Assembly (NCBI RefSeq): GCF_000520735.1
Contig: NZ_ASSC01000217.1
Location: 1 to 35,694 of the forward strand
Direction of reading: 5' to 3'
Source: Paenibacillus forsythiae T98
GTDB lineage: Bacteria; Bacillota; Bacilli; Paenibacillales; Paenibacillaceae
DNA: 35,694 nt
The notes under the pieces are model-generated. The model worked only from the letters and a program-made list of their open reading frames with translations, searched no databases and had not been told where the DNA came from. Below, one piece after another: positions 1 through 35,694 of the stretch. Both the position numbers and the translations under genes were made by a program. Position 1 is the stretch's first letter, and each line of letters starts with the position of its first letter.

Positions 1-182
1 GCGAAGGAGGACAGCGCTCCCACATCAATGTCGCCGCAGGCCATGCCCCGGTTCAGCACGGAGGGCACCTCGCTGATCATCCGGACCGGAAAGGAGAGTG
101 CGGAAGGATCAAAGTTAAAAAAAACGGGCCATGAGTTGGTATAGCTGATTTTGCCGATTACGGCAGGGCCCCTCTTCATCAT
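1..182 (-). CDS. mqnA: Chorismate dehydratase MqnA, N-terminal part (cut by window edge)
   Basis: Only about 60 N-terminal residues are present; the rest lies beyond position 1. The segment begins MMKRGPAVIGKISYTNSWPV, and ISYTNxxPVF near the N-terminus is characteristic of the MqnA/MqnD family. MqnA dehydrates chorismate to 3-enolpyruvylbenzoate, the first step of the futalosine route to menaquinone. The first ATG (180-182) overlaps the ubiX stop in an ATGA junction, and a G-rich ribosome-binding site lies just upstream, so it is the last visible gene of the hepS-menG-ubiA-ubiX-mqnA run. MqnD is a related family, but the start and context favour MqnA. Confidence 0.85.
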   Translation of the reverse strand, partial: MMKRGPAVIGKISYTNSWPVFFNFDPSALSFPVRMISEVPSVLNRGMACGDIDVGALSSF

Positions 183-784
183 GAATCCCCCCATCTGCGG
201 AATAAGGCGTGATCCATACCGAAGCTGTCCAGCACCTTCCCGACCATAAAGTTGACCAGATCATCCATGCTGCGGGGTCCGAAATAAAAAGCCGGCATCG
301 CCGGAATGATGCGAACGCCGAGCCGGGACAGCTTCAGCATATTTTCCAAATGTATCGCATGCAGCGGAGTCTCCCTGGGGACAAGCACAAGCGGCCGCCC
401 CTCCTTCAGCATCACATCCGCAGCGCGGGTCATCAAATTGTCGGAGGAGCCGCTGGCCACAGCCGACAGCGTGCCCATGGAACAGGGCATGATGATCATC
501 CCTTCCGTCCGGAAGGAGCCGCTCGCGATGGAAGCTCCGATATCGGCGACGGGGGGATAGCGCAGAGAACCGGGACGGCCCCTGAAATGATCGTTCAGAA
601 CGCCCTCCCGGTCCGAGACGTTCCAGCCCAGCTCTTCTTTCAGAACCCGCCAGCCCGCATTGCTGACAACGAGATGCACCGTAAGCCCAAGGGACAGCAG
701 CGTTTCGGTCAGGCGCACCCCGTAGATCGCGCCGCTGGCCCCCGTAATGCCGACTATAAAGCCCTTTGATTGTGAATTCCTCAT
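179..784 (-). CDS. ubiX: UbiX-family flavin prenyltransferase
   Basis: 201 residues, the normal size for UbiX. The N-terminus carries the flavin-binding signature GITGASGAIYG (about residues 12-22), followed by the SMGTLSAVASG segment and the conserved LVPRETPLH motif near residue 135. UbiX makes prenylated FMN, the cofactor of UbiD-type decarboxylases; in the futalosine pathway this would serve decarboxylation of prenylated dihydroxynaphthoate (inference). No ubiD gene is visible in the window. The start overlaps the ubiA stop by four bases (ATGA), which suggests translational coupling; its own Shine-Dalgarno is weak. Confidence 0.93.
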   Translation of the reverse strand: MRNSQSKGFIVGITGASGAIYGVRLTETLLSLGLTVHLVVSNAGWRVLKEELGWNVSDREGVLNDHFRGRPGSLRYPPVADIGASIASGSFRTEGMIIMPCSMGTLSAVASGSSDNLMTRAADVMLKEGRPLVLVPRETPLHAIHLENMLKLSRLGVRIIPAMPAFYFGPRSMDDLVNFMVGKVLDSFGMDHALFRRWGDS

Positions 785-1656
785 TTGCTCAACTGCACCA
801 CCAGGTCGATCAAGGTAAAAGAGAATACGACGATGCTGAGCACGCCGTTCATCGTGAAGAACGCCGTTTGCAAACGGCTCAGATCATTCGGAGAAACGAT
901 GTGATGCTCATAGAACAGAATCACGTAAGCGATCAGCATGCCGGCCATATACCACCAGCTCAGGTGAGCCATGAACAGCAACGATATGAAGCCGATGCCG
1001 GTCAAGATATGAAACACCTTGGCGATCCTGAGCGCGCCCGCAACACCGAACCGGACCGGAATGGAATGCAGTCCTTCCTTCTTGTCGAACTCCACATCCT
1101 GGCAGGAGTAAATCACGTCAAATCCGGCCGTCCAGAACATGATGGTGAAATAAAATACCATGGCGGTCCAGTCCACCTTGCCAGTGACCGCGACCCATCC
1201 CCCCAGCGGGGCCAGCGCAATCGTAAGCCCCAGTATCAGGTGGCAAGCCCAAGTGAAACGCTTCGTAAATGAGTAGAACACCAGCAGAAACACCGCAATC
1301 GGCAGCAGTTTCGCTGACAGCGGATTCAGCTTGAACGCCGCCCAGAACAGCAGGAAGAAGGAAAAGGCGACAAAAACGATCACTTCCCCCGCCTTCAGCA
1401 ATCCCGCAGGAATCGCTCTGCCCGCTGTCCGCGGATTCTTGGCGTCGCTTACGCGGTCAATCAACCGGTTCAGTCCCATCGCGGCGCTCCGGGCGCCGAA
1501 CATGGCGATGATGATCCAGCCGATGTCTCGCCAGGAAGGAAGCGAGCCGGACATAACCATCGAACCGAGCAAGGCCCCCATAAATGCAAACGGAAGAGCG
1601 AATAACGTATGTTCAAACTTGATCATTTGCAGAAAAATACTGATTTTCTTAAACAT
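781..1656 (-). CDS. mqnP: UbiA-family prenyltransferase, probable MqnP
   Basis: About 291 residues with many hydrophobic segments. Both aspartate-rich motifs of UbiA enzymes are visible: NRLIDRVSDAKNPRT near residue 70 and CQDVEFDKKEG near residue 190. They bind Mg-pyrophosphate of the polyprenyl donor. With mqnA and ubiX downstream the likely job is prenylation of 1,4-dihydroxy-6-naphthoate in the membrane. I chose the ATG at 1654-1656 (MFKKISIF...) because AAGGAG sits seven bases upstream; the ATG at 1660-1662 and a longer frame to 1677 have no usable site. The start lies eight bases inside menG, so the genes are coupled. A MenA role in the classical pathway is less likely given mqnA. Confidence 0.88.
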   Translation of the reverse strand: MFKKISIFLQMIKFEHTLFALPFAFMGALLGSMVMSGSLPSWRDIGWIIIAMFGARSAAMGLNRLIDRVSDAKNPRTAGRAIPAGLLKAGEVIVFVAFSFFLLFWAAFKLNPLSAKLLPIAVFLLVFYSFTKRFTWACHLILGLTIALAPLGGWVAVTGKVDWTAMVFYFTIMFWTAGFDVIYSCQDVEFDKKEGLHSIPVRFGVAGALRIAKVFHILTGIGFISLLFMAHLSWWYMAGMLIAYVILFYEHHIVSPNDLSRLQTAFFTMNGVLSIVVFSFTLIDLVVQLSK

Positions 1657-2395
1657 CCACATTCTCCTTGAGCCCAATGTGTAATGCCGCGATGCCTCCA
1701 GTCAAGGGGAAGGATTCCACGCGCTCCAGTCCGGTTTCACGGAAGATCCGCTCCAGCTGCTTTCGGTCCGGGAACAGCGCAAGCGATTCGGGGAGCCATC
1801 TGTATTGCTCGTAGCTCTTCGCGAACAGCTTGCCCAGCAGCGGCAGCATCCGTGTAAGATAGAAATAATAAATGCCTTTGAAAGGCTGTGCCGTAGGCTT
1901 GGACAACTCAAGGCAGACAACCATGCCTCCGGGCTTCACCACGCGCATCATTTCATGAAGCACCTGAACGGGATCGGGCACATTGCGCAGACCAAAGCCG
2001 ATGGTAGCGTAATCGAAGGAGCTGTCACCGAACGGAAGGCTCATTGCGTTGCCCTGTACAAGGGAAATCCGGTCGCCAAGCCCCCGCTGCTCCACCTTGC
2101 GGCGCCCGACGGCGAGCATGCCCTCGCTGAAATCGAGCCCTATGACGCCGCCGGTTCCGCTGCTCTCGGCCATCGCGATGCTCCAGTCGCAGGTACCGCA
2201 GCAGAGATCAACCGCGGTATCTCCTCGGCGCATGGCCATCTTGTCCATGGCAAACCGCCTCCAGGCCTTGTGGCGCCGGAAGCTCAGTATATCGTTCATC
2301 GTATCGTACTTTCCGGCGATTTTTTCAAATACGGAATGGACAAACTGTTCCTTCGGCTTGACTCCGTTATCGCCGGCAACTGTTGACTTGTTCAT
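1649..2395 (-). CDS. menG: Demethylmenaquinone methyltransferase MenG (UbiE family)
   Basis: 248 residues, class I SAM-dependent methyltransferase. The SAM-binding motif VDLCCGTCDWS (near residue 62) and the UbiE signature GFGLRNVPD (near residue 133) are present, as is the N-terminal VFEKIAGKYDTMNDILSF box. It performs the last step of menaquinone synthesis, C-methylation of demethylmenaquinone. It starts seven bases after the hepS stop; the GGGGAGG site lies rather far (about 12 bases) from the ATG. The order hepS-menG is the same as in B. subtilis, where hepT follows; here ubiA follows instead. Confidence 0.95.
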   Translation of the reverse strand: MNKSTVAGDNGVKPKEQFVHSVFEKIAGKYDTMNDILSFRRHKAWRRFAMDKMAMRRGDTAVDLCCGTCDWSIAMAESSGTGGVIGLDFSEGMLAVGRRKVEQRGLGDRISLVQGNAMSLPFGDSSFDYATIGFGLRNVPDPVQVLHEMMRVVKPGGMVVCLELSKPTAQPFKGIYYFYLTRMLPLLGKLFAKSYEQYRWLPESLALFPDRKQLERIFRETGLERVESFPLTGGIAALHIGLKENVDV

Positions 2396-2402
2396 GTATG
2401 AT

Positions 2403-3269
2403 CTATGCCTCCCCCGCCGCTTGTCCCGACATTTTGAGCTGCAAAAGGAAACGGTCCAGCGCCCCCCGAATCTCTCGGGTCAGGCTTTCGTCCCTGAGAT
2501 CCTGAAGGATCTTCTGGATGGAATCCATCGCCTGATGCAGCTTGTCCGTCAGCAGGGATTCGCATTTATATTTCATTTTCAGCTTCTTCCAGTCTTTAGG
2601 CGCAAGCTTTCGTTCCCGAAGCTGCCGTCTCTCCTCCTCGCTTGCCGCCTCCAGCAAATGCCAGTAGCAGTAGCCCCGCTGCGCTTCGACGGGCGAAGCT
2701 CCGCGCTTCAGCTCCAGCGCTATCGTCTCGCACCGGCTGAATTCATACAGCAGATTCTCCCACGCCTCGGCAAGAGGGCGGTCGATCAGGGGGGTGAAAG
2801 ACAGGAACAGCCGCATGTTCAGCTGCACCGCGGCCTGCAAATAAGCTTCAGCCGAAAGAATCATCTCTTTGGCCTTGATGAAGAGCTGCGCCTTAAGCAC
2901 ATTGAAATCGGCGATTGCCGCGCTCAAGGAACCGATGATCCCCACTTCCCCGCGCTTGGCCAATATATGATAAAACCAGCTGCTGAAATAATCTCCCGCC
3001 AGCACCTTCAGCTGCCGTGAACGCATATCCTTTTCCCCGGATGAGCCTTCAGCAAGATCAATCGACTCATGGGTATCCAGTCCGAGCTGAACAAGCACGG
3101 TAACGAGCGCGCACAGCTCCGCGTCGGGCGTCCGGGCGGCGCCATGATTCAGAAATATATATAACAATGATCCCCGGGCGTCCGGAAATGGCGGCAGATC
3201 CGTATGCCGCTGAATCATGTCGTAGTCCGTATAGGTTTTAGCAAGTTGCGGTATGCGGTACGGTTTCAT
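2403..3269 (-). CDS. hepS: Heptaprenyl diphosphate synthase component 1 (HepS)
   Basis: 288 residues, largely alpha-helical and rich in Leu/Glu/Lys. I assign it by family resemblance to the small, non-catalytic subunit of heptaprenyl diphosphate synthase, and by position directly upstream of menG and near mtrB, as in B. subtilis. It lacks the DDxxD motifs, as expected: these are in the partner HepT, which is not in the window and may lie past the left edge. The complex makes the C35 side chain of menaquinone. GGAGG lies five bases upstream of the ATG. It is the first gene of the menaquinone run, with an extended -10 promoter about 55 bases upstream. Confidence 0.82.
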   Translation of the reverse strand: MKPYRIPQLAKTYTDYDMIQRHTDLPPFPDARGSLLYIFLNHGAARTPDAELCALVTVLVQLGLDTHESIDLAEGSSGEKDMRSRQLKVLAGDYFSSWFYHILAKRGEVGIIGSLSAAIADFNVLKAQLFIKAKEMILSAEAYLQAAVQLNMRLFLSFTPLIDRPLAEAWENLLYEFSRCETIALELKRGASPVEAQRGYCYWHLLEAASEEERRQLRERKLAPKDWKKLKMKYKCESLLTDKLHQAMDSIQKILQDLRDESLTREIRGALDRFLLQLKMSGQAAGEA

Positions 3270-3323
3270 TTCAGCCTCCGAGCCAATAAAAAATTATGAC
3301 GATCATTGTTCACAATCTTGTCT

Positions 3324-3352
3324 ATTATAGCACATGTTTTTGGGTCACGCAC
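3324..3352 (-). promoter_or_regulatory. Probable vegetative promoter of the hepS-menG-mqn operon
   Basis: On the minus strand TGCTATAAT (3324-3332) is a perfect extended -10 element (TGn plus TATAAT). The -35 region is poor (GTGCGT at 17-base spacing), as is common for extended -10 promoters. It sits about 55 bases before the hepS start. Confidence 0.6.
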
Positions 3353-3390
3353 GACCAGGCAAGCGGTCGCCCAAAGTCTCTTAGTTACTT

Positions 3391-3945
3391 TTACCCGGAT
3401 GAGGGAGGAATGAATTGATTTTTCCAGAGGCTAGTTTCACTGACTCGAAAAGCCGCCTTGAGACGGCCTTGAAGCGGCAGATTGCCAGCCGTTTGCAGTT
3501 CCCTAAGCAGCTCGCCGGACAGCTCCTGCCGCCTGGCGTCCGCTGCCAGCAGCAGACGAGCCGTCCCGAGCCACTTATCCTCCGCTATGACTCTTAGCAT
3601 AACCTGATCGACATTTTCCGTATCCCGGAAAGCGAAGGAAAAGGCCAGGGCCATATCGGCATATACCTCCCCCGGCTCAAGCCTGCTGTCCGTTACTTTC
3701 AAATCCAGCGACAGCACTCCGTCCTTCCACCCTACGCTGCCGATGGACATCGAGAAAGGAAGACCTCCCACCTCATCCACCAAATTGGCGTCGCCAAGAA
3801 CGATGCCTTCTCCGGCTGACGAGAGAGTCTCCACCGTCCTGTGTTCGCCCGGCGGGGAGGAATGAAGCCTCTCTATCTGCGGAAGCAAAGCGGCGGAAAC
3901 CGCCGTGAGCAGCATCGCCGCTCCAATCCACCAGGTCCGGTTCAT
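3391..3945 (-). CDS. Unknown protein with one N-terminal membrane segment
   Basis: 184 residues. Residues 5-22 form a hydrophobic segment (signal anchor or uncleaved signal peptide; no lipobox cysteine), so most of the chain is probably outside the membrane. The remainder is a mixed sequence with no catalytic motif I recognise. A clear G-rich ribosome-binding site precedes the ATG. It stands between mtrB and hepS; a terminator closes mtrB just upstream, so it has its own promoter or depends on read-through. I do not know its family. Confidence 0.7.
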   Translation of the reverse strand: MNRTWWIGAAMLLTAVSAALLPQIERLHSSPPGEHRTVETLSSAGEGIVLGDANLVDEVGGLPFSMSIGSVGWKDGVLSLDLKVTDSRLEPGEVYADMALAFSFAFRDTENVDQVMLRVIAEDKWLGTARLLLAADARRQELSGELLRELQTAGNLPLQGRLKAAFRVSETSLWKNQFIPPSSG

Positions 3946-4028
3946 CCTTCATCCCCCTTTACGCCTTGAAGCATTGTCCGCGCACAGAAGACCTGAAACA
4001 AGCGTGAAACCTATACTTTTTTATATGC

Positions 4029-4052
4029 AAAAAAAAGCAGGCTATGCCTGCT
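4029..4052 (-). terminator. Intrinsic terminator after mtrB
   Basis: Perfect 7-bp stem AGCAGGC/GCCTGCT with a three-base loop, followed on the minus strand by seven T (plus-strand A run 4029-4035). It begins four bases after the mtrB stop. Confidence 0.9.
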
Positions 4053-4055
4053 GGT

Positions 4056-4304
4056 TTAAATGCCGCTCTCCAATTGTCCGTGCTTGGTCATAATCTCCGC
4101 CTTGCCGCGGATTTTCATCGCCGAGGTGTGGTCGGTAAACTGCACAATCAGCACCTCACCCTTGTCGAGCTTCTCGGTATGGTGAAAGCGGGTATCCAGA
4201 CCTCTCGTCAGTCCCATCACCTGCACGCCGTTCTCTTTGGCCTTGATAACGATATAATCGCTCTCCGGCGCATCCGGCGAACCTGTATTCTTGCTCTCGC
4301 TCAT
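4056..4304 (-). CDS. mtrB: trp RNA-binding attenuation protein (TRAP)
   Basis: 82 residues, close to the usual 75, with an N-terminal extension of about eight residues relative to B. subtilis. The core from YIVIKA through [12 protein letters not shown] to [12 protein letters not shown] matches TRAP. The three RNA-binding residues are kept: Lys45, Lys64 and Arg66 correspond to Lys37, Lys56 and Arg58. TRAP forms an 11-subunit ring that, when loaded with tryptophan, binds G/UAG repeats in trp leader RNA and causes termination. In B. subtilis folE (mtrA) precedes it; here hbs does, with no folE. A terminator lies 40 bases upstream, leaving little space for a separate promoter. Confidence 0.96.
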
Positions 4305-4343
4305 CGCTAATCCTCCCTTCCCTAACCAAACGTTCGCCGCTCT

Positions 4344-4374
4344 TAAAAATAAATGCCGCCTGAAAGGGCGGCAT
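4344..4374 (-). terminator. Terminator between hbs and mtrB
   Basis: 8-bp stem ATGCCGCC/GGCGGCAT with a six-base loop, followed on the minus strand by TTATTTTTAAG. Only about 40 bases separate it from the mtrB start, so mtrB may depend on partial read-through. Confidence 0.85.
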
Positions 4375-4416
4375 GTTGATGCAAGTCAGAATTATAGAAC
4401 CGATATGTAGAAATCT

Positions 4417-4689
4417 TTATTTAATTCCGTCCTTAAGCGCCTTGCCCGGTTTAAATGCCGGAACTTTGCTGGAAGGAATTTCGATTTCTTCACCGGTTTG
4501 CGGATTACGGCCTTTACGTGCGGAACGTTCGCGGACTTCGAAGTTGCCAAATCCGACCAGTTGTACTTTGTCACCGCTCTGCAACGCTTCCGTAATCGCT
4601 TCGAATACGGCGTCTACCGCTTTGGTAACATCTTTCTTGGGAAGTTCGGTTGCTTCCGTCACTTGATTGATCAAATCAGATTTATTCAT
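4417..4689 (-). CDS. hbs: DNA-binding protein HU
   Basis: 90 residues, the exact size of bacterial HU. It begins [10 protein letters not shown], has the helical dimerisation half, then [21 protein letters not shown], which forms the beta-arm entering the minor groove, and ends in the conserved [12 protein letters not shown] is the abundant, essential nucleoid protein of Bacillales. GGAGGTGA six bases upstream of the ATG is a near-perfect ribosome-binding site, fitting high expression. Neighbours spoIVA upstream and mtrB downstream match the B. subtilis map. Confidence 0.97.
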
Positions 4690-4748
4690 TTCTTCTCACC
4701 TCCCTGGCAAGTTCTCCGTTATTGTTCACTGTTTCCGTTTCAACGCAA

Positions 4749-4776
4749 AATATACATGATTATTTCGTAAAATGAA
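4749..4776 (-). promoter_or_regulatory. Candidate promoter of hbs
   Basis: Minus strand TTCATT, 16-base spacer, TATATT, about 60 bases before the hbs start in the region between the spoIVA terminator and hbs. The -35 match is only partial. Confidence 0.4.
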
Positions 4777-4898
4777 ACATTGCCGGCATCTTTCCCCGGA
4801 TGCGCAACAAATTTATAGTAATACAGGCCATCCATAATTTCAAGGCGTTCCTCAAAAAACAAGCTGAAATGATTTCCTGCGCCTTTCGAACCGCAAGC

Positions 4899-4931
4899 AA
4901 AAAGGAGCGGACCTCGCGTCCGCTCCTTTTT
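4899..4931 (-). terminator. Strong terminator after spoIVA
   Basis: GGAGCGGA/TCCGCTCC stem extended by five A-T pairs on each side (AAAAA...TTTTT), seven-base loop. It lies about 30 bases after the spoIVA stop and could work in either direction. Confidence 0.9.
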
Positions 4932-4958
4932 CTTACGTTCTTACTGCATCCGCGCGCC

Positions 4959-6437
4959 TTACAAGATAATGGCAATCAGCCCGCCGGAGCCTTCGTTGAT
5001 GATACGGCCCAGCGTCTCCTGCAGCTTGTAGCGGGCATTGTCCGGCATCATGGCGATCTTGCCCTGAATGCCTTCCCGGACAATGCTGTGCAGCGACCGG
5101 CCGAAAATATCCGACTCCCAGATTTTGATCGGGTCTTTCTCGAAGTCCTGCATCAGGTAGCGGACAAGCTCCTCGCTCTGCTTCTCTGTGCCGATGATCG
5201 GAGAAAATTCCGATTCGACATCGACACGGATCATGTGGATCGACGGCGCCGTCGCTTTTAATCTCACCCCGAAGCGCGTCCCCTGGCGGATCAGCTCCGG
5301 CTCGTCGAGCGCCATCTCGGCCAGGGAAGGCGCGGCGATGCCGTAGCCGGTCGTCTTGACCATTTCAAGCGCTTCCGCGAACCGGTCGTATTCCCGCTTG
5401 GCATGGGAGAATTCCTGCATCAGCTGCAGCAGATGGTCCTTGCCGCGGATCTCGACGCCGACGACTTCCATCAGCACCTGGTCGTACAGCTCTTCAGGCG
5501 CGTACAGATCAATTTCCGCGACGCCCTGGCCCATATTCATGCCGCTGAGTCCGGCCCTGTCGATAAAATCATATTCGCCAAATTGGGAAACCAGCCGGTC
5601 AACGTCGCGCAGACGGCGGATATCCTTGACGGTGTCGCGCACGGAGTTCTCGTAATTGCTGCGCAGCCAGTGAGTCTCGGGAAGCACCATCACCCAGCTC
5701 GGCAGATTGACATTTACTTCATGCACCGGGAATTCATACAATACCTCACGCAGCACCCCGGTGACATCATCCTCGGACATCGTGGCCGCGCTGAGCGTCA
5801 TGACCGGAATATCGTATTTGGCGGCCAGCTCGCTGCGAAGCTGCTGAGTCTCCTCGCTCTTGGGGCGTGTGGAGTTGATGACAACCACGAACGGCTTGCC
5901 GACCTCCTTAAGTTCGGCGATGACCCGTTCTTCCGAATCCACATACGAGCTGCGCGGAATTTCCGCAACGGTGCCGTCCGTGGTGACGACGACTCCAAGC
6001 GTCGAATGCTCCTGAATGACTTTGCGGGTGCCGATTTCGGCCGCCTCCTGAAAAGGAATCGGCTCTTCGAACCATGGAGTGGAGATCATCCGTGGACCGT
6101 TCTCATCCTCATAGCCCTTGGCGCCATCGACCGCGTAGCCGACGCAATCCACAAGCCTGACATTGACCTCCAGCCCCTCAGCAACCTTGATCTGAACCGC
6201 GTTGTTCGGCACGAACTTGGGCTCGGTCGTCATAATCGTCTTGCCCGCCGCGCTCTGCGGAAGCTCATCCACAGCGCGCACGCGGTCCGCCTCGCTCGTT
6301 ATGTTGGGAAGCACGATCGTTTCCATAAACCGTTTGATAAATGTTGATTTCCCCGTGCGGACCGCGCCGACGACTCCCAGATAGATGTCCCCGCCGGTAC
6401 GTTCGGCAATGTCCTTGAAAATATCCACTTTTTCCAA
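4959..6437 (-). CDS. spoIVA: Stage IV sporulation protein A, spore coat morphogenetic ATPase
   Basis: 492 residues from a TTG start, exactly the B. subtilis length. I chose TTG at 6435-6437 (M/LEKVDIFKDIAERTGG) because AGGAGGGG lies seven bases upstream and family members begin MEKVDIF; the open frame upstream to 6740 is not supported. The Walker A motif GAVRTGKST (near residue 30) and the LVDCVGY segment mark the TRAFAC-like ATPase domain; the C-terminus GGLIAIIL is the conserved end needed for SpoVM/forespore membrane anchoring. SpoIVA polymerises around the forespore to form the coat basement. Expression should be sigma-E dependent in the mother cell. Confidence 0.98.
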   Translation of the reverse strand: MEKVDIFKDIAERTGGDIYLGVVGAVRTGKSTFIKRFMETIVLPNITSEADRVRAVDELPQSAAGKTIMTTEPKFVPNNAVQIKVAEGLEVNVRLVDCVGYAVDGAKGYEDENGPRMISTPWFEEPIPFQEAAEIGTRKVIQEHSTLGVVVTTDGTVAEIPRSSYVDSEERVIAELKEVGKPFVVVINSTRPKSEETQQLRSELAAKYDIPVMTLSAATMSEDDVTGVLREVLYEFPVHEVNVNLPSWVMVLPETHWLRSNYENSVRDTVKDIRRLRDVDRLVSQFGEYDFIDRAGLSGMNMGQGVAEIDLYAPEELYDQVLMEVVGVEIRGKDHLLQLMQEFSHAKREYDRFAEALEMVKTTGYGIAAPSLAEMALDEPELIRQGTRFGVRLKATAPSIHMIRVDVESEFSPIIGTEKQSEELVRYLMQDFEKDPIKIWESDIFGRSLHSIVREGIQGKIAMMPDNARYKLQETLGRIINEGSGGLIAIIL

Positions 6438-6812
6438 AAGAGATCCCCTCCTCATATACTTCCGAAGAAAAAATGCCTGAAGAGCATCGACTTCGCGCTT
6501 GCCGCCGGTGTTCATCGCCTTCAAGGCACGAACCGGACGTTGCACGGCCCGGCTGAAGCTTGGTCCGCAAGATCCGCAAGCTTTGCCGCGCGGTGAACTC
6601 CGAACGCTCGGACATGCATTTGGACTAGTATCATCATATGTACCCGCTGCGGATTTATGACCGGCTTTCACGCAAATTAAAGGGTTGCCTCTCATGAGGA
6701 CACGGCAGGCGCTGCTTGCGCCCGGAAGCTTTCTCATCATATTTATGAGCAGGCCGCCTGAAGTAGAACTTCTACGGCCAGTTGCCGGACCAACCGCAAA
6801 TTATGGGCAGAC
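6438..6812. other. Long untranslated region upstream of spoIVA
   Basis: No convincing gene on either strand. It holds the spoIVA ribosome-binding site and a weak sigma-E-like promoter candidate (6633-6660), which would give a leader of about 190 bases. The part near 6525-6615 has AAGCTT flanking a GATCCGC/GGTCCGC near-repeat. Codon-like open frames here are incidental. Confidence 0.5.
6633..6660 (-). promoter_or_regulatory. Weak sigma-E-like promoter candidate for spoIVA
   Basis: Minus strand TCATAAA, 13-base spacer, CATATGAT. This resembles the sigma-E consensus (KMATATT and CATACAHT) but the spacer is one base short and both boxes are imperfect. It is offered because spoIVA is a sigma-E gene in B. 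subtilis. Confidence 0.3.
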
Positions 6813-6843
6813 AAAAAAGACAGTTATCCCACGGACAACCGCC
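6813..6843 (-). terminator. Terminator after the lipoprotein gene
   Basis: On the minus strand GGCGGTTGTCC pairs over 11 positions (three G-U) with GGATAACTGTC across a GTG loop, followed by six T. It lies about 37 bases past the stop at 6880. Confidence 0.8.
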
Positions 6844-6879
6844 TTTCTTATAAAAGCACGTATTTTCTGCTGCCGCCCC

Positions 6880-7620
6880 TTATCCTTCAGATGGAGCGCG
6901 GGGAACCGGCTCGCCGCCGGCCCAATAATAAGGAAGTGATTTGACCGGGACGAACCAGGAATTTTGCAGAAGCAGGTCGCGCAGATCCTCCTCCGGAGCA
7001 GGCTGCTCTCCCTCCCGGTCTATCACAGATATAATGTCAAAGGCGTAATCCGCGTATACAGAGCCGGTCTTATCCATAATAAAATCCAGGGCCTGACCGG
7101 AGTATACGCTTCTCAGCTTGAACCTTTCCGTCCCGGCCTTCTTGCCGTCAACCCTGTACAGACCGGGATACCGCTCTTCGGCTGCGGGCAGCTCGCCGCC
7201 ATGGGCCGTACGGTACAGCTTCACCTTCCGCTCTACATCGTTCACAGCCTGAACGGTAACGAGATCCATCAGCTTAACGGTCGGATTCCGCTCCTCATCC
7301 AGCAGCAAGAAGCAGGCGCTGCCCCCTTTTTCAAAAGCGGTTGCCGGAATATCATCCAGATACCCCATCTTGTTCAGCTTATCCAGATCAATCCGGAACT
7401 TCTCGAACCTTGGCGTCGCCCTGTCGGCATTCAGGATCGGAAGCAGGCCCTTCTCCTTATAATAATCGTCAACAGCGGACTGCACCCGCTTCACACTTTC
7501 ACGGTAGCTAGCCGCAGTCCCGCCTTCCTCTCTGCCTGCATACAGGCATCCGGACAGAACAAGAGCAAGGAACAGAATACTTAACGCAGCCGTGGCGCGC
7601 AGAGGCGGCACACTTACCAC
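6880..7620 (-). CDS. Predicted lipoprotein of unknown function
   Basis: 246 residues from a GTG start with AGGAGG seven bases upstream. The N-terminus is a lipoprotein signal: hydrophobic stretch to residue 23 ending LVLSGC, so the mature protein is probably anchored to the outer face of the membrane. The remainder has repeated charged and aromatic segments (YYKEKGLLPIL, RTAHGGELP, YPGLYRVDG) that suggest two similar alpha/beta units, but I cannot name the family. It overlaps the end of the ferredoxin gene by seven bases, so the two are cotranscribed. Confidence 0.78.
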   Translation of the reverse strand: MVSVPPLRATAALSILFLALVLSGCLYAGREEGGTAASYRESVKRVQSAVDDYYKEKGLLPILNADRATPRFEKFRIDLDKLNKMGYLDDIPATAFEKGGSACFLLLDEERNPTVKLMDLVTVQAVNDVERKVKLYRTAHGGELPAAEERYPGLYRVDGKKAGTERFKLRSVYSGQALDFIMDKTGSVYADYAFDIISVIDREGEQPAPEEDLRDLLLQNSWFVPVKSLPYYWAGGEPVPRAPSEG

Positions 7621-7982
7621 AATTCATCCTCCTGGCCGCGCCGCGCCTCTTCCAGCCTGCGCCGTACGGCCGCTTTCAGAGGGTCCTCGGGCACGGTCAC
7701 ACGGACGTCGCCCCGCACAATGGCCTGACAGGCCAGGCGGACGCCATCATTCAGCTGGCTTCCCAGCTTGCGGCGTTCAATATCGCCAGGAGGGTTCACC
7801 GCTCCTAAAGTCTCTTCCTCAATCTTGACCTTGCACATCAGGCACCCGGCTTTCCCGTCGCAGCGGGTAGCTATTTTTACGCCCGCCTTACGCGCCGCCT
7901 GCAGCAGCGACACGCCTGGGGCAATTTCAGTCTGCCGACCCTCCGGCAAAAAGACGATCTTATTTCCACTATGCGGCTTCAT
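7614..7982 (-). CDS. [2Fe-2S] ferredoxin-like protein
   Basis: 122 residues. Cys41, Cys47, Cys50 and Cys85 form the pattern C-x5-C-x2-C...C of adrenodoxin-type [2Fe-2S] ferredoxins, embedded in a beta-grasp-like sequence (LLQAARKAGVKIATRCDG...). After the domain there is a basic and acidic tail of about 25 residues. It probably carries electrons for an unidentified enzyme; nothing in the operon names the partner. It overlaps the lipoprotein gene downstream and follows the nucleotidyltransferase-like gene by about 47 bases. The AGGAGG site is about 12 bases from the ATG, a little far. Confidence 0.85.
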   Translation of the reverse strand: MKPHSGNKIVFLPEGRQTEIAPGVSLLQAARKAGVKIATRCDGKAGCLMCKVKIEEETLGAVNPPGDIERRKLGSQLNDGVRLACQAIVRGDVRVTVPEDPLKAAVRRRLEEARRGQEDELW

Positions 7983-8029
7983 TGATGCCGTTATCCTCCT
8001 CTTGGCGTTTCAAAATAAGGTCAGCGCGA

Positions 8030-8647
8030 TTACGAGCACAGGGCGGATACGCCCAGCAGCTCGCCAAGCAGCCCGATATGGGCAATTTCGAGCGAATTGC
8101 GCCGGATCAGCGTTTGCAGCAGAGGCAGATGAGCAGGCAGGTTTCGCCTCATGACCGAAGCGATCGCCTCATATCGGTCTCTTCGTCCGCGCAGCACATT
8201 GAATACAAATTCATGGGCCAGCGGCATGAGCCGCAGCCTTCCGACGCCGGAATAATTCCCGGCGGGTGCGCCCGCCTGCAGCAGGCAGGTCTCCACATTA
8301 TACTTCGACGGGCCGCTGCATATCCTGAATCCGCATACGAGCTCCAGGTGATAATCTTCCAGCCGGTAATGACCGATCAGCGAGTAGCATCCGCGGCTCC
8401 AGTCTTCCGCCGGCTTCCCGCATGCATACCGTCCAAGCGCCGAATGAAGCCTGTCCACCGCTTCCAGATCGGCATACAGATCGATATCGCGAGGAGGCGC
8501 CGCAAGCGGCACATCCTGCAGAAGCAGCCCGCAGCTTCCTCCCAGCAGCCATAAGGGCGAGTCTTTCTCTTCTCCAAAGCATAATGCATCAGCAGCCTGC
8601 CCAAGAGCTTTGCAAAGCCCCTGCGGCATTGTATTACCGGTTAACAT
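8030..8647 (-). CDS. Nucleotidyltransferase-fold protein, function unknown
   Basis: About 205 residues. LLGGSCGLLLQ (residues 34-44) followed by PRDIDLYAD (52-60) is the GGSx...DxD pattern of the polymerase-beta/MNT nucleotidyltransferase fold, with Asp54 and Asp56 as candidate metal ligands. No PAP/core or HEPN partner is seen. The start is uncertain: the open frame begins with TTG at 8689 without a binding site; ATGs exist at 8660-8662 and 8645-8647, and I chose the latter because GGGG lies nine bases upstream. Substrate is unknown; it might modify a nucleotide or be an inactive relative. Confidence 0.65.
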   Translation of the reverse strand: MLTGNTMPQGLCKALGQAADALCFGEEKDSPLWLLGGSCGLLLQDVPLAAPPRDIDLYADLEAVDRLHSALGRYACGKPAEDWSRGCYSLIGHYRLEDYHLELVCGFRICSGPSKYNVETCLLQAGAPAGNYSGVGRLRLMPLAHEFVFNVLRGRRDRYEAIASVMRRNLPAHLPLLQTLIRRNSLEIAHIGLLGELLGVSALCS

Positions 8648-8819
8648 TCCTTCACGCCCCATTCCTTCAAAAATCGCGCTACGATTCAATCAGAAATATG
8701 TTCGGTACGACGCTGTTAGGTTTCACTGTTAATTCCAGTATTGCCAGGAGACCGGTACGGCAGCTTTCCATCATTATTCGGCCACATCTTACGGGCTTGC
8801 CGCCCTAGAATGTAATGGC

Positions 8820-8999
8820 TTACATAATGGAGGCCAGGCCGCCGAGCAACCCGATCAGCATGATGACAAAAGCGATGACGGACAACACTCCTCGGAGCAG
8901 GCCTTTCGTCCTGCTGCGGGCAAACGTAATGAGAAATACGGACAGCCCCATAATCAAAATGGCGATCAGGGACAACCACATTTTAGTCATCGGGTCCAT
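8820..8999 (-). CDS. Small two-helix membrane protein, DUF2768-like
   Basis: 59 residues with two membrane segments (about 9-26 and 37-57) separated by a basic loop FARSRTKGLLR. It resembles the DUF2768 family of spore-formers, of unknown function; the family call is from memory. The ATG at 8997-8999 was chosen because GGAGG lies seven bases upstream, whereas the longer frame from 9035 has none. It follows spoVIF but has its own strong promoter, which overlaps the spoVIF terminator. Confidence 0.72.
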   Translation of the reverse strand: MDPMTKMWLSLIAILIMGLSVFLITFARSRTKGLLRGVLSVIAFVIMLIGLLGGLASIM

Positions 9000-9024
9000 T
9001 CGTACTCCTCCAATCCAGATGGAT

Positions 9025-9053
9025 ATTATAGGCATATTATAACACGATTACAA
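9025..9053 (-). promoter_or_regulatory. Sigma-A promoter of the DUF2768-like gene
   Basis: Minus strand TTGTAA, exact 17-base spacer, TATAAT; a second TATAAT-like box lies within the spacer. The -35 partly uses the T-run of the preceding terminator. Confidence 0.65.
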
Positions 9054-9093
9054 AAAAAAGAGCATCAGAACCGCGCTGGTTCTTTGCTCTTTT
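9052..9093 (-). terminator. Terminator after spoVIF
   Basis: Long hairpin: AAAAGAGCA pairs with TGCTCTTTT, and inside it AGAACC pairs with GGTTCT. Eight T follow on the minus strand. It starts 13 bases after the spoVIF stop. Confidence 0.9.
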
Positions 9094-9105
9094 CGAAAAA
9101 AGCTC

Positions 9106-9381
9106 TTATTTTTTAAGCATCATCTTCATTAAGGTTTCCATGCTGCTTGGATTCGCCCCGGTCTTCTTCACAGCGCTGATAATATCCTTGATCGTATCTT
9201 CGCTGACCGGTACTTTGGCCATGGCGGATACCTGCTTGATCAATTGGCGGAGCTGGGCTTCACTCTGAAGCGTTCCCGGCTTTACTGTGCCGGCCAGCCT
9301 TTTAACTGCGCCTTCCGAGATGTTTTTGCCCGCCTTTTTATTGATGGCGTTCAAGGCGTCCTTGGAAAAATTTCGGCTCAT
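9106..9381 (-). CDS. spoVIF: Stage VI sporulation protein F
   Basis: 91 residues, the usual size of the SpoVIF family. The central LRQLIKQVSAMAKVPVSED segment and the C-terminal TLMKMMLKK match the family pattern as I know it. In B. subtilis SpoVIF acts late in coat assembly, downstream of sigma-K and GerE. Here a sigma-K-like promoter (CACC, 16 bases, CATATGCTG) stands 30 bases upstream of the start, which supports the call. GGAGGAGGG seven bases from the ATG is a strong binding site. Confidence 0.85.
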   Translation of the reverse strand: MSRNFSKDALNAINKKAGKNISEGAVKRLAGTVKPGTLQSEAQLRQLIKQVSAMAKVPVSEDTIKDIISAVKKTGANPSSMETLMKMMLKK

Positions 9382-9411
9382 TTGTCATCCCTCCTCCGTC
9401 AATCCCCGATA

Positions 9412-9440
9412 CAGCATATGAGGATATCCGTGAAAAGGTG
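9412..9440 (-). promoter_or_regulatory. Candidate sigma-K promoter of spoVIF
   Basis: Minus strand CACC, exact 16-base spacer, CATATGCTG. The sigma-K consensus is mACm-N16-CATAnnnTA, so all but the last base of the -10 fit. Position and gene identity agree with late mother-cell expression. Confidence 0.5.
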
Positions 9441-9458
9441 AGGGCCGCAAGAGCTGCT

Positions 9459-10499
9459 TCACGTATGCCATTGTTCCCAGGTTTCCTGGGAAATGGATTC
9501 CAGTTCGGCCTTCGGATCGCGTCCCATAAGCGCTTCGACAGCCTCCCGTGGACTTCGGCCGAGAAATAGCACATGATATATTTGGTCCGTAATCGGCATC
9601 TGAACGCCCAAATTGGCAGAGATGGAATAAGCAGCCTGGGTTGTTCGTATTCCTTCAACCACCATGCCCATCGACTCCAGCACCTCATCCAGCGGTTTTC
9701 CCTGCCCAAGCAGAGAGCCCGCCCGCCAATTGCGGCTGTGTTTGCTTGTCGCCGTTACGACCAGATCGCCGATTCCGGCGAGTCCGGCGAACGTCATGGG
9801 ATTGGCCCCCAGCTCCACGCCGACACGGGAAATTTCCGCGATGCCCCGGGTAATCAGCGCCGCCTTGGCGTTATCTCCGTAGCCAAGCCCGTCAGACATC
9901 CCCGCGCCAAGCGCAATGATATTCTTGAGCGCCCCCGCCAGCTCCACGCCGAGCATATCCCGGTTCGTGTATACCCGGAAATCATTGTTCATGAACAGAT
10001 CCTGAGCCCGGGCTGCGGCTTGCTCATCCAGCGAAGCGACGACAACCGTTGTCGGGCAATGACGGACGACCTCCTCCGCATGGCTCGGACCGGAGAGGAC
10101 AACGATGCGGCCTTCCTCACAGCCAAGCTCCTCGGATATCACCGTGGACATCCTTTTCATCGTCTCTGTCTCAAAGCCCTTGGTTGCATGAACGCACAGC
10201 GTATCCTCTTTCCAATGAGCCTTCAGACTGCGGACAACCTGGCGCATGCCCGATGATGGAGCCACGATGACCACCGCCTTGACGCCTTCAACCGCTTCTG
10301 CCATATCGGTCGTGGCGATAATGTTAGCGGGGAGCACCACTCCCGGCAAATAGCGCTCATTTGTATGTCTGGTGTTAATCTCCTCTGACTGGGCAGCGTT
10401 GCGCGTCCACAGATAAACCTCCGGATGGTTCGCCGACAGAACGCTTGCCAGCGCCGTTCCCCAACTGCCCGCTACCAATACGGCGACTTTGTCAGACAA
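9459..10499 (-). CDS. gpsA: Glycerol-3-phosphate dehydrogenase [NAD(P)+]
   Basis: 346 residues from TTG at 10497-10499, chosen because AGGAGG lies eight bases upstream and the longer frame adds nothing family-like. It reduces dihydroxyacetone phosphate to sn-glycerol-3-phosphate for phospholipid synthesis. Visible landmarks: N-terminal nucleotide-binding segment LVAGSWGTALAS, VVLSGPSHAEE, the catalytic helix GALKNIIALGAGMSDGLGYG with its lysine, and NWRAGSLLGQG. The first glycine of the usual GAGSWG is valine here. It overlaps plsY by eight bases; the two enzymes act in sequence. Confidence 0.96.
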   Translation of the reverse strand: MSDKVAVLVAGSWGTALASVLSANHPEVYLWTRNAAQSEEINTRHTNERYLPGVVLPANIIATTDMAEAVEGVKAVVIVAPSSGMRQVVRSLKAHWKEDTLCVHATKGFETETMKRMSTVISEELGCEEGRIVVLSGPSHAEEVVRHCPTTVVVASLDEQAAARAQDLFMNNDFRVYTNRDMLGVELAGALKNIIALGAGMSDGLGYGDNAKAALITRGIAEISRVGVELGANPMTFAGLAGIGDLVVTATSKHSRNWRAGSLLGQGKPLDEVLESMGMVVEGIRTTQAAYSISANLGVQMPITDQIYHVLFLGRSPREAVEALMGRDPKAELESISQETWEQWHT

Positions 10500-11109
10500 C
10501 GCGCTTCCCTCCTTTGGATTTGGAGCCGATTTTGTTCTCGCGACGCTGTGCAATTTTAACTATATTCGTCCGGTGCCGCCAAAATGCAAAGACGGCGATG
10601 ATCAGGCTTGTCCACAGCACCGGATATGTAAACCCGGTGAACAGCAGGAACACCGGTGTCAATGATACGAACAGAAGCGAGCCGAGCGAGACGTAACGGG
10701 TTGCAAAGATAGAAAGTATGGCGATAATACCGGCGTACAGCGCAGGCAGAAAAGCCAATGTCGCCATTACGCCAATCGTGGTTGCGATGCCTTTCCCGCC
10801 TTTGAAATGGAAGTAAAGCGGCCAGTTGTGCCCGATGATCGCCGCAATGCCGCAGGCCGCAGAGACCCAGCCCCCCCATTCGTCCGCCCATACTCCGAGC
10901 CAGACGGCGGCAATACCTTTTAGCACATCCAAGAGCAGCACCAGTATAGCCGGTCCTGTTCCCAGGACCCGCAGTGTATTGGTCGCTCCGGCGTTGCCGC
11001 TGCCGTACTGGCGGATATCAATCCCCCGAATCAGCCTGGCCAGAAGCACGCTAAAGCTGACGGAGCCAAGCAAATAACTGATCACAATTGCTGCAATTTC
11101 AAACGCCAC
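10492..11109 (-). CDS. plsY: Acyl-phosphate:glycerol-3-phosphate acyltransferase
   Basis: 205 residues, GTG start with AGGAGA about eight bases upstream. Multi-pass membrane protein with the three PlsY motifs: SGNAGATNTLRVLG (near residue 37), the GHNWPLYFHFKGGKGIATT loop (near residue 92) and an L/T-rich third loop. It adds the first acyl chain to glycerol-3-phosphate at the membrane. It sits between der and gpsA, the common Bacillales order, and its product needs the GpsA product as substrate. Confidence 0.97.
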   Translation of the reverse strand: MAFEIAAIVISYLLGSVSFSVLLARLIRGIDIRQYGSGNAGATNTLRVLGTGPAILVLLLDVLKGIAAVWLGVWADEWGGWVSAACGIAAIIGHNWPLYFHFKGGKGIATTIGVMATLAFLPALYAGIIAILSIFATRYVSLGSLLFVSLTPVFLLFTGFTYPVLWTSLIIAVFAFWRHRTNIVKIAQRRENKIGSKSKGGKRVV

Positions 11110-11121
11110 GCTTTTTCTCTC

Positions 11122-12444
11122 CTATTCATCGTCGGATTTTCGCCGTGTAAAGATTCGGATCGGCGTTCCTTCAAAATCAAACGCACCGCGGATTTTATTC
11201 TCCAGGTAACGTTCATAGGAGAAGTGCATCAGCGAAGGGTCGTTGACGAATACGACAATCGTCGGCGGCTTCACGGCCACCTGGGTTACATAGTTGATTC
11301 GCAGACGGCGTCCCTTATCGGTTGGAGGCGGATTGATCGCAACCGCATCCGAGACGACATCGTTAAGCAGATGTGTGGCAATGCGCAGGGAATGCTGCTG
11401 CGCGACATGCTGCACAACCGGAAGCAGCTTATGCAGGCGCTGCTTCGTCAGCGCGGACAGAAAGACGACCGGCGCATAGGTCATAAACAGGAAATGGTCG
11501 CGGATCTTGTTCTCGAAATGCTGCATCGTCTTGTCGTCCTTCTCGACGGCATCCCACTTGTTGACTACGAACATCGACGCCTTGCCGGCATCATGCGCAT
11601 AACCGGCGATATGCTTATCCTGGTCGATAATGCCTTCTTCGCCGTTAATTACGACGAGAACGACATCCGCCCGTTCAATGGCCCGCATGGCGCGCATGAC
11701 GCTGTATTTCTCGGTCGTTTCATACACTTTGCCGCGCTTGCGCATACCGGCGGTATCGATCAGCACATAGCGCTGGCCGTCACGCTCAAACGGCGTATCT
11801 ATTGCATCGCGGGTCGTTCCCGCCACATCGCTTACAATAACGCGCTCCTCGCCGAGAATTGCGTTGACCAGAGACGATTTGCCCACATTCGGGCGCCCGA
11901 TCAGCGCGACGCGGATTACATCCTCGTCGTATTCTTCATCCAGCGGCTCCGGAAGCCGCTCTGTAACCTCATCCAGCAGATCGCCGATTCCGGTGCCGTG
12001 GCTGCCGGAGATGCCAATCGGATCTCCGAAGCCCAGGCTGTAGAATTCATAGATATCTTCAGCCCGCTTCATATTGTCCACCTTGTTGATTGCGAGCACG
12101 ACCGGCTTGCCTGACCGGAACAGCAGCTGGGCGACTTCTTCATCCGCATTTGTCAGTCCGCTCTTCGCTTCACACATGAACACGATCAGATCCGCTTCCT
12201 CGATCGCCAGCTCCGCCTGAACACGGATAGACTTCAGAATCGTATCCTCGCCATCGATTTCGATACCCCCCGTATCAATCACACTGAACGCCTTGCCGTT
12301 CCATTCCGATACGCCGTATATCCGGTCACGGGTAATTCCGGGTTTATCCTCCACAATAGCCAGCCGATCACCGATCAGCCGGTTAAAAATTGTAGACTTC
12401 CCAACATTGGGCCTTCCTACAATGGCCACAACGGGTCTTGCCAT
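11122..12444 (-). CDS. der: Ribosome biogenesis GTPase Der (EngA)
   Basis: 440 residues with two GTPase domains in tandem, each with GRPNVGKS (residues 9-16 and near 184), the DTGG and DTAG G3 motifs and the NKVD and NKWD G4 motifs; a KH-like domain fills the C-terminus. Der is essential for 50S subunit maturation. ATG start with AGGAGG nearby. First gene of der-plsY-gpsA; only 12 bases separate it from plsY. Confidence 0.98.
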
Positions 12445-12520
12445 GTTTCATTCCTCCTGTCTGCCTTACGTTTCCCATCATAGCAAAAAAGCCCTCGCTT
12501 GGCTAACGCCTGAAAACACA

Positions 12521-12554
12521 ATCGGCGAACCCTCTTAGTAAAGGGTTCGCCGAT
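12521..12554 (-). terminator. Terminator after the S1-domain gene
   Basis: 13-bp perfect stem (ATCGGCGAACCCT with AGGGTTCGCCGAT), eight-base loop, followed on the minus strand by TGTGTTTTCA. It lies about 105 bases after the ypfD stop. Confidence 0.85.
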
Positions 12555-12575
12555 AAGTATACCCATTATGTCGGA

Positions 12576-12604
12576 TTATAAGAGCCGCCAGCCGGTTCTT
12601 ATAA
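12576..12604 (-). repeat. 12-bp inverted repeat in the 3' region of ypfD
   Basis: TTATAAGAGCCG, five-base loop, CGGTTCTTATAA; a full 12-bp stem with one G-U when transcribed. No T-run follows on either strand, so it is not a normal terminator. It stands between the ypfD stop and the true terminator. Confidence 0.7.
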
Positions 12605-12660
12605 AATATAAGCCATAAATAAGCGCTCAGCTTATTCAGTCTTATATCTCAAGAAGGGAA

Positions 12661-13941
12661 TTATTTGCCCTTGAATTTGTCCAGCTTGTCGCCGAAACGT
12701 TCAGCCAGCGTAAAGCTGAGCCCTTGATTGCTAAGCGAAACATTAGGGTTGTCAAGGACTTCTTTAGGCGCCCGGTCTCTGTTTCTTTCCGGTTTGGCAC
12801 TAGGAGCCGGAGCTTCTTCCGTTTCCTTGATGCTTAAGGATACACGCTTCTCGGACGGGTTGAAATCCAGAACTTTAACCTGAACCTCTTGCCCTTCCTT
12901 CAGCACCTCATGCGGTGTGCCGATATGCTTGTGGGAAATTTGCGAGATATGAACAAGGCCCTCTACGCCCGGGAACAGCTCAACGAACGCGCCGAAGTTG
13001 ACAAGGCGTTTCACTTCGCCTGTTACCACATCGCCAATATGGATCTTGTCGGCAGCGGTATCCCAAGGACCAGGCAATGCAGCTTTGATGCTCAGGCTGA
13101 TTTTGCCTTTTTCCGGATCAACCTTCAGCACTTTCACCCGAACTTTCTCACCCTCGGAGATGACATCGGAAGGCTTGTCAACATGGCTCCAGGCGATTTC
13201 GGAGACGTGAACAAGTCCATCAACGCCGCCTACATCGACGAACGCGCCGAATTGAGTCAGACGTTGTACCGTACCTTCGATGATTTGACCTTCGGAAAGC
13301 TCGGACATAATTCTTTGTTTGTTGGCTTCGAATTCCTCTTCGAGCACTTCCTTGGCGGAAAGAATAACCTTGCCGTTCTCACGGTCAAGCTCTTTCACTT
13401 TCACGCGCAGCGTGCGGCCTTTGTAATCGCTGAAATCTTCAACGAAATGACGCTCAACCATGGAAGCGGGGATAAATCCGCGGGCGCCCACATCGGCAAC
13501 CAGACCGCCTTTGACAACGTCGGCCACGGTGACTTCGAACGATTCCTGGGAATTATAGTATTTCTCCAGATCATCCCAGGATTTCTCGCTGTCCACAGCG
13601 CGTTTGGAAAGAACGAGGCTTTCCTTGTTGTCATTGATGCTGACCACCTTGCACTCCACTTCTTGTCCGACTTCAACAGCCGAAGCGGCATTGTCGAGTT
13701 GAACGGAAGACAGTTCGCGAATCGGAATAACGCCGTCATATTTATATCCAATGCTCACATAAGCTTGGTTATCTTCGATTTTGACGATCGTTCCTTTCAC
13801 GGTGTCGCCTTTTTTCAAGGAAATGATTTGTTCCAGTTCATCCTGGTTTGCAATTTCCTCTTGGTTGTTAGTAGCGGAATCTACCGCCTCCACGGATTCG
13901 TTATTCTCCGCAGCTTCCTGATTTCTTATTTCTTCAGACAT
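12661..13941 (-). CDS. ypfD: Ribosomal protein S1 homologue (YpfD type)
   Basis: 426 residues. An acidic, low-complexity N-terminus (about 40 residues) precedes four S1 RNA-binding domains, roughly 44-110, 130-200, 216-287 and 301-374; the last two carry the textbook FGAFV...GLVHVSEI pattern. The tail is charged. Firmicute S1-like proteins have fewer domains than E. coli S1 (six), and in B. subtilis the homologue is dispensable. It follows plsC-cmk but is separated by a terminator, so it has its own promoter. GAGGAGGG lies close to the ATG. Confidence 0.93.
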   Translation of the reverse strand: MSEEIRNQEAAENNESVEAVDSATNNQEEIANQDELEQIISLKKGDTVKGTIVKIEDNQAYVSIGYKYDGVIPIRELSSVQLDNAASAVEVGQEVECKVVSINDNKESLVLSKRAVDSEKSWDDLEKYYNSQESFEVTVADVVKGGLVADVGARGFIPASMVERHFVEDFSDYKGRTLRVKVKELDRENGKVILSAKEVLEEEFEANKQRIMSELSEGQIIEGTVQRLTQFGAFVDVGGVDGLVHVSEIAWSHVDKPSDVISEGEKVRVKVLKVDPEKGKISLSIKAALPGPWDTAADKIHIGDVVTGEVKRLVNFGAFVELFPGVEGLVHISQISHKHIGTPHEVLKEGQEVQVKVLDFNPSEKRVSLSIKETEEAPAPSAKPERNRDRAPKEVLDNPNVSLSNQGLSFTLAERFGDKLDKFKGK

Positions 13942-14056
13942 GTGATTACCCTCCTCGATTCAAAACCCCATTTATTTAAACCCGCGCTAGAGCAGGGTTC
14001 AAAACATACCTATTTAACGAATGCCCCGCTGTAATGTTACTTTCCTATTATGTTCC

Positions 14057-14078
14057 AAAAAATAACGGCTATGCCGCT
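14057..14078 (-). terminator. Terminator after plsC
   Basis: Six-base-pair stem AGCGGC/GCCGTT (one G-U) with a three-base loop, then TATTTTTT on the minus strand, 38 bases after the plsC stop. Confidence 0.75.
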
Positions 14079-14115
14079 TTCAGGCCCGGGAGTTCATCCG
14101 GTTCCCGCCGCTTGC

Positions 14116-14703
14116 TCATTTCCCGCTTGGCTTGCCGGTTGCCAGCATCTCCCGAATTCTTGACATAATGAGATCGGTAACCGCTTCAGCCGAATCGCTG
14201 CCGCCTGCGGCGTACTCGCTCAGATCAATCGGAGCGCCGTAAACGACGACCATCCGGCGAAAAGGCTTATATGGGCCGATTATCGCCGCCGGAACGACTG
14301 CCGCGCCGCTGCGGAGGGCGAAGGTTGCCGCTCCTTTCTTGGCGATGCCGACATCGCTGTTCCGTGTTCCTTCCGGAAAAATGCCCATTACCTGCCCGCT
14401 TCGGAGTAAATGAAGCGCTGTTTTAATGGATTCCTTGCTCACGCCTCCGCGTTTAACCGGAAAAGCGCCCACCCTCTTGATCAGAGGACCGAGAACAGGA
14501 ACCTTAAACAGCTCAGCCTTGGCCATGTAATTCACTTTGCGTTCCAGCTTGATTCCCATGGTAAAGGGATCAAGATTGCTGGTATGGTTGCCGCATAGCA
14601 GCACTCCGCCCTCATTCGGAATATTTTCAATTCCCACCGTCTTTAGCGGAAACAGAACGGAATAAATCAAGCGAAGCAATCCCCGGCAAATGACATAAAT
14701 CAT
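14116..14703 (-). CDS. plsC: 1-acyl-sn-glycerol-3-phosphate acyltransferase
   Basis: 195 residues. The catalytic NHTSNLDPF (HX4D, near residue 39), and FPEGTRNSD (near residue 114) are motifs I and III of the PlsC/AGPAT family; FPVKRGG is motif II. A hydrophobic N-terminal helix anchors it to the membrane. It adds the second acyl chain to give phosphatidic acid. The ATG overlaps the cmk stop by one base (TAATG), so it is translationally coupled to cmk, as in other Bacillales where cmk and plsC lie together. Confidence 0.94.
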   Translation of the reverse strand: MIYVICRGLLRLIYSVLFPLKTVGIENIPNEGGVLLCGNHTSNLDPFTMGIKLERKVNYMAKAELFKVPVLGPLIKRVGAFPVKRGGVSKESIKTALHLLRSGQVMGIFPEGTRNSDVGIAKKGAATFALRSGAAVVPAAIIGPYKPFRRMVVVYGAPIDLSEYAAGGSDSAEAVTDLIMSRIREMLATGKPSGK

Positions 14704-15410
14704 TAATGATTTCTCTCCCCGCGAACATAAGATCTGCAGTGGGACACGATGGTCTCCACAACCTGTACGATATTCATCGACGTCGTATCAAGCAGAATGC
14801 TGTCATCGGCGCGCCGCAGCGGCGAAATTTCCCGACTCTGGTCAAGGAGGTCTCGCTGCGCGATATCGTGTTCAAGCTGCTTCAGGCTCACCTCTTCAGT
14901 GTCCTTCAGTTCCTTGTAGCGGCGAAGAGCCCGCTCTTCCACGCTTGCCGTCATGAAAATCTTCACTTCGGCATCCGGCAGTACGGTTGTGCCGATATCG
15001 CGGCCGTCCATTACGACTCCTTTGCCAATCGCCATCTCTCGCTGAAGCTGACTCAGTCTCGTTCGAATGGATTCGATCTTGGCATACTGCGATACCATGC
15101 CGCTGACCTGAAGACTGCGGATATGGGGAGTCGCATCTTCCCCGTTGATGATCACTTTCTGCACATTTTCTCCGGGTATTAATTCAATCACCATGTTTCG
15201 CACTGTTTGAAGCACGTTATCGTGATCTTCCGGCACAATATCTTTACGGATCATATACCAGGTCACCGCCCGGTACATTGCTCCCGTATCGACATAAATG
15301 TAAGAAAGCTTGTGTGCAACCATGCGGGCTACTGTGCTCTTGCCTGCCCCGGCAGGTCCGTCGATAGCGACGTTGATTTTGTCAGCGATATGTGTCCCCT
15401 GCCTAACCAA
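14703..15410 (-). CDS. cmk: Cytidylate kinase
   Basis: 235 residues from TTG at 15408-15410. This start gives GGAGG nine bases upstream; the open frame continues to 15488 but without family similarity. P-loop GPAGAGKST near residue 20, YVDTGAMYRA, VVMDGRDIGTTVLPDA, and LRRADDSILLDTT are the classic CMP kinase motifs. It phosphorylates CMP and dCMP. An ATC codon in front of the GCTGAC (IADKIN) segment also has a site, but ATC starts are rare. A promoter and a hairpin with T-run lie upstream (15516-15575). Confidence 0.94.
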   Translation of the reverse strand: MVRQGTHIADKINVAIDGPAGAGKSTVARMVAHKLSYIYVDTGAMYRAVTWYMIRKDIVPEDHDNVLQTVRNMVIELIPGENVQKVIINGEDATPHIRSLQVSGMVSQYAKIESIRTRLSQLQREMAIGKGVVMDGRDIGTTVLPDAEVKIFMTASVEERALRRYKELKDTEEVSLKQLEHDIAQRDLLDQSREISPLRRADDSILLDTTSMNIVQVVETIVSHCRSYVRGERNH

Positions 15411-15515
15411 AGGGGCATTCCTCCTCAAAATAAGGCCAAGGCCGCGCTTGGCGGTAGTTCCACTTGACATACCGGAAAGCACGAACATAAATTCATACTT
15501 TCTGATATCTTCAAG

Positions 15516-15536
15516 AAAAAAGCAGGCATTGCCTGC
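15516..15536 (-). terminator. Hairpin with T-run between the PilZ gene and cmk
   Basis: GCAGGC/GCCTGC, 6-bp stem, three-base loop, six T on the minus strand. It lies about 110 bases after the PilZ gene stop and only about 4 bases after the start expected from the promoter at 15547-15575. Confidence 0.8.
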
Positions 15537-15546
15537 GACTTATAAA

Positions 15547-15575
15547 ATTATATCACAGTTTGTACAGCAGTGCAA
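15547..15575 (-). promoter_or_regulatory. Strong sigma-A promoter, upstream of the hairpin before cmk
   Basis: Minus strand TTGCAC, exact 17-base spacer, TATAAT. Initiation is expected near 15540, so the hairpin at 15516-15536 would be the very start of the transcript leading to cmk. Confidence 0.65.
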
Positions 15576-15647
15576 AATCGCATAGACTCAAAATATAGAG
15601 AATAAATCGGGGATTGGCGGCAAATTCCGGTGTATACCGGACTCGCG

Positions 15648-16301
15648 CTAACGGTTGCGGAAATCAAACTGCCGCTCGAAACAGTAGCGAATAATTTTCT
15701 GGCGTTCGCCGTCCAGGATGTTCACAAATTTGAGCATGGCCAGACTTCGCCCGTTCTCCAGTTTCTTCATCCGCACAACCTCAGCCTCAAATTGAGCATG
15801 CTCGCTGGAGCCGTTACGGTAAGGGAGAAGAATCCAGCACTGCAGATGGTCGCCCATTTCGAGCGGCACGCTTATATCCGTCATGAACGAAGTTCCGCCG
15901 CCGCTGATATCTTCGGTGCGAACGAGGAAGCGAATGCCCGCTGCCGTTCTGGCCGCCAGTTCAAGCTCCGCGCTGACGCGCAGGAAGCTCCGTCTTTGAA
16001 TTTTCAGAATCTCATCCTTCGCGGGCTTGTGCACCCGGACCATTCGGATAACGTCTTCCTTGAAACCGAGCACATGCGTGTAAAAATAATTTTTGATTCC
16101 GCCCTCGGTCATAAAATAAACCGACAGTTCATCCCCGATATGCAGTTTCTTCAACCGTCCGTTGCTTTCCTGCATCGGAATTTCAATCAGAAACGCCTCG
16201 TCTTCCACTTCCGCTATTCTGGATCGGTATTCAACTTCCGTTTCGGAGGCGTCGCTGGAGGCTTCCTGGATGAACAGATTGTCGTTGATTTTGGGATACA
16301 A
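15648..16301 (-). CDS. ypfA: YcgR-like PilZ-domain c-di-GMP receptor (MotI/YpfA type)
   Basis: 217 residues from TTG at 16299-16301, chosen because GGCGGTG lies six bases upstream and relatives begin YPKIN; the frame is open to another TTG at 16316. N-terminal YcgR domain (about 1-95), then a PilZ domain with both ligand motifs: RSFLR (104-108) and DISGGG (131-136), so it should bind c-di-GMP. In B. subtilis this protein stops the flagellar motor. Position between cmk and ypeB matches B. subtilis, but the ypfB gene between them is not seen. Confidence 0.85.
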   Translation of the reverse strand: MYPKINDNLFIQEASSDASETEVEYRSRIAEVEDEAFLIEIPMQESNGRLKKLHIGDELSVYFMTEGGIKNYFYTHVLGFKEDVIRMVRVHKPAKDEILKIQRRSFLRVSAELELAARTAAGIRFLVRTEDISGGGTSFMTDISVPLEMGDHLQCWILLPYRNGSSEHAQFEAEVVRMKKLENGRSLAMLKFVNILDGERQKIIRYCFERQFDFRNR

Positions 16302-16343
16302 GCATGTCACCGCCAATGAAATTAGTAAGATATTCTAAAGCCG

Positions 16344-16352
16344 ATTATACCA
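16344..16352 (-). promoter_or_regulatory. Extended -10 promoter of the PilZ gene
   Basis: Minus strand TGGTATAAT, an intact TGn plus TATAAT, about 43 bases upstream of the chosen start. The -35 (CACCCA at 17 bases) is poor. Confidence 0.55.
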
Positions 16353-16442
16353 TGGGTTGCAGCGGCTGGGTGAGAAAAAATTGCAAGACGCTCCGGTGCA
16401 AATCCTTTTCAGGGAGAACAGGGCCCTGCCCGTAATCAGGCT

Positions 16443-16472
16443 AAGAGGCCATCCGCAAGCGGACAGCCTTCT
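16443..16472 (-). terminator. Probable terminator hairpin after ypeB
   Basis: Minus strand GGCTGTCCGC/GCGGATGGCC (two G-U), with flanking AAGA/TCTT. The following T-run is short (TCTTAG), so efficiency is uncertain. It begins 28 bases after the ypeB stop. Confidence 0.5.
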
Positions 16473-16500
16473 TGTTTGCTCCTTAAGAAACCTGTGGGCG

Positions 16501-17856
16501 TTATAATTGTTGCTGGGCGCCGGATGCGGTTCGGATCTCCTCGACCGCTTCTTCCATGCCGGAGTCCGCATTCAGATAAATACGATACTTAGAGCCGTTG
16601 ATCCGGCCGCCGAATTCGTAGGTAAGCACCTGTTCGCCGTCATCGTTCTCAATCAAGGCAGGACGGTTGTACAGCTCCTTTAAATCCGGGTTCAGCTTCT
16701 TCCGGGCTTCGGCAAGACTCATCTTGGGCTTGGCGATTTTGCGCTTCTCCTGGTGCTCATTGACATAGTCGCTGGACTGAAAACCGGTGGTATCGCCGGT
16801 GTCGAGCCCAGAGCGGACCGTTATTTTTTCGGGATAGATAAGCACTCCGTCCTGCTTGGTCACAAATGTGAAATTGGCCATATTGCCGTAACGGTCGGCG
16901 CTGACGGGCGTCATGTCCGAGTATCCCTTGCGTTTCAGGAATTCGCCGGCCTTGGCGGCCGCATCATCCATCGATACCCGGGGGGCTCCAATCTCGCGGT
17001 TATTATTGTAAGAAATCAGCAGCCCGCCTCTGGTTGTAAAATCCATGCTTATCGTTTCTTTCGCTCCGCTTACCGTCGCTGTGTAGGTTGGCCATTCCGT
17101 TCCTTTTCCGTTCTCGGTAACCTGCACCTTGGCCCCGCTGCCGGCATCCGCGTATTTCAGCGCCTTGCGGCGGATATCATCCACAGAGACGGGCGGACCG
17201 TCCAGCTTTTTGACCGAACGTTTGTCATAGACGCTGGCCACCGATGGCCCCCAATCGAGCTCCGGATACGCGCTCACCCTTTTGTCCACCGTTTTGAAGC
17301 CGTCGATAATCGTATTGTCCTCGGCTTTCTTCTCCGTAGCCAGAGCCGATTCAACGTCCATCCACCGGAGGTGGTTCGAAATAACCTTGTTCTGCACCTC
17401 CTGAAGGTCCTTGGAAATTTCGCCGGAGCTTTTATACAAAGCCGTCAGGTTCTTCATTTCGCCGTCAGTCAACGGTTTGTCAGTATAGTCGCGCACCGCC
17501 GCTTTATAAGAGAAGCTGGAAATCTTGGAGAGAAACTCCTCCGTCTTGCTGAAAGGCAGCAGGGTCAGCGGAAGCTGATTAATCTCGTTCTGCGCCTCGC
17601 TGGTAAGCCGCCACACATTCGTAAGAAATTTACGGTGCATTCCATCGGAAGTGGAGCTGACGGCAAGCACATTGCCAAGTTCGCCATGCAGCCGCTCCAT
17701 GTGATAGGACAAATCATGGAAGGACCGCTGGTATTGGTTCTCGGCCTTCAGCAGCACCGCGTTTTTCTCCTGATTCTCCTGATAACCCCATACAAGCGCG
17801 CCGATGAGCAAAAGCGCGGTCAACGGGAACAATACGGCACTCAATCTTCTGTACAT
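16501..17856 (-). CDS. ypeB: Germination protein YpeB
   Basis: 451 residues, normal for YpeB. One N-terminal membrane segment (about 7-24) followed by an exported part: a long helical region to about residue 200, then PepSY-like repeats (around 215-290, 300-370 and 380-445, e.g. VSMDDAAAKAGEFL and MSLAEARKKL). YpeB is needed for stable incorporation of the cortex-lytic enzyme SleB in spores. sleB normally sits directly upstream; it does not here. A sigma-G-like promoter (17894-17923) lies 38 bases upstream of the ATG, fitting forespore expression on its own. Confidence 0.95.
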   Translation of the reverse strand: MYRRLSAVLFPLTALLLIGALVWGYQENQEKNAVLLKAENQYQRSFHDLSYHMERLHGELGNVLAVSSTSDGMHRKFLTNVWRLTSEAQNEINQLPLTLLPFSKTEEFLSKISSFSYKAAVRDYTDKPLTDGEMKNLTALYKSSGEISKDLQEVQNKVISNHLRWMDVESALATEKKAEDNTIIDGFKTVDKRVSAYPELDWGPSVASVYDKRSVKKLDGPPVSVDDIRRKALKYADAGSGAKVQVTENGKGTEWPTYTATVSGAKETISMDFTTRGGLLISYNNNREIGAPRVSMDDAAAKAGEFLKRKGYSDMTPVSADRYGNMANFTFVTKQDGVLIYPEKITVRSGLDTGDTTGFQSSDYVNEHQEKRKIAKPKMSLAEARKKLNPDLKELYNRPALIENDDGEQVLTYEFGGRINGSKYRIYLNADSGMEEAVEEIRTASGAQQQL

Positions 17857-17893
17857 ATGGCTGGAAGACTCCCTTCTTGTAGCTTATTGCCGT

Positions 17894-17923
17894 TAGTTTG
17901 ACATAAACAAAGAGGTCTTATGC
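17894..17923 (-). promoter_or_regulatory. Candidate sigma-G promoter of ypeB
   Basis: Minus strand GCATA, exact 18-base spacer, CAAACTA. Sigma-G consensus is GHATR-N18-CATWHTA; only one base of the -10 differs. Confidence 0.55.
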
Positions 17924-17970
17924 ACCGGCAGAGGCAGAATTGATCGTGCCAAACGGTTCCGGCAAAATGC

Positions 17971-18004
17971 AAAAAAGAGCAGACGCCCTGTCAGGCCTGC
18001 TCTT
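17971..18004 (-). terminator. Terminator after the small cysteine-rich gene
   Basis: AAGAGCAG/CTGCTCTT stem on the minus strand with inner GC pairs, followed by six T. The hairpin includes the stop codon of the 48-residue gene. Confidence 0.8.
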
Positions 18005-18137
18005 CAATCAGAAATCCTTCGGTGCAATTGCACAGACACTGCTTAAAGCCCGTCTGGACAATGCCATGATATTTTATTCCGCGCAGAATATAGCTTTCGC
18101 CGCACTGCTTGCATACGATCCGAACCTTTACACGCAA
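17991..18137 (-). CDS. 48-residue cysteine-rich, zinc-ribbon-like protein
   Basis: Too short for routine gene calling but well supported. TTG start at 18135-18137 with GAGGTG five bases upstream, 48 codons, TGA at 17991. The chain has Cys9 and Cys12 in VCKQCGESYILRG and Cys34, Cys36 and Cys38 in KQCLCNC, which could bind one zinc like a rubredoxin-type or zinc-ribbon knuckle pair; the rest is beta-prone and ends acidic. I recall similar small proteins in spore-formers but no function. It lies between prsW and ypeB, where sleB is found in B. subtilis, and has its own terminator. Confidence 0.75.
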   Translation of the reverse strand: MRVKVRIVCKQCGESYILRGIKYHGIVQTGFKQCLCNCTEGFLIEEQA

Positions 18138-18207
18138 AAAAGACACCTCGCTTCCGGGCGGTATTCCTCTACAGGAGCTATTCCCGGTAACATTGTGTCC
18201 ATCCGCG

Positions 18208-18903
18208 CTACAGATTAACCTCTTCCTCCCGTTTCAGCAAGCGAAAAGGCGACAGGTTATTGGCCCTCGCGACCTTGATCATGCCCCCATACCACAGGAA
18301 GGCCATTAACGGAACGATATACCAAATCCAATAGTTCGCCGTTGTGTTCAGAATGAAGTCGTAGATTCCGTGCCATATCCAGGGAAGGAGAAGCGAAACG
18401 GCCAGAATGCCGCGCCTTTTGACCCCGTTCGAGAATTTGGCTCTGCCGAGATGGTATCCCATCACAACGCCGAACATGGCGTGCCCCGACACCGGAAGAA
18501 GCGCCCGGAGAAACATGGAGCCAAGCGAAGCGTGGCTGTACCAGGCGTACATCACATTCTCAATCGTCGCAAAACCAAGCGAAATCGCCACAGCATAAAG
18601 TATGCCGTCATACGGCTCGTCAAATTCGGTATGATTGTAGATAATGTGATACATCACGAACCATTTCAGGCACTCTTCGACTCCGGCGGAAATCAGGAAT
18701 GAGTCCGTGTAAGGCCCCGTTTCCAGCCCAAGCGTCAAGCCTCTCTGAATAATCATGACCGGAAAGACAATCAGCAGGCCGAGCACAAAAACCTTGAGCA
18801 CCATATGAAGCGGCTCTTGATCGTACTTGTCCTTCAGGTAAAAATAAATCAGCAGAGCAAGTCCCGGTGCCACTGCCGACGAAACCACCGATAACAAAAG
18901 CAC
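18208..18903 (-). CDS. prsW: Intramembrane glutamic protease PrsW
   Basis: 231 residues, GTG start with GGGGAGGT seven bases upstream. Seven or more membrane helices. The active-site motif GVEECLKWF (near residue 72), FATIENVMYAW (near 115) and GHAMFGVVMGYHLG (near 140) match PrsW. In B. subtilis PrsW makes the first cut in the anti-sigma factor RsiW and so activates sigma-W in response to envelope-active peptides. No rsiW-like gene is in the window, so the local substrate is unknown. Its place beside ypeB follows B. subtilis. Confidence 0.95.
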   Translation of the reverse strand: MLLLSVVSSAVAPGLALLIYFYLKDKYDQEPLHMVLKVFVLGLLIVFPVMIIQRGLTLGLETGPYTDSFLISAGVEECLKWFVMYHIIYNHTEFDEPYDGILYAVAISLGFATIENVMYAWYSHASLGSMFLRALLPVSGHAMFGVVMGYHLGRAKFSNGVKRRGILAVSLLLPWIWHGIYDFILNTTANYWIWYIVPLMAFLWYGGMIKVARANNLSPFRLLKREEEVNL

Positions 18904-18925
18904 CGAATGTACCTCCCCGCTTCGG

Positions 18926-18977
18926 AAAATAAAAGAATAGCCGGCCTATCCCTGTGTAACAGGCAGGACCAGCCGGC
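18926..18977 (-). terminator. Terminator after the mecA-family gene
   Basis: GCCGGC/GCCGGC outer stem with inner CCTG/CAGG, then TATTCTTTTATTTT on the minus strand. It lies 50 bases after the stop and about 22 bases before the prsW start. Confidence 0.8.
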
Positions 18978-19026
18978 GTTGTCGCAAGAACAGGCAAAGG
19001 GCCACCGAAGATCCACCCCTTCCTCA

Positions 19027-19638
19027 TTATTCCTGGCGTTTGAAAAAGGCGCAAAGTTGCTGAACGGCGTTCTCCGCCATAACCGTCTTGCCGTATTCAT
19101 CCAGCACCGCCTCGGTCACCGAAGACGAATCTCCGAATTCGGCAAGCACAGCCACAAGGGCCGACAACGCGGGTTCCTCGAATTCCTTCGGATCGAAATA
19201 GAAGTACCATTTATCCTGATAAGAGTACAACTTGCCAGCGGAAGTAATATTGCCAATGAGTACATGCGCCGCTTCAACCACGACTTCGAAATCGCGGAAA
19301 GCGTAGACAATGGAGTCCGCTTGTTCAAGGGTAACTTCCATTTCGTAAATTTCATCGGGCAATTCTTCTTCCCCCGGCGCGCCGTACTGATGATCGTATT
19401 TGCCCCGGGTAACGATGACGACCATGCCTTGTGCGGGCAGAGCGAACACTTCCACGGCAAGTGGACCGGTTGCGTCAAATCCGAGTTCAGTATATGCCTG
19501 GTCCATCATTTCCGTAAACAGGTCATGAACTTTGGGGACTTCCTGCCACATGTCTTCTTTCTGGATTCCCCGCTCGCTCAGGTCGTCAAAAGTGAGGAAA
19601 ATCCGTATCTTATCTTGACTTAAACGCTCTATTCTCAT
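19027..19638 (-). CDS. mecA: MecA-family ClpC adaptor (MecA/YpbH)
   Basis: 203 residues. The N-terminus MRIERLSQDKIRIFLTFDDL is the target-binding domain typical of MecA; a linker of about 30 acidic residues follows (GAPGEEELPDE), then the C-terminal ClpC-binding domain (YAFRDFEVVVEAAH to the end). It probably delivers proteins to the ClpCP protease. MecA and YpbH are paralogues; synteny with ypbG and ypbD genes would favour YpbH, but one-copy Bacillales usually call this MecA. AAAGGAGG eight bases upstream of the ATG decides the start against the open frame extending to 19794. Confidence 0.88.
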   Translation of the reverse strand: MRIERLSQDKIRIFLTFDDLSERGIQKEDMWQEVPKVHDLFTEMMDQAYTELGFDATGPLAVEVFALPAQGMVVIVTRGKYDHQYGAPGEEELPDEIYEMEVTLEQADSIVYAFRDFEVVVEAAHVLIGNITSAGKLYSYQDKWYFYFDPKEFEEPALSALVAVLAEFGDSSSVTEAVLDEYGKTVMAENAVQQLCAFFKRQE

Positions 19639-19669
19639 GACAGGATCCTCCTTTTGAAAGCTCATATTC

Positions 19670-19697
19670 ATTATAGTGTATGATGAGTCCAGAGTAA
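19670..19697 (-). promoter_or_regulatory. Probable sigma-A promoter of the mecA-family gene
   Basis: Minus strand TATAAT at 19670-19675 with TTACTC 16 bases upstream; about 30 bases before the start codon. The rest of the 290-base gap (to 19928) holds the terminator below and nothing else I can identify. Confidence 0.5.
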
Positions 19698-19867
19698 TGA
19701 GCCAAAAATAGTCAATATCATGATTGATATGTATGTATGTTACCATTTTGGCGCGACAAATGCACGTAAATATATTATAGGCCAGACTCCCCACATTTTC
19801 AAAAATATTAAAATAATCAGCCGGGCGCTGTAACTTGCCTCATAATGCCGTGATTGACAGGCCGCTC

Positions 19868-19912
19868 AAAAAAAAGAACCATTTTGGCGATGGGGAATCT
19901 CCAAAATGATTC
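19868..19912 (-). terminator. Terminator after the 116-residue gene
   Basis: 12-bp stem GAATCATTTTGG/CCAAAATGGTTC (one G-U), 13-base loop, eight T on the minus strand. Confidence 0.88.
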
Positions 19913-19928
19913 TGACGGCAATTTGCGG

Positions 19929-20279
19929 TTACAGACCCGGTATGGCTGTATGGGTTTCTTTGAGAATCTTCTCCACGTCGCGTTTGACATCCGGATTGCT
20001 GCGGATAAAATCCTTAAGCATGCTCAGGTTGGATTCCTTGGAGCGGGCTGACGTATCTGCCTTGAGCCCCTCCGGTCCGGAGCTTTCCGGTTTCGCTCCC
20101 TGCTGGATTGCGGAAGTGCTGCCGAAGCCTGTGGTCGCCATGTCCATGATTTTATTTTTGGCTTTTTCGGCGGCCCCGGACTGTCCCATCAAGGGAATGA
20201 ACATATTCCGCTTCTTGGACATGAGCATGCTCGCGGTGGCGCCCAGCATCACTCCGAAAAAAAATGACGAAGTCTTCAC
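19929..20279 (-). CDS. Small membrane-anchored protein of unknown function
   Basis: 116 residues from GTG at 20277-20279 with GGAGG eight bases upstream; the frame upstream to 20333 is not supported. A short hydrophobic N-terminal segment (SSFFFGVMLGATASMLM) followed by SKKRN predicts an inner-membrane anchor with a cytoplasmic C-terminus. The rest is hydrophilic, helical and lacks known motifs. The layout resembles YtxH-like small stress proteins, but I cannot confirm that. It is divergent from the deacetylase gene. Confidence 0.65.
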   Translation of the reverse strand: MKTSSFFFGVMLGATASMLMSKKRNMFIPLMGQSGAAEKAKNKIMDMATTGFGSTSAIQQGAKPESSGPEGLKADTSARSKESNLSMLKDFIRSNPDVKRDVEKILKETHTAIPGL

Positions 20280-20373
20280 ATTTAATACCTCCTTGTATGA
20301 TAAAATCGTCTCTAGTGTTCGCAGAAGATCCAAGCGTCATACAGCTTAATCACAGGAAAGCGAGTTGAAATAA

Positions 20374-21309
20374 GTGGGTAAACAGACAGCAGCAGCGCTG
20401 CTGCTTGCCGCCTTTCTGCTGACCTCGTGCAGCAGCGCCGAGAACGGCGCTCAAGGCGGCGAAGCGGCGCCTGCGGCGCACAGCGCGAAGGCTTCATCTC
20501 CGGCTGCCGTGACCGCAGCTCCCACAGCCGGTCCCTCCGCACTGGCCTCCGCTCCCGCTGTCGGCAGCGGGAACGCCTCTGCGCGGCCGGCAGCTTCCGC
20601 TTCGCCGGCTGGGGGCAGCGCGGATTCCGGAGAGCGGGACGGAAGCGGAACGGACGTGAAAGTGCCGTTTCTGTACCACATGAACAAGAATTATGACATC
20701 AAGCCCAATGAGGAAAGCACGAACAAAAGGATCGTCCTGCTGACGTTCGACGACGGACCGAAGGAAGCGAAGCTCATCAATTCCATCTTCGACACGCTGG
20801 ACAGACACCGGGCCAAAGCGATCTTTTTCGTCAACGGGTACCGCATCAAGGAACATCCGGAGCTGCTGAAGCTGATTCAGGAACGCGGGGGCATCATCGG
20901 CAACCACAGCTGGGATCATATCGTCCTCAAGGATAAGCCGTATACCGCCGTCAAGAAGCAGATCGAGGATGTGCAAAGAATCGTAAAGGAAATAACCGGG
21001 GACACGCCGGTGTTCTTCCGTCCTCCCCACGGGGCTGGCGGGGATGTCGGCAAGAGGATCGCCGCGGAGAACGGTATGCTGTATATGACCTGGTCGAACG
21101 GCTCTCTGGACTGGACCATGAACGAGGAAGACGCGGGCAAGACGGAAAAGCTGATTCAAAACGTCACCGGCCAGCTTCATTCCGGCAGCAATATCCTGAT
21201 GCATGAACTGCCGTGGACAACCGAAGCGCTGGATAAGCTGCTGACCACGCTGGAGAGCAAGGGCTACGGATTTGTCGATCCGCGGAGCATTGAACCGAAA
21301 ATGCGGTAA
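20374..21309 (+). CDS. Polysaccharide deacetylase lipoprotein (NodB domain)
   Basis: 311 residues. Signal with lipobox FLLTSC (Cys19), then an Ala/Ser/Pro-rich linker to about residue 92, then a carbohydrate esterase 4 domain. Active-site motifs: TFDDGP (124-129), HSWDH (178-182, metal histidines), RPPHG (216-220), SLDW and LMHE near the end. It probably removes N-acetyl groups from peptidoglycan or a related glycan at the outer membrane surface. GTG start; the nearest purine-rich site is weak, so the exact start is the least sure part. It lies alone on the plus strand with a shared terminator behind it. Confidence 0.88.
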   Translation: MGKQTAAALLLAAFLLTSCSSAENGAQGGEAAPAAHSAKASSPAAVTAAPTAGPSALASAPAVGSGNASARPAASASPAGGSADSGERDGSGTDVKVPFLYHMNKNYDIKPNEESTNKRIVLLTFDDGPKEAKLINSIFDTLDRHRAKAIFFVNGYRIKEHPELLKLIQERGGIIGNHSWDHIVLKDKPYTAVKKQIEDVQRIVKEITGDTPVFFRPPHGAGGDVGKRIAAENGMLYMTWSNGSLDWTMNEEDAGKTEKLIQNVTGQLHSGSNILMHELPWTTEALDKLLTTLESKGYGFVDPRSIEPKMR

Positions 21310-21324
21310 AGCGGAGTTAGTGGT

Positions 21325-21369
21325 AAAAAGGCCCCGACCCATCCGGCGGATGATGAGCGGGGCCTTTTT
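21325..21369. terminator. Bidirectional terminator between convergent genes
   Basis: AAAAAGGCCCCG...CGGGGCCTTTTT, 12-bp stem with 21-base loop; A-run on one side and T-run on the other suit both the deacetylase (+) and the phosphoesterase (-). Confidence 0.9.
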
Positions 21370-21425
21370 ACGAAGGTGTCCATTGCATGAACGCCGGTCT
21401 TGGCGAGCTGCGAATTAAGCCTTCC

Positions 21426-22304
21426 CTACTTTGATAAGCCGGATTGCGACAGGCGCAGCGTAAGGATATTCAGCTCGGCGGGACTGCGGAAGCGCAGCGG
21501 CAGATGGGCGGTGCCGAATCCCCGGCTGATCAGCAGCTTGGCCTCCTGATCCGTACCGTCTCCTTTAGGCCATCGGTACATTCCCGCCGAATAGGCGCGG
21601 TAGAAGGCTTCGACATGCCTGAGCCCAAGGATGGGCAGAACGATCTGCCCTCCGTGGGTGTGGCCCGACAGGACAAGATCGGCCGGAACGGTCGGCCGGC
21701 GCATTAGCCACATCGGATCATGCACAAGTATAATCCGGCAGGCCTTCTCGGCTCCCGCAGGCAAATTCGGCAGGGGAGCATATCCATTCCTGCCGCCTGT
21801 TCTCGGATGATTCACGCCGGTAAGCCACAGCGCCGCTCCGTCCCGTTCAAGCGAAATATTCTCATCCGTCAGCAGCCGGACTCCGTTCAGCTCAAGGATG
21901 CGGTCCACCTTGGCTATGCCCGCCTTATAGTCATGGTTGCCGTGCACGGCATAGACAGGCCCGATCGACGCGAGGAGCGCCATATTGTCGTGGAGACGCT
22001 GCAGCGGGCAGTTCTTCTCAATCATATCGCCGCCCGCCAGCACAAGATCTATTGTTCCCTTTAAACCGGCAAGCCTCTTCCGAGGCAGGATTCGCCTGTG
22101 GATATCGGTGACGAGCAGAATCCGGTAACCGTCAAACGCCCGGGGAAGGGCTTCCAGCTCGATGTCCGTCCTGACAAGCCGGTTCCGGAAGGCTTCAGCC
22201 AGCATGGCTGCGCCAATCGCTGCCGCTCCCGCAGCGACGAGCGAAGCGACCCAGCCCGCTACCACAGCGTCTGAAGCGGCGGAGCGCCCTTGATTCCCCA
22301 CCAC
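21426..22304 (-). CDS. Metallophosphoesterase (YpbG-like)
   Basis: Up to 292 residues, with an N-terminal membrane segment (about 15-37). Calcineurin-like phosphoesterase motifs in order: VTDIH (66-70), GGDM (91-94), VHGNHD (118-123), VHD (near 194) and SGHTHGGQ (near 214). Substrate unknown; it is the place where B. subtilis has ypbG. The start is uncertain: GTG at 22302-22304 lacks a binding site, and another GTG at 22263-22265 overlaps the stop of the upstream gene, hinting at coupled translation. Confidence 0.85.
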   Translation of the reverse strand: MVGNQGRSAASDAVVAGWVASLVAAGAAAIGAAMLAEAFRNRLVRTDIELEALPRAFDGYRILLVTDIHRRILPRKRLAGLKGTIDLVLAGGDMIEKNCPLQRLHDNMALLASIGPVYAVHGNHDYKAGIAKVDRILELNGVRLLTDENISLERDGAALWLTGVNHPRTGGRNGYAPLPNLPAGAEKACRIILVHDPMWLMRRPTVPADLVLSGHTHGGQIVLPILGLRHVEAFYRAYSAGMYRWPKGDGTDQEAKLLISRGFGTAHLPLRFRSPAELNILTLRLSQSGLSK

Positions 22305-22666
22305 AGCAGAAAGATCAGCAGCAGCATGAACAGAACATTCAGCGAATTAACAAACAGCTTGCTGAGCCTGATCCGCTCCGAGCGGTGGGCGGCTGAGCGA
22401 GACGGGGGGGATTGTTCTCCTTCCCCCGGCTTGGGCCGGTCCGCCCTCCTCCCTCCCCGTCCGGTTCCGGTTTTTCTCTGCGCCGCTTTGGACTTGCCGC
22501 GATCAGCGTTCTTTCTGCGCGACCGGGACAGGGTCTGGGAGGATGCTTCTTTTGTTCTTGGCGACGAAGCTTCCGCTTTGCGCGGCCTGCTTGCCTTGGC
22601 GCCGGACGCATTCTCGCGGTTTCTTTTGTTCTGGCGGGACTTCACCCGGCTGAGCTCATCACTCAT
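22259..22666 (-). CDS. Basic protein with C-terminal membrane segment, unknown function
   Basis: 135 residues. The first about 95 residues are strongly basic and Ser-rich, low in complexity (KNADRGKSKAAQRKTG), followed by one membrane helix (about 108-126). ATG start with GGAGG; the ATG overlaps the CPBP gene stop (ATGA). It occupies the ypbF position of B. subtilis, but I see no clear similarity. A tail-anchored, nucleic-acid- or wall-polymer-binding protein is possible but unproved. Confidence 0.7.
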   Translation of the reverse strand: MSDELSRVKSRQNKRNRENASGAKASRPRKAEASSPRTKEASSQTLSRSRRKNADRGKSKAAQRKTGTGRGGRRADRPKPGEGEQSPPSRSAAHRSERIRLSKLFVNSLNVLFMLLLIFLLWWGIKGAPPLQTLW

Positions 22667-23256
22667 GACTCCCTCCTGTAGCGAATCACCAGCCCTGAGA
22701 ACAGGTCGATGATGAAATGACATAAAATAGGCGCCCAGATCGTGCCGGAATGGATATAAATAAGCCCGAGACCGTAACTGCTGGCAAATACCCAGCCCGT
22801 CGGAATCCAGTGCCTCAAGTAACGCACATGGATAACTGCAAACAGAATGCTTGTCCAATACGGCCCGAAGGCGTACTGCACAGCGCCTCGAAACAGCAGC
22901 TCTTCACAGATGGACACGATGGCGGCGATCAGCGCGATGTGCCAAACCGGCCGATTGCGGAACAACAGCTCGTTGATCCCGCCGTCATCCATCGTTTCTA
23001 CGGGGACAATATAGGTTAACACGAAGTCAACCACGAGCATAATGACCGCGAGACCTAGTCCCCAAGCTGCAAAATGTCCGCTTTCGGGAAAATTCAGTAC
23101 ATGAAAAGGATTTCTTTTCTGCAATAATATCCAGACCAAACCGATAATAAGGGTAAGACCTTGCGTGAAATAAAGATTAACTAAAAGCAGTCGGTCGGTT
23201 AACTGCTCCGGAGTAGCTTTTCTCACCTTAATGTCGCCAAATTTAAACTTTTTCAT
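22663..23256 (-). CDS. CPBP-family intramembrane metalloprotease (YpbD-like)
   Basis: 197 residues, several membrane helices. The CPBP (Abi/CAAX protease) motifs are visible: EELLFRG (near residue 118), FAVIHVRY (near 140) and CHFIIDL (near 180), giving Glu-Glu, His and His-Asp residues of the metal site. Substrate unknown. I chose the ATG at 23254-23256; AGGG is five bases upstream, while the longer frame to 23313 lacks a site at the right distance. First gene of the three-gene minus-strand group, each overlapping the next. Confidence 0.85.
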   Translation of the reverse strand: MKKFKFGDIKVRKATPEQLTDRLLLVNLYFTQGLTLIIGLVWILLQKRNPFHVLNFPESGHFAAWGLGLAVIMLVVDFVLTYIVPVETMDDGGINELLFRNRPVWHIALIAAIVSICEELLFRGAVQYAFGPYWTSILFAVIHVRYLRHWIPTGWVFASSYGLGLIYIHSGTIWAPILCHFIIDLFSGLVIRYRRES

Positions 23257-23339
23257 TAATACCCTGCCTGTTCTTAAATATTTAGATATCCTGACAACTA
23301 TAACCCATTTCATCCCTACAGAAAAAGGAGCCGTTATTC

Positions 23340-24242
23340 ATGAAGCACCGCAAATCCAGCAAGCCCCTGCTGTACACCCTTGGATTCTTGTTCTGCCTGA
23401 TCTCCGCCTTTGCCGTCTTCTTTACCGGAGTGAAGGTCGGCGCTGACAAGGTCGAGGCCAAATATGAGAAATTGAACGCCGGGGGGCAATCGACCGAATC
23501 CTTCGCCTATTACCGCCAGACGGATCTCGTTACGTTCTATCATAACGTATTTTCTCCCTACCGGGAATTCAAGCGCAACTGGAACGAGCAGGTTGACCTG
23601 CTGGTTCGGGGAGGAGGCGAGGACAGCCGGAAGCTGCTCAAGAATCTCCGCACACTCGCGGACGGCGCTTACTCGCAAGTGCCCCAGTCGTCTATCTTCG
23701 ACGATTCCCCCCTGCTGAAGGAGGGGCAGCTTAATATTCTGAAGAGCCTTCGTCTGTTCGCCGAAGCTGCCGATCAGGCATCCTCGGACTCCTCGCGGGC
23801 GCAGGCGGCACAGGCGCTGAAAGACGGGGAACTGGCAGCCGGCGCAGTCAAGTACGGACTATTGGCCCAGAGCAACTATTATGCCTCCATGCTCAAATGG
23901 GGCTCCCAGAAGAATTCCTCCATTCCTTCCGAAACGGGCGACCTGAAGACGATCCCGCTTGCGGAGTGGAGCAAAATGCCGCTGCTGCTCAAGAACGCCG
24001 CTATCGCGGAAATCCTGCTGAACCGCAGAATTTTCGAGGATTACGAACCGCAGGATGTAACGGCCAAGCTGGATAATCTGATTCATTCCGGCACTGCGTC
24101 GTCCCTGAAGCTCAAGGACATCCAAAGCGCGACCTCCTTGCTTGTATCGACCGGCGCGCTGGGAGACCAGGAATTCTCCAAATGGCGCCAGCAGTATTAC
24201 AGCAAGGAAACGGTGCCGCAGCTTCCGTTCTTCCACGACTGA
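23340..24242 (+). CDS. Unknown single-pass membrane protein
   Basis: 300 residues. Residues 10-30 form a membrane anchor; the rest is helical and probably outside the cytoplasm, with no conserved catalytic motif that I recognise. AAGGAG nine bases before the ATG is a good binding site. It is divergent from the CPBP gene and ends about 80 bases before the serA T-box leader; no terminator lies between, so some read-through into that leader is possible. Confidence 0.72.
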   Translation: MKHRKSSKPLLYTLGFLFCLISAFAVFFTGVKVGADKVEAKYEKLNAGGQSTESFAYYRQTDLVTFYHNVFSPYREFKRNWNEQVDLLVRGGGEDSRKLLKNLRTLADGAYSQVPQSSIFDDSPLLKEGQLNILKSLRLFAEAADQASSDSSRAQAAQALKDGELAAGAVKYGLLAQSNYYASMLKWGSQKNSSIPSETGDLKTIPLAEWSKMPLLLKNAAIAEILLNRRIFEDYEPQDVTAKLDNLIHSGTASSLKLKDIQSATSLLVSTGALGDQEFSKWRQQYYSKETVPQLPFFHD

Positions 24243-24286
24243 TACCTGGCAACAGCATCATACCACAATCATTCGGCAAAATCCTA

Positions 24287-24316
24287 TTGACACATCTGGC
24301 ATAGCCATGTTACATT
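24287..24316 (+). promoter_or_regulatory. Promoter of the T-box leader / serA
   Basis: Perfect TTGACA at 24287-24292, 18-base spacer, TACATT with upstream TG (extended -10). Initiation expected near 24323. Confidence 0.6.
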
Positions 24317-24322
24317 TCTTTA

Positions 24323-24598
24323 TGAAAAATGGATCAAGCCAAACCGATGATGGAACAAAGCTACTGAAGGTCTTCAGAGAACCGGCGGGTGGTGCAAGCC
24401 GGTGGCGGACAGTGTGCTTTAGCGCTCCTGAGTTATTGTGTTGAACTAATAGTAGGCACAATCGGATCATCTCCGTTACCAGTGATCCTGTTTACAGGAT
24501 AATGAGGCTGTGTCTGTAAAGGACGCGGTGAATTAGGGTGGTACCACGACAACTCTCGTCCCTTACTGCGGAAGCAGTATGGGGTCGGGAGTTTTTTT
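24323..24598 (+). promoter_or_regulatory. T-box riboswitch leader, probably serine specific
   Basis: AGGGTGGTACCACG (24535-24548) is the conserved T-box. AGAGAACCGG...GCAAGCCGGT near 24378-24403 is the distal part of stem I. The specifier is best read as AGC (24430-24432): it sits five bases before TGAG, the same layout as in the glyQS leader, and AGC is a serine codon, in keeping with serA downstream. The terminator (24551-24593, AACTCTCG/CGGGAGTT, inner ACTGC/GCAGT) ends in seven T. Uncharged tRNA-Ser should favour the antiterminator. One doubt: the T-box reads UGGU, which would pair best with discriminator A, while bacterial tRNA-Ser usually has G (G-U still allowed). Confidence 0.82.
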
Positions 24599-24687
24599 GC
24601 TGATTGCCTGCTTTTGCTGCGCCCGCCCGGGGGAAGATTGGATGCTTCACACCCTGTTTCAGACCTTTTCTCTGCTGCGGCACCGCG

Positions 24688-24717
24688 TTGATGCTTGCCT
24701 TGGAAATGCGGTATGAT
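24688..24717 (+). promoter_or_regulatory. Possible second promoter of serA behind the T-box terminator
   Basis: TTGATG, 18-base spacer, TATGAT, in the 220 bases between the T-box terminator and the serA start. Apart from this and the serA binding site (AAGGAGG near 24803) I see nothing in that stretch. Confidence 0.35.
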
Positions 24718-24819
24718 CGCTTTCTTCTATGGAAAAGCTGTTTCAGGTAATCCGGAGTGCCTCAATAGGCCTCCTCAAAAAATATAAATGTTCACACATC
24801 TAAGGAGGAAAAAGTAATC

Positions 24820-26412
24820 ATGTTTAAAATTTTGGTATCGGACCCGATCAGCGATCTGGGCATCCAGCAGCTGACGGAAGCAAGCGACGTAACGGTAGAC
24901 AAAAAAACCGGACTCAGCGAGGATGAGCTTATTGCCATTATCGGCGAATACGACGGTCTGCTCGTACGCTCCCAAACTACGGTTACCGACAAAATTATCG
25001 AAGCGGGGTCCAATCTGAAAGTCATCGGACGCGCCGGCGTCGGCGTGGACAACATCAATCTGGAAGCCGCCACGAAGCGTGGAGTTGTCGTCATTAACGC
25101 TCCGGACGGCAACACCATTACTACCTGTGAGCATGCCTTTGCGATGATGATGGCTCTGGCCCGTCATATTCCGCAAGCCTATGCGAAGACAACCACCGGC
25201 GTTTGGGACAAAAAATCGTTCCTCGGCGTTGAACTGCGCAGCAAAACGCTTGGCGTTCTCGGCATGGGCCGCATCGGCAGCGAGGTTGCAAAGCGTGCCA
25301 AGGCATTCGGCATGAACATCCTGGCTTATGACCCGTTTCTGACGGCCGACCGGGCAGAGAAGCTGGAAGTCACGCTGGCTTCCGTCGATGACATCGTACA
25401 AGGCGCGGACTTCATTACGGTTCACACACCGCTTACTCCGCAAACGCGGCATATGATTTCCCGCCCTCAATTCGAAGCCATGAAGAAAGGCATGCGCATT
25501 GTCAACTGCGCGCGCGGCGGCGTTATTGACGAAATGGCGCTGGTGGAAGCCATTGATGCAGGTATCGTAGCCGGAGCAGCCTTCGACGTATTCGAGAAGG
25601 AACCGCCGCAAGCGGATCATCCTTTCCTGTCGCATCCGAAAATTATCGTCACTCCGCATCTTGGCGCATCCACCGTGGAAGCGCAGGAGAATGTGGCGAT
25701 CGACGTGTCCGAGCAGGTGCTGCATATTTTGCGGAACGAGCCGTTCATCAATGCGGTTAACATCCCTCCGGTCGCGCCGAGCGTCATGAACAAGCTGCAG
25801 CCTTACTTCAATCTGGGCGAGAAGCTCGGCAGCTTCGCTTCGCAGATTACGAATGGCGCCATCAAGGAAATTCATGTGGAATTTGCCGGCGACCTCTCCG
25901 ATGTCGACACCCAGCCGCTGAACCGCTACATTGTGAAGGGCGTGCTGACCCGCCACTTCGGCGGCGACGTCAACATCGTAAATGCCTCGCATCTGGCCAA
26001 GAGCCGCGAAGTAAATGTGGTCGTAACCAAAGCAACGAAGACCCAGGGCTTCACTAACCTGATCACTGTGAAGCTTGTTGCCGAGGGAGGCGAGGAGCGC
26101 ATCGTTGCCGGAACGCTGCTGCAAGGGTATGGAGAGCGCATCGTACAGCTCGGCAAATTCCCGGTTGACATCGCTCCGGAAGGCAATCAAATCCTGATCT
26201 CCCATAACGATAAGCCGGGTATCATCGGCAAAGTGGGTACGCTGCTCGGCCAGAACGATGTCAACATTGCATCGATGCAGGTGGGACGTATCGTTGTCGG
26301 TGGCGAAGCCGTTATGCTGCTGACCGTGGACAAGGAAGTTCCGGAGGATGTGCTGACGCAGCTGGCCGCCCTGCCGGAGATCAACACCGCCAAAGAAGTC
26401 GTATTGCAGTAA
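24820..26412 (+). CDS. serA: D-3-phosphoglycerate dehydrogenase
   Basis: 530 residues, the long form. Substrate and NAD domains fill the first about 315 residues: LGVLGMGRIGSEV is the nucleotide-binding loop, VNCARGGVIDE and TPHLGASTVEAQ hold the catalytic Arg and His region. An intervening (ASB) domain (about 320-450) and a C-terminal ACT domain (about 455-528, ISHNDKPGIIGKVGTLLGQ) follow; ACT domains mediate serine feedback. First step of serine synthesis. Expression is controlled by the T-box leader. The stop codon lies inside a 21-bp tandem duplication. Confidence 0.97.
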   Translation: MFKILVSDPISDLGIQQLTEASDVTVDKKTGLSEDELIAIIGEYDGLLVRSQTTVTDKIIEAGSNLKVIGRAGVGVDNINLEAATKRGVVVINAPDGNTITTCEHAFAMMMALARHIPQAYAKTTTGVWDKKSFLGVELRSKTLGVLGMGRIGSEVAKRAKAFGMNILAYDPFLTADRAEKLEVTLASVDDIVQGADFITVHTPLTPQTRHMISRPQFEAMKKGMRIVNCARGGVIDEMALVEAIDAGIVAGAAFDVFEKEPPQADHPFLSHPKIIVTPHLGASTVEAQENVAIDVSEQVLHILRNEPFINAVNIPPVAPSVMNKLQPYFNLGEKLGSFASQITNGAIKEIHVEFAGDLSDVDTQPLNRYIVKGVLTRHFGGDVNIVNASHLAKSREVNVVVTKATKTQGFTNLITVKLVAEGGEERIVAGTLLQGYGERIVQLGKFPVDIAPEGNQILISHNDKPGIIGKVGTLLGQNDVNIASMQVGRIVVGGEAVMLLTVDKEVPEDVLTQLAALPEINTAKEVVLQ

Positions 26413-26450
26413 TATCCATAGTACGGACAGTAATATCCATAGTACGGACA
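26409..26450 (+). repeat. Perfect 21-bp tandem duplication over the serA stop
   Basis: Two back-to-back copies (26409-26429 and 26430-26450), each beginning GTAATATCCATAG. The first copy includes the serA TAA; the second falls in the 3' untranslated region. Confidence 0.95.
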
Positions 26451-26459
26451 TAATAAGCT

Positions 26460-26486
26460 CCGGCTGCCTTGTAAATGGGCAGCCGG
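26460..26486 (+). terminator. Hairpin after serA
   Basis: 9-bp stem CCGGCTGCC/GGCAGCCGG with a nine-base loop, followed by a weak CGCTTTCGTC. Termination strength is uncertain because the T-run is short. Confidence 0.6.
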
Positions 26487-26494
26487 CGCTTTCG

Positions 26495-26733
26495 TCATCC
26501 GGATATGAGAAATGCCGGTACGACCCGGCCATCAATATCGGTAAAGCCGTATTGCTTGGCCAAGCACCCTGTCTGCTGCGGCACGCCCGACCTGTTCATA
26601 ATGTCCGGATCGGCTGCCAATGCGCACACGGCCCGCCCGATATAACGGGGCGATTCGGTTGCAGCTCTTCGACTACCCGCCAGTGCGCTTCATCCGTATG
26701 GAAGGCGTCCAGAACCAGCTCGGTCCGCATCAT
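26495..26733 (-). pseudogene. Remnant of a short-chain dehydrogenase, frameshifted and truncated
   Basis: Reading the minus strand, MMRTELVLDAFHTDEAHWR is followed, after a frame change near 26660, by ATESPRYIGRAVCALAADPD and QYGFTDIDG, then a stop at 26495. These are successive C-terminal blocks of a common Bacillales SDR-family oxidoreductase (in intact members: MR-E--L-AF--, SPRY-GRAV-ALAADPD and YGFTD-DG). The Rossmann fold and catalytic Tyr-Lys part are missing altogether. Both the frameshift and the truncation mean no active enzyme. The other about 250 bases of the serA-glpK gap hold only terminators. Confidence 0.8.
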
Positions 26734-26833
26734 ACTGTCTTTTGGAGCGGATGTACTGGTAACGGAGCCGCCTGAGCTTGGACGGGAGGTTGAGCATACG
26801 GCCTCTGCCATTGTCTCTCTCTACCGGGCACAA

Positions 26834-26880
26834 GAAAGCGGACCGCTCCTCTCTTGAAGGATCATGGTCCGCTTCTTTTT
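26834..26880 (-). terminator. Terminator after glpK
   Basis: AAGCGGACC/GGTCCGCTT, at least 9 bp with a 21-base loop. On the minus strand TTTCTTG follows; on the plus strand the T-run is better (CTTTTTT), so it may also stop plus-strand transcripts. Confidence 0.75.
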
Positions 26881-26896
26881 TAGTGTAAGCCCGCTT

Positions 26897-28420
26897 CTAT
26901 TGAAAGTGCCGGGGTTCCCCGCGCGGTCGTTCATGCTGATCCCACCCCATAGTCCGCAAGACGGCATCCTGCCAAATACGGTAACGATTCTCCCTTTCCT
27001 CCTCCGGCATGGCGGGAGTAAAGGTCTTCTCCGCCTTGTTGAAATGCCGCAGCTCATCGCGGCTCCAGAACCCTGCGATAAGGCCCGCCAGCAGAGCCGC
27101 TCCCAGCGCCGTTGTTTCCGCGTAGGTCGTGCGCGTCACTTCCCTGCCCAGAATATCGGCCTGGAACTGCATCAGCAGGTCGTTGCGCACAGCTCCGCCG
27201 TCCACCCGCAGCTCGGCAAGCGGCATGCCGGCGTCCTTTTCCATGGCGCCGATTACATCCCTTGACTGGAAAGCAAGCGACTCCAGCGTGGCGCGTACGA
27301 GGTGGGCGGAAGTCGTTCCGCGCGTTAAGCCGAAGACCGCGCCCCGGGCATACATATCCCAATACGGCGCGCCGAGTCCGGTGAACGCAGGCACGACGAC
27401 AACACCCCCGCTGTCTTCAACCTCCCGCGCCTTCTGCTCGGATTGGCCCGGACTTTCAATCAGGCCGAGGCCCTCCTCCAGCCACTGCACCGCCGCCCCC
27501 GCAACGAACACACTGCCCTCAATCGCGTAATACAGCTCATCACCTATTCCCCAGGCTACCGTCGTCAGCAGCCCGTGCCGCGAGGCTACCGGTTCGCTTC
27601 CCGTGTTCATCAAGATGAAGCAGCCGGTGCCGTACGTATTTTTGGCGCTCCCGGCTTCGAGGCAGGTGTGTCCAAAGAGCGCCGCCTGCTGGTCCCCCAG
27701 CACGGAGGCAATCGGAATTTCCGCTCCGAGCCACTGCCTGAGCGCCGTACCGAAGGACCCGCCCGACATCCGCACCTCGGGCAGCATACTCTCCGGAAGG
27801 TTCAGCTCGGCCAACAGCTTCCCGTCCCATACTCTCCGGTGCAGATCGAACAGCATCGTCCGGGACGCGTTGGTAACGTCCGTGGCGTGCACAGTGCCGC
27901 CGGTGAGCTTCCAGATCAGCCAGCTGTCAATTGTCCCGGCCAGCAGTTCGCCACGCTCGGCTCTCTCCCGCGCGCCTTCCACATGCTCTAGTATCCAGGC
28001 AAGCTTCGTCGCCGAGAAATAAGCGTCGGCCACAAGGCCCGTCTTCTCCCCGATATCCCGCTCAAGTCCCCTCCGCTTCAGCTCCTCGCACATCTCTGCG
28101 GTCCGCCGGTCCTGCCACACAATAGCCGGATATACCGGCCTGGCGGTTGCCTTCTCCCAGACAAGCGCCGTCTCGCGCTGGTTCGTAATGCCGATTGCCG
28201 CAATTTGCGAGGGATGGATGCCGCTCTTTGCAACAGCCTCTCTTGCCGCCTTTAGCTGCACATTCCATATCTGCTCCGGATCATGCTCCACCCAGCCCGG
28301 GCGGGGAAAATACTGGGTAAGCTCATATTGAGCCTGACTGACCATTCCGGCCTGTTCATCGAACAGGATCGCTCGCGAACTGGTCGTCCCCTGATCCAGC
28401 GACAAAATATAACGGCTCAT
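26897..28420 (-). CDS. glpK: Glycerol kinase
   Basis: 507 residues, FGGY-family sugar kinase. LSLDQGTTSSRA (N-terminal phosphate-binding), ITNQRET, VWQDRRT, GDQQAALFG (241-250) and KNTYGTGCF are the expected motifs. It makes glycerol-3-phosphate from glycerol. In most Firmicute enzymes a histidine in a Y/H-H-F-F/Y-G segment just before IPIA is phosphorylated by HPr; here the matching residues 228-232 read RQWLG, with no histidine. No glpF or glpD gene is nearby. GGAG lies seven bases upstream, and the ATG overlaps the stop of a 29-residue upstream ORF (ATGA). Confidence 0.96.
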   Translation of the reverse strand: MSRYILSLDQGTTSSRAILFDEQAGMVSQAQYELTQYFPRPGWVEHDPEQIWNVQLKAAREAVAKSGIHPSQIAAIGITNQRETALVWEKATARPVYPAIVWQDRRTAEMCEELKRRGLERDIGEKTGLVADAYFSATKLAWILEHVEGARERAERGELLAGTIDSWLIWKLTGGTVHATDVTNASRTMLFDLHRRVWDGKLLAELNLPESMLPEVRMSGGSFGTALRQWLGAEIPIASVLGDQQAALFGHTCLEAGSAKNTYGTGCFILMNTGSEPVASRHGLLTTVAWGIGDELYYAIEGSVFVAGAAVQWLEEGLGLIESPGQSEQKAREVEDSGGVVVVPAFTGLGAPYWDMYARGAVFGLTRGTTSAHLVRATLESLAFQSRDVIGAMEKDAGMPLAELRVDGGAVRNDLLMQFQADILGREVTRTTYAETTALGAALLAGLIAGFWSRDELRHFNKAEKTFTPAMPEEERENRYRIWQDAVLRTMGWDQHERPRGEPRHFQ

Positions 28421-28506
28421 CGCGCAGCTCCGTCCAGACGCATGCCTGACAACAGGAAAATTCCTGAAGAATGAAAGAATTGTTCCGCGATTGTTACTTT
28501 TCTCAT
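28417..28506 (-). CDS. 29-residue upstream ORF coupled to glpK
   Basis: ATG at 28504-28506 with AGGGGG six bases upstream, 29 codons (begins MRKVTIAEQFFHSSG), TGA overlapping the glpK ATG. A strong binding site and an exact ATGA junction are unlikely to be accidental. It may be a leader peptide whose translation sets glpK expression, or the stump of a lost gene. I know no family. Confidence 0.5.
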   Translation of the reverse strand: MRKVTIAEQFFHSSGIFLLSGMRLDGAAR

Positions 28507-28548
28507 AGAAATCCCCCTGTCATATGGATACCTATATTTACACCGTTT

Positions 28549-28566
28549 TTGTTCCACGAAGAACAA
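28549..28566. repeat. Inverted repeat upstream of glpK
   Basis: TTGTTC, six-base gap, GAACAA: a perfect 6-6-6 palindrome in the glpK upstream region, about 45 bases before the small ORF. It could be an operator; no regulator gene adjoins. Confidence 0.45.
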
Positions 28567-28587
28567 GATTTATCGGCTCCATTCAAC

Positions 28588-28614
28588 AAAAAGCACCTCC
28601 GGGACAAGAGGCGC
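28588..28614 (-). terminator. Terminator after resE
   Basis: GCGCCTC/GAGGTGC stem (one G-U), eight-base loop, five T on the minus strand, 20 bases after the resE stop. Confidence 0.8.
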
Positions 28615-28634
28615 TATCAAGAATTGTTTAAAAT

Positions 28635-30074
28635 TTATTGTTTTTCGACAGGCAGACGGAGCGTAAAGCAGGTTCCTTCCCCTAATTTGCTGGCAGCCGA
28701 GATATGTCCGCCATGGGATTCGACGATATTCTTGACGATAGCCAAGCCGAGTCCCGTGCCTCCGGATTCCCCGCGAACCCGGGCTTTATCCGCTTTGTAG
28801 AACCGTTCGAAGATAAAAGGAAGATCCTCGGAAGGGATGCCCACGCCTTCGTCCCGGACCTCGACCTCGATCTCCGACCGGTTCGCATAGATAATCCAGT
28901 CGGCCACAATGTCGATCTTTTTGCCGGCGGGGGTATGACGGAAAGCATTGTCCAGCAGGTTGGTCAGCACCTGTTCCAGCTTATCCTCGTCCGCGTCATG
29001 AAGCCATAGCTCATTGCTCTTCCTGACGCAGCTCAGTTCGATTTCCCGCTCCTTGGCGCGCACGGAGAATTTACGGTATATCCGCTCCAGCAGTTCGGTC
29101 ATGTTGACCGGAGCCTTGTGCAGATCCGTATGCCCGGCGTCCATCCGCGCCAAATCGAGCAGATCCTTCACCAGCCGGCCCATCCGCAGCGCCTCGTCGT
29201 GAATGACCTGAACCAGCTCGCTGCTCTCCTCGGGCGAAGAAGCCATGCCATCCAGCAGCGCCTCGCTGTATCCCTGCATCATGGACAGCGGAGTGCGGAT
29301 TTCATGGGAGACGTTGGCCAAGAAGTCGCGGCGCATTTTCTCAAGCCTTACTTCTTCGGTCACATCGCGCAGCACGGCCACCGTGCCCTGAATTTGATTA
29401 TCCGAATAGAGCGGCGCCATATGCACCGACCATACATCCTGGCGCACATGCACATTGGAGCTGTGGTCGCCGCCTTCCCGAAGCGTGCGCCGGAACAGCA
29501 GCCGCAGCGGACGCGGAACACCCAGGGTGTCTCCGCTTGCGGACTCGAAATCGTCCTCGCCTTCCTGCTCCCATTTCAGATCGTTCCAGCTCTCCAGCAG
29601 GGACTGGCCGTGGGGATTGGTAAGCACGATCCGCCCCTCGTTGTCGAATGTGATCACGGGATCGCTCATGCTGCGCAGCACGCTGGACAGAAGCCCTTTT
29701 TCATGATTCAAGCTCCGGATGGTGCCCTCCAGCTCTGCCGCCATATGATTGAAGGACGTCGCCAGTTCTCCGATTTCGTCGCTTGTGACAAGCTTCAGCC
29801 GCTTGCCGTACTCTCCCCGCCGGATGGCGTTCGCCGCCTCGATAACCTTATGCATCGGCTGCGTAATCTTCGTGAAGAGAAACAGTGCAAAGAAGGTCGT
29901 CATGGAAAATCCGATCAAAGCCGTATACATGAACAATCGTTTGATTGCGCCGGAGTTGGCAAAGTTGCTGTCAATGTATGGCAGCAAGAACAGCCCCAGT
30001 GTCATAAGCACGACAGCGACGAGACAGATAATCGTCACCCACAGCTTGCCGACAAGGCTTCTCCAGAAGTTCAC
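28635..30074 (-). CDS. resE: Redox-responsive sensor histidine kinase ResE
   Basis: 479 residues from GTG at 30072-30074 (NFWRSLVGKLW, matching the known N-terminus of ResE); a TTG at 30092 is an alternative. Two membrane helices (about 11-32 and 48-69) are separated by only about 15 residues. Then HAMP, a PAS domain (about 128-240), the phosphorylated His257 in NVSHEIRTPL, N box NLLDNAFRHTP, DEGVGIP, FERFY and GTGLGLAIV. B. subtilis ResE (about 589 residues) has a large outer domain between the helices; it is missing here. It phosphorylates ResD under oxygen limitation. One base separates it from resD. Confidence 0.93.
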   Translation of the reverse strand: MNFWRSLVGKLWVTIICLVAVVLMTLGLFLLPYIDSNFANSGAIKRLFMYTALIGFSMTTFFALFLFTKITQPMHKVIEAANAIRRGEYGKRLKLVTSDEIGELATSFNHMAAELEGTIRSLNHEKGLLSSVLRSMSDPVITFDNEGRIVLTNPHGQSLLESWNDLKWEQEGEDDFESASGDTLGVPRPLRLLFRRTLREGGDHSSNVHVRQDVWSVHMAPLYSDNQIQGTVAVLRDVTEEVRLEKMRRDFLANVSHEIRTPLSMMQGYSEALLDGMASSPEESSELVQVIHDEALRMGRLVKDLLDLARMDAGHTDLHKAPVNMTELLERIYRKFSVRAKEREIELSCVRKSNELWLHDADEDKLEQVLTNLLDNAFRHTPAGKKIDIVADWIIYANRSEIEVEVRDEGVGIPSEDLPFIFERFYKADKARVRGESGGTGLGLAIVKNIVESHGGHISAASKLGEGTCFTLRLPVEKQ

Positions 30075-30075
30075 T

Positions 30076-30792
30076 TTATTTCGGGACCTCAAGCTTGTAG
30101 CCTACGCCCCACACCGTCGTAATCATCGCCGCGGATTCCGGCGACACCTTGTTCAGCTTCTCGCGAAGACGCTTCACATGGGTATCGACCGTGCGCAAAT
30201 CCCCGAAAAATTCGTAATTCCATACATCCTTCAGCAGCTCCTCGCGCGAGAACACTTTATCCGGCGACACCGCCAGATAATGCAGCAACTCGTACTCCTT
30301 CGGCGTCAGGCTAACCTCCTGGCCTCCGGCCGTTACGCGGTGCGCGTCATGCTCGATAACGAGGTGCGGAAATACGATATTGTTGCTGGAATTGCTCTCC
30401 TTCGACAAGAAGGCGGTCGCCGAGGATCGGCGCAAGATCGCCTTTACCCGGTAGATGACCTCCCGTGGGCTGAACGGCTTGACGACGTAATCGTCGGCTC
30501 CCATTTCAAAGCCCTGCACACGGTTGATCTCCTCGCCCTTGGCGGTCAGCATGAGCACCGGAGTGGACTTTACGTCTCTGAGCCGGGTCAGGACCTCGAT
30601 GCCGTCGATCCCGGGCAGCATAACGTCCAGCAGAATCAATCCGTAATCGGCGGCGGTCGCCTTGCGCAGCGCGATTTCTCCGTCCTCTGCTTCGTCGATT
30701 TCATAGCCTTCCTTCTCAAGATACATTTTCAGCAGACGACGAATACGTTCCTCATCGTCCACCACCAGAATTCTATTCAGATGCTCTGCCAT
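30076..30792 (-). CDS. resD: Response regulator ResD (OmpR family)
   Basis: 238 residues. Receiver domain with acidic pocket VDDEE (11-15), phosphorylation site Asp56 in LLDVMLPG, TAK near residue 83 and Lys near 105 (VVKPFSP); C-terminal winged helix (LTPKEYELLHYL...VDTHVKRLREKL). ResD activates genes for cytochrome maturation, quinol oxidases and anaerobic respiration. ATG with GGGG ten bases upstream. A promoter of its own lies in the gap to resC. Confidence 0.95.
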   Translation of the reverse strand: MAEHLNRILVVDDEERIRRLLKMYLEKEGYEIDEAEDGEIALRKATAADYGLILLDVMLPGIDGIEVLTRLRDVKSTPVLMLTAKGEEINRVQGFEMGADDYVVKPFSPREVIYRVKAILRRSSATAFLSKESNSSNNIVFPHLVIEHDAHRVTAGGQEVSLTPKEYELLHYLAVSPDKVFSREELLKDVWNYEFFGDLRTVDTHVKRLREKLNKVSPESAAMITTVWGVGYKLEVPK

Positions 30793-30835
30793 TTCACAAC
30801 AACCCCTTCATCGATAACAGTAGAAGATTACCCTG

Positions 30836-30863
30836 AGCATAGCTTTTTCGGTATCCCGGTCAA
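30836..30863 (-). promoter_or_regulatory. Internal promoter for resDE
   Basis: Minus strand TTGACC, 16-base spacer, TATGCT, in the 74-base gap between resC and resD. Good -35; -10 matches four of six. Confidence 0.6.
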
Positions 30864-30866
30864 GAA

Positions 30867-32129
30867 TTAGTCCGTTCCAGCGTATGAATGGAGCCCGGCA
30901 ATAACCAGATTGACGCCAACCAGGGTAAACATGACAATCAGAAATCCAAGTACGGCCAGCCATGCGGATCGGCGTCCCTGCCATCCGCGCGCCAGCCGGA
31001 GATGGAGATAGGCGCTGTAAAACAGCCAAGTCACAAGTGCCCATACTTCCTTCGGATCCCAGCCCCAAAATCTTCCCCATGCCACCTGGGCCCATATCAT
31101 GGCAAAAATCAAAGCCCCCAGCGTAAATATAGGGAAACCGATAGCGATGGCCCGGTATGTAATTTCATCGAGATCGCCCTCGTCGATTCCGTCCAATACG
31201 GGTTGAAGCGCTCGGCCCAGCGGCTTGCGCACAAGGAGGCGCAATACGCCGTAGAGCACAGCTCCGGTCAAGAGCGACCAGATCACCGTATTGAGTTTCC
31301 TTCCGGCATTGACACCCTTCATCCAGAAAGGCGCCTCAAACAGCGGTTTCTTTATGCCAAGAATCGACTGGAAGCTCTCAATTTCGCTATGGTAAGGTGC
31401 CACGATGGGCGGCATTTTATAACTGACTTTCTCTATTGTACTATCTTTCTGCCCGGGATTGTCAACGGTAACGTTGCTTCTAATAAAAACCGTCTCGTAT
31501 CCGGCCCCCCGAAATGCGAATACCGAGGCCAAAAATCCGATAATGACGATGATAATGAACAGCGTAAATTCGACTCCGCGCTGCTGTCTTTTGTCGCTTT
31601 TTGACGAGCTGTTAAAATTGACCGTGCGCAGCAGATACATCAGGCCCGCCGCAAATGCTACCGCAAAAAAGGATTCGCCAAAAGCCGCCAGGGTCACGTG
31701 GATGTTCAGATAAATGGATCGCAAAGAAGGAATCAGCGGCTGCACTTCCTGCGGGAACACGGCGGCATACGCCATAACAATGATAGAAATCGGAACGGAG
31801 AAGAGACCGAGCAGGATTTTGCGGTAAATGGAGAAAATGACGGTAAACGCGACCATCACCATCATGGACAGGAAGGTCATGAACTCATACATATTGCTGA
31901 CGGGAATATGTCCCCCGCCCGCCCAGCGGGTGAAGAAATACGCCAGGTGGCACAAGAGTCCGAGGGATGAGGCGATGAAGGCGGCTCGGCCCCAGCGCGC
32001 GGAATGCTCCTCCGGTTCGCGGCCGGACCATCTGCGGCCCATAATGGCGATGGTGAACAGCATGAACGCTGCGCTGTACAAGAAAAAAGCGGCGATAAAT
32101 ACATCATTGCTGAAATCGAGCAGACTCAT
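30867..32129 (-). CDS. resC: Cytochrome c biogenesis protein ResC (CcsA type)
   Basis: 420 residues, about eight membrane helices. The haem-handling tryptophan-rich motif WGRFWGWDPKEVWAL (near residue 350) is the WWD signature of the CcsA/CcmF family. Together with ResB it forms System II, which moves haem out and ligates it to apocytochrome c. A hydrophilic loop of about 70 residues (around 215-285) lies between helices. The ATG overlaps the resB stop (ATGA). Confidence 0.94.
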   Translation of the reverse strand: MSLLDFSNDVFIAAFFLYSAAFMLFTIAIMGRRWSGREPEEHSARWGRAAFIASSLGLLCHLAYFFTRWAGGGHIPVSNMYEFMTFLSMMVMVAFTVIFSIYRKILLGLFSVPISIIVMAYAAVFPQEVQPLIPSLRSIYLNIHVTLAAFGESFFAVAFAAGLMYLLRTVNFNSSSKSDKRQQRGVEFTLFIIIVIIGFLASVFAFRGAGYETVFIRSNVTVDNPGQKDSTIEKVSYKMPPIVAPYHSEIESFQSILGIKKPLFEAPFWMKGVNAGRKLNTVIWSLLTGAVLYGVLRLLVRKPLGRALQPVLDGIDEGDLDEITYRAIAIGFPIFTLGALIFAMIWAQVAWGRFWGWDPKEVWALVTWLFYSAYLHLRLARGWQGRRSAWLAVLGFLIVMFTLVGVNLVIAGLHSYAGTD

Positions 32130-33811
32130 GCCGGATCTCCCCCATTTTCCAATGATTTTTCATCAGCGTTAATATCCATTTTCTTCAGAAAAGAGCTTAC
32201 CTCCCGCCGAAGCCCATACCAGTTCTTGTTCGTATGCGCCCCCAGCGTCAGCTCTCCCTCGCCCACGGTCAGCCAGATCCGTCTGTGCTGCCAGTAGAAG
32301 CCAAGCACCAGGCCAAGCATGACAATTCCGGCGCCGACCCAGACAAACGGCATTGCACGGTCCACGCGGACATTGAGATAGCTGGTTGACTCCGAGACAT
32401 CGACGCCGCTCATATCGCCCACCTCAAGCTCCAGAAACCGCCCTTGGCCCCCGAGCTTGTCATTAATCGCATCCTGCTGGAATTCAGCCTTGTCGTTCTG
32501 CTTCGGAAAATAGAAATACGGCTCGCCGCCAGCCGGCAGCTTCGGGCCTTTGATCAGAAAGAAAAAGGCGGGCTCGTTCGGATACGGCGATTTGGAGATC
32601 GGCTTCCCTTCCTCGCTGAGTCCAAATTCCATATACTTCTCCTTCAGCTCCAGCGTGTAGGGGCCGGCGGTAAAAGAGCGCTGCGGATTCTTCATCTCCA
32701 GCTTGAACGAGCCGTACGATTCTCCTGTCGCGGAATTGACCAGTTTCGGCGTCACCGAACGCAGCACAGGGGTCAGGTCGTAGTCGAACTGATACGCTTT
32801 CATTCCTTTGTAGCTCAAAGGATCATTGACCTGGATCGCATGGGACGCCACCTTCGCCAGCTTCGGCTCCCTGGAGGGATCGCCGCAATCCGCCGTGCAT
32901 TCGTATAGCACCGCCTTCGTTTCGTACAGCTTCGGCAGCACTTTCTTGCCGCGGAATTCTTCGGGCATCTCCTCGTCCTTGTAGAACTCCACGGTGAACC
33001 GCTCATTCACCAAATAGTAGGAGGTGTCCGGAATATGGACGATTTCCCCCTGCGGAAAGGCAAGATGCTGATCCATATGAAGCCCTGGCAGCCCTCTTGC
33101 CAGCACGGCGAGCAGAAAGATAATCAGGCCGATATGAATAATGTAAGGCCCCCAGCGGCTGAACCGGTGCTTCTCCGCAAGCAGCGCGCCTCCGTCCGTC
33201 ATGACCCGGTAGCCTTGCTTCTTCAGGGGCTGAACAGCTTTCGACACCCAGTCCTCAGGTCCCTCCGCCACCTTCGTTGCCAAAGCGACCCTTTGCCTGG
33301 TCAGAAACCGCCGGTGCTTGCGGATTTGCTGCCGACTTAGCGCTTTATACAGCGGAAGTACGCGGTCCAGGCTGCAGATCACAAGCGATGCCCCAATCAT
33401 GACCAGGAGGGTGATGAACCACCAGGATTCATACGTATGGGATAAGCCGAGCCTGTAATAGATGTCGCCTGCTGTGCCATAGCGTTGCTTGTAATAGGTG
33501 GAAGGGTCGATATGGAGAAAGGTGCTTTCCTGCGGAAAGACGGTTCCCAGCGTAGAGCCGAGCAGCGTCAGCACGATCAGATAAATCGCAATTTTGACCG
33601 AGGAAAAAAAGTTCCATACCCTGTCGATAACGCCAGGGTTGGTCTTTTGGGAACGGCGGGCCTTGCCGTCATAGCGCATTTCAAGAGGCCGGGCCGAATC
33701 CGCGCCGTCCAGCAAGGGGTTGCCGCAAGCTTCGCACAGCACCGTGCCGACGGGGTTCTGGTGCCCGCATTCGCATTTCGTATTGACGATCAGGGGAGGA
33801 TTTCCGCTCAT
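32126..33811 (-). CDS. resB: Cytochrome c biogenesis protein ResB
   Basis: 561 residues. It begins with a zinc-ribbon-like segment: Cys13 and Cys15, then Cys26 and Cys29 (CECG...CEACG), as in Firmicute ResB proteins. Membrane helices follow (about 70-92, 130-150, 215-235) and a large extracytoplasmic domain, then a last helix near 500-520. Partner of ResC in the haem-ligating complex. ATG overlaps the resA stop. Confidence 0.94.
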   Translation of the reverse strand: MSGNPPLIVNTKCECGHQNPVGTVLCEACGNPLLDGADSARPLEMRYDGKARRSQKTNPGVIDRVWNFFSSVKIAIYLIVLTLLGSTLGTVFPQESTFLHIDPSTYYKQRYGTAGDIYYRLGLSHTYESWWFITLLVMIGASLVICSLDRVLPLYKALSRQQIRKHRRFLTRQRVALATKVAEGPEDWVSKAVQPLKKQGYRVMTDGGALLAEKHRFSRWGPYIIHIGLIIFLLAVLARGLPGLHMDQHLAFPQGEIVHIPDTSYYLVNERFTVEFYKDEEMPEEFRGKKVLPKLYETKAVLYECTADCGDPSREPKLAKVASHAIQVNDPLSYKGMKAYQFDYDLTPVLRSVTPKLVNSATGESYGSFKLEMKNPQRSFTAGPYTLELKEKYMEFGLSEEGKPISKSPYPNEPAFFFLIKGPKLPAGGEPYFYFPKQNDKAEFQQDAINDKLGGQGRFLELEVGDMSGVDVSESTSYLNVRVDRAMPFVWVGAGIVMLGLVLGFYWQHRRIWLTVGEGELTLGAHTNKNWYGLRREVSSFLKKMDINADEKSLENGGDPA

Positions 33812-34332
33812 CGGTTCACCAGCTTTCCGATTTGCGCATCGAGTGTGCCGAGGTCAAGCTGCCCGATATGAATCGTATCGATTGTTCCTTTGGCAGTAAT
33901 AAAAAAGGTTGTCGGCAGAGGAGAGATCCCATAGCTGCGGACGGCCTCCCTGTCTTGGTCCATCAGAACCGGGAAGCTGACGCCGACACCGTTTACAAAA
34001 TTCTGTACCGTCATTTGATCCTCGCCGACGTTGATGCCGACGACAATGACCCCGTGGGCCTTCCATTTCTCCCACTGGGCCTCCAGCGCGGGCATTTCCT
34101 TGACGCAGGGAGCGCACCAGGAGCCCCAGAAATTCAAGACAACGGGCCTTCCCTGGTATTCGTCCAGCGAATGGGTCTTGCCGTCCAGTCCGAGCAGCTC
34201 AAAGGAAGGAGCGCGGCCGCCCTCCTTCGGCTTGCCGTCTCCTCCAAATGCCGTGGTTCCGACCGCATACCCGCCCAGCAGGACGATCAGAACCAAAATC
34301 ATGATTTGTACCGGTCTTCTCGCTTTGCCCAC
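33808..34332 (-). CDS. resA: Thiol-disulfide oxidoreductase ResA
   Basis: 174 residues from GTG at 34330-34332, chosen because AAGGGGG lies eight bases upstream; a TTG at 34350 would put the gene over that site. One N-terminal membrane anchor (about 9-26), then a thioredoxin fold facing outward. Active site WCAPC with Cys73 and Cys76, cis-proline loop PLPTTFFI. It reduces apocytochrome c cysteines before haem attachment. First gene of resABCDE. Confidence 0.96.
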   Translation of the reverse strand: MGKARRPVQIMILVLIVLLGGYAVGTTAFGGDGKPKEGGRAPSFELLGLDGKTHSLDEYQGRPVVLNFWGSWCAPCVKEMPALEAQWEKWKAHGVIVVGINVGEDQMTVQNFVNGVGVSFPVLMDQDREAVRSYGISPLPTTFFITAKGTIDTIHIGQLDLGTLDAQIGKLVNR

Positions 34333-34378
34333 ACAGATTGCCCCCTTCAATGATACCGTTCATATCGTTAACAAGAAG

Positions 34379-34452
34379 TGTGAACATCCTATGAACATTA
34401 TAACGAATACGGTCCCATTTTTCCGTGGGGTCTTGATGGCACTTGTGAACAT
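34379..34452 (-). promoter_or_regulatory. res operon promoter with three TGTGAACAT-like repeats
   Basis: TATAAT on the minus strand at 34397-34402; the -35 is poor, as expected for an activated promoter. On the plus strand TGTGAACAT (34379-34387), TATGAACAT (34390-34398, 11 bases on) and TGTGAACAT (34444-34452, about -58) repeat. They resemble the TTGTGAA part of the ResD box known in B. subtilis. That ResD binds them is inference. Confidence 0.45.
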
Positions 34453-35210
34453 TATGTGTCTTTGCGAGTGTTATTTCCTTTGGCCAGTCCAGCCATGGCA
34501 AGCTGCTTCAGCCCGTTGATCTCGTCCTTGGTCAGATGGCGGTACGAGCCGCGCTTCAGGTTCTGCAGCAGGATATCGCCGAATGAAATCCGCTTAAGCC
34601 GGATGACCGGATGGGAGATCGCCTCGAACATGCGGCGCACCTGGCGGTTGCGGCCCTCGTGGATCGTGATGCTGATGACCGACTCCTTGCTGTCCTCATC
34701 GATATCCTTGTACTCTACTTCGGCAGGGGCGGTCATTCCGTCCTCCAGCTTGATGCCGTCCTTCAGCTTGTCCAGCGCCGTGCCGTGCGGAATGCCCTTG
34801 ACCGTAGCCAGATACGTCTTGGGCACATGATGCTTCGGATGGGTGAGCAGATTGGCGAACTCCCCATCGTTGGTCAGCAGAAGCAGACCTTCCGTATCGT
34901 AATCGAGCCGTCCGATCGGATACACGCGCTCCTTGATGCCCTTCATATAATCCGTCACGACCTTGCGGCCCTTCGGATCGGAAGCGCTTGTAATCACGCC
35001 CTTCGGCTTGTTGAACATAATGTAGATTTTATTCTCGCCCGAAATCGTTCTGCCCGAGACCTTAATGATATCCGTGGCCGGATCGGCCTTCGTTCCGAGC
35101 GTCGTTACGACCTCGCCATTCACTTCCACTTTGCCGGCCAGAATCAGCTCTTCGCATTTTCGTCTGGATGCCACGCCAGCCTGTGCCAGTATTTTCTGTA
35201 ATCTTTCCAT
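34452..35210 (-). CDS. rluB: 23S rRNA pseudouridine synthase RluB
   Basis: 252 residues. N-terminal S4 RNA-binding domain (about 1-60, QKILAQAGVASRRKCEE), then the RsuA/RluB catalytic domain with GRLDYDTEGLLLLTNDG (catalytic Asp near residue 103) and the EGRNRQVRRMF motif. It modifies a uridine of 23S rRNA. ATG with GAGGTGA about ten bases away. Its place next to resA is the B. subtilis order. No clear terminator separates it from resA. Confidence 0.95.
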   Translation of the reverse strand: MERLQKILAQAGVASRRKCEELILAGKVEVNGEVVTTLGTKADPATDIIKVSGRTISGENKIYIMFNKPKGVITSASDPKGRKVVTDYMKGIKERVYPIGRLDYDTEGLLLLTNDGEFANLLTHPKHHVPKTYLATVKGIPHGTALDKLKDGIKLEDGMTAPAEVEYKDIDEDSKESVISITIHEGRNRQVRRMFEAISHPVIRLKRISFGDILLQNLKRGSYRHLTKDEINGLKQLAMAGLAKGNNTRKDT

Positions 35211-35230
35211 TGTCGATTGGTCACCTCAGA

Positions 35231-35575
35231 CTAATGATAACCATCGCCGGGATAAAGCACAAGTTCATTCCAGGGAAAATAGGGTCCGGGGCATGAATCG
35301 TTGTGGGGCTTGACAATCACCGGAGATATTTCGTACAGAGCGGCCAGATTCAGAATGAGCCGGCTCGCGGCAAACACCTGCCCCTTGATCCCGGCGGTCG
35401 CCGCAGCTGCCGAAGGCTGCCCGAAGTCACCCTCAAGACAAAGATGGATATAATCGGGATCGGTCAGCAGCGGAGCCGCGTGGGTCGTACCCGAAGCATC
35501 GATCCAGAAATCAAAGCCCTTGCCGTTGATGGACGGACAGACGGAAGTGTGGATGATGAAACCTTGATACGGCAT
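35231..35575 (-). CDS. Small N-acetylmuramoyl-L-alanine amidase-like protein
   Basis: 114 residues from ATG at 35573-35575 with GGGAGG eight bases upstream. It looks like a minimal type 2 amidase: IIHTSVCPSING gives the first zinc His, PHNDSCPGPYFPW the second His and Cys, and LCLEGDFG matches the central strand. No signal peptide, so a cytoplasmic or spore role is more likely than secretion. B. subtilis has spmB upstream of rluB; here this gene takes that place. Confidence 0.78.
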   Translation of the reverse strand: MPYQGFIIHTSVCPSINGKGFDFWIDASGTTHAAPLLTDPDYIHLCLEGDFGQPSAAAATAGIKGQVFAASRLILNLAALYEISPVIVKPHNDSCPGPYFPWNELVLYPGDGYH

Positions 35576-35694
35576 GCGCAAAGCCTCCCTTTTCCATTGC
35601 TTCAATAGCATATGAAAAAGGCGGAGCCGGCGTTACGCGCTTCAAGGGCTGGCGCCCTGACGGCGGCGGAGGCGGCGAGCGGCGGGCATCGGCT
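35576..35694. other. GC-rich window end, unassigned
   Basis: Holds the ribosome-binding site of the amidase-like gene and, near 35614-35660, an imperfect GC-rich hairpin followed by TTTTT on the minus strand that may end an upstream gene. A short Arg-rich minus-strand frame near 35645-35690 could be the tail of that gene but is too short to identify. Confidence 0.3.

Follow-up and report, generated by a model that had tools for sequence, protein, structure and literature searches.

The 48-amino-acid CxxC/CxC protein encoded between prsW and ypeB in Paenibacillus forsythiae T98, here called X, belongs to a conserved family that is found in spore-forming Bacilli and tracks ypeB. Judged by its substitution pattern, X is a real gene under purifying selection. 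Four of its cysteines are invariant and would be able to hold one zinc ion, and in Paenibacillaceae a conserved RNA hairpin lies at its ribosome-binding site. The explanation that we favour, at about even confidence, is that X is not secreted and serves as a zinc-ribbon accessory to the germination module of YpeB and SleB, with its expression gated by this hairpin.

A short conserved gene between prsW and ypeB

The open reading frame of X encodes MRVKVRIVCKQCGESYILRGIKYHGIVQTGFKQCLCNCTEGFLIEEQA and contains cysteines at residues 9, 12, 34, 36 and 38 (Table 1; "the window" is the whole 35,694-nucleotide stretch analysed). A preliminary description of this DNA had placed a gene here without naming a strand. 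Its coordinates hold, on the minus strand, and so do its TTG start with a good binding site (with 6 nt between GAGGTG and the TTG) and its five cysteines, all of which are present in the X of the window. The plus-strand frame across 17991-18137 is not the X gene; a 92-amino-acid open frame runs antisense to X at 17940-18218 (+). A GTG at 18146, in frame and three codons upstream, would give a 51-amino-acid form and was rejected as the start, as it overlaps the Shine-Dalgarno sequence and falls out of frame in relatives whose T-run has 7 or 8 residues against 6. Directly 5' of the conserved RVKV, a TTG, GTG or ATG is retained among Paenibacillus relatives. Since the length of the T-run shifts the GTG frame and a start codon before RVKV is kept, comparison among relatives makes TTG most likely the true start codon of X.

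Table 1. Features surrounding X in the window
Feature	Position	Strand	Evidence or detail
PilZ-domain gene	15648-16316	-	Pfam test
ypeB (germination protein YpeB)	16501..17856	-	TIGR02889, 2.4e-117, above cut-off
Sigma-G-like promoter of ypeB	17894..17923	-	GCATA, 18 nt, CAAACTA; 67/79 loci
Terminator hairpin over the X stop codon	17971..18005	-	RNA fold
X coding sequence, 48 aa	17991..18137	-	TTG start (18137-18135), TGA stop (17993-17991); homologues, cysteine conservation, selection
Shine-Dalgarno GAGGTG of X	18144..18149	-	6 nt ahead of TTG
Leader hairpin	18141..18200	-	5' arm GGACAC (18200-18195) pairs with GTGTCT (18146-18141)
prsW (glutamic-type intramembrane protease)	18208..18903	-	NF033739, 4.9e-91, above cut-off
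mecA-type gene	19027-19641	-	Pfam / NCBIfam naming

X is present as a single copy in the assembly of the window. At E <= 0.001 it was matched in 135/148 family genomes (18/19 genera), 187/198 order genomes, 154/299 class genomes and 5/299 phylum genomes, four of the last five being family members. The fifth phylum hit (G717) was rejected as a homologue outside Bacilli, as the match covers 20 residues inside a different double zinc-ribbon frame; the 3 kb around it held no ypeB match, and its context is unrelated to X. That frame (locus L222, match at 1501-1560 of the locus) encodes 91 amino acids with two CxxC..CxxC zinc-ribbon-like repeats and comes from another class. Spread of X on phages or plasmids was likewise rejected, the searches giving no match. 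A pattern scan of named genomes found X encoded in 296/351 stretches, the best 80 of which, from Paenibacillus, Cohnella and Fontibacillus, make up the named-locus set used below.

The preliminary description had proposed that homologues with conserved cysteines and synonymous-biased change would confirm the gene. Homologues were indeed found, with cysteines kept, and relative to the nearest named relative, Paenibacillus zanthoxyli JH29, dS was 0.52 and dN 0.009. Pooled over 28 related X sequences, pS was 0.70 and pN 0.093, with variation at third codon positions in 46/46, at first positions in 21 and at second positions in 15. Computation thus shows X to be coding and conserved. A lack of homologues, or stops in close relatives, had been named as evidence against the gene: matches occur in 135 of the 148 family genomes, one of these 135 (G145) carries an in-frame stop within X, and a truncated remnant, which is included among the 154 class matches, lies in the distant genome G330. 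This remnant (L205, about 1938-2003, minus strand) sits between prsW and sleB, and G330 is a lineage that lost X.

A predicted zinc ribbon with two cysteine pairs

The 198 hit loci, several of them duplicated, yielded 135 distinct X sequences for alignment. C9, C12, C34 and C36, forming CxxC and CxC, were invariant in 135/135, as were the GE that follows the first cysteine pair and the TG that precedes the second. The fifth cysteine, C38, occurred in only 7/135, and a five-cysteine motif was therefore rejected. The zinc-ribbon-like pattern of the preliminary description is thus narrowed: its CxxC/CxC part stands, together with a confident structural model, and C38 falls outside the motif. AlphaFold2, run with 97 natural sequences, predicted a small beta fold at pLDDT 93.5, with strands at residues 2-9, 15-23, 26-28 and 42-47. 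This model and the alignment fit a zinc ribbon whose two conserved cysteine pairs could hold one zinc. By eye, the N-terminus is a charged strand, with no hydrophobic stretch or signal sequence.

Fold matches of X were weak. The best structural neighbours were MCM chains, for which VIA-align gave a Z of at most 4.9, with 46 residues aligned at an rmsd of 2.9. X resembles the N-terminal zinc ribbon of MCM in its small beta fold and two cysteine knuckles, and differs in the CxC of its second knuckle, a Z below 5 and its stand-alone length of 48 amino acids, with no sequence relationship shown. Foldseek gave no match to the X model at E <= 0.001, and a neighbour missing from a fold-search listing proves nothing. 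X came near no cut-off in Pfam, NCBIfam or PHROGs. Library names obtained for the 97 members were weak and mostly those of zinc-finger families, the best E being 0.0006 in Pfam (XFP_C, 21 members) and 0.0026 in NCBIfam. That curated family libraries lack X is no evidence that it escapes gene finders.

A ribosomal origin, with X as a paralogue of bL33, has some appeal because X and the bL33 of the same genome are of near-equal length, share a similar N-terminal strand and carry the first CxxC at an equivalent position; a profile search of the PDB also returned bL33, weakly (E 0.035). However, hhalign of X against bL33 gave a probability of 7% over 16 columns (E 0.005 in a single comparison), BLASTP gave 5/14 identities, and PF00471, which matches the genome's own bL33 at 4.1e-24, had no match in X. 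With a second knuckle of CxC against the CxxC of bL33, this origin was rejected as very improbable.

In the forespore, the small cysteine-rich proteins Gin (CsfB) and Fin bind zinc and inhibit sigma factors, and by analogy X might be a small zinc-binding anti-sigma factor or forespore switch. It is, like them, a small cysteine-rich protein of spore formers, and it adjoins a sigma-G-like promoter. Against this, X had no match to the Gin family PF10764 at E up to 10, and PF10764 itself was found in 173/299 class genomes, including 24/25 X-positive f1 genomes. Since Gin is present alongside X, X does not replace it, and a role as Gin substitute was rejected. The PF10764 search misses some members, as a control with B. 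subtilis, of which Gin is a protein, gave no match; the same search found none in the window's own genome. Gin was also absent from the 25 of 30 families listed for the 97 X members, and Fin did not appear among the matches of X in the libraries searched, which may lack a Fin model. Taken together, we regard an anti-sigma role of this kind as improbable, although less so than the bL33 origin.

X tracks ypeB, not prsW

The order mecA-prsW-X-ypeB-ypfA, in one direction, was found in 78 of the 80 named loci, where ypfA is the name that we take to apply to the PilZ-domain gene. One of the remaining two lacked ypfA, and the other lacked both ypeB and ypfA, within the stretch examined. We also chose 40 distant loci by hand across families. 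In all 40, ypeB lay 3' of X (39 by tblastn, and L184 by Pfam), and prsW was not seen within the examined stretch in 18. The order X, sleB, ypeB was present in 19/40; the open reading frame used as sleB query was above cut-off for PF07486 and matched TIGR02869 at 9.1e-64, yet below its cut-off.

The same linkage was computed across genomes. Among the 299 class genomes, with YpeB matched at E <= 0.001, 154 had X and YpeB, none had X without YpeB, 53 had YpeB without X, and 92 had neither; these genomes are related, and the counts are not independent. One genome (G337) had X and YpeB with no PrsW match. The Paenibacillaceae genus g8 (L224-L229, L231-L237) is without ypeB in 13/13 sampled genomes. 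X is absent from the same 13, all of which kept prsW, and ypfA was found further down the examined stretch in 11. This loss of X and ypeB may be a single deletion. Given the relatedness of the genomes and this possible single event, X goes with YpeB, and how it does so is not shown by these counts.

YpeB is also found without X. Outside g8, four order genomes had a YpeB match and no X, two of them over the cut-off. The 53 class genomes with YpeB and no X include 7/7 of family f24, which had the best YpeB scores. Together, these genomes show that YpeB as such does not depend on X. In 20 YpeB-positive loci without intact X, sleB lay directly 5' of ypeB in 16, one of which is G330, and the G330 remnant was the only trace of X. 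X resembles the SleB-YpeB module in sharing its locus, where it precedes either ypeB alone or the pair sleB and ypeB, and differs from it as a non-fixed part (no X match in 53/207 YpeB-positive class genomes), in having no export signal by eye and in lacking the sigma-G-like promoter of ypeB.

The position next to ypeB could also be inherited gene order, with X serving as a housekeeping or stress zinc ribbon or as a partner of PrsW. Two features agree with this: X has no sigma-G-like promoter of the ypeB type, and in Paenibacillaceae its leader directly follows prsW (median distance from prsW stop to X start 75 nt in 80 loci). However, X was never without YpeB in the 299 class genomes, it stays beside ypeB in the 18 distant loci with no prsW in the examined stretch, it accompanies YpeB in G337 with no PrsW match, and it is gone from g8, where prsW is retained. 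We consider inherited gene order rather unlikely, and more probable than the anti-sigma role.

Promoters, terminator and the leader hairpin of X

Between X and ypeB, the sequence GCATA-N18-CAAACTA scored 11 of 12 against the sigma-G consensus in 67/79 loci and in 0/79 shuffled ones, whereas the same score was reached upstream of X in only 4/79. This difference indicates that ypeB has its own forespore-type promoter, which X does not share. A looser threshold (>= 10) gave 25/79 upstream of X against 8/79 shuffled, and 68/79 upstream of ypeB, so the signal upstream of X is slightly above chance and far below that of ypeB. A promoter upstream of X was not supported by sigma-G, -E, -F and -A type patterns, which were found in no more than 2/120 loci, and no sigma-70 site was found in the window region around X.

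The preliminary description had also placed a terminator across the stop codon of X. RNA folding of 17960-18006 recovered it as a hairpin with a U-tail (-18.1 kcal/mol, z -2.5). Within the same genus group, a terminator overlapping the X stop was found only in the window and in the three relatives closest to it. A conserved terminator after X was rejected, as one was found in just 29/121 loci (shuffle mean 0.65), 23 of the 29 in distant genomes.

Upstream of X, the leader tends toward one long hairpin, which in the window buries part of the Shine-Dalgarno sequence and is followed by a T-run (18141-18136) that enters the start codon. Both arm patterns were present in 63/81 Paenibacillaceae leaders and missing in 18/81. 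A T-run of at least 4 ending no more than 3 nt from the start codon was also found in 63/81, a slightly different set from the 63 with arm patterns. In the latter 63, the Shine-Dalgarno core had a mean pairing probability of 0.93; the whole Shine-Dalgarno sequence was paired in the minimum-energy fold of 41/81 leaders. The leader pattern had one match in the window's genome assembly. These results show that a hairpin overlapping the X ribosome-binding site is conserved in Paenibacillaceae.

The six outer pairs were formed in 377/378 cells of the 63 leaders, compared with a mean of 365 and a maximum of 370 in 500 shuffles. Because the arms were located by sequence pattern, there was little room for variation in most of the six pairs. 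Pair 3 alone changes on both sides (A-U, G-C). Three leader groups aligned separately (13, 19 and 20 sequences; 52 leaders) gave the same outer stem, and their RNAalifold covariation terms were small (+0.18, -0.92 and -0.15). RNAalifold had returned a different pairing when prsW coding sequence was part of the alignment, and that pairing was discarded; the three groups contain leaders only. With mononucleotide shuffles, the mean fold z of the 81 leaders was -4.2; with dinucleotide shuffles, z was -2.9 for the window, -7.6 for L065 and L092, and only -1.4 for the Cohnella leader L099. Per base, the leader folded better than the prsW coding stretch in only 44/63. Rfam 15 gave no family at gathering score in the leader region, and the one hit at E up to 5, on the other strand, was at chance level (11.1 bits, where the gathering score is 40). 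Elsewhere in the window, a T-box leader lies at 24338-24566 (+); it scores 98.4 bits, which exceeds its Rfam gathering score (93).

Known leader RNAs include terminator hairpins that also hide a ribosome-binding site. The X leader resembles these in having a hairpin, a U-tract and a buried Shine-Dalgarno sequence, and differs in that its U-tract touches the start codon. A simpler account is that the hairpin is the terminator of prsW only, and its overlap with the Shine-Dalgarno sequence a matter of compact packing with no regulation. Indeed, eight leaders of another lineage (L079, L094, L101-L103, L105-L107) have a plain terminator-like hairpin in the same place with a separate start region after it, and in g8, where X is absent, hairpin-like sequence with a T-run still follows prsW (by eye). 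However, the overlap is maintained in 63/81 leaders despite an inner stem whose sequence, by eye, varies between leaders. We hold the terminator-only account to be a serious possibility, somewhat short of an even chance.

X as a candidate accessory of the germination module

In the reading that we favour, X would fold as a mini beta zinc ribbon that binds one zinc through CxxC and CxC. YpeB and SleB have parts outside the inner spore membrane. The charged N-terminal strand and the lack of a hydrophobic stretch suggest that X is not beside those outer parts; it would act inside the cell, binding protein or nucleic acid, and might tune the production or assembly of YpeB/SleB. In Paenibacillaceae, the X message would be separate from the ypeB transcript. 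The terminator-like hairpin after prsW would also hide the X ribosome-binding site, and X could then be made from read-through with the hairpin opened, or via a promoter yet unseen. The strongest objections are the many YpeB genomes without X and the fact that X does not have the promoter of ypeB. A bolder version, which we think rather doubtful, on a par with inherited gene order, makes X a dedicated cytosolic regulator of cortex lysis that would control YpeB/SleB and is absent from part of the spore-forming Bacilli; the hairpin would hold off X synthesis and might open in response to X itself, zinc status or a forespore signal.

The X family and its place beside ypeB appear undescribed in the literature and libraries searched. 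In a literature search that covers part of published papers, none of three X signature peptides was found, nor was any paper combining all of ypeB, sleB and prsW, and passages of PMC3533761 and PMC13393411 do not mention an X-like gene. Small zinc ribbons, like buried ribosome-binding sites, are an established kind; X adds a protein family absent from the searched libraries.

According to passages in PMC13393411, SleB degrades the spore cortex in germination and YpeB may keep SleB inactive, by a mechanism still under study in Bacillus subtilis. Since the family with the highest YpeB scores, f24, has no X in 7/7 genomes, X may simply have been missing from the model Bacillus in which this work was done. 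The leader structure gives a direct prediction about X expression. Kept beside ypeB/sleB in 154/299 sampled Bacilli genomes and never found without YpeB, X would be an obvious candidate for a player in germination.
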